The notes under the pieces: generated by a model
Database searches by the model: none
What the model was told of the DNA's origin: nothing
The model's input: the letters and a program-made list of their open reading frames with translations, nothing else
Shown: piece by piece, positions 1 to 64,000 of the stretch
Layout: each line of letters begins with the position of its first letter
Position numbering within the stretch: the first letter of the stretch is position 1
Assembly (NCBI GenBank): GCA_030657355.1
Contig: CP131057.1
Location: forward strand, 517,501 to 581,500
Source of the DNA: Radicibacter daui
Lineage (GTDB): Bacteria > Pseudomonadota > Alphaproteobacteria > Radicibacterales > Radicibacteraceae
Reading direction: 5' to 3'
DNA length: 64,000 bases
Position numbers and translations under genes: made by a program

Positions 1-48
1 TTTCGTTTCCTTCATAGCCAGAAGGCCGGCGGTTGATCTTGCCACGGG

Positions 49-846
49 TCAACGCCTGACCTGCAAAATACGCTGCTCGGTTCCGTTCAGGACAAGAGCG
101 GTCAATATTCCCGTCGCATAAGCGCCCGTATCGATACCGATCCGCACGCCTCCGAGCACAGGTCCCGGCTCAATGGTGTGACCGTGGACGATGATTTTGG
201 GATGCGGACGTCTCCAGCTAAGAAACGGCTCGCGGATCCAGATGAGGTCGCGCGGATCCTGATTTTCGAGGCTTACCTGCGGCCTGATGCCGGCATGGGA
301 AAAATAATAATCGCCGAACGTCACGCTATGTCGCAGAGATTGCAGGAAGAGAGCATGTTCTTCCGGCAAGCGTCGGCGCAATTCACCTGCCAGTGCCTCA
401 ACCCCGCCCGGCTCAGAAAGGCGGCCTATCCCTTCCGCGCCATAGCTATCGGCCGTTGCTATTCCCCCGAAGCCCAGCCAGTCGCTGGCGGCCTCCGGCT
501 CTTTCAGAAAATCGAGAAAAACCTGCTCATGGTTGCCGCGCAGGAAATAGTGTTCAAATCCCGGGAGCGGCTGGGAGACAAGTGACGACACGACGGCGGC
601 ACTTGCCGGTCCACGATCAATATAGTCGCCCAGAAAAACAACTATCTTGCGCACACAATCGGCAACGTACCCGGCATCGGCGATAATCGCGTCCAGCATA
701 CGGCCGAGAAGGACAGCCTCGCCATGGATATCTCCAATGGCGTAAAGCACCATGCCGGACGGCAGGCCGGGAATTGGAGCCTCTGTTTCAGTAGAATCCG
801 CAGCGCGACCGAACCGGCCAACAAGTTTGTTCCAGAACCCGGTCAC
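49..846 (-). CDS. PPP-family metallophosphoesterase (serine/threonine-type phosphatase)
   Basis: The 265-residue product carries the three metal-binding signatures of the PPP phosphatase family in order: GDIHG at residues 38-42, GDYIDRGP at 73-80 and RGNHE at 103-107. Later histidines in FSHAG and VHGHT complete the dinuclear metal site. Family members hydrolyse phosphoserine/phosphothreonine or diadenosine polyphosphates; the sequence does not tell which. It starts with GTG and has no signal peptide, so it is probably cytosolic. It lies 28 bases downstream of an exported Ala-rich protein gene on the same strand, at the edge of the polysaccharide cluster. A role in controlling phosphorylation of the polysaccharide machinery is only an inference from position. 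Confidence 0.88.
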   Translation of the reverse strand: MTGFWNKLVGRFGRAADSTETEAPIPGLPSGMVLYAIGDIHGEAVLLGRMLDAIIADAGYVADCVRKIVVFLGDYIDRGPASAAVVSSLVSQPLPGFEHYFLRGNHEQVFLDFLKEPEAASDWLGFGGIATADSYGAEGIGRLSEPGGVEALAGELRRRLPEEHALFLQSLRHSVTFGDYYFSHAGIRPQVSLENQDPRDLIWIREPFLSWRRPHPKIIVHGHTIEPGPVLGGVRIGIDTGAYATGILTALVLNGTEQRILQVRR

Positions 847-874
847 GACAAAATGCGTTCTCTAACCCCAGCGA

Positions 875-1645
875 TTACGACGGGCTGGTATCGGTATCGG
901 GCAGGTTCTGCTCTATCGGCACATTGTTAAGATTGTTATTGTTCGCCGTATCCTGACCCTGATCGGTAACGGTCTGCGACGTGCCACTTTGGGTACGCAG
1001 AATTTCGGCAATCTGTGCCGAATTAGCCTGATTGGCTGCGTTGAGAGACTGGTTGGCGCTTGCCTGGTTCAGCACGGAAGCAACTGACTGGGCAGCCCCG
1101 GGGGACGCCGCGGCAACTGTCTGGCTTGTGGCGGCGCTATAGGCATTGGCCATCACTGCAACAGCCGCGGCAGGCGATGCCTGATAGACAACCGGGTTGG
1201 TAACGATGCGGGACACAGCCGCCGCAGTATCTGCCACCTGCTGCGGGGCGACCCGCTGAACTTCCGGAGAGACAAGAATACGCGCTGCGGTAACCGCCAC
1301 GGAGGAAACTGAAGCCGGTGCGGCATTCATCACCGTCTGCGCGCCCGTAATACGGACAGCGGCTGCAGCAGCCGCAATTGCCGCCTGCGGATTAGTCGAC
1401 AAAATCCGCTCTGCTGCTGCAACTACCTGTTGGGACAAGGCCGCCATCTGGGTGGGGTTGCCGCCAGAAAGCGCCTGGATCACCTGCGCGATCTGATTGG
1501 TGTTGCCCGCAAGGAACGCCGCCTGGAGAGCAGGCGGCAATTGCACGGCCGCGCCGGTCGTCTGCGCAGACGCCTCTACCGCAACAAAGGACAGCGGCGC
1601 AGCAGCAAGCGCGCAAAGCAACGTACCCAAAGCCAGTCTGTTCAT
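875..1645 (-). CDS. Exported Ala/Gln/Val-rich protein of unknown function
   Basis: I do not recognise the family. The 256-residue product begins with a clear Sec signal peptide (MNRLALGTLLCALAAAPLSF, cleavage likely after ASA near residue 27). The mature part is almost entirely Ala, Val, Gln, Ser and Asn, with repeated amphipathic helix-like segments spaced about 33-36 residues (IAAAAAAVRITGA, VTAARILVSPEVQRV, TAAAVSRIVTNPVV, AVAVMANAYSAA). It ends in a polar, Asn/Asp-rich tail. There are no cysteines beyond the signal region. The ATG is preceded by a good ribosome site (GGGAGAGG). It may be a periplasmic or surface helical-repeat protein linked to polysaccharide export; that link rests on position only. 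Confidence 0.75.
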   Translation of the reverse strand: MNRLALGTLLCALAAAPLSFVAVEASAQTTGAAVQLPPALQAAFLAGNTNQIAQVIQALSGGNPTQMAALSQQVVAAAERILSTNPQAAIAAAAAAVRITGAQTVMNAAPASVSSVAVTAARILVSPEVQRVAPQQVADTAAAVSRIVTNPVVYQASPAAAVAVMANAYSAATSQTVAAASPGAAQSVASVLNQASANQSLNAANQANSAQIAEILRTQSGTSQTVTDQGQDTANNNNLNNVPIEQNLPDTDTSPS

Positions 1646-1743
1646 CGCCGGCCCTCTCCCGCAAGGAATTCCCTACATTGAGGAATACAGTGATAACGGC
1701 GCTCTATCAACGTCCTAATTCAAATATTTAACTCTGGAAACAG

Positions 1744-3282
1744 TCAGGTCCGGATCAGATACTTCATTGCGCCTGCACGCCAGCCCTCACCTTGCAACGG
1801 CCAGCCCAGAAATCCACCGAAGAAATACTGCCCCACCGATCGCCGCAACCGGCTGGAGGGATTCAGGAACAGGGCAACCGTGAAGGCAAACCCGCCGATC
1901 AGCGAGGGCAGGATGAGCAGAAGCCATCCCTCCACCCCGGCGGATCTCAGCAGGCTGAGGCCGCCGTAACAGGAGCCCGCAACAACCAGCGCACCCCCTG
2001 CGCCCGGGAGAAGGACGCTGGCCACAGTTCTTGCGCCAAGACCGATCTCGCGGGCAGCCAGCACAAGCAGCACGGACTGGAAAAACAGGTCGACAGCAAA
2101 AAGGCACAGCGCGAAGGCGGCAGCGCCTTGCGGATCGAAAAACCACAAGGTCGCCGACAGCGCGACCAGATAACATCCTTGATGGATGACCCGGATATGC
2201 AGCCGCCCGGTCGCCTCGATAAGCCCGCCGGCAAAGACCGAAAGGCCGCGCATCAGCGCCCAGAGCGCAACTGCACTCATCACCGGGCCTGACGCCGTCC
2301 AGACCGGCCCAAGGACAAGCAGCGCCAGAGGCTGGGCCAGAGTGGCAATACCTGCGGTCAACGTTCCCATGAACAAGGCAGCAACAGCAATAATCGCCAG
2401 CCAGGCTTGCTGCAGGCGTTCGCGATCACGCCCCCACGTACCGTAGGCCGGAAAGAGAACCCTGCCGAGGCCGATGACAACCAAATCCATCGGCAGGAAT
2501 GCAAGGGCAAAGGAGCGGTCCCACAAACCGGCGGCCTGGATGCCGGCAAGGTGCACCAGAACAACAGGCAGCAAATGAAGCCCGGCAGAGTCCATGATCC
2601 GGATCATGGAAAAGCTGCCGGCGAGGCGCAGCATCCCGCGGGCACGCGGGCTGAGGAGCTGCCGGCTCAACAGGGGATGCGGGGCCGCCAGGAAGGCAAA
2701 CAATGCTGTCAGGGCCGTCTGGGCCAGATAAGCCAGCACAAGGCTCCAGTATCCAAGACCGTACCAGGCCGCAGGCAATGCCACCAGAAGCTGGGAGAGA
2801 ACGAGCGCACCGACATTTTGCAAGCCCAGGCGGCGAAAGGCCATATTGCGGGACAGAATACCGGTTGAGACCTGACCGAGGGCGGACAACGGCCCCCCAA
2901 AGCACAACATCGCAAGGGCAAGGCGCACCTGCGGATCGGAAGCCGCCCCGAAGAGACCTCCTGCCACAAAAATCAGGACAGCTGTCACGGCGGCGACACC
3001 GGCACTCATCAAAACGCCACTGGCGAACAGGATCGCCGCATCTCTGGTGGGGTCGAAATCGCTCTTGCGGATAATCACCGCGACGGCGCCGGCGCCAACG
3101 AGATACTGGATGAATTTTATAGCGCCGGCTCCAACCGCGATGACGCCATAGTCATCAGGTGTCAGCAACCGTGCCAGCAGAGCTGCAAAAACCAGCTGCA
3201 GCACGGCTCCGAGCCCGGTGCTCACATAGCTCCATCGCAGCGAACGGCCCACCGAGAGCGGTTGCTCCGTTTCAGGCTTCAT
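1744..3282 (-). CDS. Polysaccharide flippase, Wzx/MATE-like (polysaccharide biosynthesis family)
   Basis: The product of about 512 residues is strongly hydrophobic, with roughly 12-14 membrane segments and the N-terminal pattern of lipopolysaccharide/exopolysaccharide flippases (LRWSYVSTGLGAVLQLVFAA, then LLTPDDYGVIAVG). Such proteins move undecaprenyl-linked oligosaccharide repeat units across the inner membrane. A TTG two codons upstream (3288) is an alternative start; I chose the ATG at 3282. The gene diverges from an O-antigen-ligase-like gene, leaving about 110 bases for two promoters. With two Wzy/ligase candidates and many glycosyltransferases nearby, a Wzx/Wzy-dependent pathway is the natural reading. 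Confidence 0.88.
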   Translation of the reverse strand: MKPETEQPLSVGRSLRWSYVSTGLGAVLQLVFAALLARLLTPDDYGVIAVGAGAIKFIQYLVGAGAVAVIIRKSDFDPTRDAAILFASGVLMSAGVAAVTAVLIFVAGGLFGAASDPQVRLALAMLCFGGPLSALGQVSTGILSRNMAFRRLGLQNVGALVLSQLLVALPAAWYGLGYWSLVLAYLAQTALTALFAFLAAPHPLLSRQLLSPRARGMLRLAGSFSMIRIMDSAGLHLLPVVLVHLAGIQAAGLWDRSFALAFLPMDLVVIGLGRVLFPAYGTWGRDRERLQQAWLAIIAVAALFMGTLTAGIATLAQPLALLVLGPVWTASGPVMSAVALWALMRGLSVFAGGLIEATGRLHIRVIHQGCYLVALSATLWFFDPQGAAAFALCLFAVDLFFQSVLLVLAAREIGLGARTVASVLLPGAGGALVVAGSCYGGLSLLRSAGVEGWLLLILPSLIGGFAFTVALFLNPSSRLRRSVGQYFFGGFLGWPLQGEGWRAGAMKYLIRT

Positions 3283-3392
3283 CTTCAACCGGCCCCGGCC
3301 TCCCCCCGCGCCGGCACGTCATTCACCTTGTGCTGGCGGCGCACTTTGCTCTATCGCAGGAACATACGGCAACAGCTGGCAGATGATACAAG

Positions 3393-4757
3393 ATGTTGAG
3401 ACGGGCCCATTTCTGGCTTCTGGCGGTCGCTCTGGCGCTGGCCCCGCTGCCGCTCGGTCTCAACCGGCCGCTGGCATGGACGGCCTTCGGCATCATCATT
3501 GGCCTCCTGCTCCTGCTGTGGCCATTTGCCTCCGCTTCGGACGCTGACTGGAAGCCGAAAGTCCACCGGTCCTTGCTTGCACCCGGACTCTTGCTGCTGG
3601 CCGCCTTTCTGTGGGGTATTTTCCAGGCATACATTCCCGTTTCGGGGGACTGGTCTTATCCGATATGGCACATGACCGCGACGAGCCTGCCGGATGAGGC
3701 GGTTGTCCCGGTTATCGCGGCGGACCCGTATGCCGCCTTCGGTACGCTTTTCCGATGGGCACTCTATGCCGGCGTTTTCTGGCTGGCCTACCAGCATTGC
3801 CAATCGGCACGGCGCGCCGCATCACTGCTCAACGTCATCGCCATCGCCGGCACGCTCTACAGCCTTTACGGCCTAGCGATCTGGCTCACCGGCAGCCAGA
3901 GCATTCTGGGCATGGAGAAATGGGCCTATGCCGGCGACGTAACCAGCACCTTCGTAAACAAGAACCACTTTGCCACCTTTGCCGGCATCAGCATGCTGTG
4001 CTGCATGGCACTTTTCATGCGCCGCCTGCGGGGCGAACCCCTGGGTTGGCGCCTGTTTGCCAACCGTCGCGCCCGGCCGGCGTTACCTTATCTGGCTGCC
4101 GCCACAATCTGTTTTCTTGCCCTGCTGGGCTCGGGTTCACGCGGCGGATTGCTGGCAACGATCGTTGGCTCTGCCGTTCTCGTGGCTGGAATCTTCATTG
4201 TCAGCCGTAGTCCGGAAAAGCGCCCGCGATTGCTGCTCTGGTGTGGCGCTGCCTTCACGTTGTTTATCGTGGCAGGCTGCTGGTATCTGATTGCCGGCCA
4301 GATCGGGATGACGGATTCGCAGGACAGGGTGCGCATCTATGACACCGTTCTGCGGCTCATCACAGAACGTCCGCTGCTGGGCTACGGGCTCGGCAGCTTT
4401 CCGGTGGTTTTTGCCCAGAACCGGCCCGTTACCGTCAACCAAGTATGGGGCGAGGCGCACAATACATACCTTGAACTGCTGCTCGAGTTGGGTATTCCCG
4501 CCGCGCTGGCTGTGTTCGCCGCTGCCGCCCTGTTGATTATCCGCACCGGCCGCGGTGTGCTGGAGCGGCGGCGGGCCCGTATTTTCCCGGTGGTTGCGCT
4601 CTCGACATCTGCTCTGGTCATCGCCCATGCCTTTGTCGATTTCAGCCTGCAGATCCCGGCGATATCCGTTATCTGGCTCAGCCTTCTCGGCGCCGGGTTT
4701 GCCCAATCCTTCTCTACCCGCCAAAAACGCAAGCAGCCGGCGGACGAAAGATTGTGA
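3393..4757 (+). CDS. O-antigen ligase / Wzy-type polymerase family membrane protein
   Basis: The 454-residue polytopic protein has about ten to twelve predicted membrane helices and the Wzy_C signatures of O-antigen ligases and polymerases: a periplasmic GSGSRGG motif near residue 249 and a later segment with WGEAHNTYLELLLELG, where the conserved His lies in the large loop. The family joins or polymerises undecaprenyl-linked glycans in the periplasm. Ligase and polymerase cannot be told apart by sequence alone. A second family member lies at 11417-12745, so one may polymerise and the other ligate. The stop overlaps the GTG start of the next gene by four bases, so the two are co-translated. 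Confidence 0.87.
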   Translation: MLRRAHFWLLAVALALAPLPLGLNRPLAWTAFGIIIGLLLLLWPFASASDADWKPKVHRSLLAPGLLLLAAFLWGIFQAYIPVSGDWSYPIWHMTATSLPDEAVVPVIAADPYAAFGTLFRWALYAGVFWLAYQHCQSARRAASLLNVIAIAGTLYSLYGLAIWLTGSQSILGMEKWAYAGDVTSTFVNKNHFATFAGISMLCCMALFMRRLRGEPLGWRLFANRRARPALPYLAAATICFLALLGSGSRGGLLATIVGSAVLVAGIFIVSRSPEKRPRLLLWCGAAFTLFIVAGCWYLIAGQIGMTDSQDRVRIYDTVLRLITERPLLGYGLGSFPVVFAQNRPVTVNQVWGEAHNTYLELLLELGIPAALAVFAAAALLIIRTGRGVLERRRARIFPVVALSTSALVIAHAFVDFSLQIPAISVIWLSLLGAGFAQSFSTRQKRKQPADERL

Positions 4758-5920
4758 AAATCGGCATCGCGGCCCCGTGCGATCTGACACTTCTGGCAGA
4801 CCGGCTGGAAACACCCCCACCGGTGCCGGGCCTCGGTTCGGCCCCCGTTGCCCATCTCGTGCGCGGATTACTGGCGCAGGGACATCAGGTTATTCTCTAT
4901 ACGCTCGATTTCGCTGTGGAAGAGCCTCTTCACCTGGGAGGTCCTGATCTCGATATCCACGTCGGCGCGTTCCGGCGACGTCATCGAATGCGGGATCTGA
5001 TGGCGGCGGAACGACGAACCGTTGAAGCGCTCATCCGGCGCCAACCGGCTGATATCGTCAGCGCGCACTGGGCTTATGAATACGCTCTGGGCGCCCTTCA
5101 TTCAGGGCTTCCCACAAGCGTCACGATCAATGACTGGGCTCCGGCCGTGCTGCGTCTCAAACCCGATGCCTACCGGCTGGGTCGCCTCCTGCTCTTCCGA
5201 CGGGTTTTGCGGCAGGCTTCGCATTTCCTGGCCCCTTCGCCCTACATCGCCCAGAAGGTTGTCCTCGCCACCGGCAAGCCCTGCGCCGTTGTTGGCCAGG
5301 CAACCACTCTTGCCGAACCGTCGGCGGCAGCCAGCCGTCAGGCAAGTACCTGCCCGACGATGCTGGTAATCGCCAACGGCTTCACTCGCCTCAAGAACAC
5401 CAGTACAGCCCTCCGGGCATTCGCAGCGGTAAGGAAGAGCCTGCCGCAGGCCCGGCTGCTTCTGGTTGGCGACGAGCATCAGCAGGGCGGAAAGGCCGAG
5501 ACTTGGGCTCAGACCCACAGACTGACTGCCGGTGTCGAGTTTCTGGGACCTCTGCCCAATCTTGCGGTCCGGGAACTACTGCACTCGGCTCATCTGCTGC
5601 TTCACCCCTCCCGGGAGGAGTCGTTCGGTCAGGCGGTGCTGGAAGCCCTGGCCGCCGGCCTTCCGGTGATCGGTGGCCACCGCTCCGGCGCCATTCCATG
5701 GCTTGTCGGCGATGCAGGCTACCTCTGCGATATCGATGAGCCTGGCACTATCGCAGACGCGGCCATCCGGCTTCTGGGAGACGAAGCGCTCCGCTCCCGG
5801 CTGTCTGCAAATGCCCGGGCCCGGGTAGTATCCAGCTTTTCATCCGCCCAGGTGGCCGAGGCCTATAGTGCAGAGTTCGAGCGGATCCTCGCCACCAGCG
5901 GGCGTAAAAACTCGATATAG
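4754..5920 (+). CDS. Glycosyltransferase family 4 protein
   Basis: The 388-residue protein has the GT-B architecture of GT4 retaining transferases. The C-terminal donor-binding half contains SREESFGQAVLEALAAGLPV, which fits the E-x7-E motif, and is preceded by a typical TRLKNTSTALRAFA segment. The GTG start at 4754 overlaps the upstream stop. Acceptor and donor sugars are unknown. The last 58 bases overlap, tail to tail, the end of the opposite-strand WecG-family gene, so the two transcription units collide here with no room for a terminator. Confidence 0.9.
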   Translation: MKIGIAAPCDLTLLADRLETPPPVPGLGSAPVAHLVRGLLAQGHQVILYTLDFAVEEPLHLGGPDLDIHVGAFRRRHRMRDLMAAERRTVEALIRRQPADIVSAHWAYEYALGALHSGLPTSVTINDWAPAVLRLKPDAYRLGRLLLFRRVLRQASHFLAPSPYIAQKVVLATGKPCAVVGQATTLAEPSAAASRQASTCPTMLVIANGFTRLKNTSTALRAFAAVRKSLPQARLLLVGDEHQQGGKAETWAQTHRLTAGVEFLGPLPNLAVRELLHSAHLLLHPSREESFGQAVLEALAAGLPVIGGHRSGAIPWLVGDAGYLCDIDEPGTIADAAIRLLGDEALRSRLSANARARVVSSFSSAQVAEAYSAEFERILATSGRKNSI

Positions 5921-6696
5921 GCGGCCAGTACGAGAAAAGTCGGCACCGTCACGGCATAGCGTCCCGCCAGACGCCGCGGCTCACTCGCCAAACGGAAGAT
6001 CCATTCAAGCCCGTGCCGCTGCATCCAGAGCGGAGCCTGGGGCTTGGAGCCAGAGAGAAAATCGAACGCCGCCCCGACCCCAACCAGCAGCGCAGCCTGC
6101 AGCCGGTGGCGATTGCGGGCCATCCAGAGCTCCTGTTTTGGCGCCCCCAGCCCTACCCAGACGATATCGGCCTTGCACGCGTCGATCCGCGCGCACTGAT
6201 CTCTTTCCTCCTCATCCGACCACGGTCCCTGACCGGGGCTGAAAGCGCCCACGATCATGGCCAGGGGATAACGTCGGGCAAGTTCATTTTCCAGCCGGGC
6301 CAGCACAGCCGGGGTCGATCCGAAAAGCACATGCCGAAGAGGTGGATGTTCCGGCCGTCCGGATTGTTCCAGCATTGCGTTCATGAAATCAGGCCCATAG
6401 AACCGGGAAGCGCCGAATGCACTCTTACGCCGGGCAAGCCAGACGACCGGCATACCATCAGGACCGGCAATCAGAGCCGACCGCACGGCCGCTTGCACGG
6501 CAGCATCGCGCCGCGCCGCAATAATGCTGCGTGCATCCAGATGGCAGATATAGCCCCGCTGCCCTTCGGCTATGATGGCGCAGGCAAGCTCCACCCCATC
6601 CTCGATCGACCACGGATCGACTGGCACACCGAGGACACTTACCCGGCGCTCCCCAATCGTAGATGTCTCCACCGGCATCTTGTCCCGGCTCCTCAC
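5863..6696 (-). CDS. WecG/TagA/CpsF family glycosyltransferase (GT26)
   Basis: The 277-residue protein shows the family landmarks in order: GPDGMPVVW, GLGAPKQELWM and GVGAAFDFLSG. Members transfer ManNAcA, ManNAc or glucuronic acid to a lipid-linked glycan at the membrane; GumM of xanthan synthesis is a known exopolysaccharide example. The GTG start overlaps the upstream GT4 stop in a GTGA arrangement, placing it last in the minus-strand polysaccharide operon. A downstream ATG (MPVETS, residue 7) is an alternative start. The 3' end overlaps the convergent GT4 gene by 58 bases. Confidence 0.92.
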   Translation of the reverse strand: MRSRDKMPVETSTIGERRVSVLGVPVDPWSIEDGVELACAIIAEGQRGYICHLDARSIIAARRDAAVQAAVRSALIAGPDGMPVVWLARRKSAFGASRFYGPDFMNAMLEQSGRPEHPPLRHVLFGSTPAVLARLENELARRYPLAMIVGAFSPGQGPWSDEEERDQCARIDACKADIVWVGLGAPKQELWMARNRHRLQAALLVGVGAAFDFLSGSKPQAPLWMQRHGLEWIFRLASEPRRLAGRYAVTVPTFLVLAAYIEFLRPLVARIRSNSAL

Positions 6697-7850
6697 CGTC
6701 GCCGCATCAAACGGTCGTAAAGTGCATTTCTGCGCCCCAGAATTTCAGCCGGCGCGTAGGCCTTCTCGTAAAGGCGCCGGGCGTTGGTCGCAAAAGAACT
6801 TTGCAGCACCTTGTCGGAAAACAGCGTGGTCGCTGCAGCCCGCCAGCCGGCCCTGTCGGCGATGGACAAAACATATCCAGAGCGCCCGTGCTCGACCATC
6901 TCTCCTGCCGCCCCTCCGGAAGCGGCGATCACGGGCAACCCATGCGCCATGGCCTCGCAGATCGCCAGCGGCAGGTTTTCGAAACAAAGCGAGGGAAACA
7001 CGAGAAAGTTCGCCGCGGCCATGGCGGATGCCACCGCCTCCCGCGGCAAACGGCCCAGAAAACTTACATGTCCGGGGGCGGTCGCCTTTAACTCAGCTTC
7101 CAGAGGACCGTCGCCGACGATTTGCAGTGGCACCTCGATATGCCGCCAGAGTTCCAGAAGCTCCCGCACACCCTTTTCCGGGCTCAGTCGCCCGACATAA
7201 AGGGCTCCGCTGCCGGCCCCCTTGCTGCCAACTGACGTGGGCGCGTCGACCGGATTGGGAATAACCTCCAGCCGGTCTGGCGGCAGCCCCGCCGCCCGAA
7301 ATCTGGCGGCGGCGAATTCGCTGAGCGCAATAAAGGACGAAACCTTCCGGCTCCAGGTACCGAGAAGCCGGTGTGACGCCGCCATGGCGGCTACCGCAGC
7401 CGACGCCGGCCTTGATCCACGGTAACATCCATGAACGACGCCGGGCCAGGCAAATGGTTGGCCAACGCAGCGTTCACAGGCGTGCCCGGCCCTCAGCAGC
7501 AATCCGTTCACACAGAGCAGGCGGTAGTTGTGAAGCGTCTGGACGACCGGCACGCCTGCTGCCCGCGCGGCGTGGATGACGGACGGCGAGAACAGCGGGA
7601 AACTGTTATGAACATGGACGATATCCGGCTGAAATCTCCGGATGGCGTCAGCCGCCAGTCTGTACCCCTGACGCGACCACACGGTCGCCGCCGCCAGCGC
7701 AAGGCCGGGCTTCGGCCCTATTTCGGCGTTATCCTTGATCAGCGTCCCGACATCGAAGCCATGCGCTGCCATGAAGGCAATGTCGGCATCAACCGCCTCA
7801 TCTTCACCGCCGCGCTGCTGATACCTTTCATGAATGATCAGGATCCGCAT
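6693..7850 (-). CDS. Glycosyltransferase family 4 protein
   Basis: The 385-residue product starts MRILIIHERYQQRGGEDEAV, the usual opening of a GT4 enzyme, and contains LYVGRLSPEKGVRELLELW and FENLPLAICEAMAHGLPV (E-x7-E donor site). An open frame continues 77 codons further upstream, but that part reads as an out-of-frame copy of the deacetylase gene, so I start at the ATG at 7850, eleven bases after the deacetylase stop. It is translationally coupled to the WecG-family gene downstream. Substrates are unknown. Confidence 0.9.
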   Translation of the reverse strand: MRILIIHERYQQRGGEDEAVDADIAFMAAHGFDVGTLIKDNAEIGPKPGLALAAATVWSRQGYRLAADAIRRFQPDIVHVHNSFPLFSPSVIHAARAAGVPVVQTLHNYRLLCVNGLLLRAGHACERCVGQPFAWPGVVHGCYRGSRPASAAVAAMAASHRLLGTWSRKVSSFIALSEFAAARFRAAGLPPDRLEVIPNPVDAPTSVGSKGAGSGALYVGRLSPEKGVRELLELWRHIEVPLQIVGDGPLEAELKATAPGHVSFLGRLPREAVASAMAAANFLVFPSLCFENLPLAICEAMAHGLPVIAASGGAAGEMVEHGRSGYVLSIADRAGWRAAATTLFSDKVLQSSFATNARRLYEKAYAPAEILGRRNALYDRLMRRR

Positions 7851-7861
7851 GCTGCCGGCCC

Positions 7862-8596
7862 TTAAACCGGGGTGCCGGCAGCATCTGCCAGCACCAGCGA
7901 ACCATTTGCCACACAGCTCGCCTGTGCTCCGGCCAGCATGCCGAGAGTCTTGTCGAATTCCGGCCAAAGACCCAGCTGGTCGATTTCCCAGCCATGTCCC
8001 CAGATGTGCAGCACCTGCCCCTCCGTCAGGCGAGACAGGGGATACCCGACGGCCTCTTGCACAGAGCACTGCCGGCTGCATGCCAGCGCAAGACCTAGCC
8101 GACGCGCACCGCCACCTTGCCGCAACCAGTTCCGGAGCAGCGCCGGCAGGCGATGCGGGTAGAACTGGACCGTCGTGGGCAGCCGGTAGGATGAGGTATT
8201 CCGGTCGAGGCGGAACATCTGGGTGGTCCGGGCGAAGCTGAACCCCGCCGCCTTGACCATGGCCCGCTCCCGGCTCCCCCCGCGCCCACCCGGATAGGCA
8301 AATCCGCGGACCTCAGAACCCAGCATGTCCTCAAGGGCTGCCTTTCCATCGGCAACCTGCCGCCGTGCCTCGCTCTCATCCAAAGCAGTCAGGCGCAGAT
8401 GATCAAGCGTGTGTCCGCCGATCTCGAAACCAGCCGAAGCCAGCGAGCGCAATTGCGCCGCATCAACTACAGGCCGCCCCTCGCTGTTGCGGACCGGCAC
8501 GTAGAACGTCGCGGTCAAGCCATGCCGGGCAAGATACTCCGCGACCTTGATGTCGGCAGGATGGCCGTCGTCGAAGGAGAGTGTAATGGCCCTCAT
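7862..8596 (-). CDS. Polysaccharide deacetylase (carbohydrate esterase 4 family)
   Basis: The 244-residue product begins MRAITLSFDDGHPADIKVAEY. SFDDG is the NodB-domain metal and base motif and HTLDH supplies the two metal-binding histidines; FAYPGG follows. Family members remove N- or O-acetyl groups from glycans. There is no signal peptide, so it may act on lipid-linked intermediates in the cytoplasm, unlike the exported deacetylases. The ATG start at 8596 overlaps the stop of the upstream methyltransferase by four bases; an open frame extends further but is antisense-like and rejected. Confidence 0.9.
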   Translation of the reverse strand: MRAITLSFDDGHPADIKVAEYLARHGLTATFYVPVRNSEGRPVVDAAQLRSLASAGFEIGGHTLDHLRLTALDESEARRQVADGKAALEDMLGSEVRGFAYPGGRGGSRERAMVKAAGFSFARTTQMFRLDRNTSSYRLPTTVQFYPHRLPALLRNWLRQGGGARRLGLALACSRQCSVQEAVGYPLSRLTEGQVLHIWGHGWEIDQLGLWPEFDKTLGMLAGAQASCVANGSLVLADAAGTPV

Positions 8597-9333
8597 CCGT
8601 GTCCGGCCTTCTTGCGGGCAAGCACGAGCCCGCCAGCATAGTAAGGAGAAGCAGGCAGCAGGTGATCGAGGCCGAGCGCGAGAAAGCCCAGCAAATGAAA
8701 GGGGACCGCCAGAGCAAAGGCCAGCAACAGGGCAGCAGACGCCATAGGGCCACGACCGGCTTGCCAGCCCCTGGCGTGCCGTACCAGCAACCGGCCCGGC
8801 AAATCCGATAAGGTCGAGGTCAACAAAAAGAAAAAGCCGCCAAGGCGGGTTGCCTCCACCACCTCGAACCCGGCCTGCTCCACCTCGCCCTGCATGCCGG
8901 CCATGGTCCATCGGCGCAGATCACTGGAGCGCCCTTCACAGGTCATGAAGGGAAAATCGACGATCAACAGCCCTTCCGGTAGTGCAACGCGAGCGGCTTC
9001 GCCCAATACGTCGGCTGGTTTTATTACGTGCTGCAGCACATGAAACAGGCTGATGAGACCGGCGCTGCCGCCTGCCAGCGGCAAGGCGGCAGCGTCTGCC
9101 ACCAGATCGGTTGTGTCCCGATGGACAATATCCAGATTGAGGACCGGAGCCCCACCGGCCAGCGCCGTCAATTCGCGCCGGTAAGGACCGGTTCCGGCGC
9201 CGACGTCAATGCCCATCGCAGGGCTCGTCGTCCTGCGTACGGAGACAGCAGCACGAAGAAAGCGCCGCACACTGAAGCGTTCCGGGATGAGAACATCCTG
9301 CGCAAGACGATAGGCTGCTACCAGCAGGGACAC
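8593..9333 (-). CDS. SAM-dependent methyltransferase (class I, Methyltransf_11 type)
   Basis: The 246-residue protein has a motif I glycine loop (GIDVGAGTGPYRREL, about residues 41-55), an acidic residue ending strand 2 (LNLDIV) and a post-I segment ISLFHVLQHV. The last 60 residues contain hydrophobic stretches (MASAALLLAFALAVPFHLLG) that may anchor it to the membrane, which is typical of methyltransferases in polysaccharide clusters. It starts with GTG five bases after the GT2-GT4 fusion and overlaps the deacetylase start. It probably methylates a sugar or the growing chain; the target is not visible. Confidence 0.87.
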   Translation of the reverse strand: MSLLVAAYRLAQDVLIPERFSVRRFLRAAVSVRRTTSPAMGIDVGAGTGPYRRELTALAGGAPVLNLDIVHRDTTDLVADAAALPLAGGSAGLISLFHVLQHVIKPADVLGEAARVALPEGLLIVDFPFMTCEGRSSDLRRWTMAGMQGEVEQAGFEVVEATRLGGFFFLLTSTLSDLPGRLLVRHARGWQAGRGPMASAALLLAFALAVPFHLLGFLALGLDHLLPASPYYAGGLVLARKKAGHG

Positions 9334-9338
9334 GGGCG

Positions 9339-11411
9339 CTATCCCTCCCTCACCTTTGCCGGGATACCATCACTGGCAGAACCCGGGAGGGTGTGACGCA
9401 CGGCATCAAGAATGGCTTCGACACTTTTTTCCAGTGTGAGGCCGGTGGCCGCCATCGTCGCCGCCTGCGAAAGACGCCGGGCCAGCCCCTCTTGCGTCAT
9501 CAACGGCCTGAGACAATCGGCAAGGGCATCGCCATTGAGGGACACCGCGACCAATCCATTGTGGTCATGGCGCAAATACGCAATTTCCGGCCCGTGATAA
9601 GCGCCCGGACAGATAACAACCGGAACGCCATAGGCAAAGCTGTGAACGACAGCCAGGCCAGCTGAATCCGGCTGCACCTGGGCCGTTGCCATCGAAAAAA
9701 AGGGCGCCAGTTCAGGTTCGGTAAAAAGCGGGGGCACGAAGACGGCGCCGCCCGCCCCGGGGAGGGCGCGAAGGGCACTCTCCTGCGGTCCGTCGCCGAC
9801 GATTACCATCTGGCAGTCATGGCCTTCTGTCCGCAACCGCGCGATCGCTTCGAGCGCAATATCCAGCCGCTTTTCCTGATAAAGGCGGCCAACGAAGAGA
9901 AAAACCCTGTCGGCGACGATCCCGTGCTGCCGGCGCACCTGCTCGACCTCGTCCAGCGACAAAGCCGCCGCCGCCCGCATGCAGGCGGCCACATCAAGCG
10001 TATTGTGGGTTACGAAAATGGCCTCAGGCGCCACACCATGTTTCAGGCAGGACCGGCGTCCTTCCTCCGTATAGGGCAGCACGGCGTCCGCCCCTCGCGC
10101 CATCAGGATGCGGGCACGCCGGCGAAACCGCAGATGAAGACGGGACAACGCTCCCTGCGCCAGGGTTTCTTCCTCGCTGTCGAGACGAAAATGTCCGCTG
10201 AGGAGAAGACGCGGCCGCCCGGCAAGCTTGCGCGTGATCCACAGCAGCCACATTCCCAGATCATGAGTATGAAAGCTGCCGATGACCGCCTGATAACGAC
10301 CCAGCAGAGCTTGGAGACTTCCCCCCGACCACGCAATCCGCCCCTTGCCCCACGGCCAGAAGCGGTTGGTCCGGGGATGAGCAAACGCTCCCAGCGTCCC
10401 CGCCGGGATCGAGCGCGGGGTCTGCTGCCCGAGACCTGCGCCGAAATAGATATCGAAATCGAGCGCCGCCCGGGATTCCAGAGCCTTGAAGAGTCCGATC
10501 CGGTAAGCTGGCAGCAGGCCTTCGACAAATGCCACCCTCGGCCTCCGGGGAGGTTCCGGCTCCAGCGGAACGAGGCTCTCGCCAAGGCACCTCAAATAGG
10601 TGCGCAGCGTCCAGTACCACCAGAGTTTGCCGCCATACCGGCGCAAAAGGCCCGACCATGCCCGCCAGGGGTAACCGCGCGGGCCGCCAATGGCCGCCAG
10701 ACGGCGCGCGAATGAAATCCGGCCATCGCGCCAGGGCGCGACCGCGGTGTTCGAAGCACAACGACCGATGGGCCTCGGGGCGAGCCAGACATCAAAGCCG
10801 GCAGCTTTGGCGCGATAGCCGAAATCGGTATCCGCCATACCCTGTACAGCCTCGAACAGGGCGTCTATTCCGCCGAGAGACCGGGAGACCCGTGTTGGTA
10901 CGAGTACGACATTGCCATTGAAGGTATCGCAGGCCTGCAAGGCTCCATCGGGATGAAGCCGGACCAGCCGCAGAGGGTGCTCCCCTTCCCGCTTCTGGCC
11001 GCTATAGGTCACAGCCCCACTGACGGGGTCGATGACGGCACCGACGATAACTGACTGTTTGCCATTGCGCACCAGGGCATTCGAATGCGCATCCAGCAAC
11101 TCGGCGACGGCGCCTTCTTCGAGCATCACATCGTCGTTGAGCCAGAGAAGAAAATCGGCAACGCCATCATCGGCGACAGCAATCGCCTCCCGCATGGCTC
11201 CGGCCCACCAGAACGCGGAAGAAAGTTCGAGAATGCGGGTTTGCGGATAGAATTCGCGAACGGCGGCCACAGTACCGTCGGTGCTGGCGCTGTCGGCGAG
11301 AACGATGTCGAAGGCAACATCCGCCGCTGCGGCACTCCTTATAAAGCAACCGATGCAGGCGACGGTCAGTTCGCGCCGGTTATGGCTCGCAAGAACGGCA
11401 GCAATGCGCAC
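9339..11411 (-). CDS. Two-domain glycosyltransferase: N-terminal GT2 fused to C-terminal GT4
   Basis: The 690-residue protein joins two different glycosyltransferase folds. Residues 1 to about 285 are a GT2 (GT-A) domain opening MRIAAVLASHNRRELTVACI, with a DxD-like LNDDV near residue 97 and GMADTDFGYRAKAAGFDVW. After a Pro-rich linker (PLEPEPPRRPRV), residues from about 290 form a GT4 (GT-B) domain with FVGRLYQEKRLDIALEAI. The usual E-x7-E region reads PDSAGLAVVHSFAYG, so both glutamates are replaced, a variant seen in some O-antigen GT4 enzymes. A GTG start at 11411 lies five bases after the polymerase gene. One polypeptide could add two successive sugars. Confidence 0.88.
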   Translation of the reverse strand: MRIAAVLASHNRRELTVACIGCFIRSAAAADVAFDIVLADSASTDGTVAAVREFYPQTRILELSSAFWWAGAMREAIAVADDGVADFLLWLNDDVMLEEGAVAELLDAHSNALVRNGKQSVIVGAVIDPVSGAVTYSGQKREGEHPLRLVRLHPDGALQACDTFNGNVVLVPTRVSRSLGGIDALFEAVQGMADTDFGYRAKAAGFDVWLAPRPIGRCASNTAVAPWRDGRISFARRLAAIGGPRGYPWRAWSGLLRRYGGKLWWYWTLRTYLRCLGESLVPLEPEPPRRPRVAFVEGLLPAYRIGLFKALESRAALDFDIYFGAGLGQQTPRSIPAGTLGAFAHPRTNRFWPWGKGRIAWSGGSLQALLGRYQAVIGSFHTHDLGMWLLWITRKLAGRPRLLLSGHFRLDSEEETLAQGALSRLHLRFRRRARILMARGADAVLPYTEEGRRSCLKHGVAPEAIFVTHNTLDVAACMRAAAALSLDEVEQVRRQHGIVADRVFLFVGRLYQEKRLDIALEAIARLRTEGHDCQMVIVGDGPQESALRALPGAGGAVFVPPLFTEPELAPFFSMATAQVQPDSAGLAVVHSFAYGVPVVICPGAYHGPEIAYLRHDHNGLVAVSLNGDALADCLRPLMTQEGLARRLSQAATMAATGLTLEKSVEAILDAVRHTLPGSASDGIPAKVREG

Positions 11412-11416
11412 AATGC

Positions 11417-12745
11417 TTACCCCGGAGCCAAGGTGAGTACAGGTTGTGTACTACGTTGCCGTGCGGCGAGCGCCACCCCGCCGAGCATCCCAAGCATGAT
11501 CCCCTGCTCGTAACCCGGCGAATAGGGAATGTTATAAATGAGGAGCGATACGATCAGGGCCAGGGCGGCCTCAACATCGTCGCCTGCCACCTGACGCACT
11601 GACGCCAGAAGATTCCAGAACGTGCGCCAATGGTAGAGAATCCAGGTGGCCGCTCCAGCAACGCCCGCGTTCAGAAACATCTCCAGATAAGCATTGTGCG
11701 GCGAGACGATCACGACCTGGTTGTTGATCAGACGCTCATAGCCGGAACCATACCCGCTCCCGAACAGCACGTTGACGGGTCCGGAGGCGAGCGCGCGCTG
11801 AAGCAGATAGCGCCACCCCTGGATGCGCCAGTCGATGGTACTGTTGTCGGAAACGGCCTCCTCCACCGCAGATGCAACCGGCGAGGCAATCAGATCGTGG
11901 CCAAGGCCTGCGGCAAGCAGGCTGATCGCCGCCAGTGTCACTACCAGCAAAGCGGCAATCCCGCCTAGGCGGCCAATGTCACGCCGGGCGTAAAGCGTAA
12001 CGCCGGCGAGGGCGACAATCGTCGACACCCAGACACTGCGGTGGAAAAGAAAGATCACCATCGCAAGACAACACACTGTCAATAGCCGTTCCGCCCCCGC
12101 TGCGCGCCCGCGCGCCCAGCCGAAGATACCGACGATCGCCACCTGGGATAATAACAGGCTGCTTGCCGCAGGCAGCACACGCTCACGCTGATAAAGCAAT
12201 GCGCCAAAAACCGCCTCCCCTGAAGGGTTCCAGAACCCTTCATTAGGCATAAACCAGCGCAGCAGGGCGACGCCAACCAGCAATCCCGCGGCAAGCGCCC
12301 AAAGCCGCATGCCGCGAAAAAAATCTTCTTCGCTCCATTCAAAGGAAAGAGCGTAGAAGCCTCCGGCGAGCAGATAGAAAATCGGCCTGAAATAGAGACC
12401 TGCGGCATGGACTCCGTAACGGCTGGCCCCTAGCGCGAAGGCAAGCATGGCCAGTGCCGAAAACAGCAGCCAGAGGCGCTGCGCGCTGCTGAAGCTTACG
12501 GCATGGATAAGCCGGACAAAGCCCGCTACGAACAAGGATCCGAACAGGAAATCGCTGACGGTCGCTTCAAAACCGGAAAGCCTGTAGGAGGCAACAAGCC
12601 CCAGATGCTGCTCGGCAAGACTGACCAGAAGCGCCAGAAAAATACCCGGCCAGCGAGACGCCACCGCCAGGAATATGGTGATGACGGCTGCACAACCGAA
12701 GAATAACGCGACCACCACATCGAGATCGCTGCCTGTCAGCTCCAT
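11417..12745 (-). CDS. O-antigen polymerase/ligase-like membrane protein (Wzy candidate)
   Basis: The product of about 442 residues has ten or more membrane helices and the family loop with VIVSPHNAYLEMFLNAG near the C-terminus; GSGYGSGYERL precedes it. It is likely the polymerase of the repeat unit because it sits inside the glycosyltransferase operon, whereas the other family member lies outside on the opposite strand. I chose the ATG at 12745, preceded by AGGA; a TTG at 12772 would overlap the upstream GT4 gene. Polymerase and ligase cannot be separated by sequence. Confidence 0.85.
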   Translation of the reverse strand: MELTGSDLDVVVALFFGCAAVITIFLAVASRWPGIFLALLVSLAEQHLGLVASYRLSGFEATVSDFLFGSLFVAGFVRLIHAVSFSSAQRLWLLFSALAMLAFALGASRYGVHAAGLYFRPIFYLLAGGFYALSFEWSEEDFFRGMRLWALAAGLLVGVALLRWFMPNEGFWNPSGEAVFGALLYQRERVLPAASSLLLSQVAIVGIFGWARGRAAGAERLLTVCCLAMVIFLFHRSVWVSTIVALAGVTLYARRDIGRLGGIAALLVVTLAAISLLAAGLGHDLIASPVASAVEEAVSDNSTIDWRIQGWRYLLQRALASGPVNVLFGSGYGSGYERLINNQVVIVSPHNAYLEMFLNAGVAGAATWILYHWRTFWNLLASVRQVAGDDVEAALALIVSLLIYNIPYSPGYEQGIMLGMLGGVALAARQRSTQPVLTLAPG

Positions 12746-12761
12746 CAACTGCGTTCCTGCA

Positions 12762-13925
12762 TCACGGCCCAACGCAGCAGCTTATATCCTGACTGCCCTG
12801 CAAGGCGTAGAGTTCCTTATGGCGTTGCCAGCTTTTTTCCGCGCTGAACAGCCTGCTGGCAAGGCCTGGCGCCTGATCGGCAAGCTCCCGGAGTTGATGC
12901 CCCGGCATTGACAGGAGGCGGTGCAGCTGACCGGCCAGCGCTGCCCGTTCAGGCTGGCACCACGAGACTGCACGTCCGAACTGGCTGAAACTCTCCAGGC
13001 CGGAGCCCGCGGAAAGCAGTGCCGGCACTCCGCATGCGAGTGCTTCCAGCGCTGCAAGGCCAAAACCTTCCCTTTCGGATGGCATAACAAAGAGATCGCT
13101 TGCCGCCAGTACCTGGCGCACCTCACCGACCTGCCCCAGAAACCTTATTTTGGGGTCAAGCCCTAGCATCGAGGCATGTCTCCGTTCATCGGCTTCGCAC
13201 GGGCCGGTGCCAGCATGCAGTACGATATACCGTCCCTCTGGTGCGCCATCGACGAGCGCGTCGAAGAGCAGGTCGTGATTTTTGACCGGCTGGCAGCTGC
13301 CAACCACAGCCAAAACAGTCTCGTCCCCGGAAATGCCAAACCGGCCGCGGGCATCCTGCCGGTCCTCTTCCGATACTGGAGAGAAGCGCTGAAAGTCGAT
13401 CCAGGGGGGCACGATCTGCACGGGATTGCCGAAGCGCTGCTTTTCCACCTGCTCGACAGCCGTGCTGTGAGCAACACTCACCACGCCGACGAGCTGCCGC
13501 AGCACAGCGCGCTGCAGCCACCGCCGCCATCGCAGCGCTCCGCTGAACGCAAAAACCGCATGGACGGTACGCACAATCCGGGTGTGGGGCGCGGCGAGCC
13601 GGGCAGCGAGCGCAAACCAGAAATTAGCCCGTTCGCAGTGAATATGTACGGCCGAAGGCCGCAGATCGCGGCACAAGCGCCAGAAGGCGTACATGAAGGT
13701 TGGTGAGCGCGAGAAAGGCAAATGCTCGATACGATAACCGGCGGTAGCGAGCGTTTCTGCGTAAGAACCAATCCCCCGCTCGCCAGTGGACAGGATTACC
13801 CCGGTTATTCCATCCCGCTGCAATAACGGAGCAAGCGACAGCAGCATGCTCTCTGCACCCGATGCCTCGAGCGCCGCCATGACGAACAGCACAAGCTGCC
13901 GGCGCGGCGCCTGTTCGGCGGTCAC
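12762..13925 (-). CDS. Glycosyltransferase family 4 protein
   Basis: The 387-residue GT-B protein has an N-terminal acceptor domain (LEASGAESMLLSLAPLL, VHIHCERANFWFAL) and a C-terminal donor domain with VVGSCQPVKNHDLLFDAL and PSEREGFGLAALEALACGVP, a full E-x7-E site. It starts at GTG 13925 behind a strong ribosome site (GGGGGAG), 24 bases after the UDP-glucuronate decarboxylase gene, so it is probably the second gene of the operon. Donor sugar unknown; a pentosyl donor made by the preceding enzyme is an attractive guess. Confidence 0.9.
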   Translation of the reverse strand: MTAEQAPRRQLVLFVMAALEASGAESMLLSLAPLLQRDGITGVILSTGERGIGSYAETLATAGYRIEHLPFSRSPTFMYAFWRLCRDLRPSAVHIHCERANFWFALAARLAAPHTRIVRTVHAVFAFSGALRWRRWLQRAVLRQLVGVVSVAHSTAVEQVEKQRFGNPVQIVPPWIDFQRFSPVSEEDRQDARGRFGISGDETVLAVVGSCQPVKNHDLLFDALVDGAPEGRYIVLHAGTGPCEADERRHASMLGLDPKIRFLGQVGEVRQVLAASDLFVMPSEREGFGLAALEALACGVPALLSAGSGLESFSQFGRAVSWCQPERAALAGQLHRLLSMPGHQLRELADQAPGLASRLFSAEKSWQRHKELYALQGSQDISCCVGP

Positions 13926-13949
13926 AGCAGCTCCCCCTTGTCCGACATT

Positions 13950-14894
13950 TCAGGCCAAGCCGGCAAAATAGCTGACCGTACGCCTGAGGCCAGTTTGCAA
14001 ATCGACAGACGGATACCAGTCAAGCAGCGTGCGGGCTCTGGAAATATCGGGGCAGCGCTGCATCGGATCATCCTCTGGCAGAGGCAGATGGCGAAAGCCT
14101 GCACTGCTCCCGAGCATGGACTGAACGTGCCCCGCCAGCTCCCGGATGGTGATTTCGTGCGGATTTCCCAGATTGACCGGGCCGGTCACTTCATCTGGCG
14201 TGTCCATGAGACGAACCAGCCCGTCGATAAGATCATCCACATAACAGAAGGAGCGCCGCTGCCCGCCATCGCCATAAAGGGTGATCGCCTCGTTACGCAT
14301 TGCCTGCTGGATGAAGTTCGAGACGACACGTCCGTCATTGGGATGCATGCGGGGGCCATAGGTATTGAAAATGCGCGCAACCTTGATCTTCACCCCTTCT
14401 TGCCGGTGATAGTCGAAGAACAGGGTCTCGGCGCAGCGCTTGCCTTCGTCATAACAGGCCCTGGGACCGATAGGATTTACGTTGCCACGATATTCTTCCG
14501 CCTGGGTACTGACGGTTGGATCGCCATATACCTCCGACGTTGAGGCCTGAAGAATTCTGACATTCAGACGGCGCGCGAGCCCCAGCATGTTGAGCGCCCC
14601 GAAAACCGACGTCTTGACCGTCTGTATGGGATTCAACTGGTAATGGATAGGCGAGGCAGGACAGGCGAGGTTGTAAATCTGGTCGACCTCCACCGAAAGC
14701 GGATGCGTCACATCGTGACGGATCACTTCGAACCGGTGATTGCCCAGCAGATGAGCGATATTGTCACGCGAGCCGGTGAAGAAATTATCCACGCAGATGA
14801 CATCGCAGCCATCCGCCAGCAGGCGTTCGCACAGGTGGGAGCCAAGAAACCCGGCTCCGCCGGTTACAAGAACCCTGGTGCGCGCGTGCTTCAT
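13950..14894 (-). CDS. UDP-glucuronate decarboxylase (UDP-xylose synthase) family
   Basis: The 314-residue extended SDR carries the NAD-binding motif [11 protein letters not shown] (residues 11-21), [22 protein letters not shown] and the catalytic Tyr/Lys in CYDEGKR. It closely follows the UXS pattern ([26 protein letters not shown]). Such enzymes turn UDP-glucuronate into UDP-xylose in the cytosol with an internal NAD+ hydride cycle. It is the first gene of the minus-strand polysaccharide operon and so predicts xylose, or a sugar derived from it, in the polymer. Other UDP-sugar epimerases of this subgroup remain possible but less likely. Confidence 0.92.
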
Positions 14895-15045
14895 TGTGAG
14901 CCTTTACGGGTAGAGGAAGTGCACTGTTGCCGGAAGCGGCACTTAAGGCAACGGCGACCAGAGGGTTATCCGTCGCCACAGCTTAATAACAGGTTACGAT
15001 CATTCGGCGGCAAATCGGAACCGGTTGGCCGCGCCTCCGGGGGAG

Positions 15046-16206
15046 CTAGTTTCGTCCGCGTCGCGCCGATGGAGGACGCCAGAAAAACCGGCCGAACGGC
15101 CGCAGGAGGGGATAGGCCCAGGTCCACCCTCGCGGCAACTTCACCCTGTGACGGTGCACAGGATCGTTCAGGTCGGCGGCCAGTTCGGCGAGGCGATAGG
15201 ACCAGCCGGATTTCAGGGAATAAAGAAAATGGCGCCGCAACATCCGCCGCCGCAGCGGTGCCCTGCGGGCAACAACGGCGGCCTCCCGCCATCGATCGCC
15301 GCCGAAAAACCGACGCTCGAAGCGGCCATACATAGCCTGTGCGGGCATATCCTCCAGCAATCCCTGCGGCAGGGCACGCCCAAGCCAGTGATGCGCCAGC
15401 AGGAGCGCAAGCTGCATGGCTTTCTCCAGCCCCTCCGAACGAGCTTCCAGAAGCATTCGCTCAGCGGCATCAGGCACCGTCAGCAAACCGGCAATGTCGG
15501 CCACCCAGCAAAGCCGCTCCCAGCAATGCTCGCTGCCATGCGCCACCAGATAGAGCGCCAGCAGACGGGCCGGCAGCGTTGGAACCTCAGACGATCCCAA
15601 CCGCACCGTCTGACGCTCCTGCCATAGTTTCCTGAAGGGTACATCGAGGCGGGCAGGGTTGATGCTGAGACGTTGGTGCAGCTCTATCAGTTGCCCGTTA
15701 TCAGGATGCCTCAAGCACAATTCACGCTGGTCCGGCTGCGCCACGCCATCCGTAACATAGCCGCCCCCAACCAGCAGCGCCTCGGCCCGCAAAAAGTCTC
15801 CTGGCTCCACCAGCAGGTCGATGTCTCCCACACCCCGTACCGAGACATCCTCATACAGCAGTTGCGAAAGGACCACGCCTTTCAGGAAAAGCGCGTCAAT
15901 CCCCGCACCTGACAGAAGCGCATTCAACCGCACCACCTCCGCGGTCTGGGCAAGAGCCGCGCGGACCTGCTTTTCATGACGGTGGATCAGGTGTTTATGA
16001 ACATTCGCAGGCAGGCCTCCCCCACCGTCCCGTGCCGCCGCAGCGAGAAGCAGCGGTACGATGCGGTGGCGCACGGCACCCGCGGCCACTTCCTGCCAGT
16101 CTCTGACCTGCGATGCCATTTCGACAAGCATGCCTGCCTGCTCCAGCGCCGGCGTCCGTCGCGCAGCAAGGCATAAAAAACGGAACTCGGGAGCAAGGGC
16201 GGTCAA
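15046..16206 (-). CDS. Nucleotidyltransferase-fold protein (uncharacterised NTP_transf_5 family)
   Basis: The 386-residue protein contains a nucleotidyltransferase-like core around LFLKGVVLSQLLYED followed by VRGVGDIDLLVEPGDF, where GDIDLLV supplies the paired acidic residues. An N-terminal helical part (RIVPLLLAAAARDG, HRHEKQVRAAL) and a long C-terminal region complete the known domain layout. The biochemical activity is not established. Family members often occur in exopolysaccharide or exosortase-type clusters, as here. It lies 21 bases downstream of the methyltransferase gene and 151 bases upstream of the polysaccharide operon. Confidence 0.8.
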   Translation of the reverse strand: MTALAPEFRFLCLAARRTPALEQAGMLVEMASQVRDWQEVAAGAVRHRIVPLLLAAAARDGGGGLPANVHKHLIHRHEKQVRAALAQTAEVVRLNALLSGAGIDALFLKGVVLSQLLYEDVSVRGVGDIDLLVEPGDFLRAEALLVGGGYVTDGVAQPDQRELCLRHPDNGQLIELHQRLSINPARLDVPFRKLWQERQTVRLGSSEVPTLPARLLALYLVAHGSEHCWERLCWVADIAGLLTVPDAAERMLLEARSEGLEKAMQLALLLAHHWLGRALPQGLLEDMPAQAMYGRFERRFFGGDRWREAAVVARRAPLRRRMLRRHFLYSLKSGWSYRLAELAADLNDPVHRHRVKLPRGWTWAYPLLRPFGRFFWRPPSARRGRN

Positions 16207-16227
16207 GGAAAGCTCACCATAAATCGG

Positions 16228-16950
16228 CTACTGAGGAGAGCGTAGATGGCGCGCAACGGCCCGCGATAAAAGCTGGTCATAAGCGGGATATTCCAGCCCG
16301 ACCAGCGGCAGACCCGTCCGCTCAACAATCCGTTGTATTCCTTCGGGGGTCAGCATCTCGCCGTCCAAAGCAGCAAGACGACCGATTTCCAGCTCCTGTC
16401 CCCAGAAATAGATCGCCTGCGCCCCGATATTCTCCTGCATGCGCTTGACTTCGTCGACCCGATTGTCACCGCGCAGCGGTAACCAGATGTCGGCCATCAG
16501 AAAATCGACCGGCCCGGTCGGCCGATAGGAAAAGGCACTCCCGTGAACTATAGAAATTTTCCGGCGCGCCGCCTCCGGCAACTGACTGAAAATATCGAGT
16601 TCTTCATGCAGGGCGAGAACATCCGCATCAAGCTCAACAACAGTCACGCTGCTCACTTCATCCCGCAGCGCGGTCACAGCAGCGGCCCATCCCATTCCCA
16701 TGCCGAGAATGACCACATCTCCACGGGAAAGCCGCACACCGATCTCCTGGCTTTCTATTTCCATCGGTGTCATCGACATCCAAGTGGAGCCATCGCGGAT
16801 AAGACCCGCCATGTTCCTCACGAGGACGGCGTCACTCCAGTACCCACCGGCGAAATTCAGTTCGGAGATGAGGATCTCCCATTCCCCGCGCCGGATCGAC
16901 CGGTAAGCGGGGATGAAAAGATCAGTCTCGAAGAAAGTCACGTCGCTCAT
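16228..16950 (-). CDS. Putative SAM-dependent methyltransferase / spermidine-synthase-like protein
   Basis: The product of about 240 residues shows a Rossmann motif VVILGMGMGWAAAV and an acidic strand-2 end (VTVVELDADVLALHEE), as in class I methyltransferases and polyamine synthases. A later VDFLMADIWLPL resembles motif IV. The N-terminus (FIPAYRSIRRGEWEILISELN) is not one I can assign. I start at the ATG at 16950; an in-frame GTG lies three codons upstream. It precedes the nucleotidyltransferase-like gene, and both may be accessory to the polysaccharide cluster. Confidence 0.65.
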   Translation of the reverse strand: MSDVTFFETDLFIPAYRSIRRGEWEILISELNFAGGYWSDAVLVRNMAGLIRDGSTWMSMTPMEIESQEIGVRLSRGDVVILGMGMGWAAAVTALRDEVSSVTVVELDADVLALHEELDIFSQLPEAARRKISIVHGSAFSYRPTGPVDFLMADIWLPLRGDNRVDEVKRMQENIGAQAIYFWGQELEIGRLAALDGEMLTPEGIQRIVERTGLPLVGLEYPAYDQLLSRAVARHLRSPQ

Positions 16951-16995
16951 CGATGGCACACACCCCCGGAATGTTGCGACTTTTAAAAGCCAGGC

Positions 16996-18171
16996 TCAGG
17001 CCAGCGCCGTCTCCATCCGCCGTATACCCTCTTCCAGCGTCTTTCGGCTGCAGCCGAAATTGAGGCGCACGAAACGCTTGTCGGCAAAGTCGGCGCCGGG
17101 GTTGAAGCCGACCTTGCCCTTCTCCAGGAAGTGGGCATAGGCATCGGCAAGGCCAAGGGCGGAGCAGTCGAGCCAGGCGAGGAAGGTGGCTTCCGGCGTC
17201 TTGAGGCTGATGCCGGGCAGGCGCGTCTTCACCGCGTCCACCAGATAGTCGCGGTTGGCCTGAAGATAGGGGATGAGTGCCTTGTGCCACGGGCCGCCAT
17301 GGCGGTAGGCCGCCAGCGTGGCATCGAGGCCGATGACGTTGACGCTGTCGACAAGGCCCATGCGCGAGGCCTCGAATTCCCGGCGCAGTTCGGCATTGGG
17401 GATGATGGCGAAGGCGGTCTTGAGGCCGGCGATGTTGTAGGTCTTGCTGGCAGCCATGATGGTGATGGTGCGCTCGGCAATCTCCGGGCTCAGCGAGGCC
17501 ATCGGCACATGGCGGCGGCCGTCATAGAGCAGGTCGCAATGCACTTCGTCGGCGATGATGAGCGTGCCGGCGGCAAGGCATTTTTCCGCCATTGCCAGCA
17601 ACTCCTCGCGGCCGAAGACGCGGCCGGTGGGATTATGCGGGTTGCACAGGATGAAGGCCGCGGACTTCCCGGCCGCCTTGCCGAAAGCGTCAAGGTCGAT
17701 TTCCCAGCGCGCGCCGCCATCCACCATCGGCACATCGTGGCGCTCGAGGTTCCAGTGGCCGGCTGCCGCCAGGATGGGCGGATACATCGGCGTCTGCACC
17801 AGCACGCCCTTGCCCGCCCCGCCCTTCTTGCCAAGCGCCGAAAACGCCTTCAGCGGCATGCTGAAACCGGGCGTTACCGACGGTAGCAGGGTGATGGCTT
17901 CCGGCGACACTTCCCAGCCGTACCGGGTCATCATCTCCGCCGCCAGCGTCTCGCGCAGTTCGGCAGAGGTGACGCCGTAGCCCATCACCGGATGGGCCGC
18001 CCGCCTGGCGATCGCCGCCATGATTTCCGGCGCCACCGGCAGGTCCATGTCCGCCACCCACATCGGCAGCACGTCCCCGGGATAACGGTTCCACTTGGCG
18101 CTGCCGGTGCCGCGACGGTCAATCACGGTATCGAAATCGTAAGCCGGCTGGGTCTTGCTGTCGTAGGGCAT
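16996..18171 (-). CDS. MalY/PatB family PLP-dependent C-S lyase / aminotransferase
   Basis: The 391-residue fold-type I protein begins with a DFDTVIDRRGTGSAKWNRY segment and has MWVADMDLPVAPEI, both typical of MalY/PatB cystathionine beta-lyases. The PLP lysine is K243 in AASKTYNIAGLKTAF, and CNPHNPTGR and IIADEVHCDL form the cofactor pocket. Family enzymes cleave cystathionine or cysteine conjugates to a thiol, pyruvate and ammonia; some act as aminotransferases. It lies 170 bases downstream of an SDR-like gene, with an inverted-repeat element between them. A methionine-biosynthesis or S-conjugate role is inferred from the family only. Confidence 0.9.
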   Translation of the reverse strand: MPYDSKTQPAYDFDTVIDRRGTGSAKWNRYPGDVLPMWVADMDLPVAPEIMAAIARRAAHPVMGYGVTSAELRETLAAEMMTRYGWEVSPEAITLLPSVTPGFSMPLKAFSALGKKGGAGKGVLVQTPMYPPILAAAGHWNLERHDVPMVDGGARWEIDLDAFGKAAGKSAAFILCNPHNPTGRVFGREELLAMAEKCLAAGTLIIADEVHCDLLYDGRRHVPMASLSPEIAERTITIMAASKTYNIAGLKTAFAIIPNAELRREFEASRMGLVDSVNVIGLDATLAAYRHGGPWHKALIPYLQANRDYLVDAVKTRLPGISLKTPEATFLAWLDCSALGLADAYAHFLEKGKVGFNPGADFADKRFVRLNFGCSRKTLEEGIRRMETALA

Positions 18172-18190
18172 GTTTCATCTCAACAAAGTG

Positions 18191-18324
18191 CCTTCCCCCT
18201 GCGCGGGGAAGGTGCCGCGTCAGCGGCGGATGGGGGTAATGAGGGCAGGATTTTCACCGGCTGCGCCGGGCGGCAATCGCATTACCCCCACCGGGCCTTC
18301 GGCCCACCCTCCCAGGAGGGGAGG
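18191..18324. repeat. Intergenic inverted pair of GC-rich hairpin elements
   Basis: Two similar elements face each other. The left one (18191-18241) contains a C-run/G-run hairpin, a CCGC/GCGG hairpin and ends in GGGGGTAATG. The right one (18280-18324) starts CATTACCCCC, continues with a GGGCC/GGCCC hairpin and ends in a CCTCCC/GGGAGG-type hairpin. Together they form a long imperfect palindrome. Such modular palindromic repeats are frequent between genes in alphaproteobacteria, where they may end or stabilise transcripts. Both flanking genes are on the minus strand. Confidence 0.7.
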
Positions 18325-18341
18325 TTTGAATTTGGTCTGGC

Positions 18342-19106
18342 TCAATGGCCGCGCGTAGCGCCACCATCAACGCGGATCATCGAGCCGGTAATGTAGCTTG
18401 CCTGCTGGCTGGCGAGGAAGGCAACCGTGGCGCCGAACTCTTCCGGCTGGCCATAGCGGCCGGCGGGGATCTCGTTGCGGGCCGCCTGCTGTACGGCATC
18501 CAGTTCCATGCCGCTGCGCTGGGCACGGCCTTCATCCAGTTCGCGCACGCGGTCGGTATCGATGCGGCCCGGCAGCACCATGTTGACGGTCACGCCGTGG
18601 CGCGCCACCTCGGCGGAGAGCGTCTTGGACCAGCCGGCAATCGCGCCGCGCACGCCATTGGAAAGCGCAAGGCCCGCGATGGGCTGCTCCACGCCGGAAG
18701 AGGCAATGGTGATGACCCGGCCCCAGCCGCGCTCGATCATGCCGGGCACCAGCCCATCGGTGATTGCAAAAAGCGTGGTCGCCATGGTTTCAAAGGCGCT
18801 GACCCAGCCTTCCTTGTTCTGGCCGAGCGCAGGGCCGGGTTTCGGGCCGCCGCTGTTGTTGACAAGGATGTCGACGCCGCCGTCGGCCAGCACCTGCTCG
18901 ATGAGCGCGCTGACGGAAGCCGGGCTGGAGAGGTCAAGGGCGTGCGGCCGGATCAGCTTGTTGCCAAGCGCCGCGATGGCATCGGTGGTGCGCGCGGCGG
19001 CAATCACTTCCACGCCTTCCGCCGCCAGCGCTCGCGCCGAAGCGCCGCCCAGCCCGCGGCTTGCGCCCAGAACGAGCGCGCGCTTGCCCTTGATCCCGAA
19101 ATCCAT
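18342..19106 (-). CDS. SDR-fold protein, atypical subgroup lacking the YxxxK motif
   Basis: The 254-residue protein has the classical cofactor motif GASRGLGGASA, then VNNSGG and IASSGV, and ends with the usual SDR C-terminus (VAFLASQQASYITGSMIRVD). At the catalytic position, however, it reads ALSNGVRGAIAGWSK instead of Y-x-x-x-K, so the Tyr is missing and Arg stands near the Lys position. A recognisable subgroup of so-called 3-oxoacyl-ACP-reductase-like proteins shares this change; their activity is unclear. The start at 19106 has a good AGGAGT ribosome site; an open frame further upstream lacks support. Confidence 0.85.
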   Translation of the reverse strand: MDFGIKGKRALVLGASRGLGGASARALAAEGVEVIAAARTTDAIAALGNKLIRPHALDLSSPASVSALIEQVLADGGVDILVNNSGGPKPGPALGQNKEGWVSAFETMATTLFAITDGLVPGMIERGWGRVITIASSGVEQPIAGLALSNGVRGAIAGWSKTLSAEVARHGVTVNMVLPGRIDTDRVRELDEGRAQRSGMELDAVQQAARNEIPAGRYGQPEEFGATVAFLASQQASYITGSMIRVDGGATRGH

Positions 19107-19272
19107 GCCTCTCACTCCTTCCCCGTGCCGGTGGCAGCAAGTGCCACAAATGCCCGGCCGGCCATGTGCAATCCCCAAGGGTGATAGCGCATGGCCGGCG
19201 ACAAGGCATAGGGGAAGTTGAGAGAATAAAGTGCCGCTCGTGAGGCAAAACGGGCCGGACAGATACCGGTGC

Positions 19273-19857
19273 TTATACTGCCAGCGCCAGCTCGGGGTCC
19301 GGAGCCCGCCGGTGCTGGCGGCGCCACATATTGGGGCTGAGGCCGATTTCGCGGCGGAACAGACGGGAGAAATGCGCCTGGTCGGAAAGACCGCAGGCAA
19401 GGGCGATCTGGCATAGCGGCTCATCGCTTGCCAGCATCATCTCCTGCGCCCGCTCCATGCGGCGCTGGATGACATAGGCATAGGGCGAGCGGCCGAAACT
19501 GTCCTTGAAGGCACGCGAGAAATAGCTGGTGGAAAGCCCGGTCAGCTCCGTCAGGTCCTTCATGCGGATAGTCGATGCCAGATGTTTGTCGATATGGGTG
19601 GCGACCCGCCGCGCTTGCCAGGGGGCAAGCCCCCCCCTTGCCGGGGCAATCTCCGCTGCCGGCGGCATGCTGCGCCGGCCATCCAGCAGCGCCGCCGCTT
19701 CGGCAAGGCAGCTGCGGGCGACATCCTGATCGCGGTCGAAGGCCTCGCGCGCATTGTCGAGCAGCCGGGCCACGACACTGGCGATACCGCTCTGGTCGAG
19801 GGGGGCTGCGGAACCGGCTGGCGCCCGGGTTTCATTGAAAGCCTGCAAAGCCGACAT
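19273..19857 (-). CDS. AraC family transcriptional regulator, short form
   Basis: The 194-residue protein ends in a double helix-turn-helix: helix set one in IRMKDLTELTGLSTSYFSRAF and set two in PLCQIALACGLSDQAHFSRLF, followed by the signature PNMWRRQ. The N-terminal 80 residues are Ala-rich and too short for a cupin effector domain, so the ligand, if any, is unclear. An AT-rich upstream region with repeats is its likely promoter and possible autoregulatory site. It may control the SDR gene 166 bases downstream or the isochorismatase-like gene upstream; neither is shown. Confidence 0.88.
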   Translation of the reverse strand: MSALQAFNETRAPAGSAAPLDQSGIASVVARLLDNAREAFDRDQDVARSCLAEAAALLDGRRSMPPAAEIAPARGGLAPWQARRVATHIDKHLASTIRMKDLTELTGLSTSYFSRAFKDSFGRSPYAYVIQRRMERAQEMMLASDEPLCQIALACGLSDQAHFSRLFRREIGLSPNMWRRQHRRAPDPELALAV

Positions 19858-20229
19858 TGCCTGTCACCTGTTGTTTGCAAGGCCGGCTGGCGCTGTTGGC
19901 CGCCTCGCCTTGTCATTCCCGTGAGGCCGCCGTTTCGGCCCTGTTCGAGGATGAGGATGACCTGCACCGGACCGGCCGGCGAATAAAAGGCTGTAAAATC
20001 TTGTTTCCGGCCGACGGAAATTTTCGCTCGCTGCGTTGGCAAAAATCCAAACCGCGATGGAAATGTTCAACCCCGGCCCAAAGACCGCTGCACGGCACCC
20101 GGCGGCTTCCCTTAAAAACTGCCTATTTATTAATAAAATCAGGTCGTTAATAAATATGACCGATCGGATGCAAAGCGCTTTACAGGAATTTACGCCGCAC
20201 CTTTTGCCGCCCCCCAGCCACTCATTGCC
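19858..20229. promoter_or_regulatory. AT-rich intergenic region with repeats upstream of the AraC gene
   Basis: This 372-base stretch holds no supported gene. Its right part (20111-20160) is far more AT-rich than the surroundings and includes the 12-base palindrome TTTATTAATAAA (20126-20137) and a direct repeat TTAATAAA at 20130-20137 and 20147-20154, about 1.6 helical turns apart. GGTC and GACC flank the second copy. This is a plausible promoter and regulator-binding region for the minus-strand AraC gene. Confidence 0.45.
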
Positions 20230-20856
20230 TCAGGCAAATTCCAGCGCCATCACCACATCATCGGTCGAGATGATGGCATGGGCGTAATAGGGCCCGCTGG
20301 CCTCATGGGCAGCATGCATGCCCGCCTCGTCAAAGGCGGCCGTTGCATCCCGCACCAGGGTGACATGATAGCCCAGTTCCGCCGCATGGCGGGCCGTCGC
20401 CTCGACGCAGGTATTTGCCAGCATGCCGATGAGGATAACCTTCTCGACATCACGCTGGCGCAGCTGGAAATCAAGATCGGTGCCGAGGAAGCCGTTTTGC
20501 CCCCAATGCTCGCGCACCACCACATCGCATGCCTGCGGGGCAAGATCGGCGTGCCACTCCCCGCCCCAGCTACCGGTCGCAAAGGCCTGCGACCGGTCGG
20601 TGGCCAGCTGCGAGGGTGTCGGGAATTTCCAGTTATCGTAATCCGCCTCGAGCCAGCGGTGGTGCGGCACGTAAAAGACCTGGACCCCGGCAAGGCGCGC
20701 CGCCGCCAGCACCCGCCGGAGATTGGCCAGCAAGTTCACATCCTCCGCCACGGCGCGGATACGTGGCCATAACTTGCCGCCCTCGCACAGAAAATCCTTG
20801 TAGGGATCGACGATCAGCAGGCCGGTGCGGGCGCGGTTATAGGATGGGCGGCGCAT
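20230..20856 (-). CDS. Isochorismatase-fold cysteine hydrolase
   Basis: The 208-residue protein has the alpha/beta fold signatures LLIVDPYKDFL (catalytic Asp17) and GMLANTCVEATARHAAELGY (nucleophilic Cys). The middle motif reads REHWGQNGFLGTDLD; the usual catalytic Lys is absent there, as in a known subgroup with EHW and FANTDLD-type motifs. Members hydrolyse amides such as N-carbamoyl compounds or nicotinamide, but the substrate cannot be told from this sequence. A strong ribosome site (GGAGAG) precedes the ATG. It stands alone, with a long non-coding region on each side. Confidence 0.87.
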   Translation of the reverse strand: MRRPSYNRARTGLLIVDPYKDFLCEGGKLWPRIRAVAEDVNLLANLRRVLAAARLAGVQVFYVPHHRWLEADYDNWKFPTPSQLATDRSQAFATGSWGGEWHADLAPQACDVVVREHWGQNGFLGTDLDFQLRQRDVEKVILIGMLANTCVEATARHAAELGYHVTLVRDATAAFDEAGMHAAHEASGPYYAHAIISTDDVVMALEFA

Positions 20857-21439
20857 CAGGCTCTCCGGTCCGGCAGGGCTATCGGGGCGGGAGCACGAAG
20901 AGGCGTCCGCTCGCCCCGCGATGTTTCCTTATCCGGTTGCCCGCGAGCATGGCTTGGCAACCCCCGGCGCGTTTTGAACGATGCTGCGCTTGTTTGAAAA
21001 AGCCGGCTGGCCGGCACCCCCGGCAGCTGGCACAAAACCGCCATATTTCAAGGCGCTGGCCCCGGTTGCGGCACATGGCCCGCACATTACGAAACGCATC
21101 GGCGCGAAATTATACTGTGAATTCACTCACTTACGCTGCCCTTGCAGGATTTTTGCACCGCACCATCTGCCAGCGTTACCGTCCCGGCAGGCCACCGGAA
21201 CGGAACTTGTTTTTGGCGAGAATTGGGCAACATCAATCAATAGCCCCTGATCCGGGCTGCTAGGCTTCACCGTTCAAAACCAGGTTCCTGGAACCTCCCG
21301 GGAAGTCATCTTCCTCCGCCGCGAGGGGCGGCAAAACGGGAAATAACAAAGAACGACCCCTGGCCGGAACCACCGGCCGGAAAAGCAAGCAGCCGCAGGA
21401 CCTGCGGGTATGTCCCCTGAAAGGAAGGCTGGGCCCATC
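20857..21439. promoter_or_regulatory. Non-coding region upstream of the RND efflux operon with two palindromes
   Basis: No gene is supported in these 583 bases. Two operator-like palindromes stand out: GTGAATTCAC at 21117-21126, followed by CTCACTTA, and AGGTTCC-T-GGAACCT at 21282-21296, a perfect 7+7 inverted repeat about 145 bases before the operon start. RND operons are usually controlled by a local repressor, yet no regulator gene adjoins this one; the AraC gene about 1.6 kb away is the nearest upstream. Confidence 0.4.
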
Positions 21440-22603
21440 ATGAGACTGACCGTACCCGCCCGGCGTGGCTTCTATGCGCTGGCCACCGCCTCTACCCTGC
21501 TGCTGCCGATCAGCGGCGCCCTTGCGCAGGCCGGCCCGCCGCCGGTCACCGTCGCCAAGCCTGTTGTGCGCGAACTGGTGGAGGATGACGAATTCATCGG
21601 CCGTTTCGAGGCCGTCGACGAGGTTTCCATCCGCGCCCGTGTCGGCGGTTATCTGGACGCGATCCATTTTACCGACGGCGCCATCGTCAAAAAGGGCGAC
21701 CTGCTCTTTACCATCGACCAGCGCCCCTATCAGCTGGCCCTGACCCAGGCAAAGGCCGAGCTTGAAGTCGCCCGCACCAGGGTAAAGTTTGCCAGTCAGC
21801 AGCTGGACCGCGCGGAAGCGCTGGTGAAGAACGGCAACATCCCCGCTTCCACGCTGGATGACCGGCGGCGTGAGTTCCTGGCCGCCCAGGCCGATGTCAG
21901 CGGCGCCGAGGCAGCGGCGGCGAATGCGGCGGTCAATCTGGAATTCACCGAGATCCGCGCTCCTTTTGACGGGCGCATCGACCGGCATCTGCTCTCGGTC
22001 GGCAATCTCGTGCAGGCCGATCAGACCGAGCTCACCACCATCGTCGCGCTCGACCCGATCGATTTTTATTTCGACGTCGATGAACGCGAGTTCCTGGCCT
22101 ATTCGCGCGATGCCCGGCAGAGCGGCACCAGCCTTCAGCAAGGTGCCGGCGGCATCAAGGTTTCCATCCAGCTGGCCGACAAGGCCGAACCGCCGGTAAC
22201 CGGCGAGCTCGATTTCGGTGAAAACCGCATCGACCGCGAGACCGGCACCATGCGTCTGCGCGCCCGCGTGCCCAACCCCGATCTCGTTCTGACGCCAGGC
22301 CTTTTCGGCCGCGTCAACATCCGCGGTTCGCTGCCCTATCAGGGCGTTCTGGTGCCGGATGATGCCGTTGCCGCCGATCAGGATCGCCGCATCGTCTATG
22401 TCGTCGGCGGGGACAACAAGGTCAGCGCCAAACCCGTGCGCCTCGGCCCCAAGCTTTATGGCTACCGGGTGATCCGCAGCGGTCTCAAGGGTGACGAGAC
22501 CCTTGTCGTCAACGGGCTGATGCGGGTGCGTCCGGGCGTCACCGTGACCCCCACCCTCGTCACGCTGCCGCCGGAAGCTGCCGGCGCGGAGAGTGCCCAA
22601 TGA
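21440..22603 (+). CDS. RND efflux periplasmic adaptor (membrane fusion protein, MexE/AcrA type)
   Basis: The product of about 387 residues starts with a signal peptide (MRLTVPARRGFYALATASTL, cleavage near ALAQA) and contains the paired lipoyl/hairpin segments of adaptors: SIRARVGGYLDAIHFTDGAIVKKGDLLFTID and later FTEIRAPFDGRIDRHLLSVG. There is no lipobox Cys. It bridges the inner-membrane pump to an outer-membrane channel. An ATG ten codons upstream (21410) is possible; the chosen start gives the better signal peptide and follows GGAAGG. Its stop overlaps the start of the pump gene by four bases. Confidence 0.95.
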   Translation: MRLTVPARRGFYALATASTLLLPISGALAQAGPPPVTVAKPVVRELVEDDEFIGRFEAVDEVSIRARVGGYLDAIHFTDGAIVKKGDLLFTIDQRPYQLALTQAKAELEVARTRVKFASQQLDRAEALVKNGNIPASTLDDRRREFLAAQADVSGAEAAAANAAVNLEFTEIRAPFDGRIDRHLLSVGNLVQADQTELTTIVALDPIDFYFDVDEREFLAYSRDARQSGTSLQQGAGGIKVSIQLADKAEPPVTGELDFGENRIDRETGTMRLRARVPNPDLVLTPGLFGRVNIRGSLPYQGVLVPDDAVAADQDRRIVYVVGGDNKVSAKPVRLGPKLYGYRVIRSGLKGDETLVVNGLMRVRPGVTVTPTLVTLPPEAAGAESAQ

Positions 22604-25600
22604 GATTTGCACATTTCTTCGTCGACCGGCCGATCTTCGCATCGGTGCTGTCGATCGTACTGCTGATTGTAGGCGGCATCGCCTACACGCAGCTTCCCGT
22701 CGCCCAGTATCCGGAAATTGCCCCGCCCACCATCGTGGTGCGCGCGCAGTATCCCGGCGCTGACTCAGAAACCGTCGCCAAGACCGTCGCCACTCCCATC
22801 GAGCAGGAAGTGAACGGGGTGGAAGACATGCTCTACATGTCCTCCTACTCCACCAGCGACGGCGCCATGGCGCTGACCATCACCTTCAAGCTCGGCACCG
22901 ACCTCGACAAGGCGCAGGTGCTGGTACAGAACCGCGTCGGCATTGCCGAACCGCGCCTGCCGGAAGAAGTGCGCCGTCTTGGCGTCACCACGACCAAGAG
23001 CTCGCCCGACCTGATGATGGTCGTGCACATGTTCTCGCCGGACGACAGCTATGACCAGCTCTATGTCTCCAACTATGCCCGCACCCGGGTAAAGGACGTG
23101 CTGACGCGTCTTGACGGTGTCGGCGACATCCAGATTTTCGGCGAACGTGAATATTCGCTGCGCATCTGGCTCGATCCCGACAAGCTCTCCGGCTACAACA
23201 TGACGGCGAGCGACGTGGTCGATGCCCTCAGGGCGCAGAACGTCCAGGTCTCCGGCGGCTCCATCGGCGCCCCGCCGACCACCGGCGAAAATGCCTTCCA
23301 GTACACCGTCACCACGCAAGGCCGCTTCGACGACCCACGCCAGTTCCGCTATGTGATCGTCAAATCGACGACGGATGGCCGCCTTATCCAGCTGCAGGAT
23401 GTTGCCCGCATCGAGCTGGGGGCGAAGGACTACGTCACCAACAGTTATCTGAACGGCAAGCCGGCCGTCGCTCTCGGCATCTTCCAGCGCCCGGGCAGCA
23501 ACGCGCTGGCAACCGCCGACCAGATCATCAGTTCCATGAAGGAGCTGGGCCAGGACTTCCCGCCAGGGCTCGAGTACAAGGTCGTCTATAACCCGACCGA
23601 GTTCATTTCGCAGTCCATCGACGAGGTCTACAAGACCATCTTCGAAGCCATCGTGCTTGTGGTGGTGGTGATCATTGTGTTCCTGCAAAGCTGGCGCACG
23701 GCAATCGTCCCCATCGTGGCCATCCCGGTTTCGCTCATCGGCAGTTTTGCCCTGATGAGCGCCTTCGGCCTGTCGCTCAACATGCTCACCCTCTTCGGCC
23801 TCGTGCTGGCCGTTGGTATCGTCGTCGACGACGCCATCGTGGTGGTGGAGAATGTCGAGCGTAACATCACCCTCGGTCAGAGCCCGCGGCGGGCCGCCCA
23901 CACCACCATGACGGAGGTGGGAACGGCCGTTGTCGCCATCTCGCTGGTGCTGATTGCGGTCTTCGCGCCAACGGCCTTCATCCCGGGCATTTCGGGTCGG
24001 TTCTACACCCAGTTTGCCGTCACCATTTCGGTGGCAACGGCAATCTCCGCCTTCAACTCCCTGACGCTTTCCCCGGCCCTTGCGGCCCTGCTCTTCCGCG
24101 CGCATGACGCACCGAAATCCCGGTTCTTCCTCGCGCGGTTCGGCCGGGCTCTCGGCGATGGCTTCAACCGCGGCTTCGATGCGATGGCCGCCGGTTATGC
24201 CTGGATCATCCGCAAGATCATCTCCCACACGCTGGCGCTTATCCTGATGCTGGTCGCCTTCTGCGGCCTCATCTACGCCACCGTCTTCATGGTCCAGACC
24301 ACACCGCGCGGCTTCGTGCCGACGCTGGATCAGGGCTATGCCATCGTGGTTATCCAGCTGCCTGACGGCTCCGCGCTGTCCCGCACGGATGCGGTGGTCA
24401 AGCACGCCGCCGAACTGATCTCGGACATTCCGGGCGTCGCCAACACGGTGTCCTTCTCCGGCTTTTCGGGCGCCACCTTTACCAACGCCCCCAATGCCGG
24501 CGTCATCTTCACCCCCTTCACCAGCTTTGAAGAGCGGCTGAAGAAGGGGGAGAGCGCCAACCAGATCATCGGCGCCATCTATGGCAAGCTGCAGTCGATC
24601 CAGGAGGCCTTCACCATCGCCATTCCGCCGCCGCCCATTCGCGGTATCGGTAATTCCGGTGGTTTCAAGATGCAGTTGCAGGACCTCAACACCTCTGACG
24701 TCCGCCAGATCACGGCCCTCACCTACCAGATGATGGCCAAGGCCAACCAGACCCCGGGGCTCACCGGCGTCTTCACCACCTTCTCGGCCAGCAGTCCGCA
24801 GCTTTATCTCGATATCGACCGGGACAAGGCACGCATGCTGAACGTGCCGATCACCAACATCTTCGACACGCTGTCGATCAATCTCGGCACGTCCTATGTC
24901 AACGACTTCAACGCCTTTGGCCGCGTCTACCAGGTGCGGGCACAGGCGGACCAGGGCTATCGCCTTGAGCGGGACGACATCCTGCGCCTCAAGGTGCGCT
25001 CGGCCACCGGCGCGCTGGTGCCGATGGGCACGCTGGTCACCATCCGCGATGTAACGGGTCCGACGCTGGTGCAGCGCTACAACATGTATGTATCGGTGCC
25101 CCTGCAGGGCAACGCCGCCCCCGGCACCTCGTCGGGAGAGGCGCTCGACAAGATGGAACAGCTGGCCAAGGAAACCCTTCCGCAGGGCACATCCTTCCAG
25201 TGGACCGAACTCGCCTTCCAGGAAAAGGGAACCGGCAATACTGCCGCCTTCATCTTCGGACTGTCTGTGCTGTTCGTGTTCCTCGCGCTGGCGGCCCAGT
25301 ATGAAAGCTGGGTGCTACCGCTCGCCATCGTGCTGATCGTGCCGATGGGTGTGCTCTCCGCTCTTATCGGCGTGCACATCAGGGGGCTCGACAACAACAT
25401 CCTGACCCAGATCGGCCTCATCGTGCTGATCGGCCTTGCGGCAAAAAACGCGATCCTCATCGTGGAATTCGCCCGCCAGGCCGAGGAGCGCGGGGCGTCG
25501 GCCATCGAGGCGGCGGTGGAAGCCTGCCGCCTGCGCCTGCGCCCCATCCTGATGACGGCCTTCGCCTTCATCCTCGGCGTGGTGCCGCTGATGCTGGCAA

Positions 25601-25806
25601 CGGGCCCGGGTGCGGAGATGCGCCAGTCGATCGGCACCGCCGTGTTCTCCGGCATGCTGGGCGTCACCTTCTTCGGCCTGTTCCTGACGCCGGTGTTCTT
25701 CACCGCGCTGCGCGCCCTCTTCCCCTATCGCCGCAAGGCAGCGGAGCATGAGGGCGGGCATCAGGATGGCCATGGCGGCGAGGCAGCGGCCCCCTCGGCC
25801 CACTGA
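22600..25806 (+). CDS. RND multidrug efflux transporter, HAE-1 family inner-membrane pump (MexF/AcrB type)
   Basis: The 1068-residue length and the duplicated topology of 12 membrane helices with two large periplasmic loops fit HAE-1 pumps. It opens with FFVDRPIFASVLSIVLLIVGG and contains GIVVDDAIVVVENVER in helix 4, which holds the proton-relay Asp pair. It exports amphipathic drugs or solvents using the proton gradient. The adaptor is encoded directly upstream, but no outer-membrane factor gene follows. A strong intrinsic terminator ends the operon 27 bases after the stop. The C-terminal tail is His/Gly-rich (HEGGHQDGHGGEA). Confidence 0.96.
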   Translation: MRFAHFFVDRPIFASVLSIVLLIVGGIAYTQLPVAQYPEIAPPTIVVRAQYPGADSETVAKTVATPIEQEVNGVEDMLYMSSYSTSDGAMALTITFKLGTDLDKAQVLVQNRVGIAEPRLPEEVRRLGVTTTKSSPDLMMVVHMFSPDDSYDQLYVSNYARTRVKDVLTRLDGVGDIQIFGEREYSLRIWLDPDKLSGYNMTASDVVDALRAQNVQVSGGSIGAPPTTGENAFQYTVTTQGRFDDPRQFRYVIVKSTTDGRLIQLQDVARIELGAKDYVTNSYLNGKPAVALGIFQRPGSNALATADQIISSMKELGQDFPPGLEYKVVYNPTEFISQSIDEVYKTIFEAIVLVVVVIIVFLQSWRTAIVPIVAIPVSLIGSFALMSAFGLSLNMLTLFGLVLAVGIVVDDAIVVVENVERNITLGQSPRRAAHTTMTEVGTAVVAISLVLIAVFAPTAFIPGISGRFYTQFAVTISVATAISAFNSLTLSPALAALLFRAHDAPKSRFFLARFGRALGDGFNRGFDAMAAGYAWIIRKIISHTLALILMLVAFCGLIYATVFMVQTTPRGFVPTLDQGYAIVVIQLPDGSALSRTDAVVKHAAELISDIPGVANTVSFSGFSGATFTNAPNAGVIFTPFTSFEERLKKGESANQIIGAIYGKLQSIQEAFTIAIPPPPIRGIGNSGGFKMQLQDLNTSDVRQITALTYQMMAKANQTPGLTGVFTTFSASSPQLYLDIDRDKARMLNVPITNIFDTLSINLGTSYVNDFNAFGRVYQVRAQADQGYRLERDDILRLKVRSATGALVPMGTLVTIRDVTGPTLVQRYNMYVSVPLQGNAAPGTSSGEALDKMEQLAKETLPQGTSFQWTELAFQEKGTGNTAAFIFGLSVLFVFLALAAQYESWVLPLAIVLIVPMGVLSALIGVHIRGLDNNILTQIGLIVLIGLAAKNAILIVEFARQAEERGASAIEAAVEACRLRLRPILMTAFAFILGVVPLMLATGPGAEMRQSIGTAVFSGMLGVTFFGLFLTPVFFTALRALFPYRRKAAEHEGGHQDGHGGEAAAPSAH

Positions 25807-25832
25807 CCCTGCCGCAGCACTCAAGCCTGCAG

Positions 25833-25864
25833 AAAAGCCCCGCCGGAAACGGCGGGGCTTTTTT
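25833..25864 (+). terminator. Intrinsic terminator of the RND efflux operon
   Basis: AAGCCCCGCC and GGCGGGGCTT form a perfect 10-base stem around the loop GGAAAC and are followed by a run of T. It lies 27 bases after the pump stop codon. Confidence 0.92.
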
Positions 25865-26092
25865 AATCCTGCGAGAGGAGCCCGATCATGCAAATCGTGC
25901 CCGAGACCTCCAAGCAGCGGCGCGCACCGGATGCAAGGATGCCCGTCATCGGCAGCCCTGCCTTCCGGATTTCTTCCCTCCGGCGGGCACTCCCGCCGAT
26001 AGCCCGCGATCCCGGCCCCTTCCTGCCAGCCCGGATAAACGCGCGCAAAAGGTACCGGCCCCTTGCCCGCCCCCTCCCCGGGCCGGTGCCAT
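25865..26092. other. Intergenic stretch bounded by two plus-strand terminators; no supported gene
   Basis: The interval starts just after the RND terminator and ends at a second terminator. It contains GAGAGGAGC followed, eight bases on, by an ATG at 25888, but the reading frame runs through the second hairpin and antisense into the MFS gene and resembles no protein I know. Two terminators in a row in the same direction suggest a short independent transcript, possibly a small RNA; there is no direct evidence for one. Confidence 0.3.
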
Positions 26093-26136
26093 GGCCGCCT
26101 TTCCCCCGCCATAAGGGAAAGGCGGCCTTTTCTTTT
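26093..26136 (+). terminator. Intrinsic terminator, plus-strand orientation
   Basis: GGCCGCCTTTCCC (26093-26105) pairs perfectly with GGGAAAGGCGGCC (26115-26127) around a nine-base loop and is followed by TTTTCTTTT. The T run is on the plus strand only, so it ends rightward transcription. It also shields the 3' end of the convergent MFS gene. Confidence 0.85.
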
Positions 26137-26160
26137 GTGACCGCGCTGAAGGAACCGACG

Positions 26161-27528
26161 CTAGCTGACCGCCTTGCCCGCCAGCCCCTTGGGGCCGACC
26201 ACCAGCACCAGAAGCAGGCTGATTACCAGCGCAGCGGCGATGATGGTGAACATGGCGAGCACTCCTTGCTGATGCAGCACCGGCAACAGAAGCACCGGCA
26301 CCAGCGCCGAGGCCAGCCGGTTGATGGCCCAGGCGCTGGAGGTAACCCGGGCCCGCCGACCGGTGCCGAAAAGCTCGGCGGCATAGATCACCAGCGCCGG
26401 TGTATAGATCGCCGACAGGATGTTGAAGAGCGTGCCGACCGCCATCAGCCAGAAGGGCGTGCCGCACAGCGCATAGACAATCGCGAGCACCGCCATACCC
26501 CCGCAGCACAAGGCCAGCGCCGTCCGCCGCTCCACCTTGTCGACGACGAAAGCGGCGAGCACAGAGCCAATGGTCGGCCCGAAGGTAGCGACGGCGACAT
26601 AAAGCAGTGTGTCCGAAAGCCGGAAGCCCTTTTCAATCAGCACTGCCCCGCTCAGCAGCACGAACCCCACCGTTGCCCATGGGGCGAAGAAATAAAGCCC
26701 GGCCAGCAGCAGGGACCGCTTGCGGACCTCCGCTGCCGATAGTTCCACCGATTGTGGCGCGGCCTCTGCCGCCTCCGGAGCAGCCGGCAGCAAGGTCGTG
26801 GAAGTCTCCAGTTGCTCGCACAGGAAAAGCGCCTTTTCTCTCCGCCCGCGCGCCGCGAGCCAGCGGGGCGATTCCGGCAGCAGGGCGCAGAGCACACCGA
26901 TAACCGCCGCGCCCGCCGCACCAACCAGAAAGCCCCAGCGCCAGGCTTCCAGCCCGAGCGGGGCAAGCGGCGTCAACCAGCGCACCAGGAAAAGCGCAAG
27001 CGGCATCGCCAGCGAGGCGAACCCGGCCGCCAGCAGCACCAGACTGCCACGATAGCGCGGCGGCAGGATATCGGTGAGGTAGGCGATCATCACCGGCGGG
27101 TAAGCGCCGATGGCGAGACCCGAAAGGCCGCGCAGCAGGATGAGCAGCCGGGTATCCTGGCTGAGGCCGGCAAGCCCGGAACTGAGCGCGAGAAACAGGA
27201 GAATGCCCGCCAGTGCCGGCTTGCGGCCATACCGGTCGGCAAGCCAGCCGATCAGCGGCGCGCCCACGATGGCCCCGATATAGACGGAAGAGAGCAACAG
27301 CGTCAGCTGTCCGCGTGGCAGGGCGGAGGGCGGGGCGGAGAAGACCGCCGAAAGCGCATTGCCGAGTGCCACCTCCAGCAGATCGAACCCGAAACCGAAA
27401 GCGCAGATGAGCGTGATGAGAACATGCCGCGAGGTAAGGCCGAGACGGTCGAGACGGCCTGCGATCTGGCCGGCCACAGGCATAGGAGACAGGCTATCTG
27501 CGGAGACGGATGAAAGGGACAAGGGCAT
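26161..27528 (-). CDS. Major facilitator superfamily transporter (aromatic-acid/H+ symporter-like)
   Basis: The product of about 455 residues has 12 predicted membrane helices. An early ICAFGFGFDLLEVALGNAL segment and the loop 2-3 motif GWLADRYGRKPAL mark it as a sugar-porter or AAHS-type MFS member. A central cytoplasmic loop (RGRREKALFLCEQLETSTTL) separates the two six-helix halves. The substrate is unknown; relatives import aromatic acids or other small organic acids. A GTG seven codons upstream (27549) is an alternative start. It diverges from the first giant regulator with about 200 bases between, so that regulator may control it. Confidence 0.88.
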   Translation of the reverse strand: MPLSLSSVSADSLSPMPVAGQIAGRLDRLGLTSRHVLITLICAFGFGFDLLEVALGNALSAVFSAPPSALPRGQLTLLLSSVYIGAIVGAPLIGWLADRYGRKPALAGILLFLALSSGLAGLSQDTRLLILLRGLSGLAIGAYPPVMIAYLTDILPPRYRGSLVLLAAGFASLAMPLALFLVRWLTPLAPLGLEAWRWGFLVGAAGAAVIGVLCALLPESPRWLAARGRREKALFLCEQLETSTTLLPAAPEAAEAAPQSVELSAAEVRKRSLLLAGLYFFAPWATVGFVLLSGAVLIEKGFRLSDTLLYVAVATFGPTIGSVLAAFVVDKVERRTALALCCGGMAVLAIVYALCGTPFWLMAVGTLFNILSAIYTPALVIYAAELFGTGRRARVTSSAWAINRLASALVPVLLLPVLHQQGVLAMFTIIAAALVISLLLVLVVGPKGLAGKAVS

Positions 27529-27744
27529 GGCTTTCGCAAAAACCGGCACCTGCAGGAATGCGGCAACCGATTTCAGTCAGGATTCCTGGCGGCGAGGCTC
27601 TACTCGCTGTCACAAGAAACAGGTAAGTTGCTGCAATCGCCGGAAAAACCGGTAGGCGCTTGGATGTATCGATGCCCATTTTATCCACGCCTGCACCACG
27701 GGCGATAGGCGCCCAAGGGTAAATCGTCGTAAAGCGGGGTAAAG

Positions 27745-30585
27745 GTGAGCGCAACGGATGACGAAAGGGAAGACGAGGTCCTCGCCTTCGGTCCGTTTCG
27801 CCTGCTGGCGCACAAGCGGCAACTGCTGGGACAGGCCGGCCCGGTCAAGCTTGGCATGCGTGCCTTCGATCTTCTGGTCGCGCTGACCGAAGAAGCAGGC
27901 CAGATCTGTGCCAAGGAGGAGCTGCTGCGGCGCGTTTGGCCCGACGAGATGGTCGATGAGGCCAATCTGCGCATCCATATCGGCACCCTGCGCAAGGCGC
28001 TTGGCGATGGCCGCGACGGTGCGCGCTATATCGTCAACATCATTGGCCGTGGTTACAGCTTCGTGGGCGCAGTGACCCGGACGGCGGCGGGGCAGCCGCT
28101 TGCCATCGACGAGCCCGCAGTGCCGGACGATGTTTCTCCACTGGATGTTGCGGCAGCGCTGCCGGTACGCCTCACGGCATTGCTCGGGCGGGAAGAGGCC
28201 ATTGCCGCTACCGAGCGGCAGCTCGGCCAGCGCCGCTTCGTCAGCCTTGTCGGCCCTGGCGGCATCGGCAAGACGGCGCTCGCCCTGGAACTTGCGCACC
28301 AGCGGGCCGCGGCCTCTCCCGGCGCCGTGTTTTTTGTCGAACTTTCACCGGGCCGCAATGTCGCCAGCACGGTGGCCTCCGCCCTTGGCCTGCCGGTGCT
28401 GACGCAGGATCCGGCGCCCAATCTTGTGGCCCATTTTTCCCGCCGCCCCACCCTGCTCGTGCTGGATGGCTGCGAGCCGGTAATCGAGGGCGCCGCTGCC
28501 CTTGCTGAAGGCTTGTTACGCCAGGTGCCCGGCCTGACTATCCTTGCCACCAGCCGGGAGCCGCTGCGTGCCGAAGGGGAGTGGGTGCACCGCCTCGCCT
28601 GCCTTGGACTGCCGCCGGAAGACCAGACGTCAACATCTGCGCCCATGGATGCTGATCTTCGCAAGGCACCCGCCGTACAGCTTTTCCTCGATCGGGCTGC
28701 GGCCAGCCTTGCAAACGTGCCGCTGACGGCCGAGGACCTGCCGGCCGTTGCAGGACTTTGCCGGCAGCTGGACGGCATCCCGCTCGCCATCGAACTGGTG
28801 GCTGCCCGCACTGGCCTTCTCGGCCTTGCCGGCCTTGCGCGCGGGCTGGATGACGGGCTCCTGCTGCGCACGCAGGGCCGGCGCACCGCCCTGCCGCGTC
28901 ACCAGACCCTGCGCGCGACACTGGACTGGAGCTTTGAGCTGCTCGGGTCGGTCGAGAAGATCGTTCTGGCCCGGCTCAGCGTCTTTCAGGGCAGTTTTGC
29001 GCTGGAGGCCGCTGCGGCCGTCGCCACCGGCGACGCGCTGTCGGAAAACAATGTCGTCGATGCCGTGATGGGGCTGGCGGCAAAATCCCTGCTGATGAGC
29101 GAGATCATCCAGGGAAGCCGCTGTTACCGGCTGCAGCGGGCGACACGGGCCTATGCGGCGGAAAAGCTCGCTGCCCAGGGCCAGACGGCTGTCTATGGTG
29201 CACGCCATGCCGCCTATGTGCTGGGCCGGCTGGAGCTGGCAACCCGGCAGCTCGCCGAACTGTCGCGCCGCCAGTGGATCGAGCGACACCGGCCGATGAT
29301 AGGCGATGTACGCGCCGCCTTCAGCTGGGCATTTGCGCGGCCTGACGATCCGCAACTTGCCATCCGGCTTGCCTGTGCCGCCGCCCCGATGGGCTATCAG
29401 CTTTCGCTCGCCCGCGAGTTTCTGGACCATACGGCAAGGGCCCTTGCGCTCGTCCTGCGCTACGGGACGGATCTCGCCACCGAAATCCGCCTCAACTGCG
29501 TGCATGGCCATCTGCTCGTCCTGCAGGAAGGGCTGAGCGAGGAGGCAACCGCCTGTTTTACCCGCGCCTATGATCTGGCCGGCAGCGGCGCCGGACCGGC
29601 AGAACGGGTGGCTGCCTGCCGCGCCATGTGGAGCTGGGCTTTTGCCCGGGGCGAATATGCCGAGGCGCTGCGATACGCCGTGATGATCCGCGATGTTGCC
29701 CGCTCCACGCTCGACCAGCTGGAACTGGCCAGTGCCGAACGATCAGAGGCCATCATCCTGCATTGCCTTGGCCGCCATGACGAAGCCCGCCAGCATGCCG
29801 CCCACAATCTTTATCTGGCCGAGCGCGCCAATCTGGCCGCCGACGGCGGCACCACTCACATCAGCCGGCGGGTCGTGATGGGCATGACATTGGCCCGCAG
29901 TCACTGGATGCTGGGCAATCCGGATCAGGCGGCCGATTTCGCGGCCCAGACCCTGGCGGCCACCGAGCATGATTTTGCCGCCGGCTACTGCCACGCCATG
30001 GCCCTGGCCGCCTTGCCCGTCGCCGTGTGGCGGGGCGATTATTCCCATGCCGCCCGGCTCGCACATGATCTTCATGATTTCTCGAGCCGCCATGCCTCGG
30101 CCTACTGGCGCAACTGGGCCGAGCTGGTCCTCGAAATTCTGGGCAGTCGCAGCCCTTTGGCGCGGCAGCGGACCCTCGAGCGGGTCCGGGCAGCAGGCGA
30201 TGCCACGCTGGTGGATTTCCTGCCCACGCTTGCCGACGATTTGCTGACCGAGCAAGCGGTTTCCCGCGTGCAGCGGGGACTGGTTGGCTGGTGCGCCCCG
30301 GAGACGCTGCGCGCCCGGGCACTGCAGCGGCTGAAGGCCGGGGATAACGAGGGGGCAGAGTCGCTTCTTCTCAGTTCCCTGGCGCTCGCCCGGCGCCATC
30401 AGGCCCTTTCCTGGGAACTGCGAGCCGCAACCTCCCTCGCCCGGCTGAAGCAGGAAGCGGGACAAGGCGCGGTTGCCCGGCAGGTTCTGGCACCGGTCTA
30501 TGAACGGTTTTCCGAAGGGTTTGGCACACGCGACCTTGCCGAAGCCGCCGCCCTGCTCGAAGGGCTTGGCGCGGCCGGGCTCTAG
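27745..30585 (+). CDS. Winged-helix (OmpR-type) STAND ATPase regulator, paralogue 1
   Basis: The 946-residue protein begins with an OmpR/PhoB-type winged helix (residues about 12-110; LRRVWPDEMVDEANLRIHIG is the recognition region and GRGYSF the wing). An NTPase follows, with Walker A GPGGIGKT at 170-177 and a Walker B-like LLVLDGCEPVI, then arginine-rich LATSREPLRAEGE. The remaining 500 residues are helical, TPR-like. This is the layout of AfsR/MalT-like STAND regulators, which bind ATP and an effector and then activate promoters. It starts with GTG. Its own upstream region is shared with the MFS gene. The next gene is a full-length paralogue in tandem. Confidence 0.9.
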   Translation: MSATDDEREDEVLAFGPFRLLAHKRQLLGQAGPVKLGMRAFDLLVALTEEAGQICAKEELLRRVWPDEMVDEANLRIHIGTLRKALGDGRDGARYIVNIIGRGYSFVGAVTRTAAGQPLAIDEPAVPDDVSPLDVAAALPVRLTALLGREEAIAATERQLGQRRFVSLVGPGGIGKTALALELAHQRAAASPGAVFFVELSPGRNVASTVASALGLPVLTQDPAPNLVAHFSRRPTLLVLDGCEPVIEGAAALAEGLLRQVPGLTILATSREPLRAEGEWVHRLACLGLPPEDQTSTSAPMDADLRKAPAVQLFLDRAAASLANVPLTAEDLPAVAGLCRQLDGIPLAIELVAARTGLLGLAGLARGLDDGLLLRTQGRRTALPRHQTLRATLDWSFELLGSVEKIVLARLSVFQGSFALEAAAAVATGDALSENNVVDAVMGLAAKSLLMSEIIQGSRCYRLQRATRAYAAEKLAAQGQTAVYGARHAAYVLGRLELATRQLAELSRRQWIERHRPMIGDVRAAFSWAFARPDDPQLAIRLACAAAPMGYQLSLAREFLDHTARALALVLRYGTDLATEIRLNCVHGHLLVLQEGLSEEATACFTRAYDLAGSGAGPAERVAACRAMWSWAFARGEYAEALRYAVMIRDVARSTLDQLELASAERSEAIILHCLGRHDEARQHAAHNLYLAERANLAADGGTTHISRRVVMGMTLARSHWMLGNPDQAADFAAQTLAATEHDFAAGYCHAMALAALPVAVWRGDYSHAARLAHDLHDFSSRHASAYWRNWAELVLEILGSRSPLARQRTLERVRAAGDATLVDFLPTLADDLLTEQAVSRVQRGLVGWCAPETLRARALQRLKAGDNEGAESLLLSSLALARRHQALSWELRAATSLARLKQEAGQGAVARQVLAPVYERFSEGFGTRDLAEAAALLEGLGAAGL

Positions 30586-30731
30586 AGAGCATGTGCGTTC
30601 TATCTGGCGTCACAGAATTGAGGCATGATGCCGCTTCCGGGAGGGGGAAGATGCAACGGCCGGCCTGTCACCGCCGTCGCCTGTTCCCGCCTCGCCACAA
30701 CCGCCCCTTGCGAGCCGAGCAAGCCTGACGA

Positions 30732-33599
30732 ATGAGAGCCGACATCCCTCATAGCGCCGGCCAGGAAAGGACACTCTGCTTCGGCCCGTTCCGTCTGGTA
30801 CCGGCCCGCCGGCTGCTGCTTGAAGAGGACCGGCCCGTGCGTCTGGGCACCCGGGCGCTCGACCTGTTGATTGCGCTTGTGGAGCGGCGCGGCGAGACAC
30901 TGGGCAAAACCGAACTTGTCGACATCGTGTGGCCGGACACTTTTGTCGAGGAAGCCAACCTGCGCGTCCATATCGGCGCACTGCGGCGGGTCCTCGGCGA
31001 CGGACGGTCGGGAAACCGCTACATCGTCAATATGGTGGGGCGCGGTTACTGCTTCGTCGCCCCGGTGCTGGTTGAGGAAACCCAAAACTCCGGAGCGAAG
31101 GCACACCCCCCTGCTCTGTCCGCCCCCCGGTCTCATGTCCTGCCAACACATACAAGCCGCCTGATTGGCCGTGACGACTGCGTGAACCAGATCTGCGGCC
31201 AGCTGAGCGCCCGCAGGTTCGTGAGCCTCATCGGCCCCGGCGGCATCGGCAAGACCGCCGCAGCTCTTGCCGTTACCGAGCAGCTGGCTGGCCAGTATGC
31301 GCAGGGCATCCATTTCGTCGACCTGTCGACCCTGACCCGACCGGAACTTGTGGCGAGCACGGTTGCCGCCGCCCTCGGCCGCTCCGCTACGGCCGGCGAG
31401 CCGCTGCGTGCCCTTGCGGCTCATCTGGCCCATCAGTCACTGCTGCTGGTGCTCGACAGCTGCGAGCCCGTGATCGAGGCGGCAGCCCAGTTGAGCGAAT
31501 ATCTGCTGCGCGCCGCACCCAGGCTGCATGTCCTGGCCACCAGCCGGGAATCCCTGCGCGCTGAAGGGGAGTGGGTGCACCGCCTGCCCTCGCTGGACCT
31601 GCCGCCGCCCGATGCCCGCCCCCGGGCGAACGAGCTTCTCTCCTGGCCGGCCCCTCTGCTGTTCATCGAACGCGCCATGGCGGCCGCCGACGGGTTCGAG
31701 CTTGCCGATGCAGATGTCCCGCTGGTGATCGATATCTGCCGCCGCCTTGACGGCATCCCGCTTGCCATCGAGCTGGCCGCCGCGCGGGTGGAGCTGTTTG
31801 GCCTGCTTGGGCTGGCCGACCGCCTCGACAGCCATCTGCTGCTGTTCTCGCATGGCCGCCGCACTGTTCTGCCCCGCCATCAGACGCTGCGTGCCACACT
31901 GGACTGGAGCCACAGAACCCTCACCGGCATGGAGCAGCGGGTGCTGCAACGGCTGTCTTGCCTGCAGGGCGCCTTTACACTGGCCGAGGTGATTGCCATC
32001 GCCGGCGACGATCCGGCAGGCACAGGAAGCGGCACATTGCTGGAGACCATGGGGGAGCTGGTTGCCAAGTCCCTGGTGGGCATCACCATTGAAGGGGAAG
32101 AACCGGCCTATCGGCTCTCCGCCATTACCCGTGCCTATGCAGCAAGCCGTCTTGCCGAGGCCGGGGAAGCAAACGAGATCGCCCGCCGGCATTGCCAGTA
32201 TTGCCTCAGCCGGCTGGAAGCCGCCGACAGGGAGTGGCCGGAACTGGGCCGCCCGGCCTGGCTTGCCCGCTATGCACCGCTCATCAACGATATCCGTGCG
32301 GCGCTGGAATGGGCTTTTTCCGCTGAGGGCGAGCTGATGCTCGGGCTCGATCTCGTCAGCGCCGCCAATCCGCTGGCCTTCCAGCTCTCGCTGCTTGAAG
32401 AACACCGGCAATGGGTAGAGCGGGCGCTTGCCGCTCTGGCGCAAAGCGGCCATAGCGACCCGCGGCTGGAAATGCGCCTCAATATTTCGCTGGGCCAGCT
32501 TACCCAGCAGATCAGCGGGCCGAGCCCGCTCGTTACCCGGGCCTTCAACCGGGTGCTGGAAATTGCCGGGCAGATTGGCGATACCGCCTATCAGGCCGAT
32601 GCCTTGATGGGCATGTGGGTGTGGGCCTTCGGTGTTGGTGACTATCCGGCGACAGCCGATTTCATCCGGCGCCTGCAGGCCTTGCCGGGCATGCGGGAGA
32701 ACATGAACCGGGCCGCGCTGACCAGCCGGCGCATGGACGCGCAGACCAGCCACTTCCTCGGCGATCATGCCACGGCCGACCGGCTGGCGCGCGAGATGCT
32801 GACGATCGACACCGTTCTGGTCAGCTCCACCTACAACGCCCCGATCCATGTCGACCATCAGGTGTCGATGCGCATCCTGCTGTCCCGCATCCTGTGGATT
32901 CAGGGCCGGGTGGTTGAGGCGTCCGAGATGGTGGAGGAGTGTCTGGAGCGGGCCCTCGGCGACAATTTCTTCGCCTACTGCCAGGCACTTGCCATGGCTG
33001 CCGGTCCGGTTGCGCTCTGGAGCGGGGAAGATGAGCGGGCGCGCGACTTCAACGACCGGCTGCGCCGGTGCGCCGACCAGAATGCCTCCCCGTTCTGGGC
33101 TTCATGGGCACACAATCTCGATACGGTGCTGACCTTGCGCGCCCGGCCGAGGCCGCTTGCCGGGCTTTCCACCTTGCCGATCTTCGGCGCCAAGCAGATC
33201 GACATGCTGGCAACCCTGGCCCCCGAACTGGTGAGTGAAGAAGCCGTGGCGCGGGTAAGGAAGGGAGCCGTCGGCTGGTGCGCTCCCGAGGTGTTGCGCG
33301 CCCAGGCGCTGCATCTGATGGCGCGGTCTGACAGCGAAGCGCAGGCCATGGCCGAAGCGTTGCTGGTACGCTCGCTCGACCTCGCCCGCCAGCAGGGCGC
33401 CCGCTCCTGGGAGCTGCGCACCGCCACCACCCTGGCAGGACTGATGGAGAGCAGGGGCGAAGCCTCACAGGCAAGCGCCCTGATCGACATGGTGCTTGCC
33501 CGCTGCGACAGCGCCTGGCTGACGAGCGATCTTGCCGCCGCCCGCGCGCTCGCCGGCAAGCTGCGCCAGTATAGGCCGCTGCAGCAGGCTGCGGGCTAA
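30732..33599 (+). CDS. Winged-helix (OmpR-type) STAND ATPase regulator, paralogue 2
   Basis: This 955-residue protein repeats the architecture of its upstream neighbour. The N-terminal winged helix contains IVWPDTFVEEANLRVHIGAL and GRGYCFV. Walker A GPGGIGKT lies at 168-175, Walker B-like LLVLDSCEPVI follows, and LATSRESLRAEGEWVHRLP matches the paralogue almost residue for residue. The C-terminal helical half is more divergent, as expected of an effector-sensing region after duplication. The two genes are 146 bases apart on the same strand. Its effector and targets are unknown. Confidence 0.9.
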   Translation: MRADIPHSAGQERTLCFGPFRLVPARRLLLEEDRPVRLGTRALDLLIALVERRGETLGKTELVDIVWPDTFVEEANLRVHIGALRRVLGDGRSGNRYIVNMVGRGYCFVAPVLVEETQNSGAKAHPPALSAPRSHVLPTHTSRLIGRDDCVNQICGQLSARRFVSLIGPGGIGKTAAALAVTEQLAGQYAQGIHFVDLSTLTRPELVASTVAAALGRSATAGEPLRALAAHLAHQSLLLVLDSCEPVIEAAAQLSEYLLRAAPRLHVLATSRESLRAEGEWVHRLPSLDLPPPDARPRANELLSWPAPLLFIERAMAAADGFELADADVPLVIDICRRLDGIPLAIELAAARVELFGLLGLADRLDSHLLLFSHGRRTVLPRHQTLRATLDWSHRTLTGMEQRVLQRLSCLQGAFTLAEVIAIAGDDPAGTGSGTLLETMGELVAKSLVGITIEGEEPAYRLSAITRAYAASRLAEAGEANEIARRHCQYCLSRLEAADREWPELGRPAWLARYAPLINDIRAALEWAFSAEGELMLGLDLVSAANPLAFQLSLLEEHRQWVERALAALAQSGHSDPRLEMRLNISLGQLTQQISGPSPLVTRAFNRVLEIAGQIGDTAYQADALMGMWVWAFGVGDYPATADFIRRLQALPGMRENMNRAALTSRRMDAQTSHFLGDHATADRLAREMLTIDTVLVSSTYNAPIHVDHQVSMRILLSRILWIQGRVVEASEMVEECLERALGDNFFAYCQALAMAAGPVALWSGEDERARDFNDRLRRCADQNASPFWASWAHNLDTVLTLRARPRPLAGLSTLPIFGAKQIDMLATLAPELVSEEAVARVRKGAVGWCAPEVLRAQALHLMARSDSEAQAMAEALLVRSLDLARQQGARSWELRTATTLAGLMESRGEASQASALIDMVLARCDSAWLTSDLAAARALAGKLRQYRPLQQAAG

Positions 33600-33609
33600 G
33601 GCGCCGCGC

Positions 33610-34500
33610 TCAGGGCACCGGCTGGCCGGTTGCTGCCTCATAAAGCTGGAACCAGTCGGTACGGCTGAGCTTCACCTTCAGGGCTTCCGACAGCGTACGG
33701 ATGCGGTCCAGATTGTTGGTGCCGAGCACCGGCAGGATGCGCGCCGGATGGGCAAGCAGCCAGGCCACCGCGACGGCGGCCCGGTCAACGTCATGGGCAT
33801 CGGCGAACCGGTCCAGTATCGCCGGCAAGGCGCCCTCCGCCCCGGCCATCAACCGGCCGCCACCAAGCGGCGACCAGGCCATCACCGGCATGCCGGCCTG
33901 CTGGCAGGCTGCCAGATCACCATTCACGAAGGGCTGATGCGCCATCAGGCTGAGTTCGATCTGGTTGGTGGCAAGGCGGTTCTTCATTGCCGATTGCAGG
34001 AGCGAGAGATCCCACGGGCGGAAGTTGGAAACACCAACCGCCCGCACCTTGCCTTCCGCCACCAGCGCATCCAGCACGGCGCCGGTTTCATGATGATCCA
34101 TGAAGGGATCGGGCCGGTGGATCAGCAGCAGGTCGATATAGTCGGTGCCGAGAAGGCGCAACGACTGTTCGGCCGACGCCCGGATATGGGCCGCGCCGGT
34201 ATTATAATATTTGCAGGGCGCCGCAGCATGTCGGCCAGCCGGCACCACGATGCCGCATTTGGTGACGATTTCGATACGCTGGCGCAGGCTTGTGCCCTTA
34301 AGTGCAGCACCGAACAGTTCTTCGACCCCGTAGCCGCCATAGATATCGGCGTGATCCATGGTGGTGATGCCCTGGTCGAGACAGGCTTCCAGCTTGGCGC
34401 GGATATAGGCGGGAGAGGTGTCGGCATCATCGCCAAGACGCCACATGCCATAGACCAGACGGGAGAACTCGACGCCCGCAGCAATTCCGACCCGCTCCAT
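33610..34500 (-). CDS. Aldo/keto reductase (YdhF-like)
   Basis: The 296-residue TIM-barrel protein shows the AKR catalytic set: Asp and Tyr in MDHADIYGGYG, Lys in VTKCGI and His in LLIHRPDP, plus AVGVSNF and the NADPH-binding end LPVLGTNNLDRIR. It probably reduces a carbonyl compound with NADPH in the cytosol. It is the last gene in the long minus-strand catabolic locus, 109 bases after the ureohydrolase gene. It might reduce an oxo product of the pathway, or be independent. Confidence 0.92.
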   Translation of the reverse strand: MERVGIAAGVEFSRLVYGMWRLGDDADTSPAYIRAKLEACLDQGITTMDHADIYGGYGVEELFGAALKGTSLRQRIEIVTKCGIVVPAGRHAAAPCKYYNTGAAHIRASAEQSLRLLGTDYIDLLLIHRPDPFMDHHETGAVLDALVAEGKVRAVGVSNFRPWDLSLLQSAMKNRLATNQIELSLMAHQPFVNGDLAACQQAGMPVMAWSPLGGGRLMAGAEGALPAILDRFADAHDVDRAAVAVAWLLAHPARILPVLGTNNLDRIRTLSEALKVKLSRTDWFQLYEAATGQPVP

Positions 34501-34609
34501 GCCCCTCGCCCCTTTTTATTTGAGAATTCTGCCCAATGGCGAAAGGGTTAGTGCGCCCGGCACTTGTCCTGCAAGCGCTTTCAGCGGGGCAGTTAAGGGT
34601 TCAGCCTTA

Positions 34610-35521
34610 TCACGCCTGTCTGGCGATCGTGCCGATCGCGACAACAAGCAGGCGCGATGCTACCAGCGCCGACAGGTTATCGATATCCGCGGGCGGGTAG
34701 AGTTCCACCAGATCGAAACCGGCGATCCGCGCCCGCTGACCGGCGCCGATGATGAGGTCCGCCACCTGGGTGTAGGTGAGCCCTCCCGGGCTGCGCGCGG
34801 CCACGCCCGGCATTGCGGACGGGTCCAGACCGTCGCAATCAAGCGTAATGACGACCCGTGCGCCTTCCGGAACATGCTGCAAGGCCGCGCCAACCCCCTT
34901 TGTGTGAATCTCGCGAGCGGTCACAATTCGGCTGCCATAACGCCGGGCAGCCTCCAGCTCTTCGATACGGGCGCTGCCGACACCGCGCATGCCGACCTGC
35001 ACGATGCCGGCGATGTGGGGCATCTCGCTCGCCCGGCGCATCGGGTTTGAATAGCCGTAACGTTCGCCCTGCAGCTCGTCCCGCCAGTCGATATGGGCAT
35101 CGATCTGCAGCAGCCAGACCGGGCCATGGTCGGCAAAGGCGGCAAAGAAGGGAATGGGCACGGAATCATCGCCGCCGAGCAGGATGGGTACCGCGCCAGC
35201 GGCCAGCACCTCGCGCGTCTTTGCCTCGATCCGGGCCCGGTTGCCGGCATTGTCATGCAGGGTGGTCGGCACATCGCCGGCATCGACGCAGCTGACGGGC
35301 TTGCCGTCAAAAAGCAGGCCGCCGAGATCGAAATCCCAGTGCTCCATGAGCGCCGCATCTTCCTGGCTGGCGGCCCGGATGGCGTCGGCCGCAAGGGCAT
35401 AACCGCTGCTGTCCTTGCCGGGATAGGTGCTGCCATGTGCCGCGCTGTAGATCACGGCGCGGAGCACCTCTCCCTCTGCCAGCTGACCGGGAAGGCCCAG
35501 AAAAGAAAGTCCGCCACTCAT
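34610..35521 (-). CDS. Arginase/agmatinase-fold ureohydrolase with a variant metal site
   Basis: The 303-residue protein has the ureohydrolase metal motifs DAHID (141-145) and DCDGLDP (228-234). In the first motif, normally GGDHS, it reads GGDDS (116-120), so the first manganese-binding His is an Asp (D119); Asp could still bind metal. Family enzymes hydrolyse a guanidino group to urea, as in arginine, agmatine, guanidinobutyrate or guanidinopropionate. The N-terminus (VIYSAAHGSTYPGKD) is agmatinase-like. It lies 63 bases downstream of the IclR gene and belongs to the catabolic locus, which suggests a guanidino or related amidino substrate. Confidence 0.85.
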   Translation of the reverse strand: MSGGLSFLGLPGQLAEGEVLRAVIYSAAHGSTYPGKDSSGYALAADAIRAASQEDAALMEHWDFDLGGLLFDGKPVSCVDAGDVPTTLHDNAGNRARIEAKTREVLAAGAVPILLGGDDSVPIPFFAAFADHGPVWLLQIDAHIDWRDELQGERYGYSNPMRRASEMPHIAGIVQVGMRGVGSARIEELEAARRYGSRIVTAREIHTKGVGAALQHVPEGARVVITLDCDGLDPSAMPGVAARSPGGLTYTQVADLIIGAGQRARIAGFDLVELYPPADIDNLSALVASRLLVVAIGTIARQA

Positions 35522-35584
35522 TTTTGCTGATCCCGATGGAGGCTGGAAAAAAGGACTGCCGGATGAGGGCAGAGAAACAGATCG

Positions 35585-36400
35585 CTAGTGTTTCCAGCCG
35601 AGGCGGCCTTCAATCCTGAGGGCGGTGTCCTTGACCAGACCGACAAGGTCCGGGTCCTTCTGCTGCACCTTGCTTTCGGGCACGACGATGGAAATCGTCG
35701 CCCGGCAGGCGCCGCTCATGTCGCGGATCGGCGAGGCGATGCAGGCAACCGAAAAATCAGACTCGCCGGCCTGCACGGAAAGCCGTTCGTCCAGCGCCTG
35801 CGCCGCCATCTCCACCAGATGGCCCGGGTCGGTATCGGCCCGGCCGGTGGGAGAGGCGATGGCGGAGCGCGAGAAAATCTCCCGCCGTTCGTCCGGCGGC
35901 AGATGCCCCACCAGCAGGCGTCCGGAGGCCGTCCAGTTGAGCGGCACGCGGCTGCCGACGCGAGAGGAAACCTGGAACGGCCCCTGCCCTTCCACCATGC
36001 CCAGCACCACCATCATGTCGCCGTCGCGCCCGCAGATCTGCACGGTCTCGCCGGAAAGGCGCGCCAGCTCGTTCATCTCGTGGGTGGCGACAGTCAGCAG
36101 GTCGAGGTTGCGGGCATAGGAAAGCCCGTAATGATAAAGCCGCGGCCCCAGCCACAACGCCCCCGAGCCATCGCGGTCAAGCAGGTGCTTTTCCACCAGA
36201 TCGTCGACGATGACATAGATGGTGGAGGGCGGCGCCTTGAGATCGCGGGCAATCTCGTAGGCCGTCGCCGGGCGTTCGGCAGCTTGCAGATAATCGAAAA
36301 TCTGCAACACGCGGTCGATGCCGCTCACGCGGGAGCGGCGGGCCGGTGCTTCTTCGTCTGCCCCGGTCAGGGCACGATCGGCGGGGGACTGTTTGTTCAT
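35585..36400 (-). CDS. IclR family transcriptional regulator
   Basis: The product of about 271 residues has an N-terminal winged helix-turn-helix (SGIDRVLQIFDYLQAAERP, then YEIARDLKAPPSTIYVIVDDL) and the C-terminal IclR effector domain (VPLNWTASGRLLVGHL; SVACIASPIRDMSGAC). The ATG at 36400 follows GGGGAGTG; a GTG one codon upstream is possible. IclR regulators usually bind a catabolic substrate and control a neighbouring operon. It lies between the SelA-like gene and the ureohydrolase gene, so it probably regulates the dipeptide-ABC/PLP-enzyme locus. Confidence 0.92.
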   Translation of the reverse strand: MNKQSPADRALTGADEEAPARRSRVSGIDRVLQIFDYLQAAERPATAYEIARDLKAPPSTIYVIVDDLVEKHLLDRDGSGALWLGPRLYHYGLSYARNLDLLTVATHEMNELARLSGETVQICGRDGDMMVVLGMVEGQGPFQVSSRVGSRVPLNWTASGRLLVGHLPPDERREIFSRSAIASPTGRADTDPGHLVEMAAQALDERLSVQAGESDFSVACIASPIRDMSGACRATISIVVPESKVQQKDPDLVGLVKDTALRIEGRLGWKH

Positions 36401-36448
36401 CACTCCCCGTCAGGGCTGGATAAAGCGGTCACAATCTATCTTCCACGC

Positions 36449-36476
36449 TGTCCCGGCCGCATTCAAGGCCGGGACA
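36449..36476 (-). terminator. Strong hairpin between the SelA-like and IclR genes
   Basis: TGTCCCGGCC (36449-36458) pairs perfectly with GGCCGGGACA (36467-36476) around an eight-base loop, 20 bases after the SelA-like stop codon on the minus strand. No clear T run follows, so it may be a weak or Rho-assisted terminator or a 3' stabilising hairpin separating catabolic genes from the regulator. Confidence 0.5.
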
Positions 36477-36495
36477 TGCGGGGCAGCCATTCAAA

Positions 36496-37701
36496 TCAGG
36501 CGAGCCAGCCAAGCGCGCCGGCTTCCTTGCGCTTGAACCGTTCGGCAAAGGGTGTGACCAGCGGACTGTTGGAGGCACGCGCCTTCTCAAGTTCCTCACC
36601 CAGCCGGACGGCCACAATCTCTTCCTGCCCCGGATGCAGGTTGCAGGGGTCGAGATAGAAATAGCCGTGCTCGGCTTCGTGATCGCGCACGATGACGGGC
36701 TGATGGCCGGTGGCAAGCTGGTCCGCCAGATCCCAGGCGGTAATGCGCGCTTCTGCCGGGTTGACCTGGACCCGCAGCCGGTCGAGCGGGTTGTGGGTCG
36801 GGTCGGGCTCCACAAAGGCATGGATGCCGGGCCGGCCTTCCAGCGCGGCAAGCCAGCAATCAAGTGCCTTCTGCTCGCGGGCACGCACAGCGGCATGATC
36901 CCGCTTCTCCCAGGCTTCGAGCGCCGCGATGGTGCCGATAATGCTCTCCTTGCCCACCTTCATGCCGCGGCCGATACCGCGGTTTTGTAAGTAGGTGGCA
37001 CGCACCAGCGGCTTCAGGCCGGCAACAATGCCACCCGTCGGCCCGCCGAGGAACTTGTGGGCGGAATAGATGACGATGTCGGCGCCGGCTCGCAGGAAAT
37101 CGCGCAGGTCATATTCCGAGGCGGCATCGACGATAACCGGCACGCCGCGCGCATGCGCCACTCCGCAGAAAGTCTCGAGCGGGATTTGCCCGTACGCCAC
37201 CGCATGGTGGGAGACAACATAGAGCGCCGCCGCCGTACGGTCGGTAATGGCACCCTCAAGCTGGTAGGCATGGGCACTGGTGGCCTGCCCCACCGGCACA
37301 ACCTTGGCGCCCGAGAGGCGCACGCCCTGCTCCACCGGCGCGCCGTAATTGACCATATGGCCCATCTGCATCACCACCTCGTTCTTGAGGCCGGTGGTGT
37401 CCGGCAGGCGCTCGATAGCCGCGAGATCGAAGCCGCACATGGCGGCGGCAACCGTCAGCGTCAGCCCGGCCGCGCAGGAGGCCGTCACGAAGCCGGCCTC
37501 GGCGCCGGTCAGGCGTGCAATGGTGTGGCTTGCCAGCTCATGCAGGGCCGGCATCTCGACGAATTGCGGCATCAGCCGGCTCATCGCCTCGATGGCTTCC
37601 GGCACGATGATGGAGGCGCCCAGAAAGGTCATGGTGCCGGAAACATTGATGACCGGCCGAAGGCCAAGCGTCTCGCGGATATCTTTTGCAGTCTGCGACA
37701 T
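36496..37701 (-). CDS. SelA-like PLP-dependent enzyme (putative ammonia lyase / aminoacrylate-forming)
   Basis: The 401-residue fold-type I protein resembles selenocysteine synthase-related catabolic enzymes such as the DgaE group. It opens [19 protein letters not shown], with [24 protein letters not shown] (Asp192) should hold the pyridine nitrogen and [12 protein letters not shown] carries the PLP lysine, K216. Characterised relatives eliminate ammonia or water from amino acids, for example 6-phosphoglucosaminate; this substrate is unknown. RidA, which destroys enamine or imine products of PLP eliminases, is encoded 42 bases upstream, and an amidohydrolase and a dipeptide-type ABC importer are further upstream in the same operon. 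Confidence 0.87.
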
Positions 37702-37743
37702 CAGCCGCCAGCTCCCGAAAGAGAAAAGGATGAGGGGACGCCC

Positions 37744-38250
37744 TTAGTCCCGGATAGCAACCACCGCCTCGATCTCGACGGTAATACGGTCCGGCAGCGA
37801 GCCGAAACCCACTGCCGAGCGGGCGTGATGCCCCGCCTCGCCGAACACCGAAACGAAGAGGTCGGAGCAGCCATTGATGACGGCGGGATGTTTACCGAAA
37901 TCCGGCACGGCATTGACCATGCCGAGCAGCTTCACCACCCGGCGCACGCGCCGCAGATCACCAAGCGCTGCATGCAGCACGGAAAGGAGGTTGATGCCGG
38001 TAAGGCGGGCATGCCGGTAGGCATCCTCCACGCTCACATCTTCTCCCACACGGCCGGTATGCAGGTACCCGTCCGCCTCGCGCGGGCCCTGGCCGGAGAG
38101 GAACAGCAGCGTGCCTTCCTGCACATGGGTGACGAAATTGGCAATCGGCGGCGGGGGCGGCGGCAGCGTGATGCCAAGCGCGGCCAGCCGGTCATAGGGG
38201 CTTGCCGCCTCGCCGGCAGAAACGCGCTCGAATTGCGCCGGGCTGGTCAT
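37744..38250 (-). CDS. RidA/YjgF/UK114 family enamine/imine deaminase
   Basis: The 168-residue protein has the chorismate-mutase-like RidA fold, with an N-terminal Pro-rich loop (LPPPPPPIANFV) and the substrate-binding arginine in HHARSAVGFGSLP followed by ITVEIEAVVAI, as in E. coli RidA. RidA proteins hydrolyse reactive enamines and imines released by PLP enzymes to oxo acids and ammonia. The body is longer than the typical 128 residues by an N-terminal extension. A strong GGAGAGAT ribosome site precedes the ATG. Its place directly before the SelA-like gene suggests it processes that enzyme's product. Confidence 0.92.
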   Translation of the reverse strand: MTSPAQFERVSAGEAASPYDRLAALGITLPPPPPPIANFVTHVQEGTLLFLSGQGPREADGYLHTGRVGEDVSVEDAYRHARLTGINLLSVLHAALGDLRRVRRVVKLLGMVNAVPDFGKHPAVINGCSDLFVSVFGEAGHHARSAVGFGSLPDRITVEIEAVVAIRD

Positions 38251-38301
38251 GTCATCTCTCCAGAAAATCCATTGCTTGCAAAAGGCATCGGGGGCGAAGC
38301 C

Positions 38302-39290
38302 TCAGGCCAGTTCGTGATGGCGTATACAGGCGACCTGCTGGCCGGCACCCACCGCCTCCAGCGGCGGCAGGGTGGCAGCGCAGGCCTCGATGGCGTGCGG
38401 GCAGCGGGTGCGGAACACGCAGCCCGAAGGCGGATTGATGGGGCTCGGGATGTCGCCCTTCAGCAGCACACGCTCGCGTTTTCGCGTCGGGTCCGGCACC
38501 GGGGCGGTTGCCAGCAGTGCGCGGGTATAGGGGTGCCGGGGGTTGCTATAGAGCGCCTGGCTCGGCCCCTTTTCCATGATGCGGCCAAGATACATGACGA
38601 TCACCTCGTCACACAGATACTCAACCACTGCCAGATCATGCGAAATGAACAGCATGGTCAGGCCAAGGCGCTGCTGCAGGTCGCGGATCAGGTTCAAGAC
38701 CTGCGCCTGCACGGAGACATCAAGCGCCGAGACCGGCTCGTCCGCCACGATGAAATCGGGCTCCACCGCCAGCGCGCGGGCAAAACCGATGCGCTGGCGC
38801 TGCCCGCCGGAAAATTCATGCGGATAACGCTGCGCGTGTTCGGCGCGCAGCCCCACCATCTCCAGCAGCTCGCCAATGCGCTGTTTGCGCGCGGCGCGGG
38901 CCTTGTCGAAGCCCCGCGCATCCAGCGCCTCGTTGATGATGGCAGCAACGGTCAGGCGCGGGTTGAGGCTGGAATAGGGATCCTGAAAGATGATCTGCAA
39001 GCGCCGGCGGTACTGGCGCATTTCGCGCGGGGAGAGCGAAAAGAGATCGACCCCGTCAAACATCGCCGTGCCCGAAGTCGGCTCGACAAGGCGGATGAGG
39101 CTGCGGCCCGTCGTCGTTTTGCCCGAGCCGGACTCCCCGACAAGACCGACGATGGCGCCGCGCGGCACATCGAAACTCACATCCTCGATGGCATGCACAA
39201 CGCGCCCGCCGCCGAGATTGAAGCGCTGGGTAAGGCCTTCCACCCGCAGCAGCGGGGCGCAGGCCTGAGTGCTTTCGGCAGCAGCAAGGC

Positions 39291-39294
<4 letters not shown>
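38302..39294 (-). CDS. Dipeptide/oligopeptide-type ABC transporter ATP-binding protein (DppF/OppF-like)
   Basis: The product of about 330 residues contains Walker A GESGSGKTT, the ABC signature FSGGQRQRIGFARAL, Walker B FIVADEPVSALD and the C-terminal oligopeptide extension with the iron-sulfur-type cysteine pattern CVFRTRCPHAIEAC. Together with the other ATPase it powers the importer. I use the GTG at 39294, which overlaps the upstream stop (GTGA); a longer frame running into the upstream gene has no support. Confidence 0.94.
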
Positions 39295-40310
<1,016 letters not shown>

Positions 40311-40321
40311 GGGGCCATCCC

Positions 40322-41554
40322 TCACGACTGCCAGCCGCAATGCGGGCAGGTGTGGACGTCGCCGGCGGCAGCAGCCTTGGGCACATGGCGATGCGCCGTG
40401 ACCGGATTGTTGCCCATGATGGCAAAACGCGGCTCGAAGAGGCGCGACAGGCTGCTGGTTGCGCCCTGGGAATCCCGCACCACCAGATCGCTGTCCTCGA
40501 CATCGAAGAGGGTGAACTCGGCCACCGTGCCGGGCACCAGCAGATTATCGACCGGCACCTTGATCGCCTTGCGCGGCGCGGTGGTGGATGCGGCCACCAC
40601 GGCCTCGAACGGCATGCCAAGCGAGAGCAGCTTGGACATGGTGGTTGCCAGATCCCAGACCGAGCCTTCCAGCGAGCGGTTATGGAGATCGGTGGAGATG
40701 GTGTTGGGCAGCAGCCCCCGGGTAAGTGCGGCACGCGCCACATCGAAGGAGAAGGAAGCGCCGCCGTGGCCAACATCGAGCAGCACGCCACGTTCGGCCG
40801 CCTGCTCAACCAGCTGGTAGAGATCCTCATCCTCCAGGATGGAGCCGCCGGCCTTGCCGTTGAAGCAGTGGGTGACGATGTCGCCCGCCGTCAGCACGCC
40901 CAGCACTTCGTCATACAGGGGCGGCGGTTCGCCCACATGCACCATTAGCGGCAGTTTGGTGATCTTGGCGATCTTCTTGCCGAGCTTCAGCGGCACGAGG
41001 TCCCAGCCGCCGGTGATGACGTGGCTGGCGCGCACCTTGATGCCGCGGATGACGTCCCGGTTGGCCTCGATGCAGGCGATGGTGCGGTCGATATCGATCG
41101 AGCGCATGTCCATCAGCTCGCTCACCCGGTTGCAGGCGACAAGGCCGATGCTGCCGAGATTGAGGAAGGCATAGATGTTCTCGCGCGAAGGCTCGATGAT
41201 GAATTCGCGCAGGCCATGGAAATTGGCCTCGCCAGCCGAACCGGCATCGACAAGGGTGGTGACGCCATGCCGGGCGCCGCACTGCTCGGGCCGCAGCGAG
41301 ATGTCGGTGCCGCCATACCAGATGTGCGTGTGCAGGTCGCACCAGCCGGGGGACATCCAGGCCCCCTTGCCATCCACGATGCGGGCGCCGGTGGGTGCCG
41401 CAAGGCTGGCGCCTGTTTCGGCAATCCGGCCATCGCCGCCGATCAGCACATTGAGCAGGCCGTCACTGCCAACCGGTGCCGCTTCCAGAAAGCCGACCGG
41501 ACGCACGCCCTTGAGGAAAAGTGGGTCAGTCACTGTTTTACCTTGGTGGTCCAT
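40322..41554 (-). CDS. Amidohydrolase/deacetylase metallohydrolase (dihydroorotase-like superfamily)
   Basis: The 410-residue TIM-barrel protein has the HxH metal motif DLHTHIW (H75, H77), a Lys likely carboxylated in GIKVRASH, and later metal or substrate residues in HVGEPPP, HCFNGKAGG and STDLHNRS. It belongs with the uncharacterised amidohydrolases that co-occur with SelA-like PLP enzymes. It probably opens a cyclic amide or removes an acyl group from the imported compound. The C-terminus is unusual: it ends HTCPHCGWQS, a CxxC tail (C403, C406). It is encoded inside the ABC transporter operon, between permease and ATPase genes. I start at MDHQGK; the longer frame upstream is unsupported. 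Confidence 0.87.
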   Translation of the reverse strand: MDHQGKTVTDPLFLKGVRPVGFLEAAPVGSDGLLNVLIGGDGRIAETGASLAAPTGARIVDGKGAWMSPGWCDLHTHIWYGGTDISLRPEQCGARHGVTTLVDAGSAGEANFHGLREFIIEPSRENIYAFLNLGSIGLVACNRVSELMDMRSIDIDRTIACIEANRDVIRGIKVRASHVITGGWDLVPLKLGKKIAKITKLPLMVHVGEPPPLYDEVLGVLTAGDIVTHCFNGKAGGSILEDEDLYQLVEQAAERGVLLDVGHGGASFSFDVARAALTRGLLPNTISTDLHNRSLEGSVWDLATTMSKLLSLGMPFEAVVAASTTAPRKAIKVPVDNLLVPGTVAEFTLFDVEDSDLVVRDSQGATSSLSRLFEPRFAIMGNNPVTAHRHVPKAAAAGDVHTCPHCGWQS

Positions 41555-41610
41555 GATGAATGGTCCGTAAGTAGGGCCGCCGGGGCGGCCGGGTAACGCG
41601 GGTTTGAAAC

Positions 41611-42480
41611 TCAGATATCCTTGGCAAGGCGCGGGTCGAGCAGGTCGCGCATGCCGTCGCCCACCAGCTGCAGCGACAAGACCGTCAGCACGATGGCCCC
41701 GCCGGGGAAGAACATGATCCACGGCGCCTGATCGAGATATTGCCGGCCAAGACTGATCATCGTGCCCCAGGTCGGCACGTCCGGCGATACGCCGACACCG
41801 AGGAAAGAAAGACCGGCCTCGGCCAGAATGGCATTGGCAAAGATGAAGGTGCCCTGCACCAGCAGCGGCGAGGCGACATTGCGCAGCACATGCCGCACGA
41901 GGATGACCGGCGTCGGCACGCCAAGCGCCTTGGCGGCTTCTACATAAGGCAGCTCGCGGATGACGAGGGTGGAGGCGCGCACAACGCGGGCAAGGCGCGG
42001 GGCATAGACGATGCCGAGCGCGATGACGACATTGGCGGCCGAGGCGCCAAGCGCCGCCACCAGCGCGATGGCCAGCAGGATATCCGGAAAGGCCATCATC
42101 GCATCGATAAGGCGCGAGAGCGGCCGGTCGAGCTTGCGGAAATATCCTGCCAACAGCCCGAGCAGCACGCCGATGAGGCTGGAGAGCACAACGACCGAAA
42201 ACCCGACGGTCAGCGACAGCCGGCCGGCAAAAATCATGCGCGAGAGCACATCGCGGCCAAAATCATCGGTGCCGAAGAGATGGGCGATGCCGGGTGCCTG
42301 CAGGCGGTGGGCAATGGAAAGTTTGCCCGGCGCGTAAGGGGTGATCCAGGGCGCCAGAACGGCCGCAATCAGGATGATCGCCAGCACGGCAAGACCGGCA
42401 GCCGAGGTGGGCCGGGAAAACAGGCGCCGCACGAGCCCGCGCTCGCCGCTGCCGGCGGCGGAAGAGGAGATAGCCGACAT
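41611..42480 (-). CDS. Dipeptide-type ABC transporter permease (DppC-like)
   Basis: The 289-residue protein has an N-terminal cytoplasmic tail and about six membrane helices (AGLAVLAIILIAAVLAPWIT first) with the DppC-type region AHLFGTDDFGRDVLSRMI and the coupling motif EAAKALGVPTPVILVRHVL. The start codon directly abuts the stop of the DppB-like gene, so the two permeases are made together. They form the channel of the importer. Confidence 0.95.
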   Translation of the reverse strand: MSAISSSAAGSGERGLVRRLFSRPTSAAGLAVLAIILIAAVLAPWITPYAPGKLSIAHRLQAPGIAHLFGTDDFGRDVLSRMIFAGRLSLTVGFSVVVLSSLIGVLLGLLAGYFRKLDRPLSRLIDAMMAFPDILLAIALVAALGASAANVVIALGIVYAPRLARVVRASTLVIRELPYVEAAKALGVPTPVILVRHVLRNVASPLLVQGTFIFANAILAEAGLSFLGVGVSPDVPTWGTMISLGRQYLDQAPWIMFFPGGAIVLTVLSLQLVGDGMRDLLDPRLAKDI

Positions 42481-43422
42481 CTAGAAGCGCACCCGGGGAT
42501 CGACGGCGAGATAGAGCATGTCGATCACGAAGTTGATGAGAACATAGAGCCCGGCGACGACCAGCAGCGCGCCCTGGATGACCGGATAATCCCGGCGCAG
42601 CACGGCGGAGACGATGAGGCTGCCGACCCCCGGCAGACCGAAGACGGTCTCGGTCACAATGGCGCCGGAGACGAGCAGCGCAGCGGTAAGGCCGATGACG
42701 GTGAGCACCGGGATGAGGGCATTCTTGAAGGCGTGTTTGATGACCACGCGCGCTTCACCCATGCCCTTGGAGCGGGCGGTGCGCACATAATCATCCCCCA
42801 GCACATCCAGCATGCTGGCCCGGGTAAAGCGGGTGATGAGGGCAGAGCTGACGACGCCGAGCGCAACGGCCGGCAGCACCAGATGATGCATGCGCTCGAA
42901 GAAACCCGCGCCCGGCCCGCCATAACCGGAAGTATCAAACCAGCCAAGCCGCACGGCAAAGAACTGGATCAGCAGCAGCCCGAGCCAGAAGCTCGGCACA
43001 CTGGCGGCGAACATGGCAAGGGTGGTCGCCATCTGGTCGAAGATCGACCCGCGCCAGTAAGCGGAAAGCACACCCACCGGCAGCGCGATCACCGTGGCGA
43101 TCAGCAAGGAAAACAGCGTGAGAAAGAAGGTGGGTTCCGCGCGCTGGGCCAGCGCCTCGGTCACCGGAATATTGAGAAAGATGGAAGTGCCGAGATCGCC
43201 GCGCAGCAGATCGAGCACATAGGCACCGAACTGGACAGGCAGCGGATCATCGAGGCCCAGCCGGTCGCGCAGGGCGGCGATATCGGCGGCTGTTGCCTCC
43301 GGCCCCAGCATGACGGCGGCGGGGTCGCCGGGCGTGATGCGCACGATGATGAAGACAACCGTCACCACGATAGCCATCACGATGGCCATGCCAATGAGAC
43401 GGTTGAAGACGGAACGCAGCAT
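42481..43422 (-). CDS. Dipeptide-type ABC transporter permease (DppB-like)
   Basis: The 313-residue protein begins with a membrane helix (RLIGMAIVMAIVVTVVFIIV), followed by TPGDPAAVMLGPEAT and six helices in all. VRTARSKGMGEARVVIKHAF is the ATPase-coupling motif. It lies 108 bases after the binding-protein gene; that gap includes an imperfect hairpin (CCGATC, T/A run, ATCGG, 43435-43453) that may set the usual drop in expression between binding protein and permeases. Confidence 0.95.
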   Translation of the reverse strand: MLRSVFNRLIGMAIVMAIVVTVVFIIVRITPGDPAAVMLGPEATAADIAALRDRLGLDDPLPVQFGAYVLDLLRGDLGTSIFLNIPVTEALAQRAEPTFFLTLFSLLIATVIALPVGVLSAYWRGSIFDQMATTLAMFAASVPSFWLGLLLIQFFAVRLGWFDTSGYGGPGAGFFERMHHLVLPAVALGVVSSALITRFTRASMLDVLGDDYVRTARSKGMGEARVVIKHAFKNALIPVLTVIGLTAALLVSGAIVTETVFGLPGVGSLIVSAVLRRDYPVIQGALLVVAGLYVLINFVIDMLYLAVDPRVRF

Positions 43423-43530
43423 TGTTGTCGGGTGCCGATCTTTTAAAAATCGGGGGAGCGCGGCGCATCGGCCCGGGGGCCCTGCCCCACGCTTCCCCCA
43501 GTTTACAGGGTAGGCAACAACGTCAGAAAA

Positions 43531-45081
43531 TTACTTCTTGAGCCAGGCATTCCAGAAGTAGGGCCACGGGGCCGGCGTCACGCCTTCCAGCGCCGGCGAC
43601 TTGGCCGACAGGGCGTTGAAATTGCCAACCTTGTAGATCGGTGCCTCTTCATAAACGGCCTTCTGCACGTCCTCGAACAGCTTGGCGCGCTTGGCGGGGT
43701 CGGTCTCGGCGTTGAAGGCACCGACAACCTTGTGCTTGAGGTCGCTGACCCACCAGCCGGGCGAGCTGTCGGACATGAAGCCGTTGAGCGAGGGCTCGGG
43801 CAGGAACGGGCTGTGGGTGATGTAGATGTCCCAGAGCGCCGGGTCCTGGCGGCGCTGGGTCAGCGTGGCCCATTCCACCACATCCAGCTCGACCTTGAAG
43901 CCGGCAGCCTTCAGATACTCGGCCGCCACCTGCGCCATCTTGTAGTGAAACTCATACTGGCGGGAGGTGAGGATGCGAAGCCGCTTGCTGCCATCATAGC
44001 CGGCTTCCTTCAGCAGCTTGGCGGCTGCCTCGGTATCGCCTTCGGGCTTGTAAGCATCCGTGCCGGCATCGGTGTGCCAGACATACCCCTTGGGGAACAT
44101 GGCGCCGTCGGCGGAGAAGAAATCCTTCGAGCCGAAGGCGGCCGTCAGCATGTCTTCCGGTGCCAGTGCTGCCTGGATGGCCTTGCGGACGCGGATATCG
44201 GAATTGAGACCTTCCTTGGTGTTCATCACGAAGACCGGCCAGCCGAACGGCTTCAGCAGCACGGGCTCGGATTTGCCGGAGGAAAGCCGGTCGAAGGATT
44301 CCACCGGCAGGCTGTCGGTGTAGGCGAACTGGCCGGCAACAGCCCCTTCCACACGGGTGCTGGCATCGGGCACCGGCACGAAGCGGATTTCGTCCAGATA
44401 CTGATGGCGCTGACCGCCATAACCGTTGCTCTCTCCTGCGGGCGAGCTGTAGCCGTCAAAGCGCGCCAGCTGGATATACCGGTCGGGCTTGCGCTCCTTC
44501 AGCATGTAGGGGCCGGTGCCGACGAAAGTCGTCATCGGATCCTGGTCCGCATTGGCAGCCGGGATGATAATGGCGGCGGCGTTGTTGAAGGCCAGCAGCG
44601 AGACGAGCGGAGCGTACGGGTCCTTGAGGGTGATCTTGACCGCATCATCGCCCACCGCCTCGATGGAGGTGATGTTGGTGGCGGCCTGCTTGCCGCGGCT
44701 GGCGATCTTTTCCCAGCGGTTCAGCGAGACGACGACATCCTTCGAGGTCATCACCGAGCCGTCATGGAACTTCACGCCGGTGCGCAGCTTGATGGTGTAG
44801 ACGCGCCCGCCATCGGAAAGTTCGGGCAGGCTGGCGGCCAGCAGCGGCGTTACCGCCCAGTTCTTGTCGAAGGTATAGAGCGTCTCGAAGATATGCTGCG
44901 AGATGATGCCCACGAGGTCGGCCGTGGAGGCCATCGGGTCCAGCGTCGGCGGCTCGCCGATGGTAGCGACATCGATAACGCCGCCCTTGACCGGGTCGGC
45001 CAGCGCAGGAGCGGAGAAACTGGCGGATAGGGGAAGCAGTGCCACCGCGGCAGCGGCAAGCAGACGGGCTGAGTGTCTCAT
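43531..45081 (-). CDS. Dipeptide/opine-type ABC transporter substrate-binding protein (SBP_bac_5)
   Basis: The 516-residue protein has a Sec signal peptide (MRHSARLLAAAAVALLPLSA, cleavage near ALA) and the family-5 solute-binding fold: GEPPTLDPMASTADLVGIIS, YTIKLRTGVKFHDGSVMTSKDVV and a C-terminal NFNALSAKSP segment. It captures the substrate in the periplasm for the permeases encoded next. Family 5 proteins bind peptides, opines, nickel or modified amino acids; the catabolic neighbours favour an amidated or guanidino amino-acid derivative over ordinary dipeptides. It is the first gene of the locus. Confidence 0.94.
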   Translation of the reverse strand: MRHSARLLAAAAVALLPLSASFSAPALADPVKGGVIDVATIGEPPTLDPMASTADLVGIISQHIFETLYTFDKNWAVTPLLAASLPELSDGGRVYTIKLRTGVKFHDGSVMTSKDVVVSLNRWEKIASRGKQAATNITSIEAVGDDAVKITLKDPYAPLVSLLAFNNAAAIIIPAANADQDPMTTFVGTGPYMLKERKPDRYIQLARFDGYSSPAGESNGYGGQRHQYLDEIRFVPVPDASTRVEGAVAGQFAYTDSLPVESFDRLSSGKSEPVLLKPFGWPVFVMNTKEGLNSDIRVRKAIQAALAPEDMLTAAFGSKDFFSADGAMFPKGYVWHTDAGTDAYKPEGDTEAAAKLLKEAGYDGSKRLRILTSRQYEFHYKMAQVAAEYLKAAGFKVELDVVEWATLTQRRQDPALWDIYITHSPFLPEPSLNGFMSDSSPGWWVSDLKHKVVGAFNAETDPAKRAKLFEDVQKAVYEEAPIYKVGNFNALSAKSPALEGVTPAPWPYFWNAWLKK

Positions 45082-45125
45082 GAGGCCTCCGAGCCATTCT
45101 GGTTTCTGTTCATGTCGATATTCTC

Positions 45126-45156
45126 TTATTGTGGAATATCAACTATTATTGTGAAC
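45126..45156. promoter_or_regulatory. Direct repeats upstream of the ABC/catabolic operon
   Basis: TTATTGTGGAA (45126-45136) recurs as TTATTGTGAAC (45146-45156), exactly 20 bases or about two helical turns apart, in an AT-rich patch 45-75 bases before the binding-protein start. This spacing suits a dimeric regulator; the IclR protein of the locus is the obvious candidate but the link is not shown. Confidence 0.45.
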
Positions 45157-45265
45157 TAACCATGACTCCGGAAATCACCCCGCGTCAATGCGCAAAAGGG
45201 GCGACCTTGCGGCCACCCCTTTCCAGAACAAGCTAAATAGTTGTTTTTAAAAGCGCGCTTCCGGA

Positions 45266-45748
45266 TCAGCGCTGGCGCGAAAAGCGCTCTTTCATGCGCT
45301 CGTCCGCGGCCGGTCCGGCAACAACGCGGTGCAAATCCGGCGAGAGCGGCTTGCCGGTAACCTTGTCCATCAGGGCCAGTTCCACTTCCTTGCCGGTTTC
45401 GATATCCACCAGCTGGATGGCCTTGCCTTCCGGGGCGAAATGCCGGTTGCCCCAGCTCACCAGCGCCAGCATCACCTGGCGAAAATCGCGGCCACGTTCG
45501 GTCAGGATATATTCGTAGCGCGGCGGGCGCTGATTATAGAGCCGCTTTTCCATGAGCCCGGATTCGACGAGCGTGGTCAGGCGCCGCGTCAGCATGTTCG
45601 GGGCGATGTTGAGGCTCTTCTGGAACTCGTCGAAGCGCGTGAGCCCGTAAAAGGCATCCCGCAGGATGAGAATGCTCCACCACTCGCCGACCTTGTCGAG
45701 GCCGCGCGCGATGGGACACGCCATATCTTCAAAGCTCTTGTGTTGCAT
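45266..45748 (-). CDS. HxlR family transcriptional regulator
   Basis: The 160-residue protein starts MQHKSFEDMACPIARGLDKV, with the conserved N-terminal cysteine (C11) used for redox or electrophile sensing in this family. A winged helix follows (FDEFQKSLNIAPNMLTRRL, YEYILTERGRDF). The C-terminal extension of about 40 residues is Lys/Glu-rich. It diverges from an SDR gene with 200 bases between that contain repeated sites, so autoregulation and control of the SDR are likely. HxlR regulators often respond to quinones, aldehydes or similar stress. Confidence 0.92.
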   Translation of the reverse strand: MQHKSFEDMACPIARGLDKVGEWWSILILRDAFYGLTRFDEFQKSLNIAPNMLTRRLTTLVESGLMEKRLYNQRPPRYEYILTERGRDFRQVMLALVSWGNRHFAPEGKAIQLVDIETGKEVELALMDKVTGKPLSPDLHRVVAGPAADERMKERFSRQR

Positions 45749-45765
45749 GGCCTGACGATAGGCCC

Positions 45766-45910
45766 GTTACTTCCTTGATGCAAGTTACTCGCGGAAGCGC
45801 CCGCGGAACGCCGGGCAGGCTCTGTGCGGCCCTTCACAATCCCGCAAACACCCCTCTTGCGTCACTCACAGTTTGTGACTTTTATGATGCTAGTTACTTT
45901 CATCATGCAA
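45766..45910. promoter_or_regulatory. Repeated operator-like sites between hxlR-type and SDR genes
   Basis: TGATGCAAGTTACT (45776-45789) and TGATGCTAGTTACT (45885-45898) are near-identical 14-base sites about 109 bases apart. The first is preceded by another GTTACTT, 18 bases away. The second is followed by TTCATCATGCAAG, creating an inverted GATG/CATC pair. The first site lies just upstream of the HxlR start and the second about 50 bases before the SDR start. Confidence 0.6.
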
Positions 45911-45948
45911 GCCACCGCCGAGCGGACTGGCGTAACAGGAGAGACAAG

Positions 45949-46758
45949 ATGAGCAAGATCGCTTCCGGCACCGCCCTGATCACCGGCGCTTCCACCGGCA
46001 TCGGCGCCACCTATGCCCGCAAGCTGGCCGCGGCCGGTCATGACCTGATCCTGGTCGCCCGCGACGCACAGCGTCTCGCCGCCCTCGCCAGCGAAATTTC
46101 CGCTGCCCACGGCGTGAAGGCCGAAGTGCTGAAGGCCGATCTCACCGACCGCGCCGAACTGGCGGCGGTCGAGCAGCGCCTCAAGGACGATGCCGCCATC
46201 TCCGTGCTGGTGAATAATGCCGGCATGGCCGTTGCCGGCACCTTCCTGGAGGTCGATATCGACAAGGTCGAGACCATGGTCTCGCTGAATGTCGTCTCCG
46301 TGCTGCGCCTTGCCCATGCCGCCGCGAAGGCTTTTGTTGCCCGCAAGGCCGGCACCATCATCAATGTCGCCTCGGTGCTGGCGCTGGCGCCGGAGATGTT
46401 CAGTGGCCCCTACAGCGGCACCAAAGCCTTCGTCCTCAACCTCACCATCTCGCTGCAGCGTGAACTGGCCGACAAGGGCGTGACCGTCCAGGCCGTACTG
46501 CCGGGCGCCACCCGCACCGAAATCTGGGAGCGCGGCGGCACCGACATCAACAGCCTGCCGGCCGAAATGCTGATGGAAGTCGACGAAATGGTGGAAGCCG
46601 CGCTTACCGGCCTTGAGCTGGGCGAGGCCATCACCATCCCGCCGCTGCCGGACTTCGCCGAGTTCGAAGCGGCAACCGCCGCCCGCCTGAAGCTGGCCCC
46701 TAACCTCTCCCGCAAGGATGCCGCGGCTCGTTACAAGGCCGGCAAGAAGGCTGCCTGA
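45949..46758 (+). CDS. Short-chain dehydrogenase/reductase (DltE-like classical SDR)
   Basis: The 269-residue protein has the NADP-binding motif GASTGIGATYARKLA near the N-terminus, VLVNNAGMAV, and an intact catalytic set with YSGTK. The C-terminus is extended and Lys/Ala-rich. It is a cytosolic NAD(P)-dependent oxidoreductase of unknown substrate. The start at 45949 has a good AGGAG site; a longer frame upstream covers the operator region and is rejected. It is divergent from and probably controlled by the HxlR regulator, so the substrate may be a toxic carbonyl compound. Confidence 0.92.
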   Translation: MSKIASGTALITGASTGIGATYARKLAAAGHDLILVARDAQRLAALASEISAAHGVKAEVLKADLTDRAELAAVEQRLKDDAAISVLVNNAGMAVAGTFLEVDIDKVETMVSLNVVSVLRLAHAAAKAFVARKAGTIINVASVLALAPEMFSGPYSGTKAFVLNLTISLQRELADKGVTVQAVLPGATRTEIWERGGTDINSLPAEMLMEVDEMVEAALTGLELGEAITIPPLPDFAEFEAATAARLKLAPNLSRKDAAARYKAGKKAA

Positions 46759-46774
46759 CGAGGCTCGTTAAAAG

Positions 46775-46807
46775 CAAAACGCCCGCCGGGGGATGGCGGG
46801 CGTTTTG
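46775..46807. terminator. Bidirectional intrinsic terminator
   Basis: CAAAACGCCCGCC (46775-46787) pairs perfectly with GGCGGGCGTTTTG (46795-46807) around a seven-base loop. T-rich sequence follows on the plus strand, and the A run inside the stem provides T on the minus strand. It separates the convergent SDR and dipeptidase genes. Confidence 0.88.
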
Positions 46808-46847
46808 TTTATTTGTCATTCATACCATATCATTTCAGATCGGCAAA

Positions 46848-47897
46848 TCAGCCGCGCACCGCCTCACCGAAAATGCGCATCCAGTTGCCGCTGTGCAGCT
46901 TGGTCAGGGCTTCCTGGTCGTAGCCGCGACCCGCAAGCAGCTGCGTGATCTTGGGCAGGTCGCGGGCATCGGCGATTTCCTTCGGGATCGTGGTGCCGTC
47001 AAAATCGGAACCGAGACCAACGCTGTCGATACCGACACGCTCCACCAGATAGTCGATATGGTCGGCCATCAGGCTGATCGCCGTATCCGGGCTGCGCTCG
47101 CCATCGGCCCGCAGCACCATGGCGCCGAAATTGAGGCCCACCATGCCGCGCCGCTCCTTGATCGCGTCGAGCTGCTTGTCGGTCAGGTTGCGCGAATGCG
47201 GGGAGAGCGCATGGGCGTTGGAGTGGGTTGCCACCAGCGGGCCGGTCGAGAGTTTGGCGACATCCCAGAAACCCGCCTCGTTCATATGCGACATGTCGAG
47301 CATGATGCCCATCTCATCGCAGCGCTTCACCAGCTCCCGGCCGAGATCGGTGAGACCCGAGCCGATATCCGGCGAGGAGGGGCAGCGGAACGGCACGCCA
47401 TGGGCAAAATCATTGCTGCGGCTCCACACCGGCCCGACCGAGCGCAGACCCTTGGCGTAAAGCTCCTCCAGCTTGCGGAAATCATGGTCGATGGCTTCAG
47501 CGCCCTCGATATGGAACACGGCGGCAATGGCGCCGCGCGCCATGGTCTCGGCGCACTCGGCCGCCGTACGGCACAGCACTACCTCACCGTCAGCCGTCGC
47601 GACGATCTCGTTCAGGATCGCCAGCATCTCGTCGGTTGCCTGCTGCGCCAGTTCCAGCGAGGGCGGCTTGTCGGCAGCGGTGCGCAAAAAAGCATCGCCG
47701 GGACCGATTTCACCCGAAGGCACGAAGCTGGCGAAAAAGCCGCCGAGCAGACCACCCGCCTTCATGCGCGGCATATCCAGATGGCCGATGCCGTCGCCCT
47801 GCACGAAATCCGCCGCCACGCCGGCCTTGCGCTTCAGCCACAGCCGCAGCAGCACGTCATTATGGCCATCGAAGGAAGGAAGCGGAGCAGTCGACAT
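46848..47897 (-). CDS. Membrane dipeptidase family (peptidase M19, renal-dipeptidase-like)
   Basis: The 349-residue TIM-barrel protein has the zinc motif DGHND near residue 10, a bridging Glu in VFHIEGAEAI, and the later His residues in DMSHMNEAGFWD and VATHSNAHALSPHSRNL, with VGLGSDFDGT near the end. M19 enzymes cleave dipeptides, often with a D-residue or beta-lactam-like ring at the C-terminal side. There is no signal peptide, so it acts in the cytosol. It is alone on its strand but near the dipeptide-type ABC locus, with which it might cooperate. Confidence 0.94.
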   Translation of the reverse strand: MSTAPLPSFDGHNDVLLRLWLKRKAGVAADFVQGDGIGHLDMPRMKAGGLLGGFFASFVPSGEIGPGDAFLRTAADKPPSLELAQQATDEMLAILNEIVATADGEVVLCRTAAECAETMARGAIAAVFHIEGAEAIDHDFRKLEELYAKGLRSVGPVWSRSNDFAHGVPFRCPSSPDIGSGLTDLGRELVKRCDEMGIMLDMSHMNEAGFWDVAKLSTGPLVATHSNAHALSPHSRNLTDKQLDAIKERRGMVGLNFGAMVLRADGERSPDTAISLMADHIDYLVERVGIDSVGLGSDFDGTTIPKEIADARDLPKITQLLAGRGYDQEALTKLHSGNWMRIFGEAVRG

Positions 47898-48000
47898 CGT
47901 TTTTCGATCCTGAAGGGAAGTTCAAAACAAGAGGGTGTCCCGGTTGATAGGCCGTTTGGCGCAGCGGGTCTTCCCCAATTTGCTACAGTCTCGCCAGCCG

Positions 48001-48026
48001 GGAGCCAATGGCTGTGCCCTTGCGTT
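48001..48026 (+). promoter_or_regulatory. Possible general-stress (EcfG-type) sigma promoter
   Basis: GGAGC, 17 bases, then CGTT resembles the alphaproteobacterial EcfG consensus (GGAAC, 16-17 bases, CGTT) with one mismatch, about 55 bases before the small-protein start. This is a weak match and could be chance. Confidence 0.25.
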
Positions 48027-48083
48027 TTGTTCATGGGAGGCCCGCCACCCCGGCAGGCCAGACGGCTGTCAAGGGAGTCCCCC

Positions 48084-48248
48084 ATGAACGCACAAACCAA
48101 ACCCCGCCCGTCTCCGCCCCCCAAGGGCACGAAAAAACCGGTAACGGACAAGGAAAAGCGCCGCCACGACGAAGAACAGCTGGACGAGGCGCTGGAAGAG
48201 AGTTTTCCGGCCAGCGACCCGCTGCCGGTCACACCCGGCCAGAAGTGA
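48084..48248 (+). CDS. Small conserved hydrophilic protein with ESFPASDP signature
   Basis: The 54-residue product is Pro/Lys-rich at the start, then strongly charged, and ends LDEALEESFPASDPLPVTPG followed by QK. The E-E-S-F-P-A-S-D-P signature recurs in many small alphaproteobacterial proteins of unknown function, which supports the gene despite its size. AGGGAG lies eight bases before the ATG, and an intrinsic terminator follows 12 bases after the stop. It is probably cytosolic and disordered. A stress role is a guess from the weak upstream promoter match. Confidence 0.8.
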   Translation: MNAQTKPRPSPPPKGTKKPVTDKEKRRHDEEQLDEALEESFPASDPLPVTPGQK

Positions 48249-48260
48249 GGCCGGACAACA

Positions 48261-48292
48261 AAAAAGGGCAGCCCCGGCGAGGCTGCCCTTTT
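48261..48292. terminator. Bidirectional intrinsic terminator
   Basis: AAAAGGGCAGCC pairs with GGCTGCCCTTTT around a short GC-rich loop, giving a T run on both strands. It lies between the small-protein gene and the convergent BASS transporter gene. Confidence 0.9.
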
Positions 48293-48318
48293 GAGAGTAC
48301 CTGCTAACCACGCAGCGG

Positions 48319-49242
48319 TCAGACCGAACGGCGGAACCAGCTGGCCAGCAGCGCGCCGCTGATATTGTGCCACACGCTGAAAATGGCGCTCGGCACCGCC
48401 GCGAGCGGCGAGAAGTGGGCGGCGGCAAGCGCGGCACCAAGGCCGCTGTTCTGCATGCCGACCTCAATGGCAATCGCCTTGCGCTTGGCAAGCGTCATGC
48501 CCGTTGCCCGCGCGGCGAAATAGCCGATCAGGTAACCGAGCGCATTGTGCAGCACCACGACGCCCAGGATGAGCAGGCCGGATTCCGCAATCTTCGGCTG
48601 GTTGGCCGCCACCACTGCGGAGACGATAAGCACGATGCCGGTAACGGAGACGAGCGGCATCAGCGGCTCGGCCGTCTTGACCATGGTCGGCAGCAGCTTG
48701 CGCACGATGAGGCCGAGGGCGAGCGGCAGCAGCACGACTTGCACGATGCTCTTGAACATCGCCAGTGCATCAACCGGCAGGTACTTGCTGGCAAAGGCCA
48801 GCACCAGCAGCGGCGTCACCACCGGGGCAAGCAGCGTGGTCACGCTGGTAACAGTCACGGAGAGTGCGGTATCGCCCTTGGAGAAATAGGTCATCACATT
48901 GCTGGAGGTGCCGCCCGGGCAGCAGCCGACCAGGATGACGCCGGCGGCCACTTCGCTCGACATCGGAATGATGAGCGTGAGGGCAAACGCCAGCAGCGGC
49001 ATGATGACGAACTGGGCGACGACGCCGATGGCTACATCCTTCGGCCGCGTCAGCACCTCGCGGAAATCCGACGCCGTCAGCGTCAGGCCCATGCCGAACA
49101 TGACAATGGAAAGCAGCGTGACAATCCACGGCGCGAGCTGCTTGAAGGTCGCCGGCATGAAGTAGCCGAGCACGGCAAACACCAGCACCCAGACCGCAAA
49201 AGTGCGGCCGATGAACTGGGAAAAACGAACAACCGCATTCAC
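48319..49242 (-). CDS. Bile acid:sodium symporter (BASS) family transporter
   Basis: The product of about 307 residues has nine to ten membrane helices. The family core is visible in LLSIVMFGMGLTLTASDFREVL, GVILVGCCPGGTSSNVMTYFSKGD and GMQNSGLGAALAAAHF, which hold the sodium-binding crossover. Bacterial members carry pantoate, pyruvate-like acids or other organic anions rather than bile acids. I start at the GTG at 49242 because GGAG lies at the right distance; a TTG at 49257 is also in frame. It is transcribed alone, towards the shared terminator. Confidence 0.92.
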   Translation of the reverse strand: MNAVVRFSQFIGRTFAVWVLVFAVLGYFMPATFKQLAPWIVTLLSIVMFGMGLTLTASDFREVLTRPKDVAIGVVAQFVIMPLLAFALTLIIPMSSEVAAGVILVGCCPGGTSSNVMTYFSKGDTALSVTVTSVTTLLAPVVTPLLVLAFASKYLPVDALAMFKSIVQVVLLPLALGLIVRKLLPTMVKTAEPLMPLVSVTGIVLIVSAVVAANQPKIAESGLLILGVVVLHNALGYLIGYFAARATGMTLAKRKAIAIEVGMQNSGLGAALAAAHFSPLAAVPSAIFSVWHNISGALLASWFRRSV

Positions 49243-49555
49243 GGGAGGCAACTCCAAAACAAATCCGGACCAGACGGGAAACCGGCTTTTAGGACACTAA
49301 CCACCACCCGGCAACACATTCCTGTAATTTAAGTTCACACCGATGGGCGTGGGCGGAATTTAAGAAAACAACTCGATCTTATTTTCACTCAAAACAGCAG
49401 GCAATTCCTGCCGGAATCACCATGTCCAAGTTGTCAACTCTGCGTCACCGCCACCCTTGACCGCAGGGGCATTGCGCTCTATTCCAACCCCCGGGTGTCC
49501 TGTGCGACAACAAGGGCGGTGCAGCCTGCCCAACCAGCCAGAAGGACGGCTTCTC

Positions 49556-50182
49556 TTGGATCTCAGCCTTTATATGCCGCAACTGATTGCCTTCCTGCAG
49601 GTGGTCGTTATCGATCTCGTGCTTGCCGGCGATAATGCTGTGGTGGTCGGCATGGCGGCTGCCGGCCTGCCCAAGGACCAGCGCCTGAAGGCGGTTGGCA
49701 TCGGCATTGCCGTTGCCACCATCGCCCGTATCGTCTTCGCCCTCGCCGCGACCCAGCTTTTGCAAATTCTCGGCCTGCTGCTGGCCGGCGGGTTGCTGCT
49801 GCTCTGGGTTGCCTGGAAGATGTGGCAGGAAATCCGCGCCAGTGTCGGCGACGAGGGCGAGGAAGGGGCAGAAGGGGGCGAGGCCGCGCCGCGCAAGACC
49901 TTCCGCCAGGCAGTGCTGCAGATCGTCATCGCCGACCTTTCCATGTCGCTCGACAATGTGCTGGCCGTGGCCGGTGCAGCGCGCGAGCATTATGTCGTGC
50001 TGGTCATCGGCCTCGTGCTGTCGGTAAGCCTTATGGGCGTGGCAGCCCAGATCATCGCCGGCTTCATCAACAAGCATCGCTGGGCCGTCTATATCGGGTT
50101 CGGTGTGGTGCTCTATGTGGCCCTCAAGATGTGTTACGAGGGCGCGATGGAAGTGGCCCAGGCCACCGGCGTAACCGGATAA
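49556..50182 (+). CDS. TerC/YjbE-family integral membrane protein
   Basis: The product of about 208 residues has six to seven membrane helices with the TerC/YjbE hallmarks VVVIDLVLAGDNAVVVGMAA and the symmetric IVIADLSMSLDNVLAVAGAA; the Asp/Asn pairs bind cations. A charged central loop (GDEGEEGAEGGE) separates the halves. Relatives export manganese or affect metal loading of exported proteins. I start at the TTG at 49556 behind AGAAGGA; the first ATG is six codons later (49574). The 298-base upstream gap contains no manganese riboswitch that I can recognise. Confidence 0.88.
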   Translation: MDLSLYMPQLIAFLQVVVIDLVLAGDNAVVVGMAAAGLPKDQRLKAVGIGIAVATIARIVFALAATQLLQILGLLLAGGLLLLWVAWKMWQEIRASVGDEGEEGAEGGEAAPRKTFRQAVLQIVIADLSMSLDNVLAVAGAAREHYVVLVIGLVLSVSLMGVAAQIIAGFINKHRWAVYIGFGVVLYVALKMCYEGAMEVAQATGVTG

Positions 50183-50299
50183 GCAACCACCCTTCCCTGT
50201 CTGAACGGGGTGGCGGCAACGCAGAAGGCCTTGCCGCCCCGTCCAGAACCGCAGCCCTGCCCTGCACTTCCCGCTATGCCAGCCCCCCTTGCTGAACAT

Positions 50300-50315
50300 C
50301 CTACCTTCTGGTAGG
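50300..50315. promoter_or_regulatory. Palindromic operator, site 1 (tetR-type gene autoregulation)
   Basis: CCTACC-TTCT-GGTAGG is a perfect 6+6 palindrome ending ten bases before the TetR-family start codon. Its 14-base core CTACCTTCTGGTAG recurs exactly at 54031-54044, and related sites lie at 51044 and 53901. Confidence 0.85.
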
Positions 50316-50324
50316 CAGGTTTTT

Positions 50325-50966
50325 ATGCAGACCGTCCAGACAGAAAAAGACCCGCTTCACCTCATCTCCGGCACAGCGGGCCGGATCCTCGACAGCGCAC
50401 AATCGCTCATCCGCGACCGTGGCTATAACGGCTTCAGCTATGCCGACATTGCCGACGTCATCGGCATCCGCAAGGCGAGCATCCACCACCACTTCCCGTC
50501 CAAGACCCAGCTCGGCGAGGCGGTTGTGGCGCGTTACCGGGCAGACGTGGCCCGCGCCATGGCCCAGCTCGATGCCGGGCTGCCAACCGCGCGGGAGCGC
50601 ATCGTCGCGCTGATCAACTACTGGTCAACCTGCATCCGCGACCGCAGCGCCCCTTTCTGTGTCTGCGTCCAGCTGGCTGCCGAATTGCCGGCCTTGCCGG
50701 AGGTGATTGCCGGCGAGGTTCGCCTGCATTTCCGCACCATCACCGACTGGGTCGCCCATACGCTGAAAGCCGGCCAGCGCGACGGTTCCCTCAAGCTGGA
50801 CCGACCTGCCGCTGACGAAGCAGACTGTTTCATCGCCGCCCTCCATGGCGCTCTCATCAGCGCCCGCGCCCTTGGCACCTCACCCGCCGCCGGAGAAAAG
50901 GACGATGCCGGGGCCCGGACTTTCACCTCCATCACCGGAGAGCAACTGAGGCGACTTTCGCCCTGA
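50325..50966 (+). CDS. TetR/AcrR family transcriptional regulator
   Basis: The product of about 213 residues has the TetR helix-turn-helix at residues 38-58 (SYADIADVIGIRKASIHHHF), and the C-terminal ligand domain contains three clustered cysteines, C103, C112 and C114 (FCVCVQLAAEL). The cysteines suggest sensing of electrophiles or oxidants, though they may be structural. I start at the ATG at 50325, just after the operator; a longer frame would include the operator. The same palindrome lies before the MAPEG gene and before the oxidoreductase operon, which defines a local regulon. Confidence 0.93.
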   Translation: MQTVQTEKDPLHLISGTAGRILDSAQSLIRDRGYNGFSYADIADVIGIRKASIHHHFPSKTQLGEAVVARYRADVARAMAQLDAGLPTARERIVALINYWSTCIRDRSAPFCVCVQLAAELPALPEVIAGEVRLHFRTITDWVAHTLKAGQRDGSLKLDRPAADEADCFIAALHGALISARALGTSPAAGEKDDAGARTFTSITGEQLRRLSP

Positions 50967-51043
50967 ACCTCTCCTGAAAGCACCGTTTTCAAGCCTTCTC
51001 CGGCGGCATGCCCGCGCCTGAAAGGCTCTCCTTTAGCGGGCTA

Positions 51044-51059
51044 ACTACCAACTAGTAGA
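51044..51059. promoter_or_regulatory. Palindromic operator, site 2 (MAPEG gene)
   Basis: A-CTACC-AACT-AGTAG-A is a slightly degenerate copy of the TetR-type operator, ending 14 bases before the MAPEG start and overlapping its ribosome site. It best matches the reverse complement of site 3 at 53901-53916. Confidence 0.75.
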
Positions 51060-51073
51060 AAGGCACTCCAATC

Positions 51074-51466
51074 ATGACTGTCGAACTCACCGTACTCAGC
51101 CTGCTCGCCCTCGGCTGTCTCGTTCTGCCGCTGGTCTATTCACCGCTCTATTCAAAACAGGTGGGCAACGCCGGCCTGATGAGTAACCGCGACGATATCC
51201 CGGCTCCCACCGGCGCTGCCGGGCGCGGCCTGCGTGCCCATCGCAATCTCATCGAAAATCTGGTGCCCTTTGCCGTGGCCGTGCTGGTTGCCCACACTCT
51301 GGGCATCAGCAATGGCGTTACAACTGCCGGCGCCTGGCTCTTCCTTGCCGCCCGGCTGGTGCATGCCATCACCTACATCGCCGGCATCAAGGTGGTTCGC
51401 ACCCTGTCCTGGTTCGCCGGCGTGATTGGCACGCTGCTCATCCTGTCGCAGATCTTCTTTGCCTGA
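51074..51466 (+). CDS. MAPEG family membrane protein
   Basis: The 130-residue protein has four predicted membrane helices (LTVLSLLALGCLVLPLVYSP; LVPFAVAVLVAHTLGIS; AGAWLFLAARLVHAITYIAG; FAGVIGTLLILSQIFFA) and the MAPEG motif with Arg and Asn in GRGLRAHRNLIENL. Eukaryotic relatives conjugate glutathione or make eicosanoids; bacterial functions are mostly unknown but often linked to detoxification. The gene lies downstream of the TetR-type gene and has its own copy of the operator, so it is likely derepressed together with the oxidoreductase operon. Confidence 0.92.
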   Translation: MTVELTVLSLLALGCLVLPLVYSPLYSKQVGNAGLMSNRDDIPAPTGAAGRGLRAHRNLIENLVPFAVAVLVAHTLGISNGVTTAGAWLFLAARLVHAITYIAGIKVVRTLSWFAGVIGTLLILSQIFFA

Positions 51467-51472
51467 AGCGCC

Positions 51473-51512
51473 AGCATTACGGCGGCCCTCGAAAGGAGGC
51501 CGCCGTAATGCT
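51473..51512. terminator. Long perfect hairpin between convergent MAPEG and oxidoreductase genes
   Basis: AGCATTACGGCGGCC (51473-51487) and GGCCGCCGTAATGCT (51498-51512) form a perfect 15-base stem with a 10-base loop. There is only a weak T run, but its position seven bases after the MAPEG stop and before the convergent stop suggests a bidirectional terminator. Confidence 0.75.
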
Positions 51513-51523
51513 GCTTTCAGGCG

Positions 51524-52291
51524 TCAGATCCCCGCATACCACTGATATCCCCGGTCTTCCCAATAACCGCCTTTGCCGCCCCACAACCGGCCGAAGCCGT
51601 CGGCGATCTCGATCCGCATCAGATATTTCGCCTGCTTGTATCCGAGCTGCCGCTCCACCCGCAGGCGCAGCGGCGCCCCGTGCCCGACAGTCAGATCGGC
51701 GTTGTTCATGGCATAGGCGAGGATCGTTTGCGGGTGGAAGGCATCGACCAGATCGATGCTCTCATAATATCGCCCGCTGCCATCGAAGCTCTGCTCGAGC
51801 TCGTCCGCACAATAAAAGATGGCATAACGTGCCCCCGGCTTCAGGCCGGCAGCCGTCAGCAGCAATCCCAGCGGCACACCCGTCCATTTTCCGATCGCAC
51901 TCCAGCCCTCGACACAGTCATGCCGGGTAATCTGGGTCCGGGCGGGAAGTTTCTTCAGATCCGCCAGCGACAGCTCCATCGGCCTGTCGACAAGGCCATC
52001 GATCCTGAGCCGCCAGTCGGCGAAATTCCCCTCGGCCAGCCGCGCATAATCTTCACTCTCTGGCCGGCTGGTGCCGTTGACCCGAAAGGTCGGGGAGATA
52101 TCTTTTTCGCCAAACTCCCGCGCCAGTGCGCCGCGCCCCAGCAGCAGGCGCTGTGCCGACAGGGTGAGTTTCCCGGCACCGGTCAGCGCCACCCGGCTTA
52201 CCAGATCGGCGTTCAGGGCGAACGCTGCTGCGCCGGCGCCAAGCGCGCCGCCAGCAAGCAGCAGCCGCCGCGAGAAGGGTTTTTCCGTCAT
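51524..52291 (-). CDS. Tat-exported molybdopterin-dependent oxidoreductase (sulfite-oxidase fold)
   Basis: The 255-residue protein has a twin-arginine signal (FSRRLLLAGGALGAGAAAF) and the sulfite-oxidase-type molybdenum-binding domain, with the metal-ligating cysteine C126 in RHDCVEGWSAIGKWTGVPL. HGAPLRLRVERQLGYKQAKY is the conserved cofactor-binding end. It lacks the dimerisation and cytochrome domains of true sulfite oxidases, like YedY/MsrP. It should fold with cofactor in the cytoplasm and act in the periplasm. The ATG at 52291 overlaps the stop of the cytochrome b gene by four bases, so that membrane protein is probably its electron partner. Confidence 0.93.
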   Translation of the reverse strand: MTEKPFSRRLLLAGGALGAGAAAFALNADLVSRVALTGAGKLTLSAQRLLLGRGALAREFGEKDISPTFRVNGTSRPESEDYARLAEGNFADWRLRIDGLVDRPMELSLADLKKLPARTQITRHDCVEGWSAIGKWTGVPLGLLLTAAGLKPGARYAIFYCADELEQSFDGSGRYYESIDLVDAFHPQTILAYAMNNADLTVGHGAPLRLRVERQLGYKQAKYLMRIEIADGFGRLWGGKGGYWEDRGYQWYAGI

Positions 52292-53142
52292 GATCTGGGC
52301 TCGCGATAGCGGATGGCATACTGCCCGGTGACCATCGAGCGCAGATTGTTCCACGGCCCTGACAGGACGACCATCGCCACATGCACGAAGACAAACAGCG
52401 CCAGCAGGGAGGCCGTCACGAAATGGATTGTGCGTGCCGACTGGCGGCCGCCGAAAAGATCGACGAGCCAGGGGAGCGCCGCATCCATTCCCGGCGACAT
52501 CGTAAGGCCGGTCAGCAGCATCGCCGGCAGCATCAGGAAGATGACGATCAGATAGGTCAGCTTTTGCAGCGCGTTATAGTGGCGGGCGGCATCACCCTCG
52601 GGAAATCTGAGCCGCGCGTGATCGGCAATTTCCCGGGCCAGATGCCTCAGCGAGAATTGCCCGCGTACCGGGGCCAGATTTCGCCGGAAATGCCCGCTGA
52701 GAAAGCTGCTGGAGAGATAGACGAGGCCGTTGAGGACGAAGAACCAGGCAAAGAGGAAATGCCATCCGCGCCCTGCCCCCAGATCCTGGTAGGACGGCAG
52801 GGTTATCCATGCCGGAAAAGCCCGGACGGTCGGCTCACCGTCGCTCCGCGAGACCCCGAGCACACCGGTGGTCGAAAGCTCCGCTTCGCCCGCGCGGATA
52901 AAACCGCTGAGGCCGCTTTCAGTCTCTCTGGCACCAATTGTCAAAACAGCGGGATCGCCGTCGGCGCCATACTGGCCCCAGTAGAGTTCCGGATGAGCGT
53001 TGAAAATCTGCAACCCGCTCATCAGCAGCAGCAAAAGATTAACCGCATTCAGCCAGTGCGTTATGCGCGTGACGAGGGAATGGCGCCGGACAAGCACTGT
53101 CCGGCTTTGCAGGGTGCGGTCCCTGCCGGCCTTGTCTGTCAT
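52288..53142 (-). CDS. Cytochrome b561-type membrane subunit
   Basis: The product of about 284 residues has four main membrane helices with histidines suited to bind two hemes: HSLVTRITHWLNAVNLLLLL, RGWHFLFAWFFVLNG, HYNALQKLTYLIVIFLML and RTIHFVTASLLALFVFVHVA. It resembles the b-subunits of hydrogenases and formate dehydrogenases. It should pass electrons between quinone and the periplasmic molybdoenzyme encoded next. A periplasmic loop follows helix 1 (HPELYWGQYGADGDP). I start at the ATG at 53142 behind GGAGG; a longer frame lacks a site. Confidence 0.93.
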   Translation of the reverse strand: MTDKAGRDRTLQSRTVLVRRHSLVTRITHWLNAVNLLLLLMSGLQIFNAHPELYWGQYGADGDPAVLTIGARETESGLSGFIRAGEAELSTTGVLGVSRSDGEPTVRAFPAWITLPSYQDLGAGRGWHFLFAWFFVLNGLVYLSSSFLSGHFRRNLAPVRGQFSLRHLAREIADHARLRFPEGDAARHYNALQKLTYLIVIFLMLPAMLLTGLTMSPGMDAALPWLVDLFGGRQSARTIHFVTASLLALFVFVHVAMVVLSGPWNNLRSMVTGQYAIRYREPRS

Positions 53143-53254
53143 CTTCAGCCTCCAGATTGCCTGCCGGCAAGGGCCGGCGAAAGAAAGCCGCCGCCAGCCG
53201 GCAAGGTGCACCGGGGACTGGTGCACTCAGGCCGGCCGGCGAGCGGCGTCAGGC

Positions 53255-53890
53255 TCACATCGGCGGGACAACACCATTGGTGCCGACGACCACGCGCCCG
53301 GAAGTCAGCGGGCCGTTGCCCTCCTGCGTGGCGGGGATGAAGACGATCGCGCCGGGAACGAGGTCAGCCGGCGTTGCCGGGGCAAGGGTCACCACCGGGG
53401 CCCCTTCCGGAACCGTTATGGTCTTTTCCTGCCCGTGATAGGTCACGGTCAGAGATTGGCCATCAATGCCCTTCACCGCATTGGCGACAGTGGCATTGGT
53501 CATGTTGCTTTTGGGTTTGAGGTCCCAGGCAAAACTGCCTTCCCCCGCGCCCTTGAGGGCCGGCGGGAAAATCAGCACTTCCAGCGCCCCGTCACCGCCG
53601 GCTTCCTTTGGCAACGACGCGATACCGACATAGTCGCCCGGCTTGATGTCACTCACGCTGGCCCTGGCAACACTGGAGATTTGCCAGCCCTTGGAAAGGG
53701 CCACATCCACCACAGCGCCCTCACGGGATTTTACCTTCAGCACATCGTCGCTGAAACCGACGACTGTGCCCCGGACATTATGGTGTTCAACGGTCGCGGC
53801 CATTGCCGTCGGCGCAGCAACGCTGATTGCGGCAGGAAGGCCCAAAGCGGCGGCGACAACGAACAGGGAAGAAAGCTTGCGAAGCATCAT
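53255..53890 (-). CDS. Exported protein with tandem DUF5666-like beta domains
   Basis: The 211-residue protein has a Sec signal peptide (MMLRKLSSLFVVAAALGLPA, cleavage near AMA). Two similar small beta-barrel-like modules follow: residues about 38-110 (VRGTVVGFSDDVLKVKSREG, IKPGDYVGIASL) and 135-205 (VKGIDGQSLTVTYHGQEKTI, LVPGAIVFIPAT). The fold resembles DUF5666 or OB-like domains; the function is unknown. It is the first gene of the oxidoreductase operon, 112 bases before the cytochrome gene, with two operator sites upstream. It may assist or bind the periplasmic molybdoenzyme. Confidence 0.78.
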   Translation of the reverse strand: MMLRKLSSLFVVAAALGLPAAISVAAPTAMAATVEHHNVRGTVVGFSDDVLKVKSREGAVVDVALSKGWQISSVARASVSDIKPGDYVGIASLPKEAGGDGALEVLIFPPALKGAGEGSFAWDLKPKSNMTNATVANAVKGIDGQSLTVTYHGQEKTITVPEGAPVVTLAPATPADLVPGAIVFIPATQEGNGPLTSGRVVVGTNGVVPPM

Positions 53891-53900
53891 CGAATTTCTA

Positions 53901-53916
53901 CCTACTAGTTGATAGG
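53901..53916. promoter_or_regulatory. Palindromic operator, site 3 (oxidoreductase operon, proximal)
   Basis: CCTACT-AGTT-GATAGG lies ten bases upstream of the minus-strand start at 53890, the same distance as site 1 from its gene. Its reverse complement is close to site 2. Confidence 0.75.
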
Positions 53917-54029
53917 ATTCTGGGGAAAGTTTCTGGCAAAGTTACGCCTTGCAATCAGCCAGTCTTGACCTTGGACCTTATCGCCTCGCAGCCACCTTCA
54001 AATTGAAGCATCGCGACGACCGCTAAATG

Positions 54030-54045
54030 GCTACCTTCTGGTAGG
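54030..54045. promoter_or_regulatory. Palindromic operator, site 4 (oxidoreductase operon, distal)
   Basis: G-CTACC-TTCT-GGTAG-G shares an identical 14-base core with site 1. It lies about 140 bases upstream of the minus-strand operon start and 40 bases after the LysR gene stop, so it probably gives a second binding site for the oxidoreductase operon. Confidence 0.82.
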
Positions 54046-54085
54046 TAGCCCGTCAAGGCAGGGCAAACCGCCCACTATGAGCAGG

Positions 54086-54985
54086 TTAACACCCGGCAAT
54101 TTCCTGCACGAAATCGAGAAAAGCCCGAACCTTCGCCGGCGGCAGGTGCCGGGAAGGATGATAGGCATAAAGCGGATACCGCTCATCGGCCCAGTCTGTC
54201 AGCACCGGCACCAGACGGCCATCCGCAAGCCAGGGCCCGAGCCCGAGGGCAAAGCTCTGGAAAATCCCCTGGCCCGCCACGCAGACAGCGATGGCTGTCG
54301 ATGGGTCATCCATTACGACCCTCCCGGCAATCTTCACCTCCGTCCGCTCACTGCCGCGATGAAATTCCCAGTTGAACGGCCGCCCCGTTGTCGGGTCCCG
54401 GAACAGCAGCGCCTCATGATGCATGAGGTCCTGCGGCGCGCGCGGTACACCATAACGGGCAAGATAATCCGGTGAAGCACAGGTAATGACCGGCGTCTCC
54501 AGCAGCTTGCGGGTAATGAGGGAGGCGACTTCCGGCGGGCCGAAACGCACTGCCACATCCACCCCGCTCATCATCTCTTCCCGATAGTTGCTGACGGTCA
54601 GGTCAAGCTCCAGCAACGGGTAGCGCCCCATCAATTTCGGCAGATGCGGCGCCAGCACCATGCGGGCAAACCAGGGATCAATGGAAACCCGAAGCCGCCC
54701 GCTCACCAGCGCCGCGGCCCCGGCCGCATCGGCCGCCGCCTCCTCCAGACCGGCCAGCAAGGGCACGATCTGCGCATGAAACCGCCGCCCTTCTTCCGTC
54801 AGGGCCACGCTGCGCGGCGTGCGGTCAAAAAGCCTGACTCCCATACGCGCCTCCAGCCGCGCAATCGCCCGGCTGACCCCGGAAGGTGTCAGCCCCAGCA
54901 TCTCGCCCGCCCGCGCAAAATTGCCAGCCTCGGCCACAGCGGCAACCACCCCTGCGCCCGTCAGCAGCCGCGTATCGAAGCTCAT
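54086..54985 (-). CDS. LysR family transcriptional regulator
   Basis: The 299-residue protein has an N-terminal helix-turn-helix (VVAAVAEAGNFARAGEMLGLTPSGVSRAIARLE) and a LysR effector-binding domain with typical VRFGPPEVASLITRKLLETPVI. GGAGG precedes the ATG. It diverges from an NAD(P)-binding NmrA-like gene, and the interval holds a perfect 10+10 inverted repeat. Small-molecule effector unknown. This close group of LysR regulators often controls the divergent oxidoreductase-type gene. Confidence 0.94.
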   Translation of the reverse strand: MSFDTRLLTGAGVVAAVAEAGNFARAGEMLGLTPSGVSRAIARLEARMGVRLFDRTPRSVALTEEGRRFHAQIVPLLAGLEEAAADAAGAAALVSGRLRVSIDPWFARMVLAPHLPKLMGRYPLLELDLTVSNYREEMMSGVDVAVRFGPPEVASLITRKLLETPVITCASPDYLARYGVPRAPQDLMHHEALLFRDPTTGRPFNWEFHRGSERTEVKIAGRVVMDDPSTAIAVCVAGQGIFQSFALGLGPWLADGRLVPVLTDWADERYPLYAYHPSRHLPPAKVRAFLDFVQEIAGC

Positions 54986-55047
54986 CGCCGTCCTCCCCCA
55001 GCTCTCGCCGCCCCCCCAGCATCTTAGCAGTGATTTCCAGTCACTCT

Positions 55048-55079
55048 TATGATGATTTTAATGAGCCTCAATCATCATA
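55048..55079. promoter_or_regulatory. Perfect inverted repeat between divergent LysR and NmrA-like genes
   Basis: TATGATGATT (55048-55057) and AATCATCATA (55070-55079) form a perfect 10-base dyad with a 12-base spacer, centred between the two start codons. The dyad with T and A ends is the shape of a LysR binding site. Confidence 0.8.
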
Positions 55080-55155
55080 CCCCGTGGCGTAATTCTGGGC
55101 ATGCCGCCCCTTCGGCGACGCCCCTTGATCCCTGCCCCTTAAGGAAAGAAGCGCC

Positions 55156-56028
55156 ATGTACGCCATTACCGGAGTCACCGGCAAAGTCGGTGGTGAAGTT
55201 GCCCGCACCCTCCTTGCTGCCGGCAAGCCTGTCCGGGCCATCCTGCGGGATGAGACCAAAGGCCCAGCCTGGGCCGCGCTTGGCTGTGAAACCACCCTCG
55301 CCAGCATGGAGGACAAGACCAGCCTTATCCGCGCTTTCACCGGCGCTGAAGCCGTCTTCGTAATGGTGCCGCCGCTCTTTGATCCGGAGCCGGGTTTCCC
55401 GGAAGCACGCCGCCTCGCCGCCGCCCTGTCCGAGGCCCTTGCCGCCGCCCGCCCGCACAAGGTGGTTTACCTCTCCACCATTGGCGCCGACGCGGGTGAG
55501 GAAAACCTGCTTTCACAGCACACCCTTCTGGAAGCGGCGCTGGCAAAAACCGGCATTCCCACCACCTTCCTGCGCCCGGGCTGGTTCATGGAGAACGCGG
55601 CCTGGGACGTTGCCCCGGCGCGGGAGACCGGCATCCTGCACAGCTTCCTCACCCCGCTCGACAAGGCGTTTCCGATGGTTGCCACCCGCGATGTCGGCCG
55701 GGTTGCCGCCGCTCTGCTCCAGCAGGGCTGGCAAGGTAACCGGGTTGTCGAACTGGAAGGGCCGCAGCGCGTCAGCCCCAATGACATGGCCGTCACACTC
55801 GCTGGCGCCCTCGGCCGACCGGTCCGGGCGGAGGCCTTGCCGCACAATCAGTGGGAGCCGCTGTTCCGCAGCCAGGGGGCCCGCCACCCGATCCCGCGCA
55901 TTCGCATGCTCGACGGCTTCAATGAAGGCTGGATCGAGTTTCGTGAACGGGGCCGTTACGCGACCAAAGGCACGACGTCCCTCGATACGGCGATCTCAAG
56001 TCTTGTGGCAGCCTCACAGGGCGCATAA
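55156..56028 (+). CDS. NmrA/QOR2-like NAD(P)H-binding protein
   Basis: The 290-residue atypical SDR starts MYAITGVTGKVGGEVARTLL, with the NmrA-type GxxGxxG motif, then KVVYLSTIGAD and LRPGWFMENAAWD. It lacks a YxxxK active site, as NmrA-like sensors and quinone reductases of this group do. It probably binds NADPH and may reduce quinones. AAGGAAAG precedes the ATG. It is divergent from the LysR gene that likely controls it. A GCACCTGGCC/GGCCAGGTGC hairpin (56046-56084) follows the stop. Confidence 0.9.
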   Translation: MYAITGVTGKVGGEVARTLLAAGKPVRAILRDETKGPAWAALGCETTLASMEDKTSLIRAFTGAEAVFVMVPPLFDPEPGFPEARRLAAALSEALAAARPHKVVYLSTIGADAGEENLLSQHTLLEAALAKTGIPTTFLRPGWFMENAAWDVAPARETGILHSFLTPLDKAFPMVATRDVGRVAAALLQQGWQGNRVVELEGPQRVSPNDMAVTLAGALGRPVRAEALPHNQWEPLFRSQGARHPIPRIRMLDGFNEGWIEFRERGRYATKGTTSLDTAISSLVAASQGA

Positions 56029-56334
56029 CACCCGGCGAGAACTCCGCACCTGGCCCCAAAGCCCTGTCCCGGCCGGCCAGGTGCGCTTCGCTGATGCCGG
56101 TGAACTCCGTATGTTGGGGCAAGTTTTTACAGGACCTCAAGCCACATCAGGTTAAATCCAGCCCAGATGCTTCCCGCGCAACCTTCGCGTTAATGCCACC
56201 GCCTGAGGATAGGGCTATATGTCCAATCCAGAGCGCTGTTTGCGCGCCTTAAGATGATCTGCTTGGCATGTAGCGTTCGGGGCAAGCTCCCCACGGTAGA
56301 TCGTGTCAGGTAATAGCCGGGAAATACTCAAATC
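56029..56334. other. Intergenic region after the NmrA-like gene
   Basis: These 306 bases hold a hairpin with a perfect 10-base stem and 19-base loop (56046-56084) that may end the NmrA-like transcript, without a T run. Short open frames occur on both strands (for example 56096-56254 plus, about 52 codons), but none has a recognisable product or ribosome site. Base composition is less GC-rich than the flanking genes, and the stretch may contain decayed sequence. Confidence 0.4.
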
Positions 56335-56571
56335 ATGGACTGGGTCCCTGTAGCCCTCATGACGTTCAAGGTTCTGGTGTTAGGCGTGGGCATGTTCTTC
56401 GCCATAAAGTGGCACTATGACCAGGCGCAGAAGGGCAAGGCGCTGCAGAAGCGCGTGATGTTCCGTGCGGCCGGCAAGTTGGCAGCCGTCTTCGTGCTCC
56501 CGCCCATGGGTCTGGTGATCGTCACCTTCGTCCTCGCCAGAATGCTCGGACTGAACCTGACCCTTCCGTGA
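56335..56571 (+). CDS. Small membrane protein of unknown function
   Basis: The 78-residue product has two hydrophobic segments, residues about 5-24 (PVALMTFKVLVLGVGMFFAI) and 47-71 (KLAAVFVLPPMGLVIVTFVL), with a charged loop of Lys/Gln/Arg between (YDQAQKGKALQKR). A two-helix inner-membrane protein fits. The pattern of polar loop and two clean helices supports coding, but the ribosome site is weak and I know no family. It sits alone, next to a decayed LacI remnant. Confidence 0.55.
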   Translation: MDWVPVALMTFKVLVLGVGMFFAIKWHYDQAQKGKALQKRVMFRAAGKLAAVFVLPPMGLVIVTFVLARMLGLNLTLP

Positions 56572-56699
56572 CGGCAAGAGGCCTCGGGCCATTGACGCAT
56601 GACGCGGCTATCGGACAGCACCAGACATAACGAGCAAAGCCCCCTGCGATCACGTCGATACGGCAGACATCACAACTACAGATGCCCCGTCTCAGCTGG

Positions 56700-56864
56700 T
56701 CCGCGGCCGCCACGAACTGGTTGCCCCGCACCACCGGCACCACCGGTATGACGATATCGAGGCCGGAGAGCGCGTCGCCCCAATGGAGCGCACAAGCGCG
56801 TTGATCGCTTTTACTCCGATCTCCCTCGCGCCTGGTGCACCGTCGTCAGTGGCGGGTCCGGGTT
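56700..56864 (-). pseudogene. Decayed C-terminal fragment of a LacI-family regulator
   Basis: Read on the minus strand, three frames in succession give a typical LacI C-terminus: NPDPPLTTVHQ (from 56864), then AREIGVKAINALVRSIG, then GDALSGLDIVIPVVPVVRGN. These match the family pattern P-L-T-T-V-x-Q, E-I-G-x-x-A, and V-x-P-x-x-x-V-x-R-G. Two frameshifts and the lack of any upstream part show a truncated remnant. An intact LacI gene starts 81 bases away in the opposite direction. The remnant may be left from a lost sugar locus. Confidence 0.65.
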
Positions 56865-56894
56865 TTTAGAGCTTGCCTTTTGCAGGCGCCTTAA

Positions 56895-56923
56895 GTAAAT
56901 CGTTTTACTGTAAATCGTTTTTC
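56895..56923. promoter_or_regulatory. Tandem LacI-type operators upstream of the sugar operon regulator
   Basis: GTAAA-TCGT-TTTAC (56895-56908) is a CG-centred palindrome with perfect five-base arms, the classic LacI-family operator shape. A second, imperfect copy GTAAATCGTTTTTC (56910-56923) starts 15 bases later. Both lie just before the LacI-family start at 56945, so the regulator probably represses itself and the downstream operon. Confidence 0.8.
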
Positions 56924-56944
56924 CGCACCGAAAGGCGCGACCAT

Positions 56945-57982
56945 ATGGTCGGAAAGCCAAGCTCTATCAATGATGTAGCGAAACTTGCCGGGGTCTCTCC
57001 TGCAACCGTCTCCAATGTGTTGACGGGCCGGAAAGCTGTAAGCGCCGAGCTGGCGCGCAAGGTGGAAGCGGCGGTCAAGGAACTTGATTACCGCGCGGAT
57101 CCGCTGGCCTCCATGCTGCGTTCCGGAGACGCCAAGATCATCGCCATTCTGGTCCCCGATCTGGACAACCCGTTTTTTACGTCGGTTGTCTCGGCGGTCG
57201 AACAGTGTGTCGGCAAGGAATCTTATGAGGTCATCGTCGCCAGCTCGCGGGGCGATCAATCCATTGAAAGCTCGAAGCTGCGGGCCATGCTTGCATGGCG
57301 GCCCGCCGGCCTCATCATCGTTCCTTGCTCGGACGAATTTCCGGGACATTCGCTGATAGATGCGTCGAACACACCCTATGTCATTGCAGACCGCGTTACC
57401 GGCAGCTCCAACGCCGACACGGTCTCCCTCGATAACGAAGCCGCCGGCCGGGTGACGGCAGAACATCTGATCGCCCTCGGCCACCGGCATATTCTCATTG
57501 CCGCAACCTCACTGACGCTGGCCAACATCCGCCAGCGGTGCAACGGCGCCCGCGCAGCATGTATGGCGCATGGCTTGCCCGAGCCGAAGATCGTCGAACT
57601 GGGGATTGATGGCGGTGGCGAGCCCGGCAAGCTGATCGCTGTACTCGGCGGCGCAAATCCGCCCACGGCGATCCAGGCTTTGACGAACGGCACCACGTTG
57701 GCCGCATTGACAGCCCTTGCCGAGCGCGGCCTGCGCTTGCCCCAGGACATCTCACTGATCGGTTTCGACGACTACACCTGGATGCGCGCCCGGGCAACGC
57801 CGTTGACGGCCGTCGCCCAACCCGTCCGTGAGATGGGGCGCCTTCTGTGGGAGCGTCTGAATGCCCGCATCAAGGGTGACGCAAGCCCGGCGCAGCATGT
57901 GCGGCTGCCCTGCGACTTCAAGATCCGCCAGTCCACGGCGGCGCCGTCCGGCACTCTTTCTGAAAGGAGGCCCGTCGCCTGA
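56945..57982 (+). CDS. LacI family transcriptional regulator of the rare-sugar operon
   Basis: The product of about 345 residues opens with the LacI helix-turn-helix INDVAKLAGVSPATVSNVLTG and hinge region (VEAAVKELDYRADPLASML), followed by a periplasmic-binding-protein-like effector domain (IIAILVPDLDNPFFTSVVSA; DISLIGFDDYTWMRA). I start at the ATG at 56945; an upstream frame would cover the operators. It is the first gene of the sugar cluster and should bind a ketohexose or its phosphate, releasing the operators. Confidence 0.94.
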   Translation: MVGKPSSINDVAKLAGVSPATVSNVLTGRKAVSAELARKVEAAVKELDYRADPLASMLRSGDAKIIAILVPDLDNPFFTSVVSAVEQCVGKESYEVIVASSRGDQSIESSKLRAMLAWRPAGLIIVPCSDEFPGHSLIDASNTPYVIADRVTGSSNADTVSLDNEAAGRVTAEHLIALGHRHILIAATSLTLANIRQRCNGARAACMAHGLPEPKIVELGIDGGGEPGKLIAVLGGANPPTAIQALTNGTTLAALTALAERGLRLPQDISLIGFDDYTWMRARATPLTAVAQPVREMGRLLWERLNARIKGDASPAQHVRLPCDFKIRQSTAAPSGTLSERRPVA

Positions 57983-58078
57983 AATTCGCCTGAGCTGCCG
58001 GGCCGTTCATCGGTGCCGGAAAAAAACGGATCTAAAGGTCCATCAAGCGCGACCAAGCGCACAAAACGGGAGGAAACC

Positions 58079-59095
58079 ATGAAAAAGACCCTTATAAGCC
58101 GCCGCATCCTGCTGGCCAGCGCCGCCCTGGTGGTGGTTTTTTCAGCTGGCCCTCTTGCCAAGGGAGCACTCGCGGCGGACAAGCCGACGATGGGTGTCGT
58201 GGTGAAGGTGGGCGGCATCCCCTGGTTCAACGCCATGGAAACCGGCATCAAGGAAGCCGCCGCCAGCGAAGGCATGGACGCGACCATGATTGGCCCGACC
58301 AGCGCCGACCCGGCCCTCCAGGTGCGCGCCATCGAAGATCTGATTGCCAAGAAGGTTGACGTTATCGGCGTCGTGCCGAACGACGAAAAAGCGCTGGAGC
58401 CGGTCCTGCAAAAGGCACGTGAAGCAGGCATCAAGGTGGTGGCGCATGAAGGGCCTGGCATCCAGAACAAGGATCTGGATTTTGAACTGGCTTCGGCCAA
58501 GGGCTTCGGCGAGGCGCATGCCGAGCTGCTGGCGAAAGCCATGGGCGGCAAGGGAGAATATGCGGTCTATGTCGGCTCGCTCACCGTGCCGCTTCACAAT
58601 GCCTGGGCTGATGCCGCCATTGCCTATCTGAAGGAACATTATCCGGACATGAAGCCGGTCGGCGATCGGTACGGTGTGGCGGAGAATGTCGACGACAGCC
58701 GCAAGACCGCGCTCGACCTCATCTCCGCGCATCCGGATTTGCACGGCTTCCTCGCCTTTGGCAGCCAGGGCCCCATCGGCGCCGGCCGCGCAATCGAAGA
58801 GAAGGGCGAGGTCGGCAAGGTGTTCGTGGTCGGCCCGTTCTCGCCGGGCCAGGGCCGTAAACTCCTGAAGCAGGGCGCCCTGCTGGGCGGCTTCATGTGG
58901 AACCCGGCTGAAGCCGGGCGCGTGTTCGTCCGCATCGGCAAAATGCTGGCGAACGGCCAGATGCCCAAGGACGGGGATACGATTGAGGGCCTCGGTACCG
59001 TCCACCCCGATCCGAAAACCCGCAACATCATCACGGACAACCTCCTGCAGATCAACAAGGAGACCGTCGACAAGCTGGCCGACCTCGGACTTTGA
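58079..59095 (+). CDS. Sugar ABC transporter substrate-binding protein (CUT2 type)
   Basis: The product of about 338 residues has a signal peptide (MKKTLISRRILLASAALVVV, cleavage near ALAAD) and the Peripla_BP_4 fold of ribose/autoinducer-2-like binding proteins: GVVVKVGGIPWFNAMETGI, LIAKKVDVIGVVPND and GFLAFGSQGPIGAGRAIEEK. It captures the sugar in the periplasm. GGGAGGAAA precedes the ATG. The terminal gene of the operon encodes a psicose-type epimerase, so a ketohexose ligand is likely. A hairpin after the stop probably favours high binding-protein levels. Confidence 0.93.
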   Translation: MKKTLISRRILLASAALVVVFSAGPLAKGALAADKPTMGVVVKVGGIPWFNAMETGIKEAAASEGMDATMIGPTSADPALQVRAIEDLIAKKVDVIGVVPNDEKALEPVLQKAREAGIKVVAHEGPGIQNKDLDFELASAKGFGEAHAELLAKAMGGKGEYAVYVGSLTVPLHNAWADAAIAYLKEHYPDMKPVGDRYGVAENVDDSRKTALDLISAHPDLHGFLAFGSQGPIGAGRAIEEKGEVGKVFVVGPFSPGQGRKLLKQGALLGGFMWNPAEAGRVFVRIGKMLANGQMPKDGDTIEGLGTVHPDPKTRNIITDNLLQINKETVDKLADLGL

Positions 59096-59104
59096 CGGAA
59101 ATGG

Positions 59105-59130
59105 CCTCTCCCGCCCTGGCGCGGGAGAGG
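59105..59130 (+). terminator. Intercistronic hairpin after the binding-protein gene
   Basis: CCTCTCCCGC pairs perfectly with GCGGGAGAGG around a six-base loop, ten bases after the stop. No T run follows, so it more likely stabilises the upstream mRNA or partly attenuates transcription than ends it, giving more binding protein than membrane subunits. Confidence 0.6.
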
Positions 59131-59176
59131 TTCCGCCACCCGGGAGCGCTCTCCCTGCCGATACTCAAGCTCCCTT

Positions 59177-60703
59177 GTGATGATGATGACTGCGCCTTCC
59201 ACCCAAACCGCGCCTGACGGCCCTGAAGCCATCCGTTTCGAGCACATATCGATCCGGTTTGGTGGCCTGCAGGCGCTTGACGATGTCTCCTTCAGTGTCG
59301 GTCGCGGCGAGGTGCATTGCCTTGCCGGCGAAAACGGCAGCGGTAAAAGCACGCTTATCAAGGCTATTGCAGGTGTCTACCAGCCTGCTCCCGGCGCCCG
59401 GATGAGCTATTTCGGCGAAACCATTCCGGCCTCAAGTCCGCCGCTGGCCCGCAAGAAAGGCGTGGCGGTGATCTGGCAGGATCTCGCCCTTTTCCCTGAA
59501 ATGACTGTCGCCGAAAACATTGCCTTCGACAGCCTTGTCGGCAAGCCGCGTCTGGTGAACTACGGCACCATCCGTGAAACGGCACGGACTGCACTGGGCA
59601 AGCTCGGGGTAGAATTGGACCTCGCCGCACCGCTCAGAAGCCTGCCGATCTCCGGCCGCCAGATCGTTGCGATTGCGCGTGCCCTTGCCAGTGACGCACG
59701 TCTCATTTTCATGGACGAGCCCACCGCATCGCTGACGCAGGCTGAAACGGACCATCTGCTGGCGGTGGTGCGGGTTCTCTCGAAGAGCGGTGTGGCGGTT
59801 GTTTTCGTAAGCCATCGGCTTGCGGAGGTTCTGGATATCTCAAGCCGCGTCACCGTGCTGCGCGACGGAAAACTTGTCGGTGTCTTCGATGCCGCCGGCA
59901 TGACCCAGTCACGGCTGGGAGAACTCATGACGGGCCGCCAGCTCAACCAGGCGGTCAGCGCGCGCGACCCGGGAAATGCCCCTGTTGTGCTGCAGACCGC
60001 CGGCCTTACCCGTGCCGGAGAATATGAGGGTGTAAATCTGGCGATCCGGGCCGGTGAAATTGTCGGTTTAATCGGCCTCATCGGCGCCGGCCGAAGCGAA
60101 CTGGCCCATACCCTGTTCGGCATGACACGGCCGAGGGCAGGCGAGATACGGCTTGCCGGCAAACCCGTCCGCTTTGCCAATAACCGTCAGGCGATTGGCG
60201 CAGGCGTTGCCTATGTGTCCGAAGATCGTCTGTCGCTCGGCCTCGTACAGCAGCAATCAATCGCGGATAACACCGTCATCACCACCCTGCGAGCCATATC
60301 CGGTGCAGGCGGTTTGATATCCGCCCGCCGCAAATCGGCCGCCGTGACCCGGGGCGTAACCGAATTCTCCACGAAGATCGGCAGTCCCGACGATGCCGTC
60401 TCAACGCTTTCAGGCGGCAACCAGCAGCGTATCGTTCTGGCGAAATGGCTGGCGATCTCTCCAAAACTGCTGATCCTGGATTGCCCTACTGTCGGTGTGG
60501 ATGTCGGTGCCCGTGACGGCATCTACCGGATCGTGCGCGCCCTGGCGGACCGCGGCATCGCCATCCTGATGATTTCGGACGAGGTGCCGGAAGTCTACTT
60601 CAACTGCGACCGCATCCTGCATATGGCTGCGGGCCGCATCGTCGGCGAGTTTGACCCCCGCCGCACTCCGATAGCCGAGCTGGAGCGCACCGTTTATGCG
60701 TGA
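59177..60703 (+). CDS. Sugar ABC transporter ATP-binding protein with two ATPase domains (RbsA/MglA type)
   Basis: The product of about 508 residues duplicates the ABC ATPase. The first half has Walker A GENGSGKST, a Q-loop near VIWQDLALF and Walker B LIFMDEPTASL. The second half has a degenerate Walker A (GLIGAGRSEL) and the signature LSGGNQQRIVLAKWL, the usual pattern in CUT2 importers. The frame begins GTG-ATG-ATG-ATG, so the exact start is uncertain by up to three codons. The end overlaps the first permease gene by eight bases. Confidence 0.94.
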   Translation: MMMMTAPSTQTAPDGPEAIRFEHISIRFGGLQALDDVSFSVGRGEVHCLAGENGSGKSTLIKAIAGVYQPAPGARMSYFGETIPASSPPLARKKGVAVIWQDLALFPEMTVAENIAFDSLVGKPRLVNYGTIRETARTALGKLGVELDLAAPLRSLPISGRQIVAIARALASDARLIFMDEPTASLTQAETDHLLAVVRVLSKSGVAVVFVSHRLAEVLDISSRVTVLRDGKLVGVFDAAGMTQSRLGELMTGRQLNQAVSARDPGNAPVVLQTAGLTRAGEYEGVNLAIRAGEIVGLIGLIGAGRSELAHTLFGMTRPRAGEIRLAGKPVRFANNRQAIGAGVAYVSEDRLSLGLVQQQSIADNTVITTLRAISGAGGLISARRKSAAVTRGVTEFSTKIGSPDDAVSTLSGGNQQRIVLAKWLAISPKLLILDCPTVGVDVGARDGIYRIVRALADRGIAILMISDEVPEVYFNCDRILHMAAGRIVGEFDPRRTPIAELERTVYA

Positions 60704-61694
60704 TTATCTTCGCACCCATGAAGGCGAGGCACGCATTCTGGTCGTGCTGGCGCTGCTTATGCTTGTTCTGGGCATTGCCTCGCCGAGTTTCTTCAGCGCC
60801 TCCAATATCGCCTCGCTTCTCAACAACAACGCCGTGAACGTTATCTGGGCGGTCGGCCTGCTGGTCGTCCTTATCGCCGGCGGGATCGACATTTCCTTCG
60901 CCGTCGGTGCATCGGTGGTTCAGTACCTGACGGCGCTTGTGCTGCTATGGCTGGGAGGCGGCAACTGGCTCATCGGGCTTGTTTGTGCCGGGGTGCTGGG
61001 CATCCTCATCGGCTCGATCAACGCGGCCCTGATCGCCGGTTTCCGCATCATCTCCATAATCATCACCATCGCAACCTTCAATGCCCTGTTCGGCCTTTTG
61101 ATGTTCGCGACCTCCGGCCGGTCGATCTACGACCTGCCAGACTGGTGGACCGATCGCATCGGCGTGATCTCGCTCGGTGACGGCGGCACGCTGACATTGC
61201 CTGTGGCGGTGATGGCGGCCTCAATGCTGGCCACCTGGTTTCTGATTTCGCGCACCACCACCGGCCGGCAACTCTATGCTTTCGGCGACAACCCGGAAGG
61301 CGCCCGCCGGGCAGGTGTGGCAACGGTCAAAATCCAGTTCATCGCTTATGGCTGGATGGGGCTGATGGCGGGAATCGGCGGCCTCATGCAGGTCAACATC
61401 GCTCAGGAAGTCGTCCCCAATGCCCTGATCGGCCGCGAACTGGACGTGCTTGCTGCCGTGGTTCTGGGAGGTGCGCGGCTGGGGGGTGGGCGCGGCTCGG
61501 TCCTTGGCTGTTTCCTTGGCGTACTTCTTGTCGCCGTAGTCCAGAACGGCCTCAACCTCATGGGCGTCTCGCCATACGCGTTCAAGATGGTGATCGGCCT
61601 GACGATCCTGGCGGCAATCTCCCTTACCAATGTCGAACTGATGTCACGCTTGACCGGCAGGACATGGAGGCGCTCCCATGACCAGAATAATTGA
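60696..61694 (+). CDS. Sugar ABC transporter permease (RbsC-like), first copy
   Basis: The 332-residue protein has eight to ten membrane helices with the BPD_transp_2 signatures: ASLLNNNAVNVIWAVGLLVV, GGIDISFAVGASV, and GVATVKIQFIAYGWMGLMAG with the coupling region, ending VVLGGARLGGGRGSVLGCFLG. It pairs with the second permease to form a heterodimeric channel. The start overlaps the ATPase gene. Confidence 0.94.
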   Translation: MRDYLRTHEGEARILVVLALLMLVLGIASPSFFSASNIASLLNNNAVNVIWAVGLLVVLIAGGIDISFAVGASVVQYLTALVLLWLGGGNWLIGLVCAGVLGILIGSINAALIAGFRIISIIITIATFNALFGLLMFATSGRSIYDLPDWWTDRIGVISLGDGGTLTLPVAVMAASMLATWFLISRTTTGRQLYAFGDNPEGARRAGVATVKIQFIAYGWMGLMAGIGGLMQVNIAQEVVPNALIGRELDVLAAVVLGGARLGGGRGSVLGCFLGVLLVAVVQNGLNLMGVSPYAFKMVIGLTILAAISLTNVELMSRLTGRTWRRSHDQNN

Positions 61695-62676
61695 TGCCAT
61701 GACCCGCTCCTTCGGGCGCGAGGTTCCGGGACTGGTTGGCCTGCTTGTCCTTATGATCGTGGGTTTCAGCCTTGCCTCGCCGCAGTTCCTCACCGGCGCG
61801 AACTTCGATTCAATCGCCTCCCAGCTCCCCGAACTCGGCCTGCTGACCCTGGCCATGCTGGCGCCGATCATCGCCAACGGCATCAACCTTGCCGTCATCG
61901 CCGTTGCCAACATCAGCGGACTGACGCTGGCCTGGGTGCTCAACATGTATGGCGGCCCGGACGCCGGCATGCTGGCTTTTGCCGCGGGGGTCGTACTGGC
62001 ACTGGCCGTCGGCGGTCTGGCCGGTGCCGCGATGGGCGCCATAATCGCCTGGTTTGGCGCACATCCTATCCTTGCCTCCCTCGCGATGATGATTTTCCTG
62101 AAAGGCATTGGCGAGTTCCTGACGCGGGGCGGCGACATTTCGGGCTTTCCGGAATTTGTAATGGGGCTGGGTCATGGCACCGTCGCCGGAATCCCGGTGC
62201 CAATGCTGATTTTCATCGGCGCGGCCTTTCTCTGGCATCTACTGCTCGCCCGCACCCGCCACGGCTTTGCCGTGTCCATGATCGGCTCCAACCCGAAAGC
62301 CAGTGAATATTCCGGCCTTCATGTCAAAAGGTCGATCACGCTGACTTATGCGCTGTCCGGCGTCATGTGCGCGCTGGCGGGGATCGTGATGCTGACCCGG
62401 TTCAACTCGGTGCGGGTGGGTCACGGAGACGCCCTGCTTCTGGTGACCGTACTCGCGTGTTTTCTCGGCGGCGTTAACCCGTTCGGCGGTTTCGGCCGTG
62501 TCGCTCCGGTGTTTCTGGCTCTGGTCATCCTTCAGACGCTCTCCTCCGGCCTCAACCTGGTGGGGGCAAACCAGCATCTTTCAACTGCTGTATGGGGGCT
62601 ATTCCTGATCGCAGTAATGGTCCTGCGCTCGGGCACGCCGATGCTGCACGCCCTGCTGGCCAATATTAGGCGCTAG
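61678..62676 (+). CDS. Sugar ABC transporter permease (RbsC-like), second copy
   Basis: The 332-residue protein is a paralogue of the preceding permease, with ELGLLTLAMLAPIIANGINLAV, GSNPKASEYSGLHVKRSITL and VTVLACFLGGVNPFGGFGRV. Its ATG overlaps the first permease gene by 17 bases behind GGAGG, so the two are coupled. Two distinct permeases are typical of rhamnose, autoinducer-2 and some ketose importers. Confidence 0.94.
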   Translation: MTRIIDAMTRSFGREVPGLVGLLVLMIVGFSLASPQFLTGANFDSIASQLPELGLLTLAMLAPIIANGINLAVIAVANISGLTLAWVLNMYGGPDAGMLAFAAGVVLALAVGGLAGAAMGAIIAWFGAHPILASLAMMIFLKGIGEFLTRGGDISGFPEFVMGLGHGTVAGIPVPMLIFIGAAFLWHLLLARTRHGFAVSMIGSNPKASEYSGLHVKRSITLTYALSGVMCALAGIVMLTRFNSVRVGHGDALLLVTVLACFLGGVNPFGGFGRVAPVFLALVILQTLSSGLNLVGANQHLSTAVWGLFLIAVMVLRSGTPMLHALLANIRR

Positions 62677-62740
62677 CCGCCAACCGGTCCGGGCAGGCGC
62701 CATCGCCGCCCCCTCCCCCATTTCTTTCAGCAGCGACGCG

Positions 62741-63415
62741 ATGAACGACATTCTTGAGTTTGATGAGTTTGTCCGAGCAGTGAACGCACAAGGCACCGGC
62801 CGGCGGATCATCGTCGCAATCGCCGGCGCTCCGGGCTCCGGCAAATCCACCTTTGCCGACCGGCTGGCCGATGCCTTGTGCGACCTCTCGCCTGCAAGCG
62901 CCGCACTGCTGCCGATGGATGGATACCATTATGACGACAGCATCCTGAACGCGCGGGGCCTGCGAGCCCGCAAGGGCGCCCCGGAGACTTTCGATACCCC
63001 AGGCCTGTTTCACATGCTCGATCGCCTGCGGCGTAACGAGGAGGAGGAAGTCGCGGTCCCGGTCTTCGACCGCGATCTGGAAATTTCCCGTGCCGGCGCG
63101 CGCCTGATTCCGAGAGCGGCACGGGTCATCGTCGTGGAGGGCAACTACCTGCTGCTTGACCGGCTTCCGTGGTCCCTGCTGCATCCGTTTTTCGACATCA
63201 CGGTTTTTATCGACCTGCCGGAAAACATCCTGCGCGCGCGGCTCGTGGCCCGGTGGACCGGCTATGGCCTCCAGCCGGCAGAGATCGACGCCAAAGTCGA
63301 TGGCAACGACATTCCCAACGGCCGCCAGGTCATCTCGCAGAGCCGGGCCACCGGGCTTGTTCTCACCGCCGATGGAAGACTGCGATCAAACAGGCCCCCG
63401 CGGGAAAAACCCTGA
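62741..63415 (+). CDS. P-loop sugar/nucleoside kinase-like protein (FrcK-like)
   Basis: The 224-residue protein has Walker A GAPGSGKST (residues 29-37), a catalytic DGYHYDDSILNARGLRARKG segment and a lid region with RARLVARW. It belongs with uridine-kinase/pantothenate-kinase-like proteins, of which FrcK of rhizobial fructose ABC operons is an example. Here it probably phosphorylates the imported sugar or the fructose formed from it, though kinase activity of this group is poorly proven. It lies 64 bases after the permeases and 34 before the epimerase gene. Confidence 0.85.
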   Translation: MNDILEFDEFVRAVNAQGTGRRIIVAIAGAPGSGKSTFADRLADALCDLSPASAALLPMDGYHYDDSILNARGLRARKGAPETFDTPGLFHMLDRLRRNEEEEVAVPVFDRDLEISRAGARLIPRAARVIVVEGNYLLLDRLPWSLLHPFFDITVFIDLPENILRARLVARWTGYGLQPAEIDAKVDGNDIPNGRQVISQSRATGLVLTADGRLRSNRPPREKP

Positions 63416-63449
63416 TGACGCTGAAAATCTCAAACATGGGGAAACGCAC

Positions 63450-64000
63450 ATGAAATTCGGAATCTACTATCCCTACTGGGAGCATGAATGGAGCGCGGAT
63501 TGCCTGAAATATGTGGAAAAGGCAGCCCGGCTCGGTTTTGACGTGCTGGAAATCGCGGCACACCACCTCAACAGCTACAGCGCCGCGCACATCGCCGAAA
63601 TTGCCCGCGCGGCCAGGGATAACGGCATCACGCTGACGTCGGGCGTCGGCCCTTCCCCTCAAAAAAACCTCTCCTCCGCTGACCCGGACATTCGCAAGGC
63701 AGGCCGGGCCTTTTTCGAGGAAACCCTGACCAACCTGGCAAAGCTGGACATCCGCATCATCGGGGGAGCGCTGCATTCCTACTGGCCGATCGACTATTCG
63801 CGACCGGTGGACAAACCCGGCGACCGGGCGCGCGGATTGGAGGGGATCGCCAGCCTCGCCGATTTCGCCGCAAATCTTGGGATCGACCTGTGCCTCGAAG
63901 TGCTGAACCGGTTTGAAAACCACGTCCTCAACACGGCCGAAGAAGGGGTTGCCTTTGTTCGTGAGACCGGCAAGCCGAACGTCAAGGTGATGCTGGACAC
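63450..64000 (+). CDS. D-psicose/D-tagatose 3-epimerase family (partial, cut by window end)
   Basis: The visible 183 residues form the first half of a TIM-barrel ketose 3-epimerase. MKFGIYYPYWEHEWSADCL, IGGALHSYWPIDYSRPVDK and LEVLNRFENHVLNTAEEG closely follow what I remember of the Agrobacterium D-psicose 3-epimerase, and the metal-binding Glu150 and Asp183 fall at the same positions. It interconverts D-psicose and D-fructose, or D-tagatose and D-sorbose, with a divalent metal. As the operon's enzyme it predicts use of a rare ketohexose. The C-terminal half, with the remaining catalytic Glu, lies outside the window. Confidence 0.93.
   Translation, partial: MKFGIYYPYWEHEWSADCLKYVEKAARLGFDVLEIAAHHLNSYSAAHIAEIARAARDNGITLTSGVGPSPQKNLSSADPDIRKAGRAFFEETLTNLAKLDIRIIGGALHSYWPIDYSRPVDKPGDRARGLEGIASLADFAANLGIDLCLEVLNRFENHVLNTAEEGVAFVRETGKPNVKVMLD

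Follow-up and report, generated by a model that had tools for sequence, protein, structure and literature searches.

Genes and palindromes at the locus

The window, by which we mean the whole 64-kb stretch of DNA that was analyzed, contains a TetR-family regulator gene followed on the plus strand by a MAPEG gene, and an operon on the minus strand that is convergent to both. A TerC-family gene, also on the plus strand, lies upstream of the regulator and has its end at 50182. The features of the locus are as follows.

50300..50315, plus: operator site 1 (predicted), at the TetR promoter, A-type CTACCTTCTGGTAG; sequence CCTACCTTCTGGTAGG, an exact motif match
50325..50966, plus: TetR-family regulator, 213 aa, with Cys103, Cys112 and Cys114 (Pfam TetR_N and TetR_C_13; 2g7s, E = 2.9e-48)
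51044..51059, plus: operator site 2 (predicted), B-type CTACCAACTAGTAG; sequence ACTACCAACTAGTAGA
51074..51466, plus: MAPEG-family membrane protein, 130 aa (Pfam PF01124, 2.9e-22, 79.6 bits, over the cut-off)
51472..51513, unstranded: perfect inverted repeat of 16 bp separating the convergent units (repeat search), likely a bidirectional terminator
51524..52291, minus: molybdopterin oxidoreductase, twin-arginine-type periplasmic, sulfite-oxidase fold, MsrP-like; operon gene 3 (PF00174, 5.3e-36)
52288..53142, minus: cytochrome b561-type membrane subunit; operon gene 2 (PF01292)
53255..53890, minus: secreted beta-rich protein, 211 aa, no family in a Pfam search; operon gene 1, with homologues directly behind an operator in 18/18 loci
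53901..53916, minus: operator site 3 (predicted), B-type CTATCAACTAGTAG; sequence CCTACTAGTTGATAGG, minus strand CCTATCAACTAGTAGG
54030..54045, minus: operator site 4 (predicted), A-type CTACCAGAAGGTAG; sequence GCTACCTTCTGGTAGG
54051..54056, minus: -35 element TTGACG, just upstream of the CTAC arm of site 4, at the distance seen in homologous promoters

Two Pfam domains that both exceed their gathering scores place the regulator in the TetR family (PF00440, 4.6e-12, and PF16925, 3.1e-08). The oxidoreductase has a conserved RHDC motif; its best named match is MsrP, but it scores 87.5 bits against the NCBIfam MsrP model, under the curated cut-off of 207, and is therefore not assigned to MsrP. 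The operon also departs from MsrPQ (YedYZ), a periplasmic methionine sulfoxide reductase, in having a membrane partner that matches PF01292 and an additional secreted protein. A preliminary description of this DNA had taken the operon for a periplasmic molybdoenzyme system, which our annotation supports with the refinement that its first gene encodes an unclassified secreted protein, whose structural model (mean pLDDT 74) has no PDB match at E ≤ 0.001.

All four palindromes lie where the preliminary description had placed them, and within a span of 3.75 kb they can be reduced to a single 14-mer pattern, CTAYCWWCTRGTAG. With all sites set in a single orientation, the cores read CTACCTTCTGGTAG at sites 1 and 4, CTACCAACTAGTAG at site 2, and CTATCAACTAGTAG at site 3, which is on the minus strand. 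They had been called near-identical 16-base palindromes; near-identical they are, but perfect 6-bp arms over 16 bases occur in site 1 alone, and the unit common to all four is a 14-mer with arms CTAC/GTAG. The exact core CTAC-N6-GTAG is present at 3/4 sites, the exception being site 3, one arm of which reads CTAT. The pairing proposed earlier is also borne out, as the 14-mer of site 1 is identical to that of site 4 (extended match 17/18) and sites 2 and 3 match at 13/14 positions as inverted copies. Site 1 ends 9 nt before the TetR ATG (50325), site 2 ends 14 nt before the MAPEG ATG (51074), and site 3 ends 10 nt before the ATG of the first operon gene (53890), so that three sites do stand just before start codons, at a measured range of 9–14 nt rather than 10–14. 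The palindromes precede the TetR gene, the MAPEG gene, and the oxidoreductase operon as had been described, except that two of them precede one operon: site 4 lies 129 bp further upstream than site 3, before the same molybdoenzyme genes.

Specificity and conservation of the palindromes

The exact motif is confined to this locus. CTAYCWWCTRGTAG has 4 exact matches in the window and 0 in 100 dinucleotide shuffles, and pattern searches (used here in place of a matrix scan) of the 5.06-Mb genome returned only the same four sites, in keeping with the expectation of few other genomic matches. Allowing one mismatch gave no excess over the reversed control across the whole genome. CTAC-N6-GTAG alone occurs at ten genomic places, three of them at this locus; the other seven (L120-L126) offer no convincing promoter case and mostly lie inside probable genes or at their ends, with genes called by longest ORF only. 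A loose initial motif pattern and a scan at two mismatches were both uninformative. At the level of the class, a strict promoter-operator pattern, TTGAC-N6-CCTACY-N4-GGTAG, matches in 3/385 genomes, all three of which belong to the 6 genomes that have a TetR match at E ≤ 1e-30; by our own arithmetic such agreement has a chance of about 2 in a million. The strict match in this genome is site 4 (TTGACGGGCTACCTACCAGAAGGTAG), and the genome encodes one TetR of this kind at E ≤ 1e-20. Searches at the family and order levels returned matches from the window's own genome only.

Related loci in other bacteria carry the same sites before the same kinds of genes. One genome scan provided 80 loci with TetR relatives at 43–53% identity from alpha- and beta-proteobacteria, Acidobacteria, and Paenibacillus, to which two copies from one further genome (G354) were added to give 82. 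Since the 80 loci were seeded with exact query peptides, KASIHHHF among them, the recognition helix owes its 100% conservation in part to how the loci were chosen. In 75/82 loci, exact CTAC-N6-GTAG arms lie a short way before the TetR gene, and 6 more loci have the arms with one mismatch, as expected from the earlier prediction that the regulator controls itself. The proposal that the molybdoenzyme operon is a target is supported too, with an operator before homologues of its first gene in 18/18 cases checked. DUF308-like membrane genes have an operator upstream in 34/56 cases, compared with 0/9 for the internal cytochrome gene, 0/9 for the internal oxidoreductase gene, and a background of 2/4128 random same-size windows drawn from these loci. 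Seven loci (L050, L063, L065, L087, L094, L107, and L108) repeat the order TetR, site, secreted protein, cytochrome, oxidoreductase, and G354 carries the set twice, on different contigs (L158 and L176), each time with TetR, sites, secreted protein, cytochrome, and oxidoreductase. Two types of site can be separated, A-type (CCTACYAGAAGGTAGG) at the TetR promoter and B-type (CTACCAACTAGTAGG) at the targets, and site 1 of the window stands where 75/82 homologous loci have their A-type site. Across the class, relatives of the secreted protein and MAPEG mostly lack an operator site, indicating that the operator goes with the TetR locus rather than with the protein family. Recurrence of the same sites before the same gene kinds in at least three phyla argues that the switch is real and widespread.

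These patterns bear on whether the palindromes are operators at all. The hundreds of genome-wide matches at two mismatches are what a repetitive element, or chance matching in a GC-rich genome, would produce; however, no exact copy exists elsewhere in the genome, shuffles yield none, and the position is conserved in homologous loci. Exact-match uniqueness combined with this conservation refutes the repeat or chance reading, to which we attach a negligible probability. Site 1 might instead be the terminator hairpin of the upstream TerC gene, given that this gene runs in the same direction, with its end at 50182, and that a scan finds a 6-bp stem followed by the T-run CAGGTTTTTA, scoring the site as a weak terminator-like hairpin. 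Nonetheless, the identical core recurs at site 4 without a T-run and 75/82 loci, from several phyla, have the motif where TetR begins, so that a terminator in place of an operator is very improbable; the two roles are not exclusive and can coexist at site 1. On the basis of sequence, the four palindromes are almost certainly the docking sites of the neighboring TetR protein, as predicted.

Promoter geometry further distinguishes the sites. In A-type sites TTGAC precedes the CTAC arm at a constant spacing, which suggests that the operator fills the -35/-10 spacer, and the start codon typically follows the operator end by 8–9 nt at TetR and by about 10 nt at operon gene 1. Only site 4 has a good -35 element among the four window sites, and scanning with the sigma-70 consensus gave no promoter at all four. 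Because site 4 matches the strict pattern, we take it to be the main promoter-operator (canonical TTGAC-operator) for the molybdoenzyme operon, with site 3 a probable second operator at the start codon. Two sites also precede the operon at L158, L176, and L087, 107–191 bp apart. Across positions 53917–54029 of the window, site 4 (A-type) and site 3 (B-type) are oriented as in genomes with the order A-TetR-B-operon, with TetR absent between them; the molybdoenzyme operon may once have had a regulator copy of its own, since lost, with control passing to the TetR beside MAPEG. At L107:4514-4597 we also observed a second pair of A-type and B-type sites, CTACTAGAAGGTAG (with TTGACA upstream) and CTACCGACTAGTAG, which lie 70 bp from each other without an intervening TetR and, by our own reading of the translation, precede a FlgD-like fragment. 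This pair resembles the site 4/site 3 pair of the window and may mark where a TetR gene has been lost.

A predicted regulon and its probable inducing signal

We consider it likely that the locus is a local autoregulated TetR-type repressor regulon of three units with a thiol-reactive or oxidizing trigger, in which binding, sign, and trigger are our inference. A TetR dimer would bind the CTAC-N6-GTAG operators in the -35/-10 spacer or just before start codons and thereby hold three units: its own gene (site 1), MAPEG (site 2), and the molybdoenzyme operon (sites 3 and 4). A thiol-reactive or oxidizing compound would then modify conserved cysteines, putatively Cys112 (which corresponds to Cys106 of NemR), with Cys103 and Cys114 near in sequence, and the modified repressor would leave the DNA and allow the three units to come on. 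Repression rather than activation is presumed, as is a protective role for the targets; conservation of the palindromes is itself neutral on the sign of regulation. The preliminary description held that the DNA shows which genes the regulator controls, and this stands as a strong prediction, short of a demonstration.

MAPEG is a predicted target that is met less often, yet more than once. None of the 80 named TetR loci contains a MAPEG gene; the corresponding slot holds other small membrane proteins (DUF308-like, DUF4126-like, or of an unclassified family), and a structural model of the DUF308-like protein (mean pLDDT 90.7, six helices) has no PDB match at E ≤ 0.001. Exact-arm sites are also absent from 29 other MAPEG loci, and at L158 of G354 the site following TetR shares CTACCAACTAGTAGAAAGG with site 2 of the window but is not followed by MAPEG. 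Site 2 might therefore have served a different downstream gene and stand beside MAPEG by accident, with the regulon real for TetR and the molybdoenzyme operon. Against this, the 14 nt from site 2 to the MAPEG ATG is the usual geometry, and one independent genome, G086, has TTACCTACTAGTAGGTAA about 40 bp upstream of a MAPEG gene in a locus that also encodes a TetR of 44% identity. We regard the accidental reading as unlikely; each of the three predicted targets recurs with the operator in unrelated genomes.

The cysteines of the regulator bear on the signal. Cys103 and Cys112 are invariant among the relatives, and Cys114 is 93% conserved. The regulator is homologous over 175 aa (23% identity, E = 9e-12) to E. 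coli NemR, a TetR-family sensor of bleach and electrophiles, and Cys112 aligns with NemR Cys106, the residue that senses hypochlorite (PMC7464077). The second switch residue of NemR, Lys175, the partner in the Cys106-Lys175 bond, corresponds to Arg181 here, which is invariant in the family, so the exact chemistry of NemR cannot operate. NemR has different operator arms and controls nemA and gloA, where the window has MAPEG and the molybdoenzyme operon. The E. coli nemR upstream region contains a palindrome, TAGACCGACTGGTCTA, just before the gene, with ACC-N4-GGT in common with the sites described here. AltR of Pantoea ananatis, a TetR-family protein of an allicin tolerance cluster that is described as related to NemR, represses its own promoter through CAATCTAC-N6-GTAGATTG, which overlaps the -10 and the RBS; further inverted repeats are spread over the cluster, and the thiosulfinate response depends on the conserved Cys100 (PMC13178969). 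The AltR operator has the core CTAC-N6-GTAG, as do three of the window sites and the family consensus, but its flanks are CAAT...ATTG, the AltR cysteines are Cys100, Cys101, and Cys159, and AltR is induced by thiosulfinates and controls alt genes. The closest solved structure, the uncharacterized TetR protein of PDB 2g7s (Agrobacterium Atu0279), aligns over 171 residues that include the PFCVC motif, and the literature searched gave neither an operator nor a function for it. In Paenibacillus and Cohnella loci (L057, L078, L111, L115) the regulator precedes an unclassified membrane protein and an AhpC/TSA-type peroxiredoxin, which is consistent with oxidative or thiol stress.

The operator core shared with AltR and the cysteine position shared with NemR make a thiol-reactive signal the likeliest, although the chemical trigger is conjectural. 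The same regulator and operators could instead respond to a specific small-molecule ligand, for example a lipid, quinone, or aromatic compound, with the cysteines serving a structural role. Most TetR-family proteins bind a ligand in the C-terminal domain, and the targets are membrane or periplasmic proteins rather than classic enzymes of thiol repair. The three strongly conserved cysteines, one of them at the NemR switch position, the peroxiredoxin genes, and the cysteine dependence of AltR count against this alternative, which we consider less likely.

Local autoregulated TetR regulons are well known as a kind, whereas this subfamily, its operator, and its set of targets were not found in the literature searched, where no paper gave any of six operator cores in a bacterial context or connected TetR with a molybdoenzyme and b561. 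A broader reading, somewhat less likely than not, is an undescribed thiol-stress regulon that spans phyla: one TetR subfamily with a nearly invariant operator would control small membrane proteins that replace one another (DUF308-like, DUF4126-like, unclassified, or MAPEG) and, in some lineages, a periplasmic molybdoenzyme system, and proteins of unrelated families would then share a role in protecting the envelope. The comparative data support the preliminary description more strongly than the window by itself could. The operator places genes of unknown function (the secreted beta-rich protein, the DUF308-like membrane protein, the unclassified molybdoenzyme, and MAPEG) under one predicted switch, and it is conserved and specific enough that targets of this TetR subfamily can be predicted directly from DNA in several phyla and further regulon members sought in a uniform way.

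Follow-up and report, generated by a model that had tools for sequence, protein, structure and literature searches.

We propose that a gene cluster in the window, the whole 64,000-nucleotide stretch of Radicibacter daui DNA analysed here, is a TetR-controlled periplasmic system for the repair of methionine sulfoxide under reactive chlorine or electrophile stress. We hold this reading to be somewhat better than an even bet, with a presumed substrate and a presumed inducer. Three of its genes follow one another on the minus strand: BETA (53255-53890), which encodes an exported tandem barrel (DUF5666-like) protein; CYB (52288-53142), a b561-type membrane cytochrome b; and MoE (51524-52291), a Tat-type YedY-like molybdoenzyme of the sulfite oxidase family. 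On the plus strand lie tetR (50325-50966), which encodes a TetR-family repressor, and a gene for a MAPEG-family membrane protein (51074-51466). The start codons as first listed are probably wrong for three genes, which we read instead from ATG 50325 (TetR), ATG 53142 (CYB) and ATG 52291 (MoE).

The first-pass annotation took BETA, CYB and MoE to be one operon, and comparison with other genomes supports one conserved unit. CYB and MoE have the four bases ATGA in common, and 112 bases separate BETA from CYB; the weak terminator-like hairpins in this gap are at chance level (5 found against 4.1 expected over 50100-54300). Among 80 comparison loci picked by BETA alone, with closely related Rhizobiaceae strains among them counted one row each, CYB and MoE were both present in 57 and the same TetR lay upstream in 52, which bears out the suggested co-occurrence of the three families and the regulator. 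When we traced the closest matches to MoE, at 17 places in other genomes of the same class, CYB adjoined the MoE relative in all 17. Fifteen loci carry TetR and BETA with neither MoE nor an intact CYB, and a DUF308 membrane protein is found in 14 of them; the count becomes 17 with L067, at a contig end, and L036, which has a CYB fragment. The existence of TetR-BETA loci that lack the enzyme pair counts against our main reading. Among the papers listed in literature searches on YedY/MsrP with b561, none dealt with the TetR-BETA-CYB-MoE unit, and passages of PMC7713065 and PMC11547076 contain no information on it.

MoE has the YedY/MsrP-like core with Cys126 that was initially noticed. It matches PF00174 (E 6.4e-36), residues 8-9 are a conserved RR (numbered from ATG 52291), and Cys126 is invariant in 61 of 61 family rows. 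The active-site stretch C-V-E-x-W-S is also well kept in these rows (Glu128 98%, Trp130 100%, Ser131 97%), and reads CVEGWS in MoE versus CVEAWS in MsrP. MoE shares with the E. coli MsrPQ (YedYZ) system the PF00174 core, the Cys ligand within CVE-x-WS, the Tat signal and a membrane b-type cytochrome partner encoded in the same operon. The enzymes differ in that MoE is shorter (255 amino acids, signal included), has a different regulator and belongs to a clade that is split from MsrP with support of 100/100 and has near-invariant residues of its own, such as Cys161 (98% of 61 rows) and Asp163 (100%). We conclude that MoE is not MsrP because it scores 87.5 bits against the NCBIfam MsrP model PRK05363, under the cut-off of 207, because it has no MsrQ-type partner, and because the genome has a true MsrP (422.8 bits) at another locus. 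On score, clade and partner type we rejected the reading of MoE as an ordinary MsrP. The low MsrP score also weighs against methionine sulfoxide repair.

The partner is indeed of the b561 type, as the first-pass annotation held. CYB matches PF01292 (E 4.8e-24), whereas MsrQ is a Ferric_reduct protein, and a comparison of CYB with MsrQ of E. coli gave nothing significant (best E 1.5). Its His21, His29, His128, His240 and His254 are kept in 97-100% of 75 rows. Judging from the family and from the 17 of 17 gene pairing, electrons would probably flow from the quinol pool through CYB to periplasmic MoE.

An enzyme of this type has been described before. In passages of a review, the group 1B YedY-like enzymes of the sulfite oxidase family have a molybdenum subunit of ~30 kDa, and their cytochrome partner is different from MsrQ (PMC7759655, citing Kappler, 2008). 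MoE matches this subgroup: it is likewise of the ~30-kDa class (255 amino acids), and its class relatives have a b561-type partner in all 17 cases. The account of the subgroup in those passages includes neither BETA, nor TetR, nor a function. To call the whole an uncharacterised module, as was done initially, is thus too strong for the enzyme core, which is of a known, barely studied type; the repressor and the barrel protein are the new part. The cluster brings together, as one testable unit, YedY-like/b561 enzymes, a family of exported barrel proteins that has no name, and a TetR, likewise unnamed, with an invariant C-x8-C-x-C pattern and a readable operator. If our reading is true, a second envelope methionine-repair route besides MsrPQ would exist in many bacteria associated with soil and plants, as well as in some others.

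The direction of the reaction is a separate question. MoE could oxidise sulfite or a similar compound while CYB sends the electrons into the quinone pool, and MoE does belong to the same superfamily as the sulfite oxidases, with weak matches to SorA (62.0 bits) and SoxC (61.7 bits) that are far below the cut-offs of 600 and 420. The nearest solved enzyme, however, is YedY (1xdq, E 2e-15), and the active-site stretch is MsrP-like; we take it to differ from the sulfite-oxidase motif. Because of this active site we rejected an oxidase as the main reading, and we regard it as very improbable. The group 1 enzymes, moreover, are likely all reductases according to passages of the review (PMC7759655). 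Of the original proposal of an inducible periplasmic reductase or oxidase that responds to a reactive chemical, the reductase remains as the best reading and the oxidase is unlikely.

What MoE reduces is less clear-cut. We propose that it would reduce the methionine sulfoxide of damaged envelope proteins, much as MsrP does but from within a separate YedY-like clade. It might instead act on another S-, N- or halogen-oxide, such as chlorite, nitro compounds or small sulfoxides, and have no part in protein repair. The separate clade, the shorter length and the distinctive Cys161 and Asp163 would suit such a role, and passages of PMC7759655 reserve the term sulfoxide reductase, within the group, for MsrP. 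This alternative, to which we give roughly one chance in six, has difficulty in accounting for the repeated pairing of the MoE family with MXKDX-type peptides, a pairing that points to methionine sulfoxide as the substrate.

The pairing is seen in sister loci. In 10 of the 80 loci an ECF sigma factor, NrsF (E 1.9e-58) and an MXKDX-type peptide (TIGR02953, 56.8 bits against a cut-off of 41 in the one of the ten loci that was scanned) lie upstream of CYB-MoE-BETA, and other MoE relatives stand near MXKDX methionine-rich peptides with two-component (HprR-like) regulators. In the methionine-rich scan, two chance matches (L052 and L102) were set aside, and matches to a second methionine-rich pattern that were not MXKDX (L174, L181, L043-L045, L069, L081, L089 and the second match in L100) were excluded. 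Among the class relatives of MoE, an MXKDX peptide was within 5 kb in only 1 of 17, which speaks against the main reading. A tblastn search of the window for such a peptide, a weak test with a low-complexity query, gave no match at E<=1e-3, and NrsF (PF06532) is absent from the R. daui genome.

Published stress data come from systems that resemble these sister loci. The hypochlorite-scavenging SigF/NrsF-MrpX-YedYZ systems of Azospira and Brucella (bcrXQP) are, by their description, like the ECF/NrsF/MXKDX loci, which have BETA in addition; the window instead has TetR and BETA. Brucella bcrXQP is reported, in passages of PMC8315932, to be induced by HOCl, and its deletion lowers survival of HOCl but leaves survival of H2O2 unchanged. 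By analogy, the MXKDX peptides beside some MoE-CYB relatives may be of the same sort as those of systems with this HOCl phenotype. In Burkholderia cenocepacia, BCAL1105-1107 (exported protein, b561, oxidoreductase) are up 12.7-, 8.3- and 3.4-fold with NaOCl and 6.8-, 4.1- and 2.7-fold with H2O2 (PMC2830190). From the published description, this trio is apparently of the same kind as the MXKDX-linked MoE relatives. We dropped BCAL1105 as a BETA homologue because its published peptide, DAMGHDAMAK, is methionine-rich. The response of the BCAL trio to both oxidants, set beside a Brucella deletion phenotype that, in the passages of its source, is limited to HOCl, is a further point against our main reading.

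Control by TetR is suggested by a palindromic operator, CTACYNWCTRGTAG, that is common to the upstream regions of TetR, MAPEG and BETA. Exact matches lie upstream of tetR (50301-50314, plus strand, CTACCTTCTGGTAG) and of MAPEG (51045-51058, plus strand, CTACCAACTAGTAG). Beside the BETA start are two overlapping one-mismatch matches (53898-53915, no strand assigned), and a second copy further upstream in the BETA promoter (54031-54048, likewise without strand) consists of an exact match and an overlapping one. The 5,059,753-base (5.06-Mb) genome contains three exact matches, all within the cluster, so that a genome-wide exact search found no wider regulon in this organism. The count of one-mismatch matches gives no support by itself (9, against 42 for a backwards control pattern). 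Across the related loci, the operator is upstream of TetR in 51 of the 52 TetR-bearing loci and upstream of BETA in 47 of the 52, compared with 6 of the 28 loci without TetR; scrambled patterns matched a mean of 0.21 of the 80 loci. This conservation establishes the operator as a sequence element and ties TetR to the BETA-CYB-MoE trio. The six operators in loci without TetR count against the main reading. From the sites, we infer that TetR binds CTACYNWCTRGTAG and would thereby repress tetR itself, MAPEG and the BETA-CYB-MoE operon. Neither the operator nor the MAPEG gene under it was part of the first-pass annotation.

TetR has the domains TetR_N (Pfam, 5e-12) and TetR_C_13 (1.8e-8), and its nearest solved relative is 2g7s (E 2.9e-48). 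The regulator had been singled out as Cys-bearing, and three of its four cysteines, Cys103, Cys112 and Cys114 (C-x8-C-x-C), are invariant in 53 of 53 rows. NemR of E. coli (4yze, E 7.9e-9) has the same TetR fold, and Cys112 aligns with NemR Cys106, the bleach-sensing residue of a regulator whose inducers are HOCl and also quinones and glyoxals (passages of PMC7464077). On the basis of the cysteine pattern and this alignment, a reactive chlorine species or a thiol-reactive electrophile may alter Cys112 and its neighbours, and TetR would then be released. The C-x8-C-x-C pattern and the target genes are unlike those of NemR, and NemR Lys175, the partner of Cys106, is replaced by Arg in 53 of 53 TetRs of the window type. 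Thus the exact NemR switch is not transferable to this TetR, which is another point against our main reading.

The range of NemR inducers also lends itself to a second view of the same regulon, in which the inducer is a reactive carbon electrophile (a quinone, an aldehyde or an N-ethylmaleimide-like compound) and the substrate that MoE-CYB reduces is a product or by-product of the stress. The MAPEG protein (PF01124, E 2.9e-22) is of a glutathione-transferase-like family, and its gene, whose ATG is 15 bases from the end of an operator, is a probable member of the regulon. It suits electrophile detoxification no less than chlorine, a consideration that weakens the main reading. However, MAPEG was absent from all 80 related loci searched, so it is perhaps a local addition, and the sister CYB-MoE systems, with their methionine-rich scavengers and their regulators of the ECF/NrsF or HprR-like kind, indicate oxidants. 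We would give the electrophile view about one chance in five.

BETA is a novel, unexplained component. It had been described as an exported tandem DUF5666-like protein, and this holds with one qualification: its two halves align with one another in hhalign (probability 92.5, E 5e-7), and DUF5666 (PF18914) is matched by 10 of 14 family members scanned (E<=0.1, best 2.9e-6) but not by the window BETA, which has no Pfam family at E<=0.001. An AlphaFold2 model has two small barrels (pLDDT 74.7, pTM 0.66); the fold gave no Foldseek match at E<=0.001, and there was no convincing PDB sequence match. The best second-look (VIA) structural match was CusF, a periplasmic copper chaperone, with a Z of 8.9, near the tool's noise level, and an rmsd of 2.5 over 71 residues. 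If the model is right, BETA and CusF would have in common a small barrel and export; BETA, unlike CusF, is tandem. Four papers contain the word DUF5666, and their titles are unrelated.

With our main reading of the cluster as a methionine sulfoxide repair system, BETA may be a secreted protein with a protective role or a role as substrate, standing where the sister systems have the MXKDX methionine-rich scavenger peptide. It contains 5 Met in 211 residues, and all 50 rows keep Trp122, Met130 and Met211. A bolder idea, which we consider doubtful at about one chance in four, is that BETA represents a new class of envelope protector that the thiol-sensing TetR induces under reactive chlorine or electrophile stress. 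Such a protector could work without the redox pair, as in the 15 TetR-BETA loci, and might bind copper or damaged proteins, with Met130 and Met211 perhaps kept reduced by MoE. In other genomes, BETA stands with both the MXKDX scavenger and the repair enzyme.

BETA, an exported tandem-barrel protein (53255-53890, minus strand), matched no Pfam family at E<=0.001. It is followed on the same strand by CYB, a b561-type cytochrome (52288-53142; PF01292, E 4.8e-24), and MoE, a Tat-type YedY-like molybdoenzyme (51524-52291; PF00174, E 6.4e-36). The CYB stop and MoE start overlap in the bases ATGA; thus, the two are probably translated together. The plus strand carries tetR (start ATG 50325, end 50966; TetR_N, E 5e-12) and a gene for a MAPEG membrane protein (51074-51466; E 2.9e-22).

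The first-pass annotation saw BETA, CYB and MoE as one set and asked for its conservation, alone and with TetR. With BETA as the only bait, we examined the best 80 of at least 573 confirmed relatives. CYB was present in 59 of these 80 loci, MoE in 57 and both in 57, although close relatives, many of them Rhizobiaceae, are over-represented in the sample, so that the counts are not 80 independent events. Other taxa among the 80 were Salinicola, Phytohalomonas, Pseudomonadaceae, Oxalobacteraceae, Alcaligenaceae, Burkholderiaceae and Comamonadaceae. TetR lay 5' of BETA in 52 of the 80, and 35 of these 52 had both enzymes. The first-pass observation was correct: the linkage is real, and the genes form a conserved unit. 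In 10 of the 80, an ECF sigma factor and NrsF lay near BETA; all 10 had both enzymes and none had TetR. A DUF308 membrane protein occurred in 36 of the 52 TetR-containing loci, and MAPEG in none of the 80. Fifteen of the 80 had TetR and BETA without MoE or any intact CYB, with DUF308 downstream in 14. In a Mesorhizobium MAG (L036, 8740-9858), a remnant of CYB, 123 aa at 58% identity, lies between BETA and DUF308, which suggests that the enzyme pair was lost from a once-complete locus. Several betaproteobacterial loci, Bordetella-like ones among them (L059, 7268-7768; L066, L088, L096, L099), have an unassigned small membrane protein near BETA, which lies between TetR and BETA in the first three; the L059 copy had no Pfam match.

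The reverse search, with MoE as bait, gave relatives at E<=1e-15 in 73 of 289 genomes of the same class, R. daui included, and the 17 closest places outside its own copy (E<=5e-35) were followed. CYB adjoins MoE in all 17; BETA lies within 5 kb in 3, an ECF sigma factor in 2, an MXKDX peptide (a methionine-rich scavenger peptide) in 1 and the cluster's TetR in none. BETA alone was found at E<=1e-5 in 14 of the 289 genomes, own included. Thus, MoE and CYB are the core of the system, and BETA and TetR are add-ons.

MoE is not a member of MsrP, the YedY repair enzyme. It scored 87.5 bits against NCBIfam MsrP (cut-off 207), and in a 63-row tree, which covers part of the loci and has some uncertain long branches, MoE relatives split from two MsrPs with 100/100 support; together these rule out that identity. 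The ECF-type rows formed a single clade (100/99). A separate true MsrP is encoded in the R. daui genome (422.8 bits; C1, about 3,390,000), as is, elsewhere, a Ferric_reduct gene. The closest solved enzyme to MoE is 1xdq (E 2e-15). Among 61 rows, the RR pair is conserved in 95-97%, Cys126 in 100%, Glu128 in 98%, Trp130 in 100%, Ser131 in 97%, Cys161 in 98% and Asp163 in 100%; His21, 29, 128, 240 and 254 of CYB are kept in 97-100% of 75 rows. MoE fits group 1B as outlined in PMC7759655 (YedY-like, ~30 kDa, different cytochrome; group 1A is YedY).

BETA had been called a tandem DUF5666-like protein. Its halves are indeed alike (hhalign probability 92.5, E 5e-7) and 10 of 14 diverse family members match DUF5666 at E<=0.1, but the window copy has no such match at that threshold. 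The AlphaFold2 model (50 aligned sequences; pLDDT 74.7, pTM 0.66) predicts two strand groups and a weakly predicted linking loop (123-133); Foldseek returned no match to it at E<=0.001. A second look with VIA gave CusF Z 8.7-8.9 and other small barrels <=7.7; the tool flags such scores as close to what is commonly seen. All 50 aligned rows keep Trp122, Met130 and Met211.

The regulator was described as cysteine-bearing, and Cys103, 112 and 114 are indeed invariant in 53 of 53 TetRs. Its closest solved structure is 2g7s (E 2.9e-48), annotated just as a TetR-family regulator; E. coli NemR (4yze) matches at E 7.9e-9. Cys112 aligns with Cys106 of NemR, which with Lys175 forms its HOCl switch according to PMC7464077, but Lys175 is replaced by Arg in all 53.

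When promoters were read, an identical palindrome, CTACYNWCTRGTAG, was found before tetR, MAPEG and BETA. Upstream DNA from 20 related loci was inspected as well, and most of these loci have it ahead of tetR or BETA. The window holds 13 matches with <=2 mismatches (7 inside the cluster) against 1.45 expected, and 0 of 100 shuffles reached 13. In the whole R. daui genome (5,059,753 bases) the exact palindrome occurs three times, all in this cluster; with <=1 mismatch it has 9 matches versus 42 for a backwards control, so only exact matches are informative there. Exact matches were present in 13 of 15 genomes of related loci; BETA (78) and TetR (76) were the top two clusters of 258 frames, antisense ones included, starting just 3' of the sites. 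Among the best 80 of at least 573 BETA loci, it occurs (<=1 mismatch) 5' of BETA in 47 of 52 loci with TetR versus 6 of 28 without, and 5' of TetR in 51 of 52; scrambled patterns (200 tries) averaged 0.21 loci of 80 (maximum 5). Exact copies >2.6 kb from BETA numbered 2 in 860,889 bases. By this conservation, the palindrome is shown to be the operator of the cluster. The copy at 50301-50314 can also be read as a hairpin resembling a terminator, with T's after it, just ahead of the tetR start. The operator also precedes a short FlgD-like (hook-capping) gene near TetR-BETA in Rhizobiales (L026, 6378-7006, PF03963 E 1.4e-20; L027, L030, L033, L052), and DUF6130, SnoaL-like and DUF308 membrane protein genes (L052, 4870-5423; L143, 1501-2132; L091, 10402-11032).

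Sister systems were found in 10 Rhizobiaceae loci, ordered MXKDX-type peptide, CYB, MoE, BETA, with divergent NrsF (L061 copy, PF06532 E 1.9e-58) and ECF sigma (L100 copy, Sigma70_r2 E 3.4e-12). The L061 peptide scores 56.8 against TIGR02953 (cut-off 41); a Burkholderia contaminans peptide had no TIGR02953 match. A literature search found no publication on the TetR-BETA-CYB-MoE unit among the papers listed. PMC2830190 describes a B. cenocepacia trio, BCAL1105 (exported), BCAL1106 (b561) and BCAL1107 (oxidoreductase), raised 12.7-, 8.3- and 3.4-fold by NaOCl and 6.8-, 4.1- and 2.7-fold by H2O2. PMC2559838 gives BCAL1106 and BCAL1107 as the most upregulated pair in CF sputum (90- and 66-fold, array), with BCAL1107 averaging 330-fold by qPCR. 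As BCAL1105 contains a methionine-rich surface peptide (PMC11054960), the trio, likened by published descriptions, looks like the MXKDX version. PMC8315932 reports that Brucella melitensis bcrXQP, under the ECF factor BcrS, is induced by HOCl, and that its deletion lowers survival of HOCl and leaves survival of H2O2 unchanged; a methionine cycle for Azospira sigF/nrsF-yedYZ-mrpX is described in PMC4623255. We propose that an oxidant would release the TetR repressor, that the CYB-MoE pair would form an electron path and that methionine sulfoxide may be the MoE substrate.

Relatives of MoE at E<=1e-20 occur in 250 plasmid records, 58 of them Escherichia. TetR-BETA-b561-MoE with operators is carried by one Agrobacterium and one Variovorax plasmid. 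On a Sinorhizobium numidicum plasmid, a two-component system diverges from BETA-b561-MoE, and its response regulator is 55% identical to E. coli HprR, whose gene adjoins msrPQ. In a Rahnella plasmid locus, b561 and MoE are accompanied by a two-component system and an MXKDX peptide that likewise scores above the TIGR02953 cut-off; an Escherichia plasmid peptide falls under it (35.7). Escherichia, Klebsiella and Shigella plasmids bear a MoE relative, at 39.6% identity in most of the matches listed. On the Escherichia plasmid L198 (3311-5824), it lies with a two-component system, a b561 cytochrome and an MXKDX-like peptide, possibly a mobile oxidant-resistance locus.
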